Shown here: positions 1-41,459 of the stretch, piece by piece
Layout of the letters: each line of letters begins with the position of its first letter
Numbering within the stretch: position 1 is the first letter of the stretch
From: a virus
Strand: one strand, 5' to 3'
Length of the DNA stretch: 41,459 nt
IMG/VR virus record: IMGVR_UViG_3300042294_002028
Location: 1-41,459 of that record
The notes under the pieces: generated by a model
What the model was told of the DNA's origin: nothing
The model's database searches: none
The model's input: the letters and a program-made list of their open reading frames with translations, nothing else
Position numbers and translations under genes: made by a program

Positions 1-239
1 TCAAGTTCGGCGAGCAGCGTCCGCACCTCGGCGGCGTCGGCACCCACGTTTCGCGCCAGTTCTGCCGTCGTCGGCGGCCTGTTGCGGACCAACAAATAAC
101 CACGCCGCTCGGATTCGTACATGATGCAGATCATGTCCACCCACAGCCCACGGGCGGCAAGTGAACACGCCCGCAACTCGGGGTCCTTCTTCCAATCCCC
201 GATGTAGAACTGCAATGCTGGTCGCTTGTCCTTCGCCAT
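1..239 (-). CDS. Replication initiator-like protein, N-terminal fragment cut by the window edge
   Basis: This is the first 79 or so codons of the gene found complete at 40455-41360, cut off by the contig start. It begins MAKDKRPALQFYIGDWKKD and continues into a helix-rich segment, matching the right-hand copy except for one Ser/Ala change. It is not a second gene: it is the same gene seen twice because the contig ends overlap. On the circular map it follows the zinc-ribbon gene at 255-446 in the same leftward transcript. Confidence 0.93.
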   Translation of the reverse strand, partial: MAKDKRPALQFYIGDWKKDPELRACSLAARGLWVDMICIMYESERRGYLLVRNRPPTTAELARNVGADAAEVRTLLAEL

Positions 240-332
240 CTTCGCATCCTTGCGTTACTTCCACCACGTCTCGCCGGTCTTCTTCTGTCCGTTCCGCCTG
301 CGGTAGTCCGCCGCCCTGAGTTTGGCGTCGTG
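1..332. repeat. Terminal overlap, left copy
   Basis: This segment recurs at 41122-41459. The copies differ at three bases (near 115, 138 and 166) and by a 6-bp tandem insertion in the right copy just after the start codon of the replication gene. Two substitutions are silent and one changes Ser to Ala in the replication protein. An exact overlap would mean simple circularity or a direct terminal repeat. The mismatches point to two co-assembled variants joined into a circular map. Confidence 0.95.
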
Positions 333-446
333 AATCTTCTCGGTGTAGGTGTTCTCCCCCGTGCTTTTCACGGCGTCGCCTATGCAAGAAACACACAACT
401 TGCGGGTAGGGGTGTCGAGTGGTCCGAAACATTGGGGGCACTTCAT
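255..446 (-). CDS. Small zinc-ribbon protein, unknown function
   Basis: 63 residues starting MKCPQCFGPLD. Two Cys pairs (CPQC near residues 3-6 and CVSC near 18-21) form a likely zinc-binding knuckle, followed by a basic tail ending GETWWK. The start is fixed by an ATGA overlap with the stop of the upstream RusA gene. Small zinc-ribbon proteins are common in phage early regions and often bind nucleic acid or a host protein; no specific role can be assigned. Its C-terminal part is repeated at 41382-41459 through the terminal overlap. Confidence 0.8.
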   Translation of the reverse strand: MKCPQCFGPLDTPTRKLCVSCIGDAVKSTGENTYTEKIHDAKLRAADYRRRNGQKKTGETWWK

Positions 447-805
447 CCGGTCCTCCTTACCGTCATCACCAACTTCGCCTCGTCGCCCTTCTCGATGGTC
501 ATGGGAAGGTGCGTGAGGCCCGAGTCGTCGTCGATCAAGCCCGCGTCCCGTAGCCCGTCGAAGTAGGCTTTGCAACGGGCAAGTAGGTTGTCTTGGTCGC
601 GCTTGCGGGCGTCCGTGAACGTCCACGCGAGTTGGACCGATGCCCGTGTCCATCGCGGCTCGTCGCGGTTCAGGGCACCCATCGCCACCAACTTTGCGGC
701 CTGCCGGTGCTGCTTCGTTACCTTCGCCTTCGCCATGTAGTGCGGGCGGGCGTTGGGTGACAGCATGGGGCTGGGGACGGGGAGGGTGAGCGTGACGTGG
801 TTCAT
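443..805 (-). CDS. rusA: RusA-family Holliday junction resolvase
   Basis: 120 residues. The conserved RusA core is visible: RKRDQDNLLARC at 68-79, then an FDGLRDAGLIDDDS segment. Asp70 and Asp72 fall at the catalytic positions known for E. coli RusA, with a third acid in the 92-94 cluster. RusA enzymes cut four-way junctions symmetrically and resolve recombination or replication intermediates, here probably alongside ERF and SSB from the same unit. GAGGG lies 6 bases before the ATG at 805, so that start is preferred over the ATG at 811, which would instead overlap the upstream stop as ATGA. Confidence 0.9.
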   Translation of the reverse strand: MNHVTLTLPVPSPMLSPNARPHYMAKAKVTKQHRQAAKLVAMGALNRDEPRWTRASVQLAWTFTDARKRDQDNLLARCKAYFDGLRDAGLIDDDSGLTHLPMTIEKGDEAKLVMTVRRTG

Positions 806-807
806 GT

Positions 808-996
808 TCATCCCTCGTTGAGTTCCGCGCGTTCATCGCGGTCCTTGCGTTCTGCGAAGTCCTGTTCGAGTGCCGCGCGAATCTTGGCGAGTGCGCGTTT
901 CTCAGTCTGGATCACGGCGTTCTTGCTAATGCCCAGAATGCGCCCAACCTCGTGACAGGAGCGGATCGGGGCGGTGAGTGGGTCGCGGTCGCTCAC
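808..996 (-). CDS. Sigma-70 region 4-like helix-turn-helix protein
   Basis: 62 residues from a GTG start that overlaps the upstream stop (GTGA); a purine-rich GGGGGAAG ribosome site precedes it. Residues 14-43 (CHEVGRILGISKNAVIQ then TEKRALAKIR) match the helix-turn-helix of sigma factor region 4, which contacts -35 promoter DNA. There is no region 2, so it cannot act as a full sigma factor. Known phage proteins of this shape are small transcription regulators. A second protein of the same type lies at 1851-2063. Confidence 0.75.
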   Translation of the reverse strand: MSDRDPLTAPIRSCHEVGRILGISKNAVIQTEKRALAKIRAALEQDFAERKDRDERAELNEG

Positions 997-1274
997 TTCT
1001 TCCCCCCCGCCGCGTCTTCGGCGGCTTGCTTGGTGGTCAGGGCTTCGCGTGCGAAGTCGGTGATGCTGTCAAGCAGATCGCTGGCGCTTGCTTCTGGCCC
1101 ACCAAACGGCCCGTAGGCGATGCGGTCCAGCACCTTCCGTAGCCTCTCGTTCTCCGCCGCGAACTTCGCACGCTCGGCGGTGAGGGCGGCGGCGATGTCG
1201 CTGTACCGCACCCACATGCCTTGCTCATGCTGAACAACCAAATCGCTAGTCACCAAATAACGATCAACGTTCAT
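993..1274 (-). CDS. Hypothetical early protein with a short coiled coil
   Basis: 93 residues beginning MNVDRYLVTSDLVV. Residues about 28-46 (AALTAERAKFAAENERLRK) form a charged amphipathic coiled-coil heptad pattern. The rest is helix-rich and ends AAGGKK. The ATG at 1274 has AAAGGAG six bases upstream, better than the in-frame codon farther upstream. Its stop overlaps the following gene as GTGA. Proteins of this layout are frequent and uncharacterised in phage early operons. Confidence 0.75.
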   Translation of the reverse strand: MNVDRYLVTSDLVVQHEQGMWVRYSDIAAALTAERAKFAAENERLRKVLDRIAYGPFGGPEASASDLLDSITDFAREALTTKQAAEDAAGGKK

Positions 1275-1854
1275 CGCTGCTCCTTTCGTGAGCCGTGGCC
1301 CACTGCTCTGCCATCGCATCTGCGATGCCCTGGTATGTCACGCTTCGCCGCTTCCACCTGTCGGGTCCGGGCGACTCGCCATGCACGCGGCCCTTGCGAC
1401 CGGCGACGATCTGCGTCGGCTTCAACTCGGGCAGTCCCCGCAACCACAGGCACGTTCGCTTTGACTCGCCGTGCCCGAACTGCCACGGCTGGATGGTCTG
1501 GGTGTACTCGCCGATCCTGGCAACCGCGTGGCCGTGAGGCACGGGGTTCTCGACGGCGATGCGGGGGCAGGGCAGAGCCAGCATCGCGTTGAAGAACCCG
1601 CACGCCGCTTCCATCTGGGCACGCCGCATCGGGTCTGTCTTCAGCCACCGCACGCCGCTGTTGCAAAGGAACGTGCAAGGCGGGTGCGCCACGATCAAGT
1701 CGTAACCGGACCAGTCCACCGTTAGGCAGTCAGCCTGGATGTGCGGCTCACCAGCATCGGACGGCAGCACGTCGCAAGAGACGGCATCGTGCCCGCGACG
1801 GCGGAACGCATCGCGCACCACGCCGGAGAACTCGCAGAGGACGGCGACTTTCAT
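1264..1854 (-). CDS. C5-cytosine DNA methyltransferase-like protein
   Basis: 196 residues. The N-terminus VAVLCEFSGVVRDAF resembles the SAM-binding motif I of C5 methyltransferases, HPPC at 57-60 supplies the motif IV Pro-Cys pair with catalytic Cys60, and ENP at 102-104 stands in for the usual ENV. The protein is about half the length of classic Dcm/HhaI enzymes and lacks an evident target-recognition domain. It may be a minimal methyltransferase or a related nucleotide-modifying enzyme on the same fold. GGAGG precedes the ATG at 1854. No restriction partner is present, so protection against host restriction is the natural guess. Confidence 0.7.
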   Translation of the reverse strand: MKVAVLCEFSGVVRDAFRRRGHDAVSCDVLPSDAGEPHIQADCLTVDWSGYDLIVAHPPCTFLCNSGVRWLKTDPMRRAQMEAACGFFNAMLALPCPRIAVENPVPHGHAVARIGEYTQTIQPWQFGHGESKRTCLWLRGLPELKPTQIVAGRKGRVHGESPGPDRWKRRSVTYQGIADAMAEQWATAHERSSDER

Positions 1855-2063
1855 CCCCGCACCTCCCCGCGTTCTTTCCGCCCATCCATCCACTCCACCA
1901 ACTTCACCTTCACCTTCGCCATGCCGCTATCGAAATGGCGGGCGACTTCGTACTTGCTCATGCCCAACTTCGCGCCGATTTCCGCGAAGGTCATGGGCTT
2001 GTTGGCGGCGATTGCCGCGTGTGCGGGGTTGCGCTCGGGGCGTAGGCGGTTGCGGCGGGTCAC
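1851..2063 (-). CDS. Small helix-turn-helix protein (sigma region 4-like)
   Basis: 70 residues from a GTG start that overlaps the upstream stop (GTGA), with GGAGGT five bases before it. After an Arg-rich N-terminus, residues 23-52 (KPMTFAEIGAKLGMSKYEV) form a helix-turn-helix of the sigma region 4 or transposase type, followed by VKLVEWMDGRKERGEVRG. It overlaps the methyltransferase start by 4 bases. It probably binds DNA; the target is unknown. Confidence 0.7.
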   Translation of the reverse strand: MTRRNRLRPERNPAHAAIAANKPMTFAEIGAKLGMSKYEVARHFDSGMAKVKVKLVEWMDGRKERGEVRG

Positions 2064-2488
2064 TGGGCACCTCCAACCGCCAGGCGATTCACCATCGCGG
2101 CGTTGCCGAACCGCGTCTTCCGCGTGTCGGGTCCAGCGGCGACAATGTGGTGCTTTCGCAACTGCGACATAATCGAGGTCACAGTGGACTGCGGCCAGTG
2201 GATGAACCGCACGATCAACTCGTCGTCGGTCATGCCGTTTCCGCCAGAGTCGTGCATTGCCAGCAGCAGGCGGTGCCCGCGATGCTTCGTGATGCCCGAC
2301 CCCGCCAACTTCGCCGCCATCTGGTGCGACGTGATCGGATGCCCGCGACCAACGAGCGGCATCTTGCACAGAATCGCCTCGTACTTAGTCACTGCGGCTT
2401 GCAGTGCCGTATCCCAATCGGATCGCGGTGCCGTCCATCGCACTTGGCCGCTCATCGGGTCCGTGGTCGTTCTGAAAAGCGAGTCCAT
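2060..2488 (-). CDS. Putative winged-helix DNA-binding protein
   Basis: 142 residues starting MDSLFRTTTDPM. The C-terminal half (about 86-130) reads DDELIVRFIHWPQSTVTSIM then QLRKHHIV, a helix-turn-helix followed by a wing-like GPDTRKTRFGN segment, the pattern of winged-helix domains used to separate ORF-type strand choices in DnaD- and MarR-like proteins. An AGGAG site stands before the ATG. It is the last gene before a 230-bp spacer and SSB, and the first of a run of 4-base overlapping genes. A regulatory or replication-accessory role is possible but unproven. Confidence 0.6.
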   Translation of the reverse strand: MDSLFRTTTDPMSGQVRWTAPRSDWDTALQAAVTKYEAILCKMPLVGRGHPITSHQMAAKLAGSGITKHRGHRLLLAMHDSGGNGMTDDELIVRFIHWPQSTVTSIMSQLRKHHIVAAGPDTRKTRFGNAAMVNRLAVGGAQ

Positions 2489-2718
2489 TCGTTCACTCCT
2501 AATCCCCTGCCGTCGCTGTCGCGCTGGCAGGATGTCGCGTGGCGAGATTCACGCTCTGCTCGGCAACACGCCGGGCTTGAATTGGCTGCGTCCCCTCTCG
2601 AGTTCGCAGCCAACGTGGGAGACTCGGAAACCCCCGCGCCGCCGTTGGGCGATGCGGGAGGAGGGGGAGAAGAGGAGAAGCCGCGCCCGTCGCCGTCACG
2701 CGGCGGGGCGGTGTGGTG
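2489..2718. other. 230-bp spacer between SSB and the winged-helix gene
   Basis: No convincing gene is seen. The minus strand holds a GC hairpin ending in GGGGGTTTC (2627-2661), then about 140 bases, then an AGGAG ribosome site in front of the gene at 2488. The hairpin belongs to the repeated leader family also found near 4288, 5156, 7727, 8069 and 30487, and is closest to the 8069 copy. Confidence 0.6.
2627..2661 (-). promoter_or_regulatory. Hairpin-GGTTTC leader element
   Basis: On the minus strand a CCTCCCGC arm, a CAACGG core and a GCGCGGG arm are followed directly by GGTTTC. It aligns with the element at 8069-8100 (same CCTCCCGC start, AACGG centre and GGGGGTTTC end). The short T run makes it look like a weak terminator or attenuator. 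Confidence 0.55.
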
Positions 2719-3174
2719 TCAGGTCAACATCGCGGGCTGCGGATCAAACGGCACGTCATCGTCGGGGATGCCGCTTGCAACCGTCGCCTGCCGAGTCGCG
2801 GGCTTGCTCGTCCGCGCCGCTGGCTTCTGTTCCGGCTCGCCGCTGGGCTTGCCGCCGAGGAATTGGAAGTCCTCGACTTCGATGCGGGTGCGGGACTGCT
2901 TCATACCGCTCTTGTCGTCCCACTGTTCCAGCCGCAGACGGCCCTGGACGCTCAGTGCATCGCCCTTCTTGACGAAGCGTGCGATCGCCTCGCCGCGCGT
3001 GCCCCAACATTGGCACTCGCCGAAGTAAACCTCTTCCTTCTGCTCGCCGTTCTTGGACTTCCACTTGTGATTGGTGGCGATACCAAAGTTGGTAACGCTC
3101 GTCTCGCCAACGGCCTTCGTCTCGGGGTCGCGGGTCAAGTGCCCGATGAGAAACACCTTATTCAGATTCGGCAT
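2719..3174 (-). CDS. ssb: Single-stranded DNA-binding protein
   Basis: 151 residues. The OB fold opens with NLNKVFLIGHLTRDPE and contains the conserved WGTRGEAIARFVKKGD and VQGRLRLEQWDD strands near 55-90; a Pro/Ala/Lys-rich linker follows. The tail reads IPDDDVPF, close to the DDIPF tip that recruits repair proteins, but eight more residues (DPQPAMLT) follow, which is unusual. AAAGGA precedes the ATG at 3174. It coats single strands during replication and ERF-driven recombination. It overlaps the upstream gene by 17 bases. Confidence 0.95.
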   Translation of the reverse strand: MPNLNKVFLIGHLTRDPETKAVGETSVTNFGIATNHKWKSKNGEQKEEVYFGECQCWGTRGEAIARFVKKGDALSVQGRLRLEQWDDKSGMKQSRTRIEVEDFQFLGGKPSGEPEQKPAARTSKPATRQATVASGIPDDDVPFDPQPAMLT

Positions 3175-3610
3175 CTTCGCTGTCCTTTCCGCCCAACATG
3201 CGGGCACGCTTCACAACCAACTCGTTCTTGACTTCTTCCTTGAACCACTCGGGCGGCATGACGTGGCCGTAGTCCTTCATCACGCTCGCGGGCTTGAACG
3301 CACCCGCCGCCAGATACCGCGTCATCTCTTCAACCCCGCCCTGCTCCAACAGGAACGCGGCAACGTCTTGGGGTTTCACGATCTTCTTGGTGCGCTTCTT
3401 GCCGACGTAGTACCGCACGTCCCCGTTCACTACCTCGCGGTCGCCGAGGTGGGCAATCGCTGCCGTCGCCAGTGCGTCTGAGAACTTCTTTAACTCGGCC
3501 CGCAGCGTGTCGATCGCGTCGTAAGCACGGATGAGGTCGGCATCGTCGGCCATGCCGGACTCGATCACCGCGATCGCGTCACGCGCGGATGCGATGAGGT
3601 CACTTGACAA
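3158..3610 (-). CDS. Hypothetical protein between ERF and SSB
   Basis: 150 residues if read from a TTG that overlaps the end of the ERF gene by 11 bases; the next Met is codon 20 (MADDADLIRAYD). The first 60 residues are helical, followed by a beta segment (VVNGDVRYYVGKKRTKK) and a Pro-Glu-Trp-Phe motif (MPPEWFKEEVKN). Position between ERF and SSB suggests a recombination or replication helper. No family is recognised. Confidence 0.7.
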   Translation of the reverse strand: MSSDLIASARDAIAVIESGMADDADLIRAYDAIDTLRAELKKFSDALATAAIAHLGDREVVNGDVRYYVGKKRTKKIVKPQDVAAFLLEQGGVEEMTRYLAAGAFKPASVMKDYGHVMPPEWFKEEVKNELVVKRARMLGGKDSEDAESE

Positions 3611-4277
3611 CGGGCACCCCGTTCTGTTCCATCGTGTTCACGGCTTCGATGGCAAAGATGGCGGACTTCGCATCTTCCTCTGACAGCGGCAACTTCGGGG
3701 CACGCCCGAGGATGCGGGTCAGTTCGCCAAGCCAAACGTCCTTCGTGCTGGCGTTGATTTCGATGCCGAGTTCGGCGGCGAGCATCGACATGAGCCGCGT
3801 CTTGGCGTTCTGCTCCTTCGGCGTGTCGGCCACCGCCGCCCGCACCGCCCGCTCTTGCGTCTCTCGCCTGCTTGCGGGAGCCTGGCGGTCGCTCGCCTCG
3901 TTGCCGTCGTCGTCGTCGGTGACAACGCCAACCACGGCGGCAAGCGCGTAGCGGCGGGCGTAGGTGATTGCCGAGCCGTATGCCTGCGGGTCGTTCTTGG
4001 TGGGCTTCATCGCCAGTGCTGACGACATCCACTGGCCGGACGAGTGGATAAGGACCGTCTCGACGATCACGCTGCCGGTGCTGTCGGTCGTCGGGTGCTG
4101 GCTAATCGCAAGCCCGTTGGCGGCGAGTTCGGCCTTGCACGCATCCCACACTGAGGACAGGTCTGCGTAGGACGATTTGAAAAAGGGGTTTGCCTTGTCC
4201 TTGACGGCGGACTTCATCTTGGTCTGCGCCTTGCACAGTGCCGCCGCCAGTTCTCCGATGTTTTCGCTCTTGTTCAT
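3600..4277 (-). CDS. erf: ERF-family single-strand annealing protein
   Basis: 225 residues. The ERF core is clear: ELAAALCKAQTKMKSAVKDK, NPFFKSSYADLSSVWDACK, an AISQHPTT strand, then DPQAYGSAITYARRYALAAV near 95-115 and VVTDDDDGNEA. ERF proteins anneal complementary single strands, circularising or repairing phage DNA without RecA. A charged linker and helical C-terminal region complete it. CAGGAG precedes the ATG at 4277. With SSB and RusA it forms a full annealing and resolution set. Confidence 0.95.
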   Translation of the reverse strand: MNKSENIGELAAALCKAQTKMKSAVKDKANPFFKSSYADLSSVWDACKAELAANGLAISQHPTTDSTGSVIVETVLIHSSGQWMSSALAMKPTKNDPQAYGSAITYARRYALAAVVGVVTDDDDGNEASDRQAPASRRETQERAVRAAVADTPKEQNAKTRLMSMLAAELGIEINASTKDVWLGELTRILGRAPKLPLSEEDAKSAIFAIEAVNTMEQNGVPVVK

Positions 4278-4287
4278 GGGTACTCCT

Positions 4288-4321
4288 GAAAACCCCTCCC
4301 CGCGTTTCCGCAAGGAAGAGG
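4288..4321 (-). promoter_or_regulatory. Hairpin-GGTTTC leader element before ERF
   Basis: Minus strand: CCTCTTC arm, a loop containing GCGGAAACGC, a GGGGAGG arm, then GGTTTTCAGGAG which carries the ERF ribosome site. The GGAAAC loop is shared with the elements at 5156 and 30487. Formation of the stem would sit just upstream of the ribosome site. Confidence 0.55.
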
Positions 4322-4326
4322 CGGTG

Positions 4327-4443
4327 TCAATCGCGGTCGTACATGCCGAGCATGTCGGAAACGAGAACAGCGACGATCGGCAGGAACATCACGGCGCAGA
4401 GGCCGAGAAACACGGACCAGCCAAACAAGGTGGTGCTGCTCAT
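4327..4443 (-). CDS. Small single-pass membrane protein
   Basis: 38 residues: a short polar N-terminus, one hydrophobic helix (about 6-31, FGWSVFLGLCAVMFLPIVAV) and an acidic end GMYDRD. The start overlaps the upstream stop as ATGA and has GGGAG upstream. Unknown function. Located just upstream of the hairpin and ERF. Confidence 0.65.
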   Translation of the reverse strand: MSSTTLFGWSVFLGLCAVMFLPIVAVLVSDMLGMYDRD

Positions 4444-4652
4444 GCCGCACTCCCTTCGTTCGTCGCGTTCCCGTACACCGCCGCTCGTGCCTGACGTTTT
4501 GCGTCGTTGACGGCGTTCCCGATCGCGGCGGCGATGATCGCTTCCAGCACAAACACGCCGCCCTGCTTGTTGAAGTCGATCAGGTGTGAGTGGCCGGTCG
4601 GGTCGATGATTTCGGCAATGCCCTTGTCGCGGTAGATGCACTGGTAGTTCAT
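4440..4652 (-). CDS. Hypothetical small protein
   Basis: 70 residues starting MNYQCIYRDKGIAEI. GGAGGTGACGG stands before the ATG. The middle (GGVFVLEAIIAAAIGNAV) is mildly hydrophobic, the C-terminus Ala-rich and basic. It overlaps both neighbours by four bases, so translational coupling is likely. No family recognised. Confidence 0.7.
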   Translation of the reverse strand: MNYQCIYRDKGIAEIIDPTGHSHLIDFNKQGGVFVLEAIIAAAIGNAVNDAKRQARAAVYGNATNEGSAA

Positions 4653-5098
4653 TCCGTCACCTCCTTGCCGCACAACGGGCACTCGTAATCCGTGCCCTCT
4701 TCCGTCTCAGTCTGGATCAAGGTGCATCCGCAGCACCCACGGCGGCTGTCTTCCTCGACGTAGTGCGGCATCTCGCCGTCAAGTCCGTCAGCGATCGCAC
4801 GCAGCACGGTGGCGAGCCGCCCAGCGTCCGCGCCGTCAACGTCGCCGAGTTCGCACAACTCGATGCGTGCCCACGTCCGGGCCTTCGCGCTCGGGGTCAT
4901 GCTCGCGTCAACGCGGTCGAACACGGGACGGCCTGGGCGTCCGGGGCCGATCGGGTGGTAACGCTCGCGGTCGGCCCGCTCGCACGCGCGGCTGAGGCCA
5001 AGCACCTCGCGGGCCTTTGCAAGCCATTGCTCGGTGTACGCTGCACGCTTCGCGGCGTCCTGTTCTGTCGTCGTGTTGCCTACGCTTGTTCCGTCCAT
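4649..5098 (-). CDS. Hypothetical protein with C-terminal zinc ribbon
   Basis: 149 residues from the ATG at 5098, preceded by AAAGGAG. The N-terminal two thirds are helical (KRAAYTEQWLAKAREVL; LATVLRAIADGLDGE). The C-terminus has two Cys pairs, CCGC and CPLC, about 20 residues apart, a likely zinc ribbon. An open frame extends upstream to about 5605 but the extra part has no ribosome site and runs through the hairpin and the next gene. Function unknown. Confidence 0.75.
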   Translation of the reverse strand: MDGTSVGNTTTEQDAAKRAAYTEQWLAKAREVLGLSRACERADRERYHPIGPGRPGRPVFDRVDASMTPSAKARTWARIELCELGDVDGADAGRLATVLRAIADGLDGEMPHYVEEDSRRGCCGCTLIQTETEEGTDYECPLCGKEVTE

Positions 5099-5155
5099 TG
5101 GAAAGCACTCCTTTGGGCACTTGCGGCTCGCGTGACAGCGCGGGCCGCTTCTGTT

Positions 5156-5187
5156 GAAACCCCGCGCCAGTGTTTCCACGGGCGCGG
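5156..5187 (-). promoter_or_regulatory. Hairpin-GGTTTC leader element
   Basis: Minus strand: CCGCGCC arm, loop CGTGGAAACACT, GGCGCGG arm, then GGTTTCAACAGAAG. The trailing GGTTTCAACAGAAG is repeated exactly after the integrase leader hairpin at 7727-7766. A second stem, CCCCGC-N6-GCGGGG, lies at 5199-5216, so the spacer 5099-5223 is largely structured. Confidence 0.6.
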
Positions 5188-5198
5188 AGCGGAACGGT

Positions 5199-5216
5199 CC
5201 CCGCCAGGGAGCGGGG
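5199..5216 (-). promoter_or_regulatory. Perfect 6-bp GC hairpin
   Basis: CCCCGC and GCGGGG arms around a six-base loop, eight bases downstream of the stop of the gene at 5224-5454. No T run follows. It could protect the mRNA end or act together with the adjacent element. Confidence 0.45.
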
Positions 5217-5223
5217 AATGGAG

Positions 5224-5454
5224 TCACGTTGAAAGGGGTTGTGCTGCGGCCTCGGATGCGTTGCGGGCGACGGTCGCGGAGACAATCGCTTGTTCTCGGA
5301 CGGTGGGGCTGCACGAGTTCCATGCGTACACAAGCGCACCGATTGTGTCGCTCATTCGCATCCCGGCAGACGCCGAAAGACGCTTTAGTACGCTGTGGTG
5401 GGCCTCGGGTACGGCAATCGTGAGAAGTTTCGGTGCTGTTCTGGGTCGTGCCAT
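5224..5454 (-). CDS. Small putative DNA-binding protein (RHH-like), first leftward gene
   Basis: 76 residues, MARPRTAPKLLTIAVPEAH. A short beta strand (LLTIAVP) followed by two helices (HHSVLKRLSASAG, MSDTIGALVYAWNS) resembles a ribbon-helix-helix fold. It is divergent from the repressor across a 129-bp operator region, the position of cro or an early regulator. No clear ribosome site is seen before the ATG; a -10-like TATCTT ends only a few bases upstream, so a leaderless or very short leader message is possible. Cro-like or antirepressor roles are inferences from position. Confidence 0.6.
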   Translation of the reverse strand: MARPRTAPKLLTIAVPEAHHSVLKRLSASAGMRMSDTIGALVYAWNSCSPTVREQAIVSATVARNASEAAAQPLST

Positions 5455-5583
5455 GTTGTAAAGATATTGTGCTTACAACGCCTTTACAAGACCCTTCGGG
5501 GATATTTTCTTGATTGTGTGACGCAAACCCTTGTATTTTCTCGGGTTGTTGGATAACTTTATTTTGTGTTCCTAGCCTGCGAT
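5455..5583. promoter_or_regulatory. Divergent operator/promoter region of the lysogeny switch
   Basis: AT-rich against a GC-rich genome. GTTGTAA at 5455-5461 and TTACAAC at 5473-5479 form a 7-bp dyad with an 11-base centre. A further half-site CTTTACAAG lies at 5482-5490. A leftward promoter is suggested by TTGTAA (plus 5484-5489) and TATCTT (plus 5461-5466), 17 bases apart, with the dyad over it. For the rightward repressor gene, TTGATT (5510-5515) and TATTTT (5534-5539), 18 apart, are candidates. The half-sites are probably repressor operators. Confidence 0.65.
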
Positions 5584-6243
5584 ATGCCGACAAAGCCACT
5601 TCCACCCGTCGCGCGGTTCATCCGTGAGCGACGCGAGACGCTGCAATTGTCGTTGCAGGACGTGGCTGAGTTGTTTGGCCTCTCGTATCAAGCAATCGCC
5701 CAGCGCGAGAAGGGCGTTACGAAAGTCAAGTTGTCGGAAGTCCCACGATTTGCAGAGATTTTGCAGGTTCCGCCCGAGCAGTTGACTCGGCTGATCCTCG
5801 GCACGGCTGGCGCAGGCGGCAAGATTCCAGTCGTCAACCGCACCGCTGCCGGTGGGTTCATCGACAACACGGAATGGGGCGTCAACTCGACGGAGGGGTA
5901 TACGTACGTCGATCGGGACATTCAGACGGAAGACGGCGACCTGTTTGCCCTTGTCGTTGACGGGTCTTCAATGGCTCCGACGCTTCTGGAACGCGACTTG
6001 GTCATCTGCAAGCCTGTTCCTCCCGATGCCGACAGGATGCCGCCCCCGCGCACCGTCGTCTACATTCGCATGTCGGCGGACAGCCGCGCGCCGGGCGGTA
6101 TGCTGTGCCGGTGGCATCCCCAGCGGGACGGGATGTACCTGCTGGAAAAGGACAACCCCGCGTATTCGAGCGTCGTAGTCTCGCGGGAACACGTCGAACA
6201 GTTCGCCGTGGTCGTCCAGAAACGCACGCCGTTCCGGTCGTGA
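5584..6243 (+). CDS. CI/LexA-type repressor (HTH plus S24 peptidase-like domain)
   Basis: 219 residues from ATG at 5584 (an in-frame GTG lies at 5566; neither has a good ribosome site). Residues 12-70 are an XRE helix-turn-helix (LSLQDVAELFGLSYQAIAQREKG). The C-terminal half is LexA/CI-like: Ala89-Gly90 at the usual cleavage position and Ser129 in DGSSMAP. The catalytic Lys, expected where LexA reads TVKRL, aligns with Cys175 in GMLCRWH. If that alignment is right, self-cleavage would be lost. It should hold the leftward promoter off in lysogeny. It reads opposite to nearly all other genes. Confidence 0.92.
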   Translation: MPTKPLPPVARFIRERRETLQLSLQDVAELFGLSYQAIAQREKGVTKVKLSEVPRFAEILQVPPEQLTRLILGTAGAGGKIPVVNRTAAGGFIDNTEWGVNSTEGYTYVDRDIQTEDGDLFALVVDGSSMAPTLLERDLVICKPVPPDADRMPPPRTVVYIRMSADSRAPGGMLCRWHPQRDGMYLLEKDNPAYSSVVVSREHVEQFAVVVQKRTPFRS

Positions 6244-6251
6244 GGTGAACC

Positions 6252-6449
6252 ATGTTTGGTGGGATCGTCGGGATGATCGCGCTGTTCGGCGGGCCGCTCG
6301 CCGTCTTCCTAGTCGTGTCGTACTTCGGCGCGCCGTGGTGGGCGGCTCTGATCCTGACCGTCATGTTCGGCGGCATCGGGATCGGCCTTATCCAGTTCCT
6401 CGGCATCGCCGTGGCGAAGGCACTGGGCATCCCTAACAAACAGTGGTAA
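6252..6449 (+). CDS. Small two-helix membrane protein co-transcribed with repressor
   Basis: 65 residues, eight bases after the repressor stop, with GAGGTG before the ATG. Two hydrophobic helices (about 3-24, GIVGMIALFGGPLAVFLVV; and 31-55, ALILTVMFGGIGIGLIQFLG) and a short polar end. As the only other rightward gene it would be expressed in the lysogen. Superinfection exclusion or another lysogenic-conversion role is the usual meaning of such a gene, but this is inference from position. Confidence 0.75.
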   Translation: MFGGIVGMIALFGGPLAVFLVVSYFGAPWWAALILTVMFGGIGIGLIQFLGIAVAKALGIPNKQW

Positions 6450-6450
6450 G

Positions 6451-6471
6451 TTTGTGCGGGAAATTGTGCGG
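6451..6471. promoter_or_regulatory. Integrase arm-type sites, left arm
   Basis: Two direct copies of TTGTGCGG (6452-6459 and 6464-6471), 12 bases apart. The same pair occurs on the other side of the attP core at 6625-6644. Paired short direct repeats flanking the core are typical of tyrosine integrase arm-binding sites. Confidence 0.65.
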
Positions 6472-6534
6472 ATTCCCAATTGCTACAGCGCGAGCCTAGT
6501 GCTACGTCTGTAGAGAAACCACAACAGGTGGTAG

Positions 6535-6567
6535 AAAAAACCCCCTATGGCGTGGTGCCAGAGGGGG
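6535..6567 (-). terminator. Intrinsic terminator of the integrase transcript
   Basis: On the minus strand a CCCCC/GGGGG stem with an inner TGGC/GCCA stem is followed at once by six T (plus-strand A at 6535-6540). It lies downstream of integrase and attP and would end the leftward integrase message. It also shields the rightward lysogeny genes from opposing transcription. Confidence 0.8.
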
Positions 6568-6574
6568 CTGCTGG

Positions 6575-6620
6575 GCTTTCGTAAAGCATAGGTCGCGGGT
6601 TCAAATCCCGCAGGTGGCTC
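6575..6620 (+). other. attP: attP core: 3' half of a tRNA-Thr(CGT) gene
   Basis: From 6575 the sequence reads as an anticodon loop TTCGTAA (anticodon CGT) with AGCAT, variable AGGTC, T arm GCGGG-TTCAAAT-CCCGC and the 3' acceptor strand AGGTGGC. Bases before 6575 do not continue the tRNA: the 5' anticodon-stem strand matches only next to the loop, and there is no D arm. This is how attP copies of tRNA genes look. The core abuts the integrase stop codon and is flanked by paired TTGTGCG repeats. Integration into the host tRNA would leave the tRNA intact. Confidence 0.88.
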
Positions 6621-7708
6621 TATTTTTGTGCGGATATTGTGCGAGAATCTTCCGGCGACGCGGGTTCCTTCTCGCGGGCTGTCACTAGCACCATGAACCG
6701 CTCATGGTTGACGTAGTGGTTCATCGCTACCTTGATGTCGTGCCCCAGCCACTTGCACACGGCGGGCGCGGGGTACTCGCCCATCCAGTCGGTTTCCAGG
6801 CTCGACCGGAGGGCGTGCAGGGGCGGCGTCCAGTAGCATCCCGCCCGCTCGATGAGGCGGATGGTGTCCCGCACGTACCCATCTACCCGCACGTCCCAAC
6901 AGAACCGGACCTGTCCCTCGGGCATGGCCTTCTGTGCGGCCCGTAGAGCCTCGTAGAGCCTCGGGGCCATTGGGACGACCCGAGCAGCCTGCTTGGTCGT
7001 CTCGACGCCCCCACGGGGCCATACGGCGATCGTGCGGGCCTTCCAGTCAACATGCCCCGCTTCCAGCGTGAGGGCTTCCATTGCCCGGAGTCCCGCGAAC
7101 CGGGCAAGGGCCAGGAACGCACGCCAAGAGTCGTTACGGGCGGCGGCTATCACTTTCTCGACCGTCTCCACGGGTACATACGCCTTTGCCCGCGATACGT
7201 TGGGCTTGTCGTTCTTGACCCGCGCCATTGGGTTCTTGGCGAGTCGGTTCTGTCGCTCGGCTTCGGCAAACCACATCTTCGTAAACGTGACGATGCCCCA
7301 CACGGTTGCCGGTGCCAGGATCGGCGTGTCCGGCTTGTTGCCCTTGCGTTGACGCCGGAGCCACGCGACATAATCCGCGCACTGTTTGGGCGTGATCTGG
7401 TCAATGAGGGCGTCGGCACCGAAAAACCGCTTGATCCACCCGAGCGCGGTGCGGTAACGGACCTCGGTGGAGGGTGCTAGTTGCTCGTTCTGCGCGAGAA
7501 AGTCCTCGGCCCACGAGTCCACCGTCTCGTTGCTCTTTGCGGCAAAATGCTCAGCCGTGAGCGATTGGCACAGGGCGAGGGCTTCGCGCCGTGTCACTTC
7601 GGAGCGGTTGCCGAGGTACTTGATTCGCTCGACGCCGGTGGAGTCACGCCACGCGGCGCGCCAGTAATCGCCATTGATCCGTAGACGTACAGGGTTGCGG
7701 GTTGTCAC
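6620..7708 (-). CDS. int: Tyrosine site-specific integrase
   Basis: 362 residues from a GTG start with AAGGA upstream. N-terminal arm-binding and SAM-like core-binding domains (about 1-170) precede the catalytic domain. Catalytic residues are visible: Arg208 in GLRAMEAL, Lys239 region, His298 and Arg301 in LHALRSSLE, His323 in LGH and the nucleophile Tyr332 in NHYVN. It recombines attP with the host tRNA-Thr gene. Its stop codon touches the attP core, and three AGTGACANNNCGC repeats lie in the gene, one across the start codon. No excisionase was recognised. Confidence 0.95.
   Translation of the reverse strand: MTTRNPVRLRINGDYWRAAWRDSTGVERIKYLGNRSEVTRREALALCQSLTAEHFAAKSNETVDSWAEDFLAQNEQLAPSTEVRYRTALGWIKRFFGADALIDQITPKQCADYVAWLRRQRKGNKPDTPILAPATVWGIVTFTKMWFAEAERQNRLAKNPMARVKNDKPNVSRAKAYVPVETVEKVIAAARNDSWRAFLALARFAGLRAMEALTLEAGHVDWKARTIAVWPRGGVETTKQAARVVPMAPRLYEALRAAQKAMPEGQVRFCWDVRVDGYVRDTIRLIERAGCYWTPPLHALRSSLETDWMGEYPAPAVCKWLGHDIKVAMNHYVNHERFMVLVTAREKEPASPEDSRTISAQK
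6625..6644. promoter_or_regulatory. Integrase arm-type sites, right arm
   Basis: TTGTGCGG at 6626-6633 and TTGTGCGA at 6637-6644, matching the pair at 6451-6471. These lie inside the last codons of the integrase gene, right beside the core. Confidence 0.6.
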
Positions 7709-7726
7709 TTGGTAGTTCCTTCTGTT

Positions 7727-7766
7727 GAAACCCGCGCCCCGTCGCTAAACGGGACACGGGACGCGG
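7727..7766 (-). promoter_or_regulatory. Hairpin-GGTTTC leader before integrase
   Basis: Minus strand: CCGCG outer arm, CCCGT-TTAGCG-ACGGG inner stem, then GCGCGGGTTTCAACAG and the integrase ribosome site AAGGA. The end matches the 5156 element exactly (GGTTTCAACAGAAG). It may attenuate integrase expression. Confidence 0.55.
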
Positions 7767-7802
7767 CGGCGCACAGGCGAACCCGCACGCCGCCGCAGGG
7801 TG

Positions 7803-8000
7803 TTACTTCTCGACCGGCGTGAGTCCGTACACGTCGTCTCGGCAGACGCACAGGCCCGATCCTTCGGGCCAGTCGGACGGGCGAACCATGATCCTGTTGT
7901 TGTGCATATCCGGCGTGCGCCACACGCTCACTTTCGCGCCCTTGTGGATAACCCTCGGCCCCGCGATCGTCGTTTCCTTCATCTGTGCAATGGCGTTCAT
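7803..8000 (-). CDS. Hypothetical small protein upstream of integrase
   Basis: 65 residues, MNAIAQMKETTIAGPRV, with CAGGAG before the ATG. It is beta-rich with WRTPDMHNNR and CVCRDDVYGL motifs. Its place just before integrase is where excisionase genes often sit, but no MerR-like or HTH pattern is evident. Its leader holds a repeat copy (8050-8062) and a CCACCG/CGGTGG hairpin. Function unknown. Confidence 0.7.
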   Translation of the reverse strand: MNAIAQMKETTIAGPRVIHKGAKVSVWRTPDMHNNRIMVRPSDWPEGSGLCVCRDDVYGLTPVEK

Positions 8001-8068
8001 CGGTTCCTACTCCTGCCCTCTCGGGCGTCCCCACCGTGCGCCGGTGGTTGCGGGCTGTCACTCCAGCC

Positions 8069-8100
8069 GAAACCCCCGCCGCACCGTTAGGCGCGGGAGG
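8069..8100 (-). promoter_or_regulatory. Hairpin-GGTTTC leader element
   Basis: Minus strand CCTCCCGCGCC-TAACGG-TGCGGCGGGGGTTTC, immediately downstream of the gene at 8111-8512 and followed by the AGTGACAGCCCGC repeat. Near copy of the element at 2627-2661. Confidence 0.55.
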
Positions 8101-8110
8101 GGTGCTGTTT

Positions 8111-8512
8111 TCAGGCGATCCCCACGCCCCGCGAATAGTTCGTGTCGGTCAGCGGTTCGCGCGAGACGTACAACGCGCATCCGCGTGGGTCGGTCTGGTG
8201 GAAGAAATGCACGCCCAGGGCCTCGCAAACTGCCGCCACGCGCCGCAGCGCGCCCCGCTCACGATCGGCGATCGGGTAGCGGCGAGACTTGCCGTCGTGC
8301 GGATAGATCGCCTTGTAGGGCTTGCCGGTCGTCTCATCGCGCTCGATGGACCAAGAGCAATAGTCGTTTCCGTCTCCGCATTCCTGTTCGGCCCAGCGAT
8401 GGAGCGTGATTTCGGCGCGGCGCAGGGCGTTCGCCTGTTCATGGGTCGCGTCGATGCCGTTGCGGGCGAGACGATCGCGGATGATTTCGGTGCGTTCGGT
8501 GGCGGTTTTCAT
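8111..8512 (-). CDS. Hypothetical phage protein
   Basis: 133 residues starting MKTATERTEIIRDRL. Recognisable stretches are LHRWAEQECGDGNDYCSWS and DETTGKPYKAIYPHDG, a pattern I recall from uncharacterised phage proteins, though I cannot name the family. The C-terminal half includes HFFHQTDPRGCALYVSRE. It overlaps the gene upstream by ATGA. No catalytic motif is seen. Confidence 0.75.
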   Translation of the reverse strand: MKTATERTEIIRDRLARNGIDATHEQANALRRAEITLHRWAEQECGDGNDYCSWSIERDETTGKPYKAIYPHDGKSRRYPIADRERGALRRVAAVCEALGVHFFHQTDPRGCALYVSREPLTDTNYSRGVGIA

Positions 8513-9123
8513 CCTTCACCCCCAGTCGCGCGGGCGATCGCGGCGCGGGCCTCGGTGAGGACTTCCAGGCCACGCACCGAATCCGGGTGGGTGTCCCCTT
8601 CCATTTCGGCGGCGAATGGCTCGGAGATAGCCACAAACGCCCGCAGTGCATTGAGAAGCGACGGAGCGGCGGCGATGAGATGCCCATTCGCCACCTCTTC
8701 GCCGTCCCCATCGCGTGCCATTGTCTCGGCAACTCGCAGGCCGTCCGGCCCATTGATCGCGCACCCGTCGCCAAACGCGACGGACTCCCAATCGCCCGGC
8801 GTATGCCGCGCCGTGTCACTAAGGGCATCGGGCTGGAGAATGTCCGAGTATTCGCGGCACAGGTCAGCGATCGTGTAACGCTCGTTTGTCTCAGACTCGC
8901 GGCGAACAAACTCTTCGGCGTCGGCACCCTGGAGAAACGCCGTGCGCCCGTCCGGCGCGTGAACCGTGATGAACGCGCCGTTTCCGCTAGACGTGTAGTG
9001 CCAAACCTTGTCACTCAGGGCATCGGCCAACCGCGCATGCCCAGCGTCATCGGGCGCACGCTCAGGAAAACACTTCGCCAGTTCACGCCGAAGGGCGGAT
9101 GCGGCCTTATCATTCAGAGACAT
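8509..9123 (-). CDS. Hypothetical phage protein with HLIAAAP motif
   Basis: 204 residues from ATG at 9123 with AAGGAG upstream (a GTG three codons earlier is poorly spaced). The C-terminal part has ANGHLIAAAPSLLNALRAF, a motif widespread in phage proteins of unknown role that often form mosaic fusions. The N-terminal part (residues 1-75) has TVHAPDGRTAFLQGADA. One AGTGACACGGCGC copy lies in the coding region (8808). The leader carries another copy and a CTAG-loop hairpin. Confidence 0.75.
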   Translation of the reverse strand: MSLNDKAASALRRELAKCFPERAPDDAGHARLADALSDKVWHYTSSGNGAFITVHAPDGRTAFLQGADAEEFVRRESETNERYTIADLCREYSDILQPDALSDTARHTPGDWESVAFGDGCAINGPDGLRVAETMARDGDGEEVANGHLIAAAPSLLNALRAFVAISEPFAAEMEGDTHPDSVRGLEVLTEARAAIARATGGEG

Positions 9124-9148
9124 CGGGAACACTCCTTCCTGGGTCCAC

Positions 9149-9177
9149 GCCTCCGGCTGTTCTAGCAGCGCGGAGGC
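9149..9177 (-). promoter_or_regulatory. CTAG-loop hairpin before a ribosome site
   Basis: Outer arms GCCTCCG/CGGAGGC and inner arms GCTG/CAGC close over CTAGAA. It stands 14 bases before GGAAGGAG of the gene at 9123 and just after an AGTGACACGGCGC repeat. Confidence 0.65.
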
Positions 9178-9249
9178 ACTTGTTTGCGCCGTGTCACTAT
9201 GACCGGCGCGAATCGGTCCCGACGCTGGTAGGCGACGGGAACGGAAGAG

Positions 9250-9510
9250 TCAATACATCGCCGGTTCATACTTCACAACCCAATCCGCTTCGGCATCGTC
9301 AACGCTGGCGAGCCTCCCGACGTAGTGCCCCTCGGAGTCATACGCAACAGGGACCATCGGATGCTCGGGCTTGGGCGGAACCACCAGCGGCGGGAGTCTC
9401 GTCCCCTTGCGCATGCGTCGCGCCCGATTCTCTGAGATGACGTTATTGCGGTGAGCGACCGCCGCGCGATACTGCTCCATCGGGCTTGCACCAGCGCTAT
9501 TCGTTGCCAT
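9250..9510 (-). CDS. Hypothetical small protein
   Basis: 86 residues from ATG at 9510 (MATNSAGASPMEQYR). The first half is basic and helical (NNVISENRARRMRKG), the second contains a Pro-rich PPLVVPPKPEHP and VPVAYDSEGHYVGR. GGAAGGGAG, part of the hairpin at 9521-9548, is the ribosome site. No family recognised. Confidence 0.7.
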   Translation of the reverse strand: MATNSAGASPMEQYRAAVAHRNNVISENRARRMRKGTRLPPLVVPPKPEHPMVPVAYDSEGHYVGRLASVDDAEADWVVKYEPAMY

Positions 9511-9520
9511 GATTCGTAAA

Positions 9521-9548
9521 CTCCCTTCCGTTTCTAGCGGAATCGGAG
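9521..9548 (-). promoter_or_regulatory. CTAG-loop hairpin overlapping a ribosome site
   Basis: CTCC-GA-TTCCG arm, loop CTAGAAA, CGGAA-G-GGAG arm. The 3' arm is itself the ribosome site of the gene at 9510, so folding could hide it. An AGTGACACGGCGC repeat lies upstream at 9568. Confidence 0.6.
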
Positions 9549-9579
9549 CGAAACCCGGTAGGGTGTCGCGCCGTGTCAC

Positions 9580-9804
9580 TTAGGCCGAAACCGGCTCGGT
9601 GTCGGGAGTCTCTACCGGGTGAAATATGGCAATCTGCTTGCCTCGGGTGTCTGTTACACGCGAGAATCGACCAAGCGGAGCGAGCGAGTCGCGAGTGGTT
9701 ACGGCGTGCATCCATGCGCTTCCTTTGTGTTTGAAACGCGCGATCTCTTCCCATCCCGACTCGCGGCTGCCGTCAACGGAAATCGAAACGCAATACTTGA
9801 GCAT
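9580..9804 (-). CDS. Hypothetical small protein, first gene of the integrase unit after the strong promoter
   Basis: 74 residues, MLKYCVSISVDGSRESGW, with AAGGAG before the ATG. It has a beta-alpha-beta look: VSISVDG, WEEIARFKHKGSAWMHAV, then GRFSRVTDTRGKQIAIF. It is the first gene after the TTGACA/GATACT promoter at 9860-9888. Unknown function. Confidence 0.72.
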   Translation of the reverse strand: MLKYCVSISVDGSRESGWEEIARFKHKGSAWMHAVTTRDSLAPLGRFSRVTDTRGKQIAIFHPVETPDTEPVSA

Positions 9805-9819
9805 TTTCTTACTCCTTGA

Positions 9820-9853
9820 CCCGTTACTAGCGGGGTTGGGATTCTGTCCCAAC
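9820..9853 (-). promoter_or_regulatory. Two tandem hairpins in the 5' leader
   Basis: GTTGGGA-CAGAA-TCCCAAC (9835-9853) is a perfect 7-bp stem starting at about the expected transcript start. It is followed by CCCG-CTAGTAA-CGGG (9820-9834), the third CTAG-loop hairpin, then AAGGAG and the ATG at 9804. Confidence 0.65.
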
Positions 9854-9859
9854 ACACAG

Positions 9860-9888
9860 AGTATCGGCTACATCGCGTCGATTGTCAA
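9860..9888 (-). promoter_or_regulatory. Strong sigma70-type promoter
   Basis: Minus strand TTGACA (plus 9883-9888) and GATACT (plus 9860-9865) with exactly 17 bases between. The A/T-rich stretch upstream carries two 11-bp direct repeats at helical spacing. It should drive the leftward gene set 9804-6620 with host polymerase. Confidence 0.8.
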
Positions 9889-9889
9889 C

Positions 9890-9911
9890 GCTTTCTCTAC
9901 GCTTTTTCTAC
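9890..9911 (-). repeat. Two 11-bp direct repeats next to the -35 box
   Basis: GTAGAGAAAGC (9890-9900) and GTAGAAAAAGC (9901-9911) on the minus strand, one mismatch, abutting. The period of 11 equals about one DNA turn and they end one base from TTGACA, so they may bind an activator or repressor on one face. Confidence 0.55.
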
Positions 9912-10553
9912 ACTTTCACGATATTTCAATGCCGCACCGACACTTACGCGCTGTCGTGTTTGGGTACGGAGTCGCGTTCTCGGGCGCTGTCAACGCCCTG
10001 GCACCGAACAACTAGACGCACGCGCCGACGCACGCTAGAGGCTCGTGGACGATCGCACGCGCGGCCAGGCTCGTTGACGCACGCCACTACGCACGCGCTT
10101 TTGAGAGGCTTTGGCGCGGCTTTGGAGACAGGCTAGCGGGGTGAGAAAAACACTGGTGAGGAGTCTCGGACGTGACACCCGCAGCACCGACGCGAGCGAC
10201 CACGCCCGCACGCGACCGATACCGGCCTGCGGCGTGAGGAGAAAAACACTGAGGAGGTGTCGATTCGCTCACACACTCGCTCACCTTCACGCCGGTTTCA
10301 TCACGCTTTCGCATCGCTCTACCCTCGCTCGTTCACCCAGGCTCACGCACGCCGTCACGTTTCCGCACGCCACGCCGCACGATCGCACGCGAACGCCCAC
10401 GATTCGCCGTGTGTGTCAATGCTTACCGGAAGCGTTGCACGCTCGACTAGACCGACCAGTCTACCCAGTCGAACGCCCAGGCCATTGGGGGGCTGACTCG
10501 CGCGTGATGCTCAACCATCCCCTCACGTTTTTCGTTGTCGATATTCGGGGGGT
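9912..10553. other. Gene-free region between TerL side and integrase unit
   Basis: About 640 bases without a credible gene on either strand: open frames here lack ribosome sites and are Arg/His/Ser-rich. The stretch 10010-10420 is crowded with CGCACG/GCACGC. GAGAAAAACACTG occurs twice, at 10143-10155 and 10239-10251, each next to GAGGAG. Small stems such as TAGAC/GTCTA lie near 10450. It sits after the packaging genes, so a packaging or terminal-repeat site is a reasonable suspicion. Confidence 0.55.
10143..10251 (+). repeat. 13-bp direct repeat pair in the non-coding region
   Basis: GAGAAAAACACTG is exact at 10143-10155 and 10239-10251, 96 bases apart, both preceded by GTGAG and followed within a few bases by GAGGAG. 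These purine tracts stand out from the GC-rich surroundings. Confidence 0.5.
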
Positions 10554-10748
10554 CTACCACGAGCGATCATCGCGGTCGTGGTTGTTGAGGTACTGGATGC
10601 GCTCGTAGGTATCGAGGCTGTCGTCCAGTGCGTGCGTTGCGTGACGATGATCGAATCGGCGTGAGCGTACTTGCTGGTGAATGTCGTGGGTTGCGAGGAC
10701 GCGAGCGATTGCGGCGTCGCGTGCTGACTGCGTTGTCGTGTCGTTCAC
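10554..10748 (-). CDS. Small charged hypothetical protein
   Basis: 64 residues from GTG at 10748, chosen because AGGAG lies seven bases upstream and a good promoter lies 60 bases upstream. Sequence is rich in Asp, His and Arg (QVRSRRFDHRHATHALDD; LNNHDRDDRSW) and helical. It stands alone between TerL and the gene-free region. No family recognised. Confidence 0.6.
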   Translation of the reverse strand: MNDTTTQSARDAAIARVLATHDIHQQVRSRRFDHRHATHALDDSLDTYERIQYLNNHDRDDRSW

Positions 10749-10803
10749 GAGTGCGTCTCCTGTGAGCGCACGCACAACTCAGTGCGCAACCTAAAACCAG
10801 AGG

Positions 10804-10832
10804 ATTGTACGAGGGCAAACTGACGGAAACAA
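10804..10832 (-). promoter_or_regulatory. Sigma70-type promoter upstream of the 64-residue gene
   Basis: Minus strand TTGTTT (plus 10827-10832) and TACAAT (plus 10804-10809) separated by 17 bases. Just downstream CGCAC-TGAGTT-GTGCG forms a dyad near the expected start, a possible operator. Confidence 0.7.
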
Positions 10833-10894
10833 GACCCCCCCCTACCAAAGATTTCGATATTTAGCATGATTCTGTTTGGGTTGAAGGACATTGG

Positions 10895-10910
10895 GTTAGT
10901 GGTCACTAAG
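10895..10910. promoter_or_regulatory. GTTAG-N6-CTAA dyad at the end of TerL
   Basis: GTTAGTGGTCACTAAG, immediately beyond the TerL stop codon, shares geometry with 36072-36087 and 36434-36449. In minus-strand RNA it can form a small hairpin directly after the stop. Either an operator or an RNA processing/termination signal. Confidence 0.5.
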
Positions 10911-12620
10911 TTAGTGGGCGGTAAACCACGAGACGGCCTTGCCGTACTTGCGGCGGAGGCGTTCGATGTGGGCGGCTATACGGGGGTCTGCGGCGTCGTT
11001 GAGGTCTTTGGGGCCGTCAGCGAAGGTGAAGCCCCAAGCGTCTAGGCAGCCCGCTAATGCGTCTACAAGGTCGTCGTGGTCGAGGCAGCCCCGGTCGTGG
11101 GAGAGGCGGCTGACTTGCTTCTGGAAGAGGGGGTTGGCGGCAACGTCGGTGGGGATAATCAGTCGGTGGTTACTCAAGAGCGGTTCAATGGTCTTGATGA
11201 TGCGGAGTTCTTTGTGTCCACGGGTGGCGGTGGTGGGGCGGCTGATGACGTTGGCGGCGAACCCTTTGGGCTTGTCGGGGCGGGCGTTGGGCTTGACGTG
11301 GAGGCGGCTGACGTGGATTTCGAGGGCGGCGCGGTAGGCGTCACCGCCGAAGTTCTGCTCGACGACAATCTCCTGTGTGGTTGTCTCGTATGCGAGCCTG
11401 GCGAGGGCGGCTAGGTTCTCTGGGGTCGCGCCACCCTTGAGGCCACCCATGCGGCGGACCCAATAGAAGCCGTTGAGGTGGCTGACGATGGCGTAGCCGG
11501 TCAAGTCGGTGCCCGTGCCTGCCGGGTCAACGTACATCTTGGTGCCGGTGAAGGGGGCGAAGGACGTAGCCGTGACGTGGATGGGGCGGTAGAAGCGGTC
11601 CTGGCCGATGCCGCCGCTTTCGAGGTCTTCGATGGCGGTGGAGCCGTTGTGGTCGCGGGTGCCCCATGTGAGGCTTACGGGGGCTTCGTCGCCCGCGATG
11701 TCGAAGACCATGAAGTCCCGCAACTTGAGGGGGTAGCGGTCAGAGTCGGCAAGGTGCCGGACCAACTGGCAACCCTTGAGCCATTCGAGCCGTTGGCGAC
11801 GGCGGGCCTCTACGTCAAGTTCGGTGAAGCGTTTGGGGAACAGGCACCCGTCCGAGCGTGCCTTGCCCTGCTCGATGAAGGCGATCACGCCGGGGGCGAG
11901 GGGGAACGTCTGTTCGTCGGGCTTGGGGACGCAGAGGGGGTAGGCGAAGATCGGATGCCCGGCTGCGTTCAGTTTGTGAACGATCGTCTCTTCGTGGTTG
12001 GGGGTGAGGGTGTAGAGGATTTCGTTGGGGTCGCGTGCGCCGCCTTCCTCGAAGGCCACGGACGGGTACAGCCAATGCATGAACTCGCCGGTCTGGTTGG
12101 CGAGGCGTTCGCGGGCGTCGAACGTGACGGTGTTGCCGATCGTCTCAATGTCGTCCACGATGACGGTGTGGGCGCGGTTGTTCTCCAGCGTGCCGCCGAT
12201 GCCGACGACGGAGATGGACGGCTGGCGGTCCAGCGGGGCCATGCCCACGTCGAACGACTTGGCGTTGTCGCGGTGGGCCTTCGTGGGCCGCATGTGCCGC
12301 AGGAACCACACGCTGTCGAGCCACCCACGGATGAGCGTGGAGGTCTTGATCGCGGTCGCTTCGTTCTTACAGACGATGACGACCTTGCGGCGGGGGTCGC
12401 GGAAGAGTCGCCACACGGCGTTGGTGGCGGCGACGAGGTAGGTCTTGCCGAGGCCACGGCACCCGAGAAGGACGCGGGTGGTGGGGGAGGGGGCGACGGA
12501 GTTCTGTACGAAGTCGTATTCGAGTTCGGAGAGCGGGGCGCGGCCCGTGCCGTCTGGACGCTCGGAGCCGATTTCAAGCCACAACTGACGGATGAAGAAC
12601 TTGGCGTCCGAGTCGAGCAA
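10911..12620 (-). CDS. terL: Large terminase subunit, T7 gp19 type
   Basis: 569 residues from the TTG at 12620. The ATPase has Walker A GCRGLGKT (53-60) and Walker B VIVDDIE (153-159), with SFDVG and SVVGIGGTL segments as in T7 gp19. The nuclease domain has YVDPAGTGTDLTGYA with catalytic Asp, VVEQNFGGDAY and HDDLVDAL. It pumps DNA into the capsid and cuts concatemers. The start is odd: no ATG or GTG exists in frame before TTG, and the homologous-looking LTPEQAEYFALLDSD begins upstream of it in the same frame, right after the stop of the gene at 12699-12917. Confidence 0.95.
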   Translation of the reverse strand: MLDSDAKFFIRQLWLEIGSERPDGTGRAPLSELEYDFVQNSVAPSPTTRVLLGCRGLGKTYLVAATNAVWRLFRDPRRKVVIVCKNEATAIKTSTLIRGWLDSVWFLRHMRPTKAHRDNAKSFDVGMAPLDRQPSISVVGIGGTLENNRAHTVIVDDIETIGNTVTFDARERLANQTGEFMHWLYPSVAFEEGGARDPNEILYTLTPNHEETIVHKLNAAGHPIFAYPLCVPKPDEQTFPLAPGVIAFIEQGKARSDGCLFPKRFTELDVEARRRQRLEWLKGCQLVRHLADSDRYPLKLRDFMVFDIAGDEAPVSLTWGTRDHNGSTAIEDLESGGIGQDRFYRPIHVTATSFAPFTGTKMYVDPAGTGTDLTGYAIVSHLNGFYWVRRMGGLKGGATPENLAALARLAYETTTQEIVVEQNFGGDAYRAALEIHVSRLHVKPNARPDKPKGFAANVISRPTTATRGHKELRIIKTIEPLLSNHRLIIPTDVAANPLFQKQVSRLSHDRGCLDHDDLVDALAGCLDAWGFTFADGPKDLNDAADPRIAAHIERLRRKYGKAVSWFTAH

Positions 12621-12698
12621 TGCGAAATACTCGGCCTGCTCAGGGGTCAGTCCGGGGGGTAAAAACAGGCTGTGGGGGTGGGGTAAACGGAGACTTTT

Positions 12699-12917
12699 TC
12701 AGGGCCAAACGTCGCCAGCCTTGCAGGGGACGTACTGGAAGCGGTCCTCTTGGCGACCGGGGTTTTCGTCGATGATGAGCATGAGTTCGTCGTCGGCGAA
12801 CCCGCAACGGGTGAAGATGTCTTTCTCGTCGAGGAGTTGCTTGCGGTACTCGGGCGTGGTGTTCTCGTAGAAGACGCGGGCGGCACGGTCACGCTTGGAC
12901 TGCTTGCGCTTGCTCAC
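12699..12917 (-). CDS. Small hypothetical protein upstream of TerL
   Basis: 72 residues from GTG at 12917 (GTGA overlap, GGAGGT upstream). A very basic start (SKRKQSKRDRAARVF) is followed by acidic ELMLIIDENPGRQEDRFQ. It is in the same reading frame as TerL with one TGA between them. It could be a virion or lysis accessory protein. Function unknown. Confidence 0.72.
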   Translation of the reverse strand: MSKRKQSKRDRAARVFYENTTPEYRKQLLDEKDIFTRCGFADDELMLIIDENPGRQEDRFQYVPCKAGDVWP

Positions 12918-13012
12918 GGGGCTACCTCCACGTCGGGCTGGTCCTGCGGGTCGATCCACTCAAGCGGTGCGGCGTACTCCGATCCGTCTCGAATCGTCGG
13001 CCACGGCAGCAT
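12914..13012 (-). CDS. Tiny hypothetical protein
   Basis: 32 residues, MLPWPTIRDGSEYAAPLEW. AAGGGGG stands about six bases before the ATG and the stop overlaps the next gene by GTGA, so translational coupling is likely. Too short for a family call. Confidence 0.5.
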   Translation of the reverse strand: MLPWPTIRDGSEYAAPLEWIDPQDQPDVEVAP

Positions 13013-13026
13013 GGATACCCCCTTGC

Positions 13027-13042
13027 TAGCGGATGATTTCGT
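13027..13042. repeat. 16-bp direct repeat flanking the methyltransferase gene (left)
   Basis: TAGCGGATGATTTCGT (plus strand) matches 13692-13707 exactly. The right copy is the end of the metallophosphoesterase gene; the left copy starts at the methyltransferase stop. The pair brackets the methyltransferase gene. Confidence 0.85.
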
Positions 13043-13677
13043 TATGCGGACACGAGGTTTTCGCTGTGACGGCGTTCGGCGTCGGCGATGCGGGCCTTCG
13101 CAATCTCGACGTATCCGGCGTCCATCTCGACGCCGATGAACGCCCGTCCTGTTTCGACGCACGCAACGCCCGTTGTTCCTGATCCGGCGAATGGGTCGAG
13201 GACCGTCGCGCCGTCGTCCGTCAATAGTTCAACTTGCTTTAGTGCCCATTCGATGGGCTTGGGGCACGGATGATTTCCAACATCCTCGGACGGCTTGATG
13301 CACGCGCGAACAACGTCACACCCGGCGCGGCGAGGTTTCCCGTACAGTGCTATTGGCTCCCAGTTGTTGAAGCCGACAACGCATCTTCCCATCGCCGCTG
13401 GCTTCCACCACGCCATCCACCAATCAGGCGGCGCGATGCGTGCCCACACAGACAAGTTGACCTGCCCGACCGTTATTGCCATCGGGCCACGGCACACGCG
13501 GCGAATCTCTGTAAACCATTGGAGACACCAGTGTTCGTAGCCATCTCGCTTGTCGTTGTGGGTTGCATACTTGAACCCGACTCCGTAGGGCGGGTCGGTC
13601 ACAACCGCGTCAACGCTTGCGTTCGGCATCGCGCGTAGGGCGTCCAGACAATCCCCGTGGATGACTTGCCAACTCAT
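13042..13677 (-). CDS. Orphan DNA methyltransferase, N6-adenine/N4-cytosine, beta class
   Basis: 211 residues. Catalytic motif IV is DPPYG at 28-32 and the SAM-binding motif I is DPFAGSGTTG at 161-170, the beta-class order. DPPY fits N6-adenine more often than N4-cytosine methylation, but does not decide it. No restriction enzyme is near. The gene is bracketed by a 16-bp direct repeat whose right copy is the tail of the neighbouring gene, which suggests it was added as a cassette. It probably protects phage DNA from host restriction. Confidence 0.92.
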   Translation of the reverse strand: MSWQVIHGDCLDALRAMPNASVDAVVTDPPYGVGFKYATHNDKRDGYEHWCLQWFTEIRRVCRGPMAITVGQVNLSVWARIAPPDWWMAWWKPAAMGRCVVGFNNWEPIALYGKPRRAGCDVVRACIKPSEDVGNHPCPKPIEWALKQVELLTDDGATVLDPFAGSGTTGVACVETGRAFIGVEMDAGYVEIAKARIADAERRHSENLVSA

Positions 13678-13690
13678 GCTGTTTGTGTCC

Positions 13691-14461
13691 TTAGCGGATG
13701 ATTTCGTACTGAACGCGAGGCAGTTCGTTCCCCCACTGGCGGATGAGACTCAGGGCGGTTCCCCAAGTCGTCGTGTTCTCTTTCGTGGCGTACCGGGGTT
13801 TAGCAGGCCCGAGGTGGCCTGGATTGAACATCCATTGCGTGCCACGGGTCGCGGCGGTGATTTCGACGGGCTGGGGAACAACGACGGTGTGCGTGTGGCC
13901 GCGCACGGTCAGGAGGTTGCGGGGGCCACCTAGCAGCGACCACATCCGCAAGCCTTCCAGTCGATCGGACCCACGCCCGCATCCGGCTCCGTGGAAGAAC
14001 GCGGTGTTGCCGATGCGGAGGATGCCGCGCCGGTCAAAGACGTAGGGGCGACGCCGCCAGCGGGCGAACGAGGCTTTCCATTCGGTGTTCTCGGGGCGGA
14101 TGATGAGGTCGCGTGCGATCGACTTGGGGTTCGTCGGGTCGATGCGATACTCGTGGTTGCCGTCCATCCAGTGCCAGCGGACGCGACCGGCCCGCTTGCC
14201 GAGGGCTTTCCACAACTGGTCCGACTGACGGGCCATGCAGCGGTATTCGCTGTAGGCGTCGGCGGCTTCGCTGCGTGGGTGTTCGGACGCCCACGAGTAG
14301 TCGCCCCAATCGCCGATGTTCACCACGTCGGTAATGTCGTTGCGGTTGCGTCCGGCAAGGTCGAGGAACTTGGACCAGTGCGGTTCGCTAGTAAAATGCG
14401 CGTGTACGTCCGGCAGGGGCAGGATGCAGATTGCAGCCCTGCCTCGGGGTGTGAGAATCAC
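13691..14461 (-). CDS. Calcineurin-like metallophosphoesterase
   Basis: 256 residues from a GTG start with TAGGAGG upstream. The metal-binding signature is complete: PDVHAHF near 18-24, NIGDWGDY near 48-55, DGNHE near 99-103, FHGAG and RGHTHT. Such enzymes cleave phosphodiesters, phosphomonoesters or DNA ends; phage members are often of unknown substrate. It lies in the late operon between the glycoside hydrolase-like gene and the methyltransferase, suggesting nucleic-acid or host-defence counteraction rather than structure. Its last codons form the right copy of a 16-bp repeat. Confidence 0.88.
   Translation of the reverse strand: MILTPRGRAAICILPLPDVHAHFTSEPHWSKFLDLAGRNRNDITDVVNIGDWGDYSWASEHPRSEAADAYSEYRCMARQSDQLWKALGKRAGRVRWHWMDGNHEYRIDPTNPKSIARDLIIRPENTEWKASFARWRRRPYVFDRRGILRIGNTAFFHGAGCGRGSDRLEGLRMWSLLGGPRNLLTVRGHTHTVVVPQPVEITAATRGTQWMFNPGHLGPAKPRYATKENTTTWGTALSLIRQWGNELPRVQYEIIR
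13692..13707. repeat. 16-bp direct repeat flanking the methyltransferase gene (right)
   Basis: Exact match of 13027-13042, 665 bp away. It encodes the C-terminal residues EIIR and stop of the metallophosphoesterase. Confidence 0.85.
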
Positions 14462-14469
14462 GCGACCTC

Positions 14470-15330
14470 CTAATCGGCCCTGCGTGGGGCAAACGCGGCG
14501 GTGGCGTCCCCATGCTTCATGGTGTCAACCACGGGACCGATGGCGGCTGTCGCCATGTCCGCGTAGGGGCGAATCTGTTTCATGGTGCAGTTGGCGGATG
14601 AGTACCAAAGAACGGCACCATCGCACCCCAAGTCCCGCAGCGTCTTGATCTGCGTCTGCCAGAACTCCGGCGAGATAAGGCCGCGTCCGGCTGACGGGTG
14701 AATCTCGGGCGAGATGAACGGGATGATCGGTAGCCCGATGCCGTACGCACGCGCGAGCCTGCGGCACTCGTCAATCTGCCAGCGTGTGAACCGCTGCCAG
14801 TGGCCGATGTTGGTGCTGTTGACGTACAGCGACGGGTGCAGCGTGTCGAAGCACTCGATCAGTTCCAACGCGAGAAAATCGTTGGCGATCTGCGACCGGC
14901 GAAGTTCGTTGGTGTCGTTGGTAATGACGGAGTTGAAGACGTTGTAGCCTGTCGGCAGGATGCCGTACAGCCCCACGGGTGCCGTCTCGCTGCCGGTGCG
15001 AACGTCGGCGATGACCTGGCGGATGAACGCACAGTCGTTGGAAATGTCCCGCCCGACGTGAATGCGAACGTCCGAACGCAACGGGCGGTGGGCCTCGCCA
15101 ATGCGATCGGCACGGCTTTCGATGTTGACGACGACCAACGCGCCCGGTGAGAGCGTGGGCCACTTGCGGGCCTCTGCCGCGTCGTAGCGGGACACGTCAC
15201 GCGCCCCGCCGGTGTTGGGCTTGACGGCGTAGAACCGCTGCCCGTCTACCAGAACGTCCACCATGCCGGGCAGGGGCGCACGGGGCAGGAAGGGCCGATC
15301 GTGCGGGTAGAGGCAGTCGTACAACTTCAC
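14470..15330 (-). CDS. Putative TIM-barrel glycoside hydrolase-like protein (possible endolysin)
   Basis: 286 residues from GTG (GTGA overlap with TerS). Alternating strand motifs fit a (beta/alpha)8 barrel: LVVVNIES, VGLYGILP, LHPSLYVN, LPIIPFISPEIHP and DGAVLWYSS. The ES and EIHP acids and the WYSS strand near the end recall glycoside hydrolase clans. No signal peptide is seen. It stands beside TerS, where T7-like phages often keep lysis genes, so cell-wall hydrolysis is a plausible but unproven role. Otherwise a virion polysaccharide hydrolase. Confidence 0.55.
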   Translation of the reverse strand: MKLYDCLYPHDRPFLPRAPLPGMVDVLVDGQRFYAVKPNTGGARDVSRYDAAEARKWPTLSPGALVVVNIESRADRIGEAHRPLRSDVRIHVGRDISNDCAFIRQVIADVRTGSETAPVGLYGILPTGYNVFNSVITNDTNELRRSQIANDFLALELIECFDTLHPSLYVNSTNIGHWQRFTRWQIDECRRLARAYGIGLPIIPFISPEIHPSAGRGLISPEFWQTQIKTLRDLGCDGAVLWYSSANCTMKQIRPYADMATAAIGPVVDTMKHGDATAAFAPRRAD

Positions 15331-15614
15331 TGGTCAAAGTCCCCAATGGGCTTGGACAGTTGCCCGTCCGTGCCGGTGAGTTTCAGATGCTTGTTGACCT
15401 CGCCCGCGAGTTTGCCCGCTGGCGTGTTGTGAACCGGCACGTCGTCCGCGCCCAACTGCTTCATGCGTTCCATGACAGCCTTGAGCATCGCGGGCGTGGG
15501 CGGGATGCGGACCAGTTCGCCGGTCTTCTGGTCCATCACCTCCTGCCCGTCGCGGAGTGCTTCGAGCATCCGCTGGTCGAGCAGGTCGGCCAGTTGCTTG
15601 CGGGTGTCGCTCAT
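15327..15614 (-). CDS. terS: Small terminase subunit, T7 gp18-like
   Basis: 95 residues, MSDTRKQLADLLDQRMLEAL. The size, helical N-terminus, RIPPTPAMLKAVMERMKQLG segment and place between internal virion protein D and TerL match T7 gp18. It selects the DNA and activates TerL. ATGA and GTGA overlaps join it to both neighbours. Similarity is by pattern and context. Confidence 0.8.
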   Translation of the reverse strand: MSDTRKQLADLLDQRMLEALRDGQEVMDQKTGELVRIPPTPAMLKAVMERMKQLGADDVPVHNTPAGKLAGEVNKHLKLTGTDGQLSKPIGDFDQ

Positions 15615-18600
15615 TCTTTCGGAGTCTCCGGCAACTTGAGGACGTTGCGGGCGAAATACTCGGTCGCTTTCGTAAGCGGCTCGTACTGCAAGAAGAAGGG
15701 GATGCCGCGTGTGGCGTTCATCACGTCCTGCACCGACAGGTCTTCGTCCTCAACAAACGGGCGACGGACCATGCGGCCAATCGCGGGCACGGACTTCTTG
15801 TAGAAGTCCACAACGGGAATCGAGTCAAGACCGCCGCCGCTGATGCCCGACGCGCGGCCCTGTGCAAACACGGGGTCCACGCCAACGGACGAAAGGGCGG
15901 CATCGACCGACATGGGGATCACCGACGAATAGGACGTGCGACCAACCGCGACCGCCCACGCCTTGCCCTCGTCCAACCGCTCGCGGCGGTATTCCTCAGC
16001 GTCGGGTCGGCCCAGCGACTTGAGGTACACGGCGGCAACGTAGAGGCCGTAGGAATAGAGAACGCCCGCCATAAAGCGTGCGGCGGTACGGGACGCCGCT
16101 ACCGCCTTGTCGCCTTCCATGTACGCAAACGCCGTCTTGCCCCACTTGGCATCGCTGGCGAAGATAATGAAGTCGCGGAACTGGAACATGAACCGCCCGG
16201 CTTCTGTGTTCTGGAACCACGAGCGAGCCTCGGAGCCTGGGTTGGTGAACGCGCTGTCGAGGTAGGACCAAACGCCAGCCTCAAACTCTGAGAACGCTTC
16301 GGCACTCCACTTCTCTTGATTGAGAATGTGAATCTTCGCGCCGAACTGCCCTTTCTCGGTTGTGATGTGCGGGCGTGCGGCGGCGGCGATGCGGTCGAAC
16401 TGCTCGGGCGTCCAGCCGAACTCGGCAAGAATCGCCGCGTTCGGACGCTTCCCACTGAGAACCCAAGTGCCAAAGTCGTTCTGGATAACGTCGCCCATGA
16501 CGCGGTAGAAATAGTCCTGCGTCTGCTGGGCACCCGTGAGCCGCGATGCGAACCGTCCGGCCTTGTCAACGAAGCCCTCGACCGCTGCAAGTGCCGCGTC
16601 CATGCCCTCCATCGGCGACTCGACAACGTGCGTGCGGGACGTAAGGCCGGTAGACCCACGCCCGGTCATAAACTCAAACATGGCCGCGTTCTTGCTGCTC
16701 AACTTGCCATCGGCGGCACGCTGCGTCAACTCGGACGCGGCGGGAATCAGCGACTTGGCGGCACTGCGGATGTTCGTGACAAGGTGCGTCGTCGGCTCGC
16801 CAATGTTGGTGGCGGTGTAGTAGTGCGACGAAAGCAGCGTTGACGAGAGCGCGCTGCGGAGCATGCGAGAGACGCGGGCAATCGGGAGAAACGCCGAGTC
16901 GGTCACGCGGGGGATGCCGACCGCCTCGCGGTACATGGCCTCGATGCGCAACTTGTCCCACGAGCGGGCCGTGTCTGACATGCTCGATGGAGCGGTAGAG
17001 TCGAGAAACGCCTTCAACTGGTCGATCGTGCTGATTTCGACACCAGCCATCTCCGAAGCCATCCGCATGACTTCCTTGTGAACAACGGACCCGTGGGCGC
17101 GGCGGATGTATTTCTTGCCGAGAACCATTGCGTTGTTCTCAAGCAGTTCCTCGATGGGCATGCGAACGGTCTTGCCGTTGACATTGACTTCGTGAACGTA
17201 GGTTTCGTCCAGTTCAATGCGGGTGCGAAGGTTGGTCGGCTTGCCCTTCTGCCCCTTGCGAGCCGAAACACGCTGCTTGAACAACGCGATCAACTCTTCC
17301 TTTTCCTTCATGTCCTTCATGCCAGCGAGAACAATTTCGAGTTCGCCGTCCAGCATGTCCACGCCCGGATGCCGGTACTCGTGGCGACCGCCGTTCTTGC
17401 GGATGTAGCGGGCGACCAGTGCGGCAATCTCGGGTGGGTCGCCGGGGTTGTCTATGAGATATGCACGCGCAAGCCCTTCAAGAACGTTTTCTGGGCCAAT
17501 CTCCTTGTCCCACTGACGCATCTTGTTCTGTACCCATTCACGGGTCGCGTAGTTGTCGGCCTGTGCAACGTCGGCACCGTCTACGCCGTGGCGAAGTTGC
17601 ACGGTCGCGCCAGCGTCGAAAGCGTTCTGGTGGAGGTACTTGACCGCCTCCTTGACACCGGGAATCTTCTCAAACTCGGCCACTTCGGGGCGACCGGCGC
17701 GACGCTTGGCCTTCGTGACGGCGATGTAGAAATCAGACTCGGACAGCGTGCCGCCCATTTGACGGTGCTGCTGATACGGGCCGATCATCGACGCCTCAAA
17801 CTCAGCGTCCATGCCGTTTGAGTGCGAAACCGCCCATCGCCCGCCAGCGGTGGCAACGCCGATGACCTTGCCTGTCTGCGAGTCCACGAGCGGGATCGGC
17901 TGGAACGCAAGCGCGTTCATCACGCGGCGGGCGTGACCGTTGAGGCTGCTTGCGCCGACCACGTTCATCGCGCGGAGGGTCGTCCACTTGCGGACTTCCT
18001 TCTTCCACGGAACGCCGTCCGTCGTCTCGTGAATCAGGAACATGCCAGACTTGAGGTTCGGCAGCGCGGTCGTGGGCTTGCGGTAACTGAACGCCGGATC
18101 GTTGGGGCCAGCCGCACCCATGACGGGGGCAGGGTCCGCCGCTTGCGCAAGGTCGGTCGTCGCGTTCTTGAGCCGTTCCAGTTCCGCACTAGACAGGGCG
18201 ACAATCTCATCCGAGAACACGGGCACAACGCCGGTGGGCAGGTCGTCGTCCAGAGCCTCGATGATTTCGGCGGCTTGCAGCCGCTTCTGTTCCATCCGCT
18301 CGCGGCCAAAGGTGTAGCGGAACCGCTCGTAGCCATCGGGCGTGAGGACGCGATTGAGGTCGGCGGCAAGTTGTTCCAGCGGCACGCCCAGCGTGTCGGC
18401 AAACAGCGGGTCAATGTCGCTGGCCTTGACGAAATCAATCGACCGCTCGGTGCGAGCGATGCCAACGGTTTCCTGCAAGGTGCGGGCAGTCGTCTCTTGG
18501 GCCTGCGTCTGCAACTCCGACGCGCCGGGGAACAGGCGGTCGAGCGAATCGAGACGGGCCTGTTCGTCCGCCGAAATCGACTTCTGTTTTCCGATGATCT

Positions 18601-19849
18601 GCTGGCGACGGGCAACGTCGGGCGGGAGCGTGCCAAGAGGGTCGCCGAACGAGCGAAGCCGAGCCTCTGCGCCGACGCCAAGCGTGTCCGCAAACGGCGC
18701 GAGGCGAGCGGGAATGGTTTGGCCGGGAATCTGGAACGGTCGCTGTCCAAGCCCAAACGCCGCCAGCCGGTTCGGGTTGGTGGCACCACTCTCGCCGCCG
18801 CTAAAGAAGCCGGGGTTGGTCCGCTCGGACGTAGGCAGCGAAGTAAGCGGCGACCGCGTGCGGGCTGCTGCCGGGGCGAGAACCCCGTCCGGCCCGTTGA
18901 GCATCGTGTCGTAGGTCGTAGCGAACATCGGCTCGGTGAGGAAGTTGCGGGGCATGAACGGCTCGTAGCCGTAGGCCGAGCGCAGAATGTCGAACACCTG
19001 CGAGCGTTCGGTGATTTCACGCACCGAATCCATCTGTGCCTCGCCGAACAACGCGCGGCCACCCGCACCCGTGGCACCGCCGAACAGGAACGCGAAGCCC
19101 GCACCAGCGATCACGTCGTCGATTTCTTGGCCGGTGATAATGCCGCCAGCCGCCGTGCCAGCCGCCATGCCGCCACCGACAGCCGCGCCCGTGCCCGCGA
19201 TGCCGAGGCGGTTGATGCCCGCGTAGGCCGATGCTGCACCGCCGCCGAAGCCGCCAAGTGCGGCGGTTGCAACGTCGGTCAGTGTGAAGTCGGGGTTTCG
19301 TGAGTAGCGGAACGCCTCGCCGCCAGCCATCGCTGCGCCGTTGACAAGGCCAAGAGCCGCGTACTTGCGAAGGCGTTCGGCGGTCGTAACCGCTCGCATG
19401 CCCGTGCCGATGCCAGCGGTGCCGACGCCGATGAGGAACATGCCGGGGTCGAGAAGATCGGCGGTCAGGCGCGCCATCTGGCCGCTGAACCCGGCCTCTT
19501 CGATGGTCTTGCGCCGCTCCATGCGAGACAGGTTGCTGACGTAGATGCTGTAGAGGTGGTCCGCGCTAACGGCCTGCCCGTACTTGTACCAGAGGTCTTC
19601 GTCAACCCCCTCGGTCACGGCGTCGATGTCGGCGGACTTTGGATTCCAGTTGGGATCGGGCGTGAACGAAGGCTCAAACGCTGACCGTGCGCCTTCGTAG
19701 ATAATGCCGTCGCGCCACGCGTGGCCAAACGCATCGAAGAAGCCTTTCGGCTTGGGCGCGTCCGTGATTGGCGGTGGCGCAGAGGGATCGGTCGTGACAA
19801 GCGTGATGGGCTTGTCGCGTTCGTATCCGGGGGGTGTAAATCTGCTCAC
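15611..19849 (-). CDS. Large internal virion protein, T7 gp16-like, without transglycosylase domain
   Basis: 1412 residues from GTG (overlapping the gp15-like stop). The N-terminal 280 residues hold Gly/Ala-rich hydrophobic hairpins (MFLIGVGTAGIGTGM, AALGGFGGGAASAYAG, GAGFAFLFGGATGAGG), and the rest is long and helical. Order and size match T7 gp16, the ejected protein that forms the DNA channel across the envelope. The lytic transglycosylase motif normally at the gp16 N-terminus (Glu-Ser and GLMQ) is not seen anywhere, so the cell-wall opening must be done by another protein. Confidence 0.82.
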   Translation of the reverse strand: MSRFTPPGYERDKPITLVTTDPSAPPPITDAPKPKGFFDAFGHAWRDGIIYEGARSAFEPSFTPDPNWNPKSADIDAVTEGVDEDLWYKYGQAVSADHLYSIYVSNLSRMERRKTIEEAGFSGQMARLTADLLDPGMFLIGVGTAGIGTGMRAVTTAERLRKYAALGLVNGAAMAGGEAFRYSRNPDFTLTDVATAALGGFGGGAASAYAGINRLGIAGTGAAVGGGMAAGTAAGGIITGQEIDDVIAGAGFAFLFGGATGAGGRALFGEAQMDSVREITERSQVFDILRSAYGYEPFMPRNFLTEPMFATTYDTMLNGPDGVLAPAAARTRSPLTSLPTSERTNPGFFSGGESGATNPNRLAAFGLGQRPFQIPGQTIPARLAPFADTLGVGAEARLRSFGDPLGTLPPDVARRQQIIGKQKSISADEQARLDSLDRLFPGASELQTQAQETTARTLQETVGIARTERSIDFVKASDIDPLFADTLGVPLEQLAADLNRVLTPDGYERFRYTFGRERMEQKRLQAAEIIEALDDDLPTGVVPVFSDEIVALSSAELERLKNATTDLAQAADPAPVMGAAGPNDPAFSYRKPTTALPNLKSGMFLIHETTDGVPWKKEVRKWTTLRAMNVVGASSLNGHARRVMNALAFQPIPLVDSQTGKVIGVATAGGRWAVSHSNGMDAEFEASMIGPYQQHRQMGGTLSESDFYIAVTKAKRRAGRPEVAEFEKIPGVKEAVKYLHQNAFDAGATVQLRHGVDGADVAQADNYATREWVQNKMRQWDKEIGPENVLEGLARAYLIDNPGDPPEIAALVARYIRKNGGRHEYRHPGVDMLDGELEIVLAGMKDMKEKEELIALFKQRVSARKGQKGKPTNLRTRIELDETYVHEVNVNGKTVRMPIEELLENNAMVLGKKYIRRAHGSVVHKEVMRMASEMAGVEISTIDQLKAFLDSTAPSSMSDTARSWDKLRIEAMYREAVGIPRVTDSAFLPIARVSRMLRSALSSTLLSSHYYTATNIGEPTTHLVTNIRSAAKSLIPAASELTQRAADGKLSSKNAAMFEFMTGRGSTGLTSRTHVVESPMEGMDAALAAVEGFVDKAGRFASRLTGAQQTQDYFYRVMGDVIQNDFGTWVLSGKRPNAAILAEFGWTPEQFDRIAAAARPHITTEKGQFGAKIHILNQEKWSAEAFSEFEAGVWSYLDSAFTNPGSEARSWFQNTEAGRFMFQFRDFIIFASDAKWGKTAFAYMEGDKAVAASRTAARFMAGVLYSYGLYVAAVYLKSLGRPDAEEYRRERLDEGKAWAVAVGRTSYSSVIPMSVDAALSSVGVDPVFAQGRASGISGGGLDSIPVVDFYKKSVPAIGRMVRRPFVEDEDLSVQDVMNATRGIPFFLQYEPLTKATEYFARNVLKLPETPKE

Positions 19850-22056
19850 TTGTTTCTGTTGTTCCAGTTCTTGTTGAACTTCTCGGCTGCACGGCTGCGG
19901 GGGTCTGCCCCGTCAAACTCGGCGCGGCGTTGCTCAAGGGTCATAATCGACTCGGTAATGCCAGCCTTGCCCTTTTCCCGACGCTTGGCGGTCATGTCGA
20001 TAAACCGCTGCTGCAACTTCTCGCCGGTAAACGTGAACTTGCCCAGGGGGTCGCGGGCCGGGAGCGGGCCGTCCTTGACAAGCCAAAGCCCCGTCTTGCC
20101 GACAGGCTCAAGCGTCAACGTCGCCGGGTCACGCCCGGACTGGCCGACGTACTCGGTCAGAATGTCCATCGTGACGGCGGGCAATGCGGCCTTGAGGTCG
20201 GGCGTCATGCTGGGAACAGCCGTGTCGATGTACGCGCCATTGATTTCGACGAACGATTCCTTCGCCTCGGCAATTGCGCTTGCAATCGCCTTATCGGGCG
20301 GCATCCCGTAGTCCGCTTTGGCCTCAGCCGCCGCGTGGATGCTGTTGAGGACTTGGCCGTATCCGGCTTTGTTGCTGTCGAATTCGAGGTCGTTTTGCTC
20401 CGCTCGTCGCAGCATCTTCGTATTGAGGTGAACGCGGCGGGCGAGCGTCTGCTCTGGCGTTGCAGCCGCTTCATCGAGGGCCATGCGAAGGGCAACGGCG
20501 GGATCGCTTCCAGCCGCAACCATGTTGTCGAGTGCCGCATCGAAGAATCGGCGACTAGCCGCATCGCCCAAACCTCTTCCCCACGCCGGAGCGTGTTCGC
20601 GAATGGCCTTCCATTCGTTGAGCGCGTCCATCGTTGCCTGCGTAGGCTGCCCACCCTGCATAAGACGGCCAGCCGCAAAGAACCCGGCCCGGTGCCTATC
20701 CGCCATTTCTTCCGGGTACACACCGTTGTCGCGGGACCAAACAGCCCGAGCAATTGATTTGTTGTCTGCGGCAACGGATTGGTCGATTCGCCGCATCTCG
20801 GCGGTAGCAAGTGCCTTCCTCGCGTCGTCTGCCTTTGCCAACACAACGCCGCCCGAAGGCAGTTTCAGTTCTTGGTCTTTCAGAGATGCAAGCGGCTTGT
20901 CTGGCGAAAGAGTTTGCTGCACTGACGTGTAGTATTTGTCAATTGCGGTAGACGCCTCGGCGCGCTGAATCTGCGGGAGAATCCGGTCGTACACGTCGGG
21001 GTCCGAAGTGGCGAGTGCGTCAAGTTGCTCAAGGTACGGCGTACCCGCGCGAACGGCGTCCACGATGGCCCGCGACTTTTCTGCGACCGCCTCGCGCCGA
21101 TTGCGTTCCGCGCGGTTGTCGATCTTGGTGTACCACTCGTCGGCGTCTCCGGGGGCGAGTTGGTTGCCGCGATTGAGGGCGTCCACAGCCTCGCGCACGG
21201 TATCGAGAGGAACCCCCTCGTCAACCATCTGGCGAAGCATCGCGTCCGCCTGCTGGTGCTGGCGCGTTTGCTGCGTGAGTTGTGCAGCCTCTAGCCGGTA
21301 CTTCGTCTCGGCCACGTCCTCGGCAAACATGCCGCCAGGGATGCGGGACGCGAGACGGTTGTACCGTGCGGTGTCGCCAAGAGCCGCCGCCGCCTTGAGG
21401 TTTGGGATGACGACGCTGGCGATGGTGTCGCGGTCGTCAAGGCCAAGAGCCTTCGTACCGGCGATTGCGGCGTCTAGTTGCTCGTCGCTTTCGGCACGGA
21501 ACACGGCGTCTTTCTGTCCATCGACGGCAATGGCAATCTTCTTCTTGTCGTCGCGTTCGCGCTTGTTCTGCAATGCCGACGCGATGCGGGGGGCGTTCTC
21601 TCGGTACGCCTCTTTCCACGCCTCGGAACGATCTGCATACCGCGTCTCAATCCAGTTGTCGATGAACTGCGTGGCAAACTCAGACGGCTTCGCGCCTGTC
21701 GGGAGCGAGATGCGGTCGTTCTCAATGTCGTCGGCAAGGTCCACGCCGTCCAACGAGAACGCCTTGTTCGCAAACCCGCGCTGTGCGTAGTCCTCTTTTT
21801 CCTGCAACCGCTCAACCTCGGCACGGTCGCGGGCGGCGACGTTGCCAGCCGCACCGACAACCTGCCCCGCAAGCCCGAAGGCTTCGAGCATGTCGTTGGG
21901 CAGGCTGGAACGCTGGATCGCACCCGTGGCTGGCACGTCGAACACCTGCAAGGGCTGCGACTGCACGGCGTCCGCGAGTTGCGTGCCGCTCAGGAACGAC
22001 GAGTCGTACCGTGGGCGGCTGCCCTGTAGGAACGGGGTGCTGCTGATTTGTGACAT
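19846..22056 (-). CDS. Internal virion protein, T7 gp15-like
   Basis: 736 residues, MSQISSTPFLQGSRPRYD. Mostly helical with repeated Ala/Arg/Asp-rich helices (LGDTARYNRLASRIPGGMF; NRRDSQ absent), no enzymatic motif. Length and position between the gp14-like and gp16-like genes match T7 gp15, part of the ejected periplasmic tunnel. Assigned by context plus overall character. Confidence 0.78.
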   Translation of the reverse strand: MSQISSTPFLQGSRPRYDSSFLSGTQLADAVQSQPLQVFDVPATGAIQRSSLPNDMLEAFGLAGQVVGAAGNVAARDRAEVERLQEKEDYAQRGFANKAFSLDGVDLADDIENDRISLPTGAKPSEFATQFIDNWIETRYADRSEAWKEAYRENAPRIASALQNKRERDDKKKIAIAVDGQKDAVFRAESDEQLDAAIAGTKALGLDDRDTIASVVIPNLKAAAALGDTARYNRLASRIPGGMFAEDVAETKYRLEAAQLTQQTRQHQQADAMLRQMVDEGVPLDTVREAVDALNRGNQLAPGDADEWYTKIDNRAERNRREAVAEKSRAIVDAVRAGTPYLEQLDALATSDPDVYDRILPQIQRAEASTAIDKYYTSVQQTLSPDKPLASLKDQELKLPSGGVVLAKADDARKALATAEMRRIDQSVAADNKSIARAVWSRDNGVYPEEMADRHRAGFFAAGRLMQGGQPTQATMDALNEWKAIREHAPAWGRGLGDAASRRFFDAALDNMVAAGSDPAVALRMALDEAAATPEQTLARRVHLNTKMLRRAEQNDLEFDSNKAGYGQVLNSIHAAAEAKADYGMPPDKAIASAIAEAKESFVEINGAYIDTAVPSMTPDLKAALPAVTMDILTEYVGQSGRDPATLTLEPVGKTGLWLVKDGPLPARDPLGKFTFTGEKLQQRFIDMTAKRREKGKAGITESIMTLEQRRAEFDGADPRSRAAEKFNKNWNNRNK

Positions 22057-22059
22057 GGG

Positions 22060-22572
22060 TTATATGCCGTATGGGAAACGGTCAACCTTTGGCTTGGCCG
22101 GGAACAAGTCCTTCAAGCCCGCGTTGAGTTGGATGCCCGTCATCGCGCCCTGCAAGCCGCCCGACAAGCCCGCCATGACCGGGTTCTGCTGGTTCGCGTA
22201 CAACTGATCTAGGCTCGCTTGCGTGCCAAGCCGAATCTGCTGCAAGGCGTTGTTGTAGTTCGTGTCGATCGAGCGATTGGCACGGGCCGAACTGCCCAGA
22301 ATGCTCTGGTCGAGTGCTTCGTAGGACGACCCCGCGAACCCGCCGCCACGCTCTGCCGCCGACGCGAGCAACCGACCGCGAAGGGCGGCGGTTTCCAGTT
22401 GGGCGTTCTCGCGCTGCTGACGCTTGCGTTCGGCCAACTGCTCGGCCTGCAAGCGTGCCGCGTCCTCGGTGTTCCGCCCCTGCTTCTCAATCTGGTTGTT
22501 GCGCGAAATTGCACCAATACCAGACAGGGCCGCGCCGCCGAGTGCCGACGCGATGAGGATTTCCGGTCCCAT
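22060..22572 (-). CDS. Internal virion protein, T7 gp14-like
   Basis: 170 residues, MGPEILIASALGGAALSGIG. A hydrophobic N-terminal helix (5-24) precedes a long Gln/Arg/Ala coiled helix (QAEQLAERKRQQRENAQLE), then GGGFAGSSYEALDQSIL and QNPVMAGLSGGLQGAMTG. This is the classic gp14 layout: the ejected protein that forms the outer-membrane pore. TAATG overlap with the gene upstream. Confidence 0.8.
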   Translation of the reverse strand: MGPEILIASALGGAALSGIGAISRNNQIEKQGRNTEDAARLQAEQLAERKRQQRENAQLETAALRGRLLASAAERGGGFAGSSYEALDQSILGSSARANRSIDTNYNNALQQIRLGTQASLDQLYANQQNPVMAGLSGGLQGAMTGIQLNAGLKDLFPAKPKVDRFPYGI

Positions 22573-23156
22573 TACTGGCTATCTCTCCGGTTGTTGCTGT
22601 CCACAAGCCACTCCATGCTGGCAATCACCATCCGCTGCGGGCCGTTGCTCAAGATGAACCACGTCGCGTCGTCGGTGTTGCCGTTGAGGTGGAACTGCGT
22701 GTTCTCGCTGGCCTGTGCCTGCAATGCGAGCGAAGACGTAAACGTGCGAGTCGCGCTGCTGCGGTATGTCATGTCCCGCTGCACCGTGTACGGGCCGCTG
22801 CGGTGGCAACGAATATCCAGCGTCCGCACGTTGATCCTGCTGGTGAAGTCCGGCGAGCCGTCGTAGCGGTAGCGGATGGGCTTGGTGGGCGTGAGAAGTG
22901 CCTGAAACGACACGCCGACGACCGCCGAAAGCCCGTTGTAGTCGCCCGTGACGATGACCTTGTAGGGGTGGGTAAGGACGTTGAGGGTCTTGATCGGAAC
23001 CACCGTGCCAAGCGGGGTTGTTCCCGACGCGATGATGAGCGTGTCAATCCCGCCGTCAGGAACCGCAAGGTCCCACGAAGTTTCGTTAGCCCCAGCGTCG
23101 AAACTTCCGCCCGACAACTCCTGCCGCCGGTCAAGGTGGGGGGTGTAGTTAGGCAT
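22572..23156 (-). CDS. Detached C-terminal part of tail tubular protein B (gp12-like)
   Basis: 194 residues. The start PNYTPHLDRRQELSG and the end ILSNGPQRMVIASMEWLVD resemble the last third of T7-type nozzle proteins, whose C-terminus carries an LDRR motif and ends in a P-x-x-I-x-S-x-E-W pattern. It overlaps the preceding gp12-like gene by 8 bases in another frame and has a poor ribosome site. Together the two proteins (556+194) approach T7 gp12 (about 794). Either a gene fission with translational coupling or a frameshift. Confidence 0.7.
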   Translation of the reverse strand: MPNYTPHLDRRQELSGGSFDAGANETSWDLAVPDGGIDTLIIASGTTPLGTVVPIKTLNVLTHPYKVIVTGDYNGLSAVVGVSFQALLTPTKPIRYRYDGSPDFTSRINVRTLDIRCHRSGPYTVQRDMTYRSSATRTFTSSLALQAQASENTQFHLNGNTDDATWFILSNGPQRMVIASMEWLVDSNNRRDSQ

Positions 23157-24819
23157 CTGCGGCCATGCTTTCTCCCGACGCGCTCACGCTTGCGCCGGTC
23201 AACAGCGTTTCAGTCGTCGCCGACAGGGGCGAGCCGAGCGTCATGCCGTGGACGTAGTACGCTCCGGCATATTCGGACAAAACGTACAAAACGCCACCGA
23301 TAATCGCCACGTCACACACGCGGGTCAGGCCGTCGTCGCCAAAGAACCATTTGCCCCAAGCGTTCTGCACCTGCTTGCCGTCGATGTACGCCAGCCGCAT
23401 CGCATAGATCGTGCTGCCGTCGTTGTCGGTCACAACGCCCGCAAAGCCCGTCGTGGTGTCCGCCACAACCCGCGTGATCGACGACTCCATAAGCGATTCG
23501 ACGTGGGCCGACATGGGCCGCGTGGTGTAGGACAGGGCAAGGTCGTCGTAGTCGTAGTAGTGGAGCGTGCCGCAGTCGTTGCTAACGCTCGGCACAAGTA
23601 CGCCGGTCTGGAACCGGGGCATCTCCACGCCGGGCACGCTGCGGATCGACGTGGTGGCCGCCAGCGTCGCGGTAAACGGGGTGAACGAGTCGCCCGAATA
23701 GGACGCTTCGTACTGCTGGTTCTCTTTGGTGCCGAAGATGATCGTCTTGCGAAGGGCCGTGGCGCGATCGGCGTAGGCACCGGGCAGGGCGAACCGAACG
23801 GTGTCGCTGTCAACTACGGCGGCTGGGTCGGCGTACCAGAAATTCGTGTACGAGTTGATCGCCGAGAACATGATGTACCCGCCAGCCACAAGCATGAGGC
23901 GTCCATTAAACACGGCAATTTCGGAAACCGCAGAGCCCTCGCTAGGCGTGCTAATCGCGTAGGTATATGGGAATCCGCCAATCGCTATCGGGAGCGGGTT
24001 GCTTGCACTTGTTCCGTAGTTTGACCCCGCATCGTCGCGGTTGAACCATGTTTCTGCGTTGAAAGTAAAAGTAAGCGGAGACAGAGATGTTCTTTTTATT
24101 GTGTGCGGCATCGTGGACGCCGTAATAACGCCCTGTTCTAGTCGCACCGGAGTTGTGGCACTGACGCTGTGGTAGTTGACACCGCCCATCTTCTTCTTGC
24201 TGTTGACGATGTACGTCGTGTCGTGGATCGTGCAATAGCGGTAGTCTGCCGCCGTGGGCGTGTTGGCCTGCAAGTACGTCAGCGTCGAACCGCCTTCGAC
24301 TAGCACGGCCTCCTTGCCCAGCGAACTGCCGACAGGGATGATGCGGGGGTAGCCGTTCGGTCCCTGAATGAGCAAGTACCGCTCAGTCTCGTCGCGGGCG
24401 ATGGGCTGCAAGCGAAGGTCCGTGCCCGTGGCCCACTGTGACCAAATGGTGGTGATCGTGGCCGTGCCTCCGCCGCTTGTGGTTACGCCGGTCGCGGTGA
24501 ACGTGCCGGACGTAACCTGAATCGTGATCTGCGTGCCAGCGTCGTCAATGGCGACGATCCAGCCGGAGAACGCGGGCGAGCCGGTTGTGCGCGAGACAGT
24601 CTGCCCAACTGCCCACGATCCCGACTTGCTGCCAATCGTCACGCGGCAGTTGCCGAGGTTCGCCACCAACTTCGTGCCCGCGCGGGTGAACGCGCCGAAC
24701 GCCGGGCTGAAATCCACGTTGCTCGCGTCGTCCACCTGCGAAGGGTGACGCAAGTGCGTCGCCTGCTTCGAGATTCCCCCGTACAGAAGGGGCTTGCTGA
24801 CGACTGTTTGTTCTGGCAT
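23149..24819 (-). CDS. Tail tubular protein B (nozzle), T7 gp12-like N-terminal part
   Basis: 556 residues. PLLYGGISKQATHLRHPSQVDD and NVDFSPAFGAFTRAGT are the hallmark opening of T7 gp12 proteins. Residues about 62-126 are a Gly/Thr-rich beta insertion (VGQTVSRTTGSPAFSGW) of the kind also present in the gp11-like neighbour. The middle holds HDTTYIVN and TYTNFW-type strands. It forms the tail nozzle. The C-terminal third is encoded by the next gene. Confidence 0.9.
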   Translation of the reverse strand: MPEQTVVSKPLLYGGISKQATHLRHPSQVDDASNVDFSPAFGAFTRAGTKLVANLGNCRVTIGSKSGSWAVGQTVSRTTGSPAFSGWIVAIDDAGTQITIQVTSGTFTATGVTTSGGGTATITTIWSQWATGTDLRLQPIARDETERYLLIQGPNGYPRIIPVGSSLGKEAVLVEGGSTLTYLQANTPTAADYRYCTIHDTTYIVNSKKKMGGVNYHSVSATTPVRLEQGVITASTMPHTIKRTSLSPLTFTFNAETWFNRDDAGSNYGTSASNPLPIAIGGFPYTYAISTPSEGSAVSEIAVFNGRLMLVAGGYIMFSAINSYTNFWYADPAAVVDSDTVRFALPGAYADRATALRKTIIFGTKENQQYEASYSGDSFTPFTATLAATTSIRSVPGVEMPRFQTGVLVPSVSNDCGTLHYYDYDDLALSYTTRPMSAHVESLMESSITRVVADTTTGFAGVVTDNDGSTIYAMRLAYIDGKQVQNAWGKWFFGDDGLTRVCDVAIIGGVLYVLSEYAGAYYVHGMTLGSPLSATTETLLTGASVSASGESMAADA

Positions 24820-24820
24820 A

Positions 24821-25618
24821 TCAGGGCATCACGGGCACCCACGCGCTCAGGCCGTGGGAGTTTTGGAGAACGTGCGTCTGCTTCATGGCGTTATCCCAAC
24901 GCATGAAAGCGATCTTGGCTTCCAGTTCATCCGCCGCAAGCATCTGGTCGTCGGTCACGCCACGCTTCTTGAACCGCTGGAACTGGCGAGCGGCCTTGCG
25001 TGCAACGTACTCCTGAATGATGTCGGGCGTCTCGGTCCACGTCCGCACGCTCATCACGTCGAGATAGACGTTGCCGGTGAACGTCTGCGTGTCCTGGTTC
25101 ACGTCGTAGAGGAAGCCGTTGTAGACGGTGAGGGGTCGCCATTCGCGCTTGGACGGGCGGAAAGCGTAGAACGCCGTCTCGGGAACAGCGTGCTTGGCGG
25201 AAGTGATTGCGGCGGTAGCCGTGACGGTGGCTCGCGTAACCGTGCTGCCGACGTTGGCAAGGGCACCCGAGCCATTCCATGCCGCCGAACCCGTCGCGGT
25301 GGTGACGTAGACCTTGCCGCCCTCTTCGTACTTGAACGCGCCCGTTGCACCCGTGCCCGCCTGCGTGATCGTCTCGCCGTAGGTGAACGTGCCGGACCCG
25401 CCCGACGCGGTGATGGTCTGGGTGGGCAACTCAAACAGCACTTCCTCGCGGATGTTCGCTGCCGTGCCCCAACCGCCGTGGCGAAGAACGATCTTCAACT
25501 GCCGGTCAATCTCGGCCTCAGCCTCGCCCGCGTCGCTCTGCCCGTTGGTGTCAAGGGCAGTCACAGCCGGGTCGCCAAGTGCCCGAATGCAGATGTTCAC
25601 GGCGTCAAGTTTCAGCAT
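24821..25618 (-). CDS. Tail tubular protein A, T7 gp11-like, with inserted beta domain
   Basis: 265 residues, longer than T7 gp11 (196). The start (LDAVNICIRALGDPAVTALD, AEIDRQLKIVLRHGGW) and the DIIQEYVARKAARQFQ helix match gp11. Residues about 65-140 are extra: a Gly/Thr/Ala-rich beta segment (YGETITQAGTGATGAFKY). gp11 forms the ring joining portal and nozzle. The insertion probably projects outward. Confidence 0.88.
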   Translation of the reverse strand: MLKLDAVNICIRALGDPAVTALDTNGQSDAGEAEAEIDRQLKIVLRHGGWGTAANIREEVLFELPTQTITASGGSGTFTYGETITQAGTGATGAFKYEEGGKVYVTTATGSAAWNGSGALANVGSTVTRATVTATAAITSAKHAVPETAFYAFRPSKREWRPLTVYNGFLYDVNQDTQTFTGNVYLDVMSVRTWTETPDIIQEYVARKAARQFQRFKKRGVTDDQMLAADELEAKIAFMRWDNAMKQTHVLQNSHGLSAWVPVMP

Positions 25619-25620
25619 GG

Positions 25621-26808
25621 TTATCCACGGAAAGAGGCGATGCGACCATCGGGCATCATCATCTGCGTGCGACGGACCTTAGCGGTGGTGGTGCCGCTGC
25701 TCACGTCGATCTGGTCAATGATGGGGATGATCGCCGCGCACTTGGTGTTGGTGTCCGTCCAGGTCGTTCCGTCCGGCGACGCGGTGTACATGAACACGTC
25801 GGTGGAGCCGGTGCCGAAGAATGCGTTTCGTTGACCGCTCAGGGTCCACTCAAGGCAGTAGAACTGGAGCGCGGAGTTCGCCGTCGCGTCGGGCTTGAGG
25901 AAGACGCGAACAACGTCGCCCGCCGCAATCTCGGTCGCCGGAACGTCCACGTTGACAAGAATCTGGCCGGGGTTGGACGCTGGAAGGGTGTAAGTGTTGT
26001 ATGAGGTCGTGCTAGTCGTCTTGAGCGTGGTCCCGTCGCTCTCGTAGACGTTCACGACAATCTCGTGCGTTGCGTTCGCGGCGGGGCGGTAGAGGACGTT
26101 GACCGACTTGAGGCGGCACCCAAACTGTGCGTTCCATCGGATGCCGCGCCGGTTCGGGCTGCTTGCCGAGTTCCAGTTGGTTTCGTTCGTCAGGAGCGGC
26201 ACGTTGGAGGTGTTGCTAATGAGGGCACCCGTGCTGTCCGAGGCCCAGAGCGTCGGCATGCTGCCGGTGTGCGACCACGAACCGCTGACAAGGCTCGAAT
26301 AGTGCGGGTGGACGAAGTTCGTCAGCCACGTCTGGTAGCCAGCCCGAATCGTGATCGTGTTGGTGTTGGTCAGGCCCGAGCCGGTTGTTCCGGTGCGGAT
26401 CGTGATTGCGATGAACTGCGGGCTTGCGGTGTTGTTGGTGTAGGTGTCAACGAAGTCGTGCGAGACAACCGCGCCGCTGGTAACGGCTGACCCAGGATTG
26501 TCTTCGACGATCATCGGCGTGGAGCCGCTGCCGTTGCTGGTCAGGGGCGTGCCGTTGGGCCGACCGCCGTAGCCAGAGCCGCTGTTGACGACGCCTTCGA
26601 TCGAGACGTTGTACGTCGGGGTGCCAGCGGGCGCGCCGCCGCCGACGATGTAGACGGAGCCGATCGTCTCGCCGGGCTGCAACATGCAGATCGCGGCTAC
26701 GACGTTGTTGGTCGCCGTCGCGTTGTTCATCGTGATCGTCGCGTGGGCGACGTAGGGGAACTGCGACAGCCGCATGAGCGGGGCTGCGGGGATCGTGGTG
26801 AGTGCCAT
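25621..26808 (-). CDS. Putative tail fibre/adhesion protein
   Basis: 395 residues from the ATG at 26808 (MALTTIPAAPLMRLS), in a TAATG overlap with the small membrane gene upstream. The body is Thr/Ser/Asn/Gly-rich and beta-structured (VYIVGGGAPAGTPTYNVSIEG, FIAITIRTGTTGSG), as in jelly-roll fibre domains. It ends PDGRIASFRG, resembling the GDGRIAAVRA end of the protein at 26936-27703, so the two share a C-terminal tag. No known receptor-binding family recognised. Confidence 0.7.
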   Translation of the reverse strand: MALTTIPAAPLMRLSQFPYVAHATITMNNATATNNVVAAICMLQPGETIGSVYIVGGGAPAGTPTYNVSIEGVVNSGSGYGGRPNGTPLTSNGSGSTPMIVEDNPGSAVTSGAVVSHDFVDTYTNNTASPQFIAITIRTGTTGSGLTNTNTITIRAGYQTWLTNFVHPHYSSLVSGSWSHTGSMPTLWASDSTGALISNTSNVPLLTNETNWNSASSPNRRGIRWNAQFGCRLKSVNVLYRPAANATHEIVVNVYESDGTTLKTTSTTSYNTYTLPASNPGQILVNVDVPATEIAAGDVVRVFLKPDATANSALQFYCLEWTLSGQRNAFFGTGSTDVFMYTASPDGTTWTDTNTKCAAIIPIIDQIDVSSGTTTAKVRRTQMMMPDGRIASFRG

Positions 26809-26936
26809 TAGCGGTCCTTTTGTGTTTGCTGAGCCTGTGCGTAGTTGCCGCTGGTGACAACCTTGATACCCACACCTACCAGTGCGGTGATCGCGGCGGC
26901 AATCGCCGCCGTAGGGATAAAGGTGTCTACCGGCAT
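26808..26936 (-). CDS. Tiny membrane protein, duplicate of the end of the holin-like protein
   Basis: 42 residues, MPVDTFIPTAAIAAAITAL then VGVGIKVVTSGN. It overlaps both neighbours (ATGA and TAATG) and has GAGGA before the start. The hydrophobic segment AAAITALVGxGIKVVTSGN is also the C-terminal end of the protein at 27931-28263, and a 20-base stretch is identical at 26848-26867 and 27968-27987. A recent partial gene duplication that left a stand-alone single-helix protein, perhaps a holin or holin modulator. Confidence 0.75.
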   Translation of the reverse strand: MPVDTFIPTAAIAAAITALVGVGIKVVTSGNYAQAQQTQKDR

Positions 26937-27703
26937 CAGCGAATCCTCGCCCGCACAGCGGCAATGCGACCGTCACCAAGTCGGACGATCTGGCGGCGAG
27001 GCTTGTTAGTCGCGGCGGGGGCGTTCCACGTCACGTCCATCCTGAACCCGTTGAACCCGATGTACGGCGTCGTCTCAAGCGCGTCGCTCGTTCTCGCAAG
27101 CCAGTTGATTCCGTAGGTGGCGTCCCGAATCTGCGCAACGGACGGGAGCGTGCCAGCGACAAGCACGTTTGGATAGAAAGTCGCGTATTCGGGAATCGCA
27201 CCGCGGTCAACGATTCCGGTGTTTAGGAACATGGACCCAACGGCACCAGTGCTGATCCGCTGCTGGGCCTCAATCAAGTAAATAGCCGCACCGGAGCCGC
27301 CCACGCTGTCGATACCGAACGACGAGTCCGCAAAGCGGAACGACATCATGAGGGAGGTAATGGCCGTCGCGTTGGCGGGGATGACGGCAGAGAGGTCCGC
27401 ATCGTCGCCGATTCGTTTCCACGTCGAAAGCCTCGCCATCTTCGACGTGACAAAGACCGTTGCCAAAGCAATTGCCGTGTAGCAGAACTCATTGGCAAGG
27501 CGAACGTCTGTTGCGGCTGGCGGGGTCGCCGGAGTCAGTGCGTTCACGCCTGTAAGACTGCCCTCGTTAGTCGTAGAGTTGGAGTCTTGGCTTGCCTTTG
27601 CCAGATTGTTCCAGTCCGTCGCGTCTGCCGGGTTTGGGTTGAATGTTCCCTCAGCGGATGCTGGCTGAGTCGAGACGGACGGGTAGAACGTGGCGGTAGG
27701 CAT
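26936..27703 (-). CDS. Putative tail fibre protein
   Basis: 255 residues, MPTATFYPSVSTQPASAEG. FNPNPADATDWNNL and TYGINWLARTSDALET motifs with many Ala/Thr/Asn residues suggest an extracellular beta-rich virion protein. It ends RQIVRLGDGRIAAVRARIR, like the end of the fibre at 25621. It lies in a block of fibre and membrane genes placed between the capsid and gp11-like genes. Assignment by composition and context. Confidence 0.6.
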   Translation of the reverse strand: MPTATFYPSVSTQPASAEGTFNPNPADATDWNNLAKASQDSNSTTNEGSLTGVNALTPATPPAATDVRLANEFCYTAIALATVFVTSKMARLSTWKRIGDDADLSAVIPANATAITSLMMSFRFADSSFGIDSVGGSGAAIYLIEAQQRISTGAVGSMFLNTGIVDRGAIPEYATFYPNVLVAGTLPSVAQIRDATYGINWLARTSDALETTPYIGFNGFRMDVTWNAPAATNKPRRQIVRLGDGRIAAVRARIR

Positions 27704-27706
27704 GGA

Positions 27707-27931
27707 CTACAGCCCCACGTCCAGAATCTTCGTGTCGCCGACAACCCACGCGGAAAGGTCGGTTGCGGGGTCAAGGCGAACAATGACGGCCATGCTGCGG
27801 ATGCCGACGTTCAGGGCGACGGCCTCGGTGTCCTCGGGGCCTCGCACGTCCACCATGCGAACAAGCACAGACTCGTCCGCGCCCGAGCCGAACGGCTGCT
27901 TGTGAGTGACGACGAGTTTGCGGTTTGGCAT
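27707..27931 (-). CDS. Small hypothetical protein in the fibre block
   Basis: 74 residues, MPNRKLVVTHKQPFGSG, a beta-rich sequence (VLVRMVDVRG, MAVIVRLDPATDLSAWVVGD). The start overlaps the upstream stop as TAATG. It may be a small virion or fibre-chaperone protein; unknown. Confidence 0.65.
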   Translation of the reverse strand: MPNRKLVVTHKQPFGSGADESVLVRMVDVRGPEDTEAVALNVGIRSMAVIVRLDPATDLSAWVVGDTKILDVGL

Positions 27932-28263
27932 TACTTGGTTTCTTGCTGACTCGCGTGGTCGGGGTTTCCGCTGGTGACAACCTTGATGCCGAGTCCCACC
28001 AGTGCGGTGATTGCGGCTGCAACCGCCGCACCGATTGCGGTGTTTACGCGGGTGTTCCGCACCTTGTCGGCCTCGGCTTTCTCGCGGGCCTGACGCTCCA
28101 TCTCGGCCATACGGAACAACAACCCGCTTGACGGGTCGCCGTTGCCGGTGATGAACTTTTCGATGCGGTACTGGCTTTCAATGAGCCGCCGCACGTCTTG
28201 GGCAATGAGGGCCAGTTCGTAGCCTGCCGTGTGTTCGGTCGGGTCGTGTTGCGGTGCACTCAC
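27931..28263 (-). CDS. Holin-like single-helix membrane protein (XhlA-like layout)
   Basis: 110 residues from GTG at 28263 (GTGA overlap; CGGAG upstream). A helical, coiled-coil-like N-terminal part (YELALIAQDVRRLIESQYR; MAEMERQAREKAEADKVRN) precedes one C-terminal transmembrane helix (AIGAAVAAAITALVGLGIKVV) and a short polar end. This layout resembles XhlA-type lysis membrane proteins. It adjoins a lipoprotein gene, supporting a lysis module. Its C-terminal helix is duplicated as the gene at 26808. Confidence 0.6.
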   Translation of the reverse strand: MSAPQHDPTEHTAGYELALIAQDVRRLIESQYRIEKFITGNGDPSSGLLFRMAEMERQAREKAEADKVRNTRVNTAIGAAVAAAITALVGLGIKVVTSGNPDHASQQETK

Positions 28264-28865
28264 GCTTTTGCTCCGAGTTTGATTCGCTTGACTTCCGCCT
28301 TCCACGCGGCGGCGTAATACGGGTCCATGCGGATCGCTGTGATTCGTGCGTCTTCTGCCGCCTGCTCTTCCGGCGTCATGCCGACGTACTTTTCAACGTC
28401 GAGTTTCGCGGCAACTCGCACGGGCTGCGGAATGAGCCATTGCAGGAACTTCACGCCAGCAAGGAACGCGGCGACGACGGGCCAGAACTTGATGGTGAGG
28501 ACAATTGCGGCGATGCCGAGGCCAAGCCAAAGCAGGTTTCCCAACGCGGTTGCCCACCACGGGGTTTTGTCCTCGACCTTCGGCAGAGCGGTCTGGACCT
28601 TGCCCGCCTCAATCTGAATGTCGCGGGCGTTCTGCGCAATGCCCTTGACGTGGCTAGCCGCCTGCTCATGCTCGGCCACCAACGGGGCGAGGGCTTCGGT
28701 GTGGGCGATGATTCCAGCCGCGAGCGTCTGCGTGTTGCCTGCGGCGCGGGCGATGTCCTTTGTGCCCGAGGTGCAACCGCTCAGGAACACAAGCGCGATG
28801 AGGAACCCAGCCGCGAGTAGGCCGACGCCGACGCGAAGCAGGGCATGGCGGATGTTCTTGCTCAT
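28260..28865 (-). CDS. Lipoprotein with additional membrane helices (lysis or virion-associated)
   Basis: 201 residues. N-terminal basic residues, a hydrophobic stretch and lipobox LSGC put the lipidated Cys at 31. A helical periplasmic segment (QTLAAGIIAHTEALAPLVAEH; KGIAQNARDIQIEAGKVQ) follows, then hydrophobic residues about 104-145 (LGNLLWLGLGIAAIVLTIKF, VVAAFLAGVKFLQWL) and a charged tail. It could be a spanin-like component together with the holin-like neighbour, but the extra membrane helices are atypical. ATG overlaps nothing; it abuts the spike gene. Confidence 0.65.
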   Translation of the reverse strand: MSKNIRHALLRVGVGLLAAGFLIALVFLSGCTSGTKDIARAAGNTQTLAAGIIAHTEALAPLVAEHEQAASHVKGIAQNARDIQIEAGKVQTALPKVEDKTPWWATALGNLLWLGLGIAAIVLTIKFWPVVAAFLAGVKFLQWLIPQPVRVAAKLDVEKYVGMTPEEQAAEDARITAIRMDPYYAAAWKAEVKRIKLGAKA

Positions 28866-30473
28866 TCAGTACACCCCGTTCACGAGTTCGGCCAGCGTGA
28901 CGCACTTGTACGTCCCGTCCTTCAACTTGGGCACCACGGCGTCGGTAACGCCCTTCATAAACGCGTTCTCTTGCGAGCGGTTGGCGTGGCCGTAGAACAC
29001 GGCAAGCCCGCCGTGGGCGTCCAATGCCGTCAGGAGGCTCGCGGAGATTGCGCTGTAGCCCGTCGCGTGCTGCACTTCGAGGTAGTCAAGGTGGTTGGTC
29101 GTCGTCGCGTTCTCGCCAGCCGTGGAGGTGTGCGAAATCACGTCAATGTCGGTTTCGAGAAGCAAGTCGGCCTGCTCGGGCAACAGATTGCCCTGGTGCG
29201 TCGCGTAGATGCGGGCACCCTGCTCAAAGCCGTTGTCCTGCATCCACCACGTCGCGGGCCGGATGTGGTCGATGAGAAGCGACTGCGCCGTGTTCTCACG
29301 CTGCTTGTAGAACGGGCCGTTCGCGTTGTCGTTGAGGTCGTCGCCGGGATACTTGCTCCACCCGTGATTGCCGATCATGTGGCCGGACTTCTGCATGGCG
29401 ATGAGGTCCGCCTTCGACGCGAAGCCCGAGGTGCCGACCACTCGCGGGTGAACGTGGAAGTTGCCACGGATGCCCCACTTGTCGAACTCTTTGGCGGTCA
29501 GGATGCAGTTCGAGTACCCGTCGTCGTCGCGGAAGGCGACAAGTTTCGTGGTCGTCGTGGGGCGAAGGAACTGGAGGGTGTCAAACGTGACCGTGCAGGA
29601 CGTGCCAGACTTGGAGTTCAGATAGATGCGAATGAAATCAATGTCGCTCGGGTCCACCGTGCCAACGGTCGTCGGATGCACGACAAGCGTGTTCCAGCCC
29701 GGACCCGTCACGGCGGACGAGAGGAACTGCTGGAAGTTGGCGATGGTCACGTTGCCGGTTGCGCCGGTCGTGTCGTAGAAGCCGATGCTGATTGTGCCGA
29801 CGTTGCCCTCTAGGGCCGCGTGCTGCGACGGATCGACGTAGACCCGCATCAGAATGAACGGCCATTCGCCCGTGCCTCCGCTTATGTCGATCGGGCCGGG
29901 ACCGCTATCGACAGACGTGCGATAGTCGTACCGAACCTCAGCGGTGACGCCGCTTGTCGCGGTCAACGAGACTGAGTACGGCTGAGACTCGCCGCTTTGG
30001 ACTTCGCCCGAGCGACAGTTGGTGTAGTCCTTTGCGCCCGTGCCAGTAAAGACCCGGAAGCGGTCAGCCGTCAGCGTTGACCCGTTGTAGAGGTCAAACG
30101 CGCAAACGTGCGTCGTGCGGAATCCGCCCTTGCGCAAGCCCTTCGGCGTCGTGCGGGACTTGTATTGCAGGAGGGGTGAGTACGTCACGCTCAGGTCGTC
30201 GGCAAGCAGCACCGAAGCCCGCTCGCACAGATTGAGCGTGCCCGTCAGGTTGACAACCGACAGGCGGTACTGGTTGAACCGGGGCACCACGAACACGCCG
30301 TCCTGATACACAAAGCCAAGCGGGGTCGCCGTGTCCGAGTCGCTATTGCGACCGTCAACCCGCACCAGCCCGGAACTGGAGAACTTGAACCGCAACGGGA
30401 TTGTCGGCGAAGACGCGGTGTTCGCGCTCCAGCCCGTCGTGCCCGTGGCGGTGATGTTGCGTGCGAGTATCAT
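28866..30473 (-). CDS. Tail spike with NodB-type polysaccharide deacetylase domain
   Basis: 535 residues from ATG at 30473 with AGGGGGAA upstream. The N-terminal 310 residues are Thr/Ser/Gly-rich beta structure. The C-terminal 220 residues resemble carbohydrate esterase family 4: FRDDDGYSN (about 314-322) matches the TFDDG motif with the catalytic and metal Asp, GIRGNFHVHPRV follows, and MIGNHGWSKY (about 366-375) stands for the metal-binding His motif. The second His of the usual HxxxH is not obvious. It probably deacetylates a host surface glycan during adsorption. Confidence 0.8.
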   Translation of the reverse strand: MILARNITATGTTGWSANTASSPTIPLRFKFSSSGLVRVDGRNSDSDTATPLGFVYQDGVFVVPRFNQYRLSVVNLTGTLNLCERASVLLADDLSVTYSPLLQYKSRTTPKGLRKGGFRTTHVCAFDLYNGSTLTADRFRVFTGTGAKDYTNCRSGEVQSGESQPYSVSLTATSGVTAEVRYDYRTSVDSGPGPIDISGGTGEWPFILMRVYVDPSQHAALEGNVGTISIGFYDTTGATGNVTIANFQQFLSSAVTGPGWNTLVVHPTTVGTVDPSDIDFIRIYLNSKSGTSCTVTFDTLQFLRPTTTTKLVAFRDDDGYSNCILTAKEFDKWGIRGNFHVHPRVVGTSGFASKADLIAMQKSGHMIGNHGWSKYPGDDLNDNANGPFYKQRENTAQSLLIDHIRPATWWMQDNGFEQGARIYATHQGNLLPEQADLLLETDIDVISHTSTAGENATTTNHLDYLEVQHATGYSAISASLLTALDAHGGLAVFYGHANRSQENAFMKGVTDAVVPKLKDGTYKCVTLAELVNGVY

Positions 30474-30486
30474 GGTTCCCCCTAAA

Positions 30487-30514
30487 GAAACCGCCCCGCG
30501 TTTCCACGGGGCGG
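30487..30514 (-). promoter_or_regulatory. Hairpin-GGTTTC leader before the spike gene
   Basis: CCGCCCC and GGGGCGG arms (7 perfect pairs) close over GTGGAAACGC; GGTTTCTTTAG and the ribosome site follow. Cleanest member of the family, and it lies between two late genes, six bases after the stop of the upstream gene. Confidence 0.65.
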
Positions 30515-30520
30515 ATCGGA

Positions 30521-31096
30521 TTAGTTGTTGCCGAGCAACGCCCACGTCACGATGATCGTGCCGTTGACGGTGATCGTGGTGTTGGCCGTCGAGTTGCCGT
30601 CAACTGCGAAGTTGAGGAACAGGTCAGCCGCCGTAGCGGTGCCGTCCACAAACGCAACCGCCGTGTTCACGCCACCAACCGCGCCAGTAGAAGCGGCGAG
30701 AGTCAGCGACGTAGAAGGCAGCACGTTGGCCTGCGTCGAATCGAGCGTGGTGCCCGTCGCTTCGGCAGCGGTGCCGAGCGAGTGGACAATCGCGTTGGTC
30801 GCGGGGATGCCCGCACCGACAGTAACCGAAGTCAGGTCGGTGACTGCGCCGTAGAAGCCGATGTGTCCTTCCGGCAGGTCCAGAAGTTGCAAGGAGCCGT
30901 ACGCGCCAGAAGCACCGTTGTCGGTCGAATCAATGACGGTGCCGCTGAGAGTAAAGACGGTCTGCCGCAGCGCGCCTTCGCCGTACTCCTTTTTGGAGAC
31001 GCCCTTAGCCTGCGTTGCGGTGGGAATGGTGCCGATGTCGTTCTGGCTCGGGGGCCGAGACGACGAAACGGTGGGAGTTGAGGTGTACGTTGCCAT
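30521..31096 (-). CDS. Putative capsid decoration or fibre protein
   Basis: 191 residues, MATYTSTPTVSSSRPPSQ, with AAGGAG nine bases before the ATG. After a flexible N-terminus the sequence is Thr/Ala/Gly/Val-rich beta structure (VFTLSGTVIDSTDNG, TSVTVGAGIPATNAIV) and ends with alternating hydrophobics (TTITVNGTIIVTWALLG). It directly follows the major capsid gene, where decoration proteins are often found. No enzymatic motif. Confidence 0.6.
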   Translation of the reverse strand: MATYTSTPTVSSSRPPSQNDIGTIPTATQAKGVSKKEYGEGALRQTVFTLSGTVIDSTDNGASGAYGSLQLLDLPEGHIGFYGAVTDLTSVTVGAGIPATNAIVHSLGTAAEATGTTLDSTQANVLPSTSLTLAASTGAVGGVNTAVAFVDGTATAADLFLNFAVDGNSTANTTITVNGTIIVTWALLGNN

Positions 31097-31123
31097 GTGT
31101 GTGTTCTCCTTGTGGGGTTGGGA

Positions 31124-32179
31124 TTAGGCGTCGGAGTCGTTGACCTCAATGACGCCAGCGCACCACGGATGCAACGAACCCGCACCCATGAGAACCTGCG
31201 ACTTGATAAACATGGTGTTGCGACGCTCATCGGGCACCAACGCCGACTCAACGCCGCCGTGCTGCACGATGCCGACCGGGGCCATGCCGTACTGACCGCC
31301 AGCCGCCACGACCGCGACGGGGCGACCGACAGCAATGTTGCTGTCCGTGACCTCGAACGTGCCCTGGTACTTGCTGGGGCCGGTGGTGACGTTCTGGCTC
31401 GGGATGCGGTTCTTGGCAACCATCACCTCGAAGCCAGCGAGTTTGCCGATGAGACGGCTCTGAAGGTTGTTGCCGCTGGCGTTCTGGGCGTACTGCACGT
31501 CCCAAATGCCAGTGTCCTTCGCAAGCACGCGGCGGATGTAGGGGTCGATCCACATATAGCGACCGCCCTCGGGCACGTTGTCGTTGTCCATCGCCTCGGC
31601 AAGAGCCTGGGCGTCGTCAAGGAAGTTGGACGCGCCCGTAGACGTAACGGGGTAAGCCGCCGCCACCGTCTCGCTCGACTCTGCGGCAACGTCGCGGGTA
31701 ACGCGGTTGCCGCCGTTGTGGACTTCGCGCCCGTTCTTGGTGACGGACGCGGCGCGAGCGGTGAGAACGAGCAAGCGGGCGAGCCGATTGTCGTAGAACC
31801 GCGCGATGCGCTCGCCGGTCTTGCGGGCAAGCGGGCCAAGAATGTCGAAGTTGGCAATCTTCATCTGGTCGAGCGGGACGTCGTGGTGAGCCACAACGAT
31901 GCCGTCGATCGTGATGTTGCCCTCGTCAATCTCGAACTGCTGACCAAGCAGTTCATCGCCGGGGGTGTGTTCCTCGGGGTCGGGGGTGTCGGCCATCAGA
32001 TAGAACTGGTGGCTGTTGCCCTGCGTGATGATCTTGCGCTGAATGGCCGGGCTGTCCGCGAAGATCACTTCGTCACGGAACGCCTCGACCACGCCCAACT
32101 GAAACATTTCCTCTGGCGACAGGGCATACTCGGTGCCTGCCGCGTTGTTGAGGAAGCGAGACGGATTGCTTGAAGACAT
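31124..32179 (-). CDS. Major capsid protein, T7 gp10-like
   Basis: 351 residues. Position after scaffold, size close to T7 gp10A (345) and motifs QGNSHQFYLMADTPDPEEHTP region, DEGNITIDGIVVAHHDVPLD, and GGRYMWIDPYIRRVLAKD support an HK97-fold capsid protein of the T7 type. AGGTG stands before the ATG. It forms the icosahedral shell. Confidence 0.88.
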   Translation of the reverse strand: MSSSNPSRFLNNAAGTEYALSPEEMFQLGVVEAFRDEVIFADSPAIQRKIITQGNSHQFYLMADTPDPEEHTPGDELLGQQFEIDEGNITIDGIVVAHHDVPLDQMKIANFDILGPLARKTGERIARFYDNRLARLLVLTARAASVTKNGREVHNGGNRVTRDVAAESSETVAAAYPVTSTGASNFLDDAQALAEAMDNDNVPEGGRYMWIDPYIRRVLAKDTGIWDVQYAQNASGNNLQSRLIGKLAGFEVMVAKNRIPSQNVTTGPSKYQGTFEVTDSNIAVGRPVAVVAAGGQYGMAPVGIVQHGGVESALVPDERRNTMFIKSQVLMGAGSLHPWCAGVIEVNDSDA

Positions 32180-32389
32180 GGGTTCACCTCATGGGTGGAA
32201 AGTGAGAAAGTGCAACGAACGCGCTTCCGGCACTTGCCGCGCACGGGGTGTCCACGGGCTTCTTGCGAAGGTGTCCGTAGGCCCGATTGCCAGCGAAATG
32301 TGACCGTGGCGACGCGACACTCGACGGCCTAATGGCTGTGTGTCACGCGACCAGAAAACACGCGGGCGTCTTTCAACGCCCACGGGTGA
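32180..32389. other. 210-bp spacer upstream of the capsid gene
   Basis: No gene is supported. A 6-bp hairpin GGGCGT/ACGCCC lies at 32364-32381, followed on the minus strand by GCGTGTTTTCT. GGACACC occurs twice (near 32227-32270). In T7 the strongest phage promoter precedes the capsid gene, so this is the best place to look for a phage RNA polymerase promoter, but no consensus can be read by eye. Confidence 0.5.
32364..32381 (-). terminator. Hairpin with short T run upstream of the capsid gene
   Basis: GGGCGT-TGAAAG-ACGCCC on the minus strand, then GCGTGTTTTCT. It follows the stop of the gene at 32390-32776 by about 8 bases. A weak terminator or mRNA stabiliser separating scaffold-type genes from capsid. 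Confidence 0.5.
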
Positions 32390-32776
32390 TTACTTCTTGA
32401 GACGGGCCTTGCCTGCCTGCTCGATGCTCATGCCGACAGGACCGGAAATCTCTGCCTCTTCGTCAGCGACAGGCTTCGCCGGAGCGGGCTTGCCCAACTC
32501 CTTTTCGAGTTCGGCGATGCGGGCGCGTGCAGCGACCAGTTCATTCGCGTTCGCGTCGGCCTCGTGCAGCGGACGCGGCGTGGTCTTGGTCTTGGCAATG
32601 GCCGCGTCAATCGCGCCGTTGAGTTCCGTAGCGTGCCCGGTCGTCCATTGCAGGCCGGTCTTGGTATCGAAGATAATCGCGTACTTGCCGGACTTGTTCT
32701 TGGTGGTGCATCCGCCCGAGTGAATCGACGCGGCGTTCTCTGTCATCCACTTTGCGTACTTCGTCATGGTTGCCAT
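32390..32776 (-). CDS. Hypothetical protein between scaffold and capsid
   Basis: 128 residues, MATMTKYAKWMTENAAS. The N-terminal half reads as a small beta domain (KYAIIFDTKTGLQWTTGHATELN), the C-terminal half is a coiled coil (ANELVAARARIAELEKELG) with a Pro-rich acidic end. It might be a virion accessory protein. AAGGA precedes the ATG. Confidence 0.65.
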   Translation of the reverse strand: MATMTKYAKWMTENAASIHSGGCTTKNKSGKYAIIFDTKTGLQWTTGHATELNGAIDAAIAKTKTTPRPLHEADANANELVAARARIAELEKELGKPAPAKPVADEEAEISGPVGMSIEQAGKARLKK

Positions 32777-32785
32777 CGAGATTCC

Positions 32786-33631
32786 TTACGAGAAGCGGCG
32801 GTTGATTTCCGCCATGTGTTCTTTGAGCGTGCGTTGGGCAACGATGTCGCCTTCCTGCGCACGCTTGTTGAGGTCTTTGAGTTCCGCAAGGTTCTTGGGG
32901 GCGTTGCCGATGGTCGCGGGCATGGTGCCCACGATCGCCTTGAACCCGCGATTTGCCTCGTCGTACTTGGCCTTCACGAGACGCACGGCGTCCAATGCGG
33001 CCTTCGTGTCGGTGCCCGTGATCGCAGCGTTGCGGGCCTTCGCCTCGTCGGAATCGAGGTTGGACGCGGCCCATCGCATGAGGTTTTCGTAGTCCTCTTG
33101 TTTGCCGCCCGCGATCTGGAAAGCGTTCTGCCGCACCTGCTCCTGCGTCTCTTTGACGCGAGCGGCCTTGATTTCGGCGGCTTCCACCTGCCCAACAAAG
33201 ATCGAGTTGAGAGCGTCCTTGTTGAGCCGGTACACCTTGCCGTCCGCACCCTTGACTTCGATGTTCTTGAACTTGGCGAAAGCGTCGTCGTCGATGCTCC
33301 GGTTCTTCACCAGAGTCTCGCCGAACGCCTTGTTGTCCAAGCCCACGGCCTTGAACAGACCGTCAATGTCTGTCTCGGCGTACTCAACTTTGGTCGTGTC
33401 CTGTCCGGACATGGCCTTATAGAACGCAATGGCCGCGTCCCTGCTTGCGAACATGCCTCCGTCGCCGTACACCGGGGCGTTGTCGCCTATGGGCACGTTT
33501 CGATGCTTGAACAGTTCCCGCATTCCCTGTTGGGCTGCGGCGTCGTCTTTCCATTTGTTTGCAATCAACTCCGGCTGCGGCTGTGGGGGCGCGCTGGCCG
33601 GTGCCGCTGGTGCGGCTACCTGCTCTGCCAT
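32786..33631 (-). CDS. Capsid scaffold protein, T7 gp9-like
   Basis: 281 residues. A Pro/Ala-rich start, acidic middle (QDTTKVEYAETDIDGLF) and long helices (FVGQVEAAEIKAARVKETQ, ENLMRWAASNLDSDEAKAR) ending EHMAEINRRFS match the character and size of T7 gp9. It lies between portal and capsid genes as in T7. It guides procapsid assembly and leaves before DNA entry. AAAGGAAG stands upstream. Confidence 0.85.
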   Translation of the reverse strand: MAEQVAAPAAPASAPPQPQPELIANKWKDDAAAQQGMRELFKHRNVPIGDNAPVYGDGGMFASRDAAIAFYKAMSGQDTTKVEYAETDIDGLFKAVGLDNKAFGETLVKNRSIDDDAFAKFKNIEVKGADGKVYRLNKDALNSIFVGQVEAAEIKAARVKETQEQVRQNAFQIAGGKQEDYENLMRWAASNLDSDEAKARNAAITGTDTKAALDAVRLVKAKYDEANRGFKAIVGTMPATIGNAPKNLAELKDLNKRAQEGDIVAQRTLKEHMAEINRRFS

Positions 33632-33646
33632 TCTGCTTCCTTTCGC

Positions 33647-35218
33647 TTACGCTGCGGGCGGGGCGGCCTGCTGCTGTGCAATGCCACCCGCCGCGCGTGC
33701 TGCTTCCTGAGCGACCGAAGTGGCCGCTTGGACCTTGACCTGATCCGCCATCGCCCGCCGTGCCTCCTGCTCCAACTGCTCGGGTGTCTTGACAAGGCCA
33801 GGTTCGGCCACGCCAAGCGTGCGAGCGGCGAGAGAGAGCAACACCCCCACGTTGATCTGCCGTGCCGCCTCGGGTCCGAGCGAACCCGCGAGTTGCGCGA
33901 GTTGCAAAGCGGCCTCGGCGCGACGTTTCTTGTCGATCGCCTCAAGGCCCGTCAGCGAGACGACTTCGGCGTAATCGAGTTTCTTCTTGTCGAGCAAGCC
34001 CGTTCGCGTGCCCATGTCGATCGCGGCCCACAACAGAGGCTTCTGCTGCTCGTCCACGATCGTCGCGTAGAAGTCGCCAAGCCAGCCCTGCAATTGCTCG
34101 GCGGTCTGCTTCCATGCCGTGCTGTGGCGTCCAGCCTCGCCGGACGGGGCGGCGTCCGCGTCCAAGAGCATCGTCTTGGCGAGCGACATTTGCAGGCGTT
34201 CCCACACCTGCGAGACAACGCCGAAGTCCGCGATCTTGTCAACCTTGAGAACGGCCACGTCGGTAGCGACGCCACCCTCAACGCGAGCGTTAGGGATGAT
34301 GCGACCGGACGGGACAGACAAGTCCTCGGGCGTGAGTTGGCTCAGGCGGTCGAGGATGAAATTGAACTTGGATGCAGCCTCGGCCCAATCCTTCATGCGA
34401 CCGGCAAAGAAGTCGTTGGATGTGAAATCGCCCGCGTACAACTCCAACAGGCCACGCCCGTAGTCGTCGTTACCCGCACGCTTGAAATCGGTCTGGAAGA
34501 TGCGGGGGGTGTCGTGCGTGACTTCGTGGACGATGACGCCAGCGATTTCCTGCTGCAACTGCCACTTGCCGTCACGCTGACGGCGGTAGGCGGTGTAGAG
34601 GTCGAGCGGCTTGTCTTTGTCCTGCGGGCCAATCTGGGCGAGAACTTCGGGGGCGAGTTCGTCCTGAGTGACGCACTCTTTGATGACGTGCAACAGAACG
34701 TCGCCGTACCCGTCGCGGCGTGTGCGGTACTGGTCGCGGCGGAACACCCGCTTGGTGAAGTCGTCGTTTCCGCGAAGGCCAATGCCCTCAAGCGTGCTGC
34801 CTGTCACGACCAACTGCGTCAGCGATTGAGTGGTTCGGGCAAAGAACCCCGACGACGTGCGGTACTTCTTGTCGAGCGAACTGGCTTCCAGTGCCGCCCG
34901 AATCTTGAGCGATTCGACGTACAACGCCTGGATCATCGCGGGGTATGTGCCCTCGCGTTTGGCGTTGAACTTGTATTCGGGGTCTACGTCCAACTCGAAC
35001 CAACCGTCGCCGGTGAAGATGGTCGAGCGGAGTTTGCCGACGACGTTGATGATGCCGCGTGCGGCGAGCGAATCGTTGGGATTGTGGAGCGAGTCGCCGG
35101 AGCGGAACCCTTCCTGCGGCAGAACGAACGGGAGCGAGAGAGCCGCCGCCCAGCGTGCGCGCTGGAGGACGCTAGAGGATCGGCCATCCTCCGTCTGCCA
35201 CAGTTTTTCGATGCTCAT
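33647..35218 (-). CDS. Portal (head-to-tail connector), T7 gp8-like
   Basis: 523 residues, close to T7 gp8 (536). Motifs SVLQRARWAAALSLPFVLP, TQSLTQLVVTGSTLEG, VWERLQMSLAKTMLLDADA and the C-terminal Gln/Ala-rich tail with RRAEAALQLAQLAG match gp8-type portals. It forms the dodecameric ring at one capsid vertex. ATG overlaps the upstream stop as ATGA. Confidence 0.92.
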   Translation of the reverse strand: MSIEKLWQTEDGRSSSVLQRARWAAALSLPFVLPQEGFRSGDSLHNPNDSLAARGIINVVGKLRSTIFTGDGWFELDVDPEYKFNAKREGTYPAMIQALYVESLKIRAALEASSLDKKYRTSSGFFARTTQSLTQLVVTGSTLEGIGLRGNDDFTKRVFRRDQYRTRRDGYGDVLLHVIKECVTQDELAPEVLAQIGPQDKDKPLDLYTAYRRQRDGKWQLQQEIAGVIVHEVTHDTPRIFQTDFKRAGNDDYGRGLLELYAGDFTSNDFFAGRMKDWAEAASKFNFILDRLSQLTPEDLSVPSGRIIPNARVEGGVATDVAVLKVDKIADFGVVSQVWERLQMSLAKTMLLDADAAPSGEAGRHSTAWKQTAEQLQGWLGDFYATIVDEQQKPLLWAAIDMGTRTGLLDKKKLDYAEVVSLTGLEAIDKKRRAEAALQLAQLAGSLGPEAARQINVGVLLSLAARTLGVAEPGLVKTPEQLEQEARRAMADQVKVQAATSVAQEAARAAGGIAQQQAAPPAA

Positions 35219-35433
35219 TTGGGGATGTAGAGTCCGGTGCCCTCGGCAGGGGCGTTGTTGAGGGGCACGATGTACGAGGCAAGGTCACGCTGCGCAGCCC
35301 TGCGGACAGCGGTAGAACGCTCGGCAGCGGCGGCTGCGGCGTCGTCCACGGCGGTCGGTGCGGGATCGGCGACGTTCGCCCGTGGCGCGCTCACGCCAAA
35401 AGCGTTGTCAACGATGTTTCCAATGGCAGTCAT
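35215..35433 (-). CDS. Small virion assembly protein (T7 gp7.3-like position)
   Basis: 72 residues, MTAIGNIVDNAFGVSAPRA, Ala-rich middle (DDAAAAAAERSTAVRR) and a hydrophobic end YIVPLNNAPAEGTGLYIPK. The place directly before the portal, coupled by ATGA on both sides, is that of T7 gp7.3, a tail-associated protein. Similarity is by size, position and composition only. Confidence 0.65.
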   Translation of the reverse strand: MTAIGNIVDNAFGVSAPRANVADPAPTAVDDAAAAAAERSTAVRRAAQRDLASYIVPLNNAPAEGTGLYIPK

Positions 35434-35621
35434 GGCTTGCGGTTGTGTTCTCTTGCGATCACTTCGAGGTCGTTGATGAGTTGCAACTGACCGGCCTTGA
35501 ACGCCAGTTTGCAGGGGTCGCGGCACTCATCGAGGTTCTGCGGATGCTTGTCGGGGTACTTCTCGCGGAGCCACGCGACGAGCGATTCGGCTTGCTCGAT
35601 AGTGAGCGGGATGCGCTTCAT
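35430..35621 (-). CDS. Small hypothetical protein
   Basis: 63 residues from ATG at 35621 (MKRIPLTIEQAESLVAW); an in-frame ATG at 35663 is a poorer choice with no ribosome site. REKYPDKHPQNLDECRDPCKLA suggests a compact helical protein with two Cys. It overlaps the next gene by ATGA and the preceding reading frame by about 95 bases. Unknown function. Confidence 0.65.
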   Translation of the reverse strand: MKRIPLTIEQAESLVAWLREKYPDKHPQNLDECRDPCKLAFKAGQLQLINDLEVIAREHNRKP

Positions 35622-35979
35622 CCCAAACGATTTCGCCGTCTGCGAGGGGCCGGAGTTGGTCATAGAGATTGACAGGCGACAGAATCGAGTCGGGCGTGTC
35701 CAGCCCGCACGCCGCGAGGTAGTCGCGGCAACTCGTAACGCAGTTGGATTGGGTGATGATGCCGCCCGTCCAAAGGTACAGAAGCCCTCGGACGATGCTC
35801 ACGGGTCGCGTGTCCAGAACTCGACTAGCGAGCGGGACTAGGTTCGGCACGCCGATATGTAGACAGGTCTGTATATTTACCGACCGCTCCACATAGACCG
35901 ACCACGGAACCAGCCGTTCGCCGTGGTTGTCGGTCCTTTCGACGACATGGGTGCCGTCACCGAAGGCGACGTGTACCAA
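35527..35979 (-). CDS. Possible permuted NlpC/P60-like cysteine hydrolase, start unclear
   Basis: The open frame runs from a stop at 36073-36075 to 35527, but its first usual start codon is a TTG at 35979. The segment encoded just before it, TRSHLVHVAFGDG, looks like the His-bearing strand of circularly permuted NlpC/P60 proteins, and SNCVTSCRDYLAACGL later supplies the Cys helix. An ATG at about 36064 lies in another frame, so a frameshift (possibly in the T6 run) is suspected. The Arg-rich end overlaps the following gene. Function would be hydrolysis of a peptide or amide bond; could also be degenerate. Confidence 0.5.
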   Translation of the reverse strand: MVHVAFGDGTHVVERTDNHGERLVPWSVYVERSVNIQTCLHIGVPNLVPLASRVLDTRPVSIVRGLLYLWTGGIITQSNCVTSCRDYLAACGLDTPDSILSPVNLYDQLRPLADGEIVWDEAHPAHYRASRIARRVAPREVPRQASAEPR

Positions 35980-36071
35980 GTGGCTTCGCGTGGTCAGGGC
36001 GGTAGCGGCTACCGACGCGGACCACGGATGCCCCGAGGCGAAAAAACGAAAGCGCGAGCAAAAGCCATCGC

Positions 36072-36087
36072 GTTAGTCTACACTAAC
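36072..36087. promoter_or_regulatory. GTTAG-N6-CTAAC dyad after the RNA polymerase gene
   Basis: GTTAGT-CTAC-ACTAAC, a perfect 6-bp dyad with a 4-base centre, four bases beyond the polymerase stop. It can fold in RNA as a tetraloop hairpin. Same geometry as 10895-10910 and 36434-36449. No T run follows. Confidence 0.6.
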
Positions 36088-36091
36088 ATCC

Positions 36092-38485
36092 TCAGCACAT
36101 GGCGTAGTTCGCGGCAATCACGGTGTTTACGTCAAATTCGCCGCACGCTGGCGGGGGTGAAAACTCGATGTCTGTGTGCTGTTCTCGCCACTGTAGCCAA
36201 AGGTCTGTCAGCAAGGGGTTTGCGTGGGTTTCCGCGAACTTCCGCATGGCCGTGTCGCCCACCTGTTCGGCGGTCGCGGCGTGGCTCCAAAACGAGTCGT
36301 GAACCCCCAAGAAAGCCACCCCACGGTTGCGGCACTCCACCGCCGTTCGCATCAGAACCGCCGTGTCGATGCCATGCACAAAGTTGGGAGCCGCCCCGTT
36401 GACCTGCTGTTTGACGTGGACCTTGTTGAGCGTGTTAGCGGCCACTAACACACGCCCGAACTCGGTGTTCACGCACACGGTTGGGTCCGCCGAGTACGGC
36501 TGCACCGTCACCCAGCCCACCGGCGTCCGCCAAATCACCGGGCGGTTGGCCTTCGCAATCTGTTCCGCCGCGCCACGAATCCAGTCCATCGCCTCACACA
36601 CGCGGGGGAACATGGTCCGCACGCCCTCCATGAGCCGCTTGACGATGAGCCGCTTGGCGTCGCGGGCCAAATCGCCGGTGAATCCCAACTCCACAAGGCG
36701 GGCGCGGACCTGCTCGCCAGCCCCGTATGCCGTCACGCCGTAGGGCGTCGTCATCACCGTTTGCTTACACACCGCCTTGCCGTGCTTGGTCAGAATCTCA
36801 ATCGCCAGCGTGTGCGCCGGGGTCTGGTCCTCCTTCTCCAACGCACGCCGGACGATCCCCGCCAGTGTCGCGTACAACGCGCTTGGCTTGTCCGTGGGGT
36901 AGAGGTTGACGTGTTCCGCCGCAACCTCGTCCCGCATCATCGCGGCGAAGTGCTGGAACCCGCTGGCCGTCGCGTCACGCTGGACCGGCAAATGCACCGC
37001 CGCGTCCTTCTTCATCAGTGCCCGACACGCCACAAGGAACTGCAACGGGTTCTCGGCTTCCCGCCAGAACCCCGTGTTCCTCGGGTCCGACGCCGACCGG
37101 CCAATCTCGCGGATGTTCTCTTTGACCCACTCGATGCGGTCCTCGAACGAAATCTTGTCGTGGCCGAACATGGTCGCGGCCTGGATCGCCACCTGCCGCG
37201 TCACGTCGGGGCCGTCCACCGGGTCGGCGAACTCAATCAGCGACCGCTGCAAGTCGTTCCCGTAGTGGTTGAGGTATTGCGGCTTGGCATACGCACGGCT
37301 GCGGAAGTCCGCTTGGTGCGGCATGTAAAGCCTCGGTTCCTCCATGAACTCGCGGGCGACCTGTCGGGCGTTGTACGCCGTGATGAACTCGCTCTCGTTC
37401 TTCAAGTTCTCGCGGCGAACCCGCACCCGCTCGTTGCGCCATTCCCGCTGCACGGCCTCGTCGTCCGTGCCGGGCTTCGGCGGCAAGTCGAGCGACGTAG
37501 CACGCGGCAGGCCCGCGATGCCGCCACCCTCTTCCATGAGCGTGTCGATCACCCCGAGCATCCACTTGTTGACGCGAATCGGCGTGTTGCCCAACGCTTC
37601 CAGCCCCGCAAGGAACTCGCCCATGTTGGGCAGGTTGTCCCGCAGCACCGACCGCTGGGCGGGGGTGGACTGCGTGATGATCCGCATGGGGAGCGTGATG
37701 TATCCGCCGCGTGTGCTGTCCTCGTGCTTGTACGGCGGCACAACCATCGGCGGATAGATCACGCGAAGGTCCGCAAGTGCGGCCTCGTCGTAAGCGATGG
37801 TCCTGCGAACCGCGTCGTCCAGCCGGAACTGCTTGCTCGTCTTGACGCCCTTCCGCACCGTGTCCCGATGGAACGCCAGTGCGAACGGCTGGCCCTCGTC
37901 GGCAGCGGAACACGCGCCAACGGCATCCCAGACGAAGTGCTGACCCACGCGAACGCACATCAGCGGGTCGTAGATCGCGTCTTGGTCAAGGACCGCCGCG
38001 TACTTGTTCACGTCGGACGGCTTGATCGCGTTGCGACGCCGCTTCTTGAACATGGCGCGGATGAGGTCGTACTTCTTTTCCTTCTGCCAGCGGTCGAGTT
38101 GGGCCTGGGCCAGAATCGCACGCCCGACCAGTCCAAACATGCGAGCCTGGTTCACGCGGTTGCCGGTAAACAGGGCGTTGAGCATCACCGTCAGCGTGAT
38201 CGCTGCCGCCTTCTTGGGCGTCACGAGCAAGTACGGGGCGACGGCTTCGGTGCGCGTCCACTTGCCTTCCTGCATCAGTTGTCGCCGCTTCTGGCGAATG
38301 GCGATGTTGAGGGCAACGGCCCAGTGAGCAAGCCACCGGCGACCGGGCGGGGTCGATGCGATACGGCCTTTCTCGTGGGCCTTGTCGCGGTCGCGCCAGT
38401 ACGCATCGCGTCCGCGTTGCTTGCCTTTGCGTTCGATGAGAACCTGCCGGTCGAAGTCCGTTCCTTGCAGCAGTCCGGGCATCAT
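36092..38485 (-). CDS. T7-type single-subunit DNA-directed RNA polymerase
   Basis: 797 residues (T7 enzyme 883; the N-terminal domain is shorter). Catalytic elements are intact: motif A QRDATASGFQHFAAMMRD with Asp504 (T7 Asp537); motif B VCKQTVMTTPYG with Lys574 and Tyr582 (T7 Lys631, Tyr639); motif C GVHDSF with Asp730 (T7 Asp812). The stretch before APNFVHG, the promoter-specificity loop of T7, is about three residues shorter and unlike T7. AAGGAGG lies one base before ATG 38485 and four before ATG 38482, so the latter may be used. It should transcribe the virion genes just downstream. Confidence 0.97.
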   Translation of the reverse strand: MMPGLLQGTDFDRQVLIERKGKQRGRDAYWRDRDKAHEKGRIASTPPGRRWLAHWAVALNIAIRQKRRQLMQEGKWTRTEAVAPYLLVTPKKAAAITLTVMLNALFTGNRVNQARMFGLVGRAILAQAQLDRWQKEKKYDLIRAMFKKRRRNAIKPSDVNKYAAVLDQDAIYDPLMCVRVGQHFVWDAVGACSAADEGQPFALAFHRDTVRKGVKTSKQFRLDDAVRRTIAYDEAALADLRVIYPPMVVPPYKHEDSTRGGYITLPMRIITQSTPAQRSVLRDNLPNMGEFLAGLEALGNTPIRVNKWMLGVIDTLMEEGGGIAGLPRATSLDLPPKPGTDDEAVQREWRNERVRVRRENLKNESEFITAYNARQVAREFMEEPRLYMPHQADFRSRAYAKPQYLNHYGNDLQRSLIEFADPVDGPDVTRQVAIQAATMFGHDKISFEDRIEWVKENIREIGRSASDPRNTGFWREAENPLQFLVACRALMKKDAAVHLPVQRDATASGFQHFAAMMRDEVAAEHVNLYPTDKPSALYATLAGIVRRALEKEDQTPAHTLAIEILTKHGKAVCKQTVMTTPYGVTAYGAGEQVRARLVELGFTGDLARDAKRLIVKRLMEGVRTMFPRVCEAMDWIRGAAEQIAKANRPVIWRTPVGWVTVQPYSADPTVCVNTEFGRVLVAANTLNKVHVKQQVNGAAPNFVHGIDTAVLMRTAVECRNRGVAFLGVHDSFWSHAATAEQVGDTAMRKFAETHANPLLTDLWLQWREQHTDIEFSPPPACGEFDVNTVIAANYAMC
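36432..36451. promoter_or_regulatory. 7-bp inverted repeat inside the polymerase gene
   Basis: GTGTTAG-CGGCCA-CTAACAC, perfect arms. It encodes part of the specificity-loop region (VAANT). It is the longest of the three GTTAG-N6-CTAA dyads. Confidence 0.5.
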
Positions 38486-38718
38486 GCCTCCTTGTGCGTT
38501 GTGTACGTTTTGTACAAATCCACCGCCTTCGCGGGGGTGAGGGTGTGATGGTGCGTAGCAGCGGCCCGATACAACGCGCCCGCCGCTTCCTCAAGGGCCG
38601 TCAACTTCGCGGCCAAATCCGGGTTCTTGCTAACCGGGTGATCCGTCAGCAACTCGGCAATCAGCAGTTCAACCGTCGCGGCCCGGTCCATAAACTCGAA
38701 CGTGTTCCACTCGCTCAT
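38482..38718 (-). CDS. Small helical hypothetical protein upstream of RNA polymerase
   Basis: 78 residues, MSEWNTFEFMDRAATVELL. Almost entirely helical and acidic to neutral (NPDLAAKLTALEEAAGALYR), ending TYTTHKEA. Its stop overlaps the polymerase start. It could be a partner or regulator of transcription or replication; no family is recognised. Confidence 0.7.
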   Translation of the reverse strand: MSEWNTFEFMDRAATVELLIAELLTDHPVSKNPDLAAKLTALEEAAGALYRAAATHHHTLTPAKAVDLYKTYTTHKEA

Positions 38719-39056
38719 GCTGCCGTCCTTTCCGTTGCCGCCCGAATCCGAGCCTTCGCCCACACGCGGGCCGCTGCTTCCTGCAATGAACCGGCGAACC
38801 ATTCGCCGCCCAATCCGATTCCCTTGTCGCCGTCCGCAATCGCTTCCGCCACCGACGCGACGGCCTTGATGACGCTGCGGTATCCGCTGTAGCCGACAAC
38901 GCTAGCGACCTGTTCCAGTGTCGCGCTCGTGTAATGCCGAAGCGTGTACGACGCGAGTTGCTTTGCGTACACCGCGCGGGGCGTCCCGTGTGTTTCCTCC
39001 CACACCTTGACTTCCTCGCGTGCCGCCTCCAAGACGTACCTGAACGGAATCACCAT
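38715..39056 (-). CDS. DnaA domain IV-like DNA-binding protein
   Basis: 113 residues. Residues 26-70 (PRAVYAKQLASYTLRHYT then LEQVASVVGYSGYRSVIKAV) follow the pattern of the DnaA C-terminal DNA-binding domain: a helix like ARQIAMYL, a helix-turn-helix, and the xxHTTV-like YRSVIKAV. The ATPase domain is absent. It may bind DnaA-box-like sequences, such as the TTATCC cluster in the initiator gene two genes upstream, and aid or replace host DnaA. It follows DnaB with a 7-base overlap. Confidence 0.7.
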   Translation of the reverse strand: MVIPFRYVLEAAREEVKVWEETHGTPRAVYAKQLASYTLRHYTSATLEQVASVVGYSGYRSVIKAVASVAEAIADGDKGIGLGGEWFAGSLQEAAARVWAKARIRAATERTAA

Positions 39057-40465
39057 TCCTGCCCTCTGCTTTCGTCGATGTTCTCGAACCGCGTGCGTTC
39101 CGCGTTCCAACGCAGATCGACAACGCCCGTGGGTCCGTTTCGCTGTTTCGCTACGATCAACTCGGCCTTGCCCACCTTGTCGGGGTTTGCGGCCAACCAC
39201 TCGGGATCGCTGATGTGGTAGTAGTCCTCGCGGTGCAGTAGCAGCACCACGTCGGCATCCTGCTCGATGCTGCCGGACTCGCGGAGGTCGGACATGCGGG
39301 GCTTGTTGCCCTCGCGCGACTCGGCCCCGCGATTCAACTGCGAGAGGCAGATCACCGGCACGTCCAACTCGCGGGCCAGGGACTTGATGCCACGGCTGAT
39401 TGCCGAGACTTCGACCTGTCGGCTCTCGCGTGCCTGCGCCGGGCTGGTCAACAACTGCATGTAGTCGATGACGATGGCACAGACCGGCACGCCCTCACGC
39501 TTGCGGGCCAGCACCCGGCGACGGGCCATGTTGCGGAGTTGGGTAATGGTCAACCCCGCCCGGTCGATGATGTCGATGGGCATGTTCGCAACCGTGTCGG
39601 CGGCACCGAGAACGCGGCGGTACTGGTCGCCGCCCATTGTTCCGTTGCGGAGAACCGGCAGGTCAACGCCCGCATGTGCGGACGCGATACGGTCCCACAG
39701 GGCTTCGGCGGACATTTCCAGCGAGAACAGGAGGATCGCCCCCGCCTCGGTCCCGCAAATACCCTCGGCCATGTTCACGGCCAGGGCGGTCTTGCCCATG
39801 CTCGGGCGGGCAGCGACGATGACCAACTCGCCGGGCTGGAACCCGCTGGTCATGGCGTCCAGCCGGAAGAACCCCACCTTGACGCCGCGATTGCCCTTCG
39901 GCGAGTCCAAAGCCGCGAGCCGGGCGGTCGTCAGTTCCTTCATCGTGCGAACCACGGCCTGCGACTTGGCTTCGGTCAGTTCGATTGCCGCGCTCTGGTA
40001 CTCGTCCAGAACCACCGTCACGGCGTCCGAGTCGGTGGGGTCAATGTCGTAGGCTTTGTGGACGGCCTGCCCCGCGTTGACCACAAGACGGCGCAAGGCT
40101 GCCGACTGGCCGACGATCTTGGCGTAGGTCACGGCTCCTGCGGCGGACGGCACGCTCTCGGCCAGTTCGCGTAGGTACTCGCCACCGCCCACGGCCTCGA
40201 ACAGATTGCCGTTCTTGATCGCCTCAATGAGCAACACGAGGTCGATACGCCCCATGCGGTCGATGATGTCGCACGCCACCCGGTAGATCGCCGCGTGCCG
40301 CTCGTCGTAGAAGTCCTCGGGGCTGGCGATGTGGGTTTGCACGTCGGCAAGTACGTTCGGATCGTTGAGAATGGCCCCCAAAAGGCTCATCTCGGCATGG
40401 ACCGCCTTCGGCACCGGGCGATTGAACAAGGCTTCGAGGTTGACGATCGGCGCGTTACGCGGCAT
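39050..40465 (-). CDS. dnaB: Replicative DNA helicase, DnaB family
   Basis: 471 residues. The N-terminal domain starts PKAVHAEMSLLGAILNDP; the RecA-like domain has GFQPGELVIVAARPSMGKT with Walker A at 219-226, LFSLEMS, VIDYMQLL (Walker B), LARELDVPVICLSQLNRG and DLRESGSIEQDADVV. It is a full-length hexameric helicase and not the T7 gp4 primase-helicase: no zinc-binding primase domain is present. It unwinds the fork for the host replisome. It overlaps the initiator gene by 11 bases. Confidence 0.97.
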   Translation of the reverse strand: MPRNAPIVNLEALFNRPVPKAVHAEMSLLGAILNDPNVLADVQTHIASPEDFYDERHAAIYRVACDIIDRMGRIDLVLLIEAIKNGNLFEAVGGGEYLRELAESVPSAAGAVTYAKIVGQSAALRRLVVNAGQAVHKAYDIDPTDSDAVTVVLDEYQSAAIELTEAKSQAVVRTMKELTTARLAALDSPKGNRGVKVGFFRLDAMTSGFQPGELVIVAARPSMGKTALAVNMAEGICGTEAGAILLFSLEMSAEALWDRIASAHAGVDLPVLRNGTMGGDQYRRVLGAADTVANMPIDIIDRAGLTITQLRNMARRRVLARKREGVPVCAIVIDYMQLLTSPAQARESRQVEVSAISRGIKSLARELDVPVICLSQLNRGAESREGNKPRMSDLRESGSIEQDADVVLLLHREDYYHISDPEWLAANPDKVGKAELIVAKQRNGPTGVVDLRWNAERTRFENIDESRGQEW

Positions 40466-41360
40466 GGTGGCCCTCCTTGACCATCGCCACGAACTCTGGC
40501 GGGGGTGTATTGACGAACTGAGACTTGGGCCAGTTGGCGAACTTGGCGTGCTTGGCCTTCAGAGCCTCTACGATTCGCTCTACGGCGTCCGAAGGCAGTT
40601 GACGGACCATCAGGGCATCCGACTCTCGGGCGTCTCTAATCGAATCTAATGGCGTTGTGGACTTGACCCACGGTTCACCCGCGAGCCAACGGTCGATGCG
40701 GGGTGCAAACCGATCCGCCCATCCGGGATTGCTCTTGGCCTTCGCAAGTGCGGCCATGATCGCCGGTGCATGTTGGTCCAGGTTCTTGCGATACCAGTGC
40801 AGCCGGGCGTGTCCGGGGTCGGGCCGCTTGTTCTCGGGGTAGGCGTGAAAGAACACCTCAAACGGCTCGACGGCGTTAGAACCAGAAGACAGAATACATT
40901 CTTCTTCTTCATCTTCTACGAAACGGTTATCCGATTTTGCCGAGGGGGGGATAAGGGGGGGGTTATCCGAACTTCCAACCCCCCGGTTATCCGAACCGCG
41001 TTTCAGGGAGGGATTGCCACCTTTGGACCCGTTCGCCTTGTTCTTTTCCGACAGTTCGGCATCCCGAACCATCCGGCGGCAGACGATCACGCCGTCCACA
41101 ATCGAGTAGACGCCAGCGTTCTCAAGTTCGGCGAGCAGCGTCCGCACCTCGGCGGCGTCGGCACCCACGTTTCGCGCCAGTTCTGCCGTCGTCGGCGGCC
41201 TGTTGCGGACCAACAAATAACCACGCCGCTCGGCTTCGTACATGATGCAGATCATGTCTACCCACAGCCCACGGGCGGCGAGTGAACACGCCCGCAACTC
41301 GGGGTCCTTCTTCCAATCCCCGATGTAGAACTGCAATGCTGGTCGCTTGTCCTTCGCCAT
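40455..41360 (-). CDS. Replication initiator/helicase-loader-like protein with internal origin
   Basis: 301 residues. The N-terminus (FYIGDWKKDPELRACSLAARG, RGLWVDMICIMYE) matches the helix-rich DNA-binding domain seen at the start of many phage replication proteins (DUF1376-type), followed by a winged-helix-like TAELARNVGADAAEVRTLL segment. A flexible Ser/Pro/Asn linker (about 115-150) is encoded by the iteron cluster. The C-terminal half is helical. Lambda O has the same design, with its origin inside the gene and DnaB recruitment next door. The first 79 codons recur at 1-239. Confidence 0.85.
   Translation of the reverse strand: MAKDKRPALQFYIGDWKKDPELRACSLAARGLWVDMICIMYEAERRGYLLVRNRPPTTAELARNVGADAAEVRTLLAELENAGVYSIVDGVIVCRRMVRDAELSEKNKANGSKGGNPSLKRGSDNRGVGSSDNPPLIPPSAKSDNRFVEDEEEECILSSGSNAVEPFEVFFHAYPENKRPDPGHARLHWYRKNLDQHAPAIMAALAKAKSNPGWADRFAPRIDRWLAGEPWVKSTTPLDSIRDARESDALMVRQLPSDAVERIVEALKAKHAKFANWPKSQFVNTPPPEFVAMVKEGHHAA
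40885..41000. promoter_or_regulatory. ori: Putative origin of replication: iterons in the initiator gene
   Basis: GGTTATCCGA occurs exactly at 40925-40934, 40961-40970 and 40985-40994. A fourth TTATCC lies in reverse orientation at about 40949-40954. TTATCC is the first six bases of the DnaA box. G/C tracts separate the repeats. An A/T-rich segment (40889-40922) lies alongside, as an unwinding element would. All within the codons for the linker of the initiator protein. Confidence 0.65.
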
Positions 41361-41459
41361 CTTCGCATCCTTGCGTTCGCGTTACTTCCACCACGTCTCG
41401 CCGGTCTTCTTCTGTCCGTTCCGCCTGCGGTAGTCCGCCGCCCTGAGTTTGGCGTCGTG
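41122..41459. repeat. Terminal overlap, right copy
   Basis: Near-identical to 1-332 (three substitutions and a 6-bp tandem GCGTTC-type insertion at about 41374). See the left copy. Confidence 0.95.
41382..41459 (-). CDS. Zinc-ribbon protein, C-terminal fragment cut by the window edge
   Basis: The last 25 codons of the same gene as 255-446, ending RNGQKKTGETWWK, identical in the overlapping part. It shows that on the circular map the zinc-ribbon gene lies just upstream of the replication initiator gene. Confidence 0.9.
   Translation of the reverse strand, partial: HDAKLRAADYRRRNGQKKTGETWWK

Follow-up and report, generated by a model that had tools for sequence, protein, structure and literature searches.

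The 535-residue protein encoded at positions 28866 to 30473 on the minus strand of the window, by which we mean the whole stretch of DNA analyzed (41,459 bases; record IMGVR_UViG_3300042294_002028), is composed of three domains: an anchor-like jelly roll, a jelly roll of the carbohydrate-binding type, and a NodB fold. The best reading of this protein is as an exchangeable, turret-like, glycan-modifying adsorption protein. In its full form, to which we give just short of an even chance, this reading places it on the virion surface of a T7-like phage as an adsorption protein that resembles the turret of Haloferax tailed virus 1 (HFTV1), is anchored to the head, and holds and trims glycans. The N-terminal capsid-type jelly roll would anchor the protein, most likely on the head, the central jelly roll would bind a glycan of the host surface, and the NodB domain would modify the bound glycan. 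This modification would most likely be an O- or N-deacetylation in which an Asp-His pair and waters hold the metal, in the manner of the acetylxylan esterase CtCE4.

Upholding the T7-type label of the original prediction, the window represents the genome of a T7-like phage that also carries an integrase. A single-subunit RNA polymerase (phrog_414, E = 1e-149) is combined with a T7-type head and tail module including a head-tail adaptor, a T7-type capsid protein, tail tubular proteins, and internal virion proteins, and PHROG matches within the T7-like module were to phrog_414, phrog_449, phrog_267, phrog_446, phrog_457, and phrog_342. No tRNA genes were found in the window. The open reading frame of the 535-residue protein spans 30545 to 28866 on the minus strand when counted from a GTG codon. 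The conserved start is an ATG at 30473 that AGGGGG precedes at a distance of four bases, and one relative (L007) is without an in-frame start codon upstream of this ATG. The protein matched no PHROG family, no Pfam family other than PF01522, and nothing in PADLOC. Matches in NCBIfam were weak (HfsH and PgdA) and far under the cut-off, and no signal peptide is apparent by eye. Two scans of genome contigs found no relative. The 85-kb contig of L016, which was sampled for host flanks, contains an apparent second phage module.

Our analyses confirmed that the protein ends in a NodB/CE4-fold domain (residues 306 to 535; 28869 to 29558, minus strand), as had been predicted. PF01522 matched the protein with an E value of 7.5e-4 and 19.9 bits, a score under the curated cut-off of 23.1, and all eight members of an alignment of the window protein with seven relatives (A3) matched this family. 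The Pfam score alone is weak evidence because a second, spurious-looking PF01522 match occurs in the same record at 40458 to 40601 with 17.0 bits, versus 19.4 bits for the gene of the 535-residue protein. We rejected this match as a second NodB copy; it spans 48 residues of a protein that, by eye and by position, is of the replication-region type, and the gene adjoins a helicase gene. The NodB assignment was instead decided by sequence similarity to CtCE4 together with structure. The top solved chain by sequence was this CE4 esterase (2c71; E = 4.9e-5 with the single sequence and 5.3e-6 with a profile). When predicted structure was compared with CE4 enzymes, as had been suggested as a check, residues ~306 to 535 of the full-length model matched many CE4 structures with Z scores of 14 to 17; the model was built from eight sequences and has moderate confidence (pLDDT 68.7, pTM 0.60). 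By both Pfam and structure, the catalytic domain is a NodB fold and not an SGNH hydrolase fold.

We set the register of the catalytic motifs with a haloarchaeal deacetylase from a plasmid search (two matches, the better with E = 6e-4). Both motifs originally flagged as slightly unusual, FRDDDG and NHGWSK, are present. The MT1 equivalent is FRDDDG (F314 to G319; 29517 to 29534, minus strand), in which RDDD is invariant in all 10 rows of alignment A7 and provides the tandem Asp, with the pair being either D316/D317 or D317/D318. In the MT2 equivalent, NHGWSK (N369 to K374; 29352 to 29369, minus strand), the first metal His is present and the second is a Lys, with K374 aligning with the second metal His of the archaeal motif NHSYSH. 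Across 11 sequences, one of which is the truncated protein of L034 that reaches this motif, MT2 reads NHGW[SN]K in eight and AHQGWSR in three. The two-His arrangement is thus missing, with the position of the second His occupied by Lys in 8/11 and by Arg in 3/11, and the first His is in place in eight sequences and one position earlier in the other three. The MT3 equivalent is ATHQGN (residues 424 to 429; 29187 to 29204, minus strand), which aligns with AYPFG of the archaeal deacetylase and, among the 10 sequences extending this far, reads A[TS]HQGN in eight and APEQGN in the other two. The Pro and Arg of an RPPYG-type MT3 are lacking: His stands in for the Pro, or Glu in L035 and L036, and the APEQGN sequences have a Pro one position earlier than the MT3 site. 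The MT3 Pro is hydroxylated in several CE4 enzymes. D444 is invariant in A7 and is a candidate for the MT4 Asp. The MT5 equivalent, H496 (28986 to 28988, minus strand), is invariant in all 10 rows of A7 and aligns with the His of the archaeal deacetylase. D413, N414, N429, N460, and H461 are also invariant in A7 (10/10) and may form an altered active site.

CtCE4 (2C71) shares with the 535-residue protein the NodB fold and a replaced second MT2 His, and according to the excerpted text of PMC6282417, this esterase is active with its metal held by one Asp, one His, and four waters and with Tyr543 at the place of the second His; p-nitrophenyl acetate is not among its substrates. It differs in its MT1 (TFDDG versus RDDDG), in having Tyr rather than Lys or Arg at the replaced position, and in being a secreted cellulosomal enzyme without a phage anchor. 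Since CtCE4 works with a single His, catalysis by the 535-residue protein is possible. Excerpts of PMC10967932 describe a metal-independent NodB relative that has lost both Asp residues and one His, along with inactive members of the family. By its motifs, the active site of the 535-residue protein is a non-canonical CE4 site that is more complete than that of the metal-independent relative and less complete than that of a standard CE4 enzyme. The outcome that was to refute the original prediction of a deacetylase, a lack of metal ligands, therefore holds in part: the Asp pair and the MT5 His are kept, the second metal His is gone, and the first is displaced in three sequences, with the single His of CtCE4 indicating that one can suffice (PMC6282417). 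By analogy with that enzyme, deacetylation is no more than possible.

Preceding the NodB domain is a linker with a central jelly roll similar to carbohydrate-binding modules (residues 105 to 305, with the jelly roll at ~118 to 305; 29559 to 30161, minus strand). Among solved structures, Foldseek ranked chain TA of 8QPG, the turret head protein of HFTV1, first (E = 1.4e-17; runner-up, 2.2e-8). With low-confidence stretches of the full-length model excluded, VIA-align also ranked 8QPG TA first (Z 26.0; 3.9 A rmsd over 340 residues, with model residues 103 to 534 on chain residues 46 to 413), and the runner-up (Z 16.7) matched the NodB portion alone. We checked that the 8QPG sequence is gp31 and that the base chain is gp30. 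Like gp31 as its excerpted description presents it, the 535-residue protein has a galactose-binding-like jelly roll with a NodB domain after it that extends to the C terminus, and it is encoded in a structural region. Unlike gp31, which is held through a short stalk by a distinct base protein, it has a 104-residue N-terminal jelly roll of its own in place of N-terminal stalk strands, and the 8QPG match starts from residue 103. Furthermore, gp31 retains both MT2 His residues (NHGYNH), and its virus has an archaeal host. In the excerpted text of PMC12494034, gp31 consists of a galactose-binding-like domain (residues 57 to 198) and a deacetylase-like domain (residues 199 to 413), forms trimers on a hexameric base, and contains Zn, with host glycans as its proposed targets for binding and modification; there, the authors describe the turret head protein as without homology to bacteriophage proteins. 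The oligomeric state of the 535-residue protein, like its location on the particle, is one that we infer. We found no sequence homology to gp31, with hhalign of A7 against gp31 giving a probability of 0.1. Because sequence profiles show no link, the likeness to gp31 is a match of fold and layout.

The N-terminal domain (residues 1 to 104; 30162 to 30473, minus strand), a probable anchor that occurs with two different bodies, was folded alone from 11 sequences and produced a jelly roll with a pLDDT of 90.2. Among the structural matches listed, the top two were YomS (Z 9.9) and XepA (Z 9.3; we take entry 6IA5 to be this protein), each over 85 residues. The next were a pectin-binding module (Z 7.7, rank 3), a BPP-1 capsid chain (3j4u_H, 7.0), and a baseplate cup protein of a Klebsiella phage (6.9), with a bacterial fiber (6.5), the Carin1 capsid (6.4), an STIV structural protein (5.8), and carbohydrate-binding modules (5.5 to 6.5) lower among those listed; Z scores below 8 may reflect a common arrangement. 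XepA and YomS, proteins of Bacillus subtilis prophages, share the fold of the N-terminal domain and differ in having 12 to 13% identity to it and in forming pentamers without an enzyme body, as described in excerpts of PMC6834076. The same excerpts term both of them lytic-cassette proteins, propose capsid attachment for them, and draw a comparison with the BPP-1 cement protein. For the turret base of HFTV1, the excerpted text of PMC12494034 gives as the sole probable homologue 6IA5 (Z 8.1), a PBSX-type protein of B. subtilis for which the XepA/YomS paper is cited. Thus, the N-terminal domain and the body each lead independently to one half of the HFTV1 turret, and the N-terminal domain is probably an anchor. 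Given how common jelly rolls are, with pectin-binding, carbohydrate-binding, baseplate cup, and fiber proteins among the matches, the domain may bind a glycan or the tail rather than the capsid. The HFTV1 turret base protein itself was absent among the best 50 structural matches. The predicted viral library held no match to the domain at an E value of 0.001 or less (best, 1.3e-3), and profiles of the N-terminal domain and of phrog_11997 failed to match the turret base of HFTV1 or the gpD-like protein in L035. No convincing solved relatives were found by sequence with either profile (best E values, 1.6 for the N-terminal domain and 0.039 for phrog_11997). Scans with the N-terminal domain as the query returned only contigs already known, with no fusion to another enzyme class.

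The original prediction also called the protein a tail spike, an identity that our findings do not support well: no PHROG family matches it, as may also be the case for a tail spike, its gene is capsid proximal, its body best matches a head-turret protein, and its cassette is found elsewhere behind a capsid gene of another family. Including the window, 13 contigs carry the gene (11 of the podophage type and 2 with what we label a lambda-type head), and the gene is located behind the capsid gene in all of them. All 11 podophage contigs have the order portal, scaffold, capsid, phrog_11997 gene, and gene for the 535-residue protein. In the window, these genes are on the minus strand, with the T7-type major capsid protein (phrog_267) at 31124 to 32179 and the 191-residue phrog_11997 protein at 30521 to 31096. 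In Pseudomonas phage Rollin, a phrog_11997 gene precedes an annotated tail fiber gene, whose product is apparently unrelated to the 535-residue protein. On the other side, and on the same strand, are a 201-residue membrane- or lipoprotein-like, lysis-like protein (28260 to 28865; a weak spanin2 match of 19.2 bits versus a cut-off of 80) and a 124-residue protein that is holin-like by look only (27931 to 28305), both in a shared cassette, and a 395-residue protein (g432; 25621 to 26808, with the start set by comparison with relatives) that is also in L035. The gene therefore lies between capsid and lysis-like genes and not at the tail fiber position of T7 gp17. The lysis-like gene comes next in all nine podophage contigs that extend that far, with a second phrog_11997-like gene intervening in L016 and a gap of ~790 bases in L017 to L019, and the 395-residue protein gene is present in eight. 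The number of independent contigs is lower than 11, since the proteins of L009, L010, and L011 (contigs L017, L018, and L019) are identical.

In the two remaining contigs, L035 and L036, the gene comes after a capsid gene of another family and a gene that we label gpD-like (head scaffolding in PHROG, phrog_673), and the same lysis-like genes follow it. The head genes of L035 match phrog_15 (terminase), phrog_21 (portal), phrog_53 (protease), and phrog_1005 (capsid), and none of its tail-region proteins that were scanned matched a PHROG family; from its gene order, L035 would be long-tailed. At the DNA level, the window and 16.3 kb of L035 have only the cassette in common, consisting of the lysis-like and 395-residue protein genes (78 to 82% identity) and 60 bases of the gene for the 535-residue protein. 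A tRNA-Met gene (7034 to 7105) is located between the capsid gene and the gene for the 535-residue protein in L035 and L036. In the window, an intrinsic-terminator-like hairpin lies at 30491 to 30514 (minus strand), between the phrog_11997 gene and the gene for the 535-residue protein. All nine podophage loci examined have a GC-rich hairpin followed by a T-rich tail at this place, with compensating changes in several. Due to this conservation the hairpin merits attention, and not due to the terminator scan, which alone gave no excess (3 found versus a shuffle mean of 4.6). Given the conserved hairpin, the capsid and phrog_11997 genes seem to be transcribed together, with the gene for the 535-residue protein starting a unit of its own. 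In T7, tail and internal-virion genes lie past the equivalent terminator. As the hairpin and the tRNA-Met gene of L035 and L036 suggest, the cassette may be mobile and favor one site of insertion, which weakens gene position as evidence for the head, and the place of a gene is no proof of the place of its product on the particle.

Exchange of parts was evident at several levels. Relative to the window protein, the protein of L034 (the contig of L027) is 81% identical in the N-terminal domain, 39% in the central domain, and 38% in the NodB domain (97 residues covered), and over the 109 residues tested its body has 98% identity to the L035 body and 96% to the L036 body. The L034 genome is 94.7% identical to the window over 7.1 kb upstream, and the N-terminal domains of L035 and L036 have 40% identity to that of the window protein. 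In 90-base bins comparing the window with L015, L021, and L002, nucleotide identity was 89 to 100% in the N-terminal and NodB domains and 70 to 84% in a block at ~30150 to 29560 corresponding to the central jelly roll. Relative to L002, L006, and L021, dS was 0.46 to 0.52 in the central block versus 0.08 to 0.15 in the flanking domains. With these same three close relatives, dN/dS of the NodB domain was 0.06 to 0.11; dN/dS values against distant relatives were set aside due to large dS. Similar dips in identity occur in the phrog_11997 gene (L021 and L002) and in the lysis-like gene (L015 and L002), which indicates that the whole region is mosaic. By these comparisons, the putative glycan-binding central domain is replaced through recombination. 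Such replacement is how receptor-binding proteins evolve, which disfavors a purely lytic role.

The probabilities that we attach to the possible readings are overlapping judgments, and whether the enzyme is rewired or dead is a separate issue from where the protein sits. A head-anchored, turret-like protein is supported by the 8QPG match of the body, the YomS and XepA match of the anchor, the capsid-proximal gene, modularity, constraint on the NodB domain, and the precedent of CtCE4. It is weakened by the terminator-like hairpin, the tRNA-Met gene, the commonness of jelly rolls, the lack of sequence similarity to HFTV1, the pLDDT of 68.7, and the non-canonical metal site and MT3. A tail or neck spike, which we hold to be possible and rather unlikely, would use the same three domains with the anchor on a T7-type tail or collar and the NodB domain deacetylating capsule or O antigen at adsorption. 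Known phage deacetylases reside on tail fibers or tail spikes, and those of G7C (gp63.1), Possum (gp66), and Aristophanes (gp41) are, in excerpts describing them, like the 535-residue protein in the proposed removal of acetyl groups from surface polysaccharide at adsorption. However, they are SGNH proteins of another fold and catalytic machinery, located on the tail. Tail receptor-binding proteins typically pair a conserved anchor with a body that can be swapped, no gp17-type tail fiber was recognized among the other window proteins scanned, the gene follows the hairpin and precedes the tail tubular genes, and the N-domain matches listed include a baseplate cup protein. Against these points, the same N-domain family (~40% identity) occurs in phages with different head modules, the body and N-terminal domain best match turret- and XepA-type structures, and the gene is capsid proximal in every contig that carries it.

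Considering the enzyme itself, the NodB fold might be kept as a lectin, a metal-independent amidohydrolase, or a lyase and not as a metal deacetylase, a reading we regard as unlikely and as the chief competitor of deacetylation. The altered MT2 His residues, the replacement of the MT3 Pro in 10/10 sequences, and the lack of an assignable MT4 Asp all favor it, as does the precedent, in excerpts of PMC10967932, of NodB relatives without metal or activity (3CL6, Ba0150, and EcCDA). Opposing it are the invariance of the Asp pair, the MT5 His, and the five further polar residues, the strong constraint between close relatives, and the activity of CtCE4 with one His. We consider it quite improbable that the protein is a non-virion enzyme of the lysis cassette, freed at lysis to loosen surface glycan so that progeny escape. 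The gene does lie upstream of lysis-like genes that travel with it, and the nearest N-domain folds listed belong to proteins termed lytic-cassette proteins (PMC6834076, in excerpts). Yet the 535-residue protein has no apparent signal peptide, its body matches a virion turret, and anchor-body swapping is typical of adsorption proteins; moreover, in those excerpts, the XepA/YomS authors propose capsid binding.

Extending the turret-like reading, we tentatively suggest, as a proposal that is more doubtful than probable, that head turrets of the HFTV1 kind occur in bacteriophages with two capsid families (T7 type and lambda type). In these turrets, an XepA-like base would be fused to a body that combines glycan binding with a NodB domain and has a rewired site (single His, with Lys or Arg), and body, central domain, and cassette would be exchanged. 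Enzyme-bearing head turrets would then be common to tailed viruses of bacteria and archaea and would not have been invented by HFTV1. If true, bacterial phages would be joined to the archaeal HFTV1 turret, and glycan-modifying receptor enzymes would occur beyond phage tails. Host range would also have to be read differently from genomes, since tail genes alone would miss an exchangeable enzyme mounted on the head. Replacement of a metal His by Lys or Arg is a conserved and testable departure from CE4 chemistry. The NodB domain, the carbohydrate-binding jelly roll, and the XepA-like jelly roll are already known, as are the assembled device in HFTV1 and predicted phage proteins of similar fold. 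To these, our analysis adds the one-chain fusion with an XepA-like N-terminal domain, a gene position following capsid genes from two families, exchange in blocks of the N-terminal domain, body, and binding domain, and the Lys or Arg in the metal site. In the open-licence PMC literature searched, we found no report besides HFTV1 of a NodB-fold protein on a phage head. Annotation of polysaccharide deacetylases in phages is not new, since excerpts of PMC11924767 list one among auxiliary genes of Acidobacteriota-linked phage contigs.

We also searched a collection of 50,697 phage records by tblastn. The whole protein had no match at an E value of 0.01 or less in this collection, from which records very near the window may be excluded. 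The NodB domain had one partial match (E = 1), the N-terminal domain had four weak matches (best E = 0.4), and the L035 body had no match at an E value of 1 or less. With HFTV1 gp31 as the query, HFTV1 itself alone was found in the isolated-phage collection. Proteins of similar predicted fold do occur in isolated bacteriophages, as indicated by Foldseek of the full-length model against a predicted viral library: gp673 of Bacillus phage G (E = 2.8e-20) and HFTV1 gp31 (E = 1.9e-18) were at the top, followed by an esterase of Arthrobacter phage Qui (E = 2.1e-17) and a deacetylase of Myoviridae ctcyQ27 (E = 2.2e-16), with the likeness of the phage G, Qui, and ctcyQ27 proteins being one between predicted models.

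Two contigs with relatives of the deacetylase-fold gene, L035 and L036, carry a capsid of another family, and in both of them a tRNA-Met (CAT) gene at 7034-7105 separates the capsid gene from the deacetylase-fold relative. On L016, which also has a relative, we observed the deacetylase-fold gene to be followed directly by a second, diverged copy (9639-10208) of the phrog_11997 gene, which in podophage contigs lies between the capsid and deacetylase-fold genes. The 85-kb contig that includes L016 (G001) contained two integrases and, as judged by eye, an apparent second phage module at 46-60 kb with a terminase-like gene and a 1635-aa gene. With this module and two integrases, G001 looks like either two tandem phages or an assembly chimera.

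The counterpart in L035 (9664-11424) of the 395-aa protein of the window (25621-26808, minus strand) is 586 aa in length, with an additional C-terminal part. A 94% relative of the first 368 residues of this longer protein was detected at the start of a separate contig, L051. Adjoining the gene for the 395-aa protein is g255, a 255-aa gene (window 26936-27703, minus strand) present only in the window among the nine contigs covering that place. By eye, the C terminus of g255 (RRQIVRLGDGRIAAVR) resembles that of the 395-aa protein (VRRTQMMMPDGRIASFR).

Elsewhere in the window, DNA methyltransferase and metallophosphoesterase-like genes (13042-13677 and 13691-14461, both minus strand) are flanked by the terminase on one side and internal virion genes on the other. 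The 286-aa protein encoded at 14470-15330 (minus strand) scored just below the threshold for glycoside hydrolase family 56 (hyaluronidase; 22.5 bits, cut-off 23.2), and among solved structures a hyaluronidase matched it weakly (E = 0.064).
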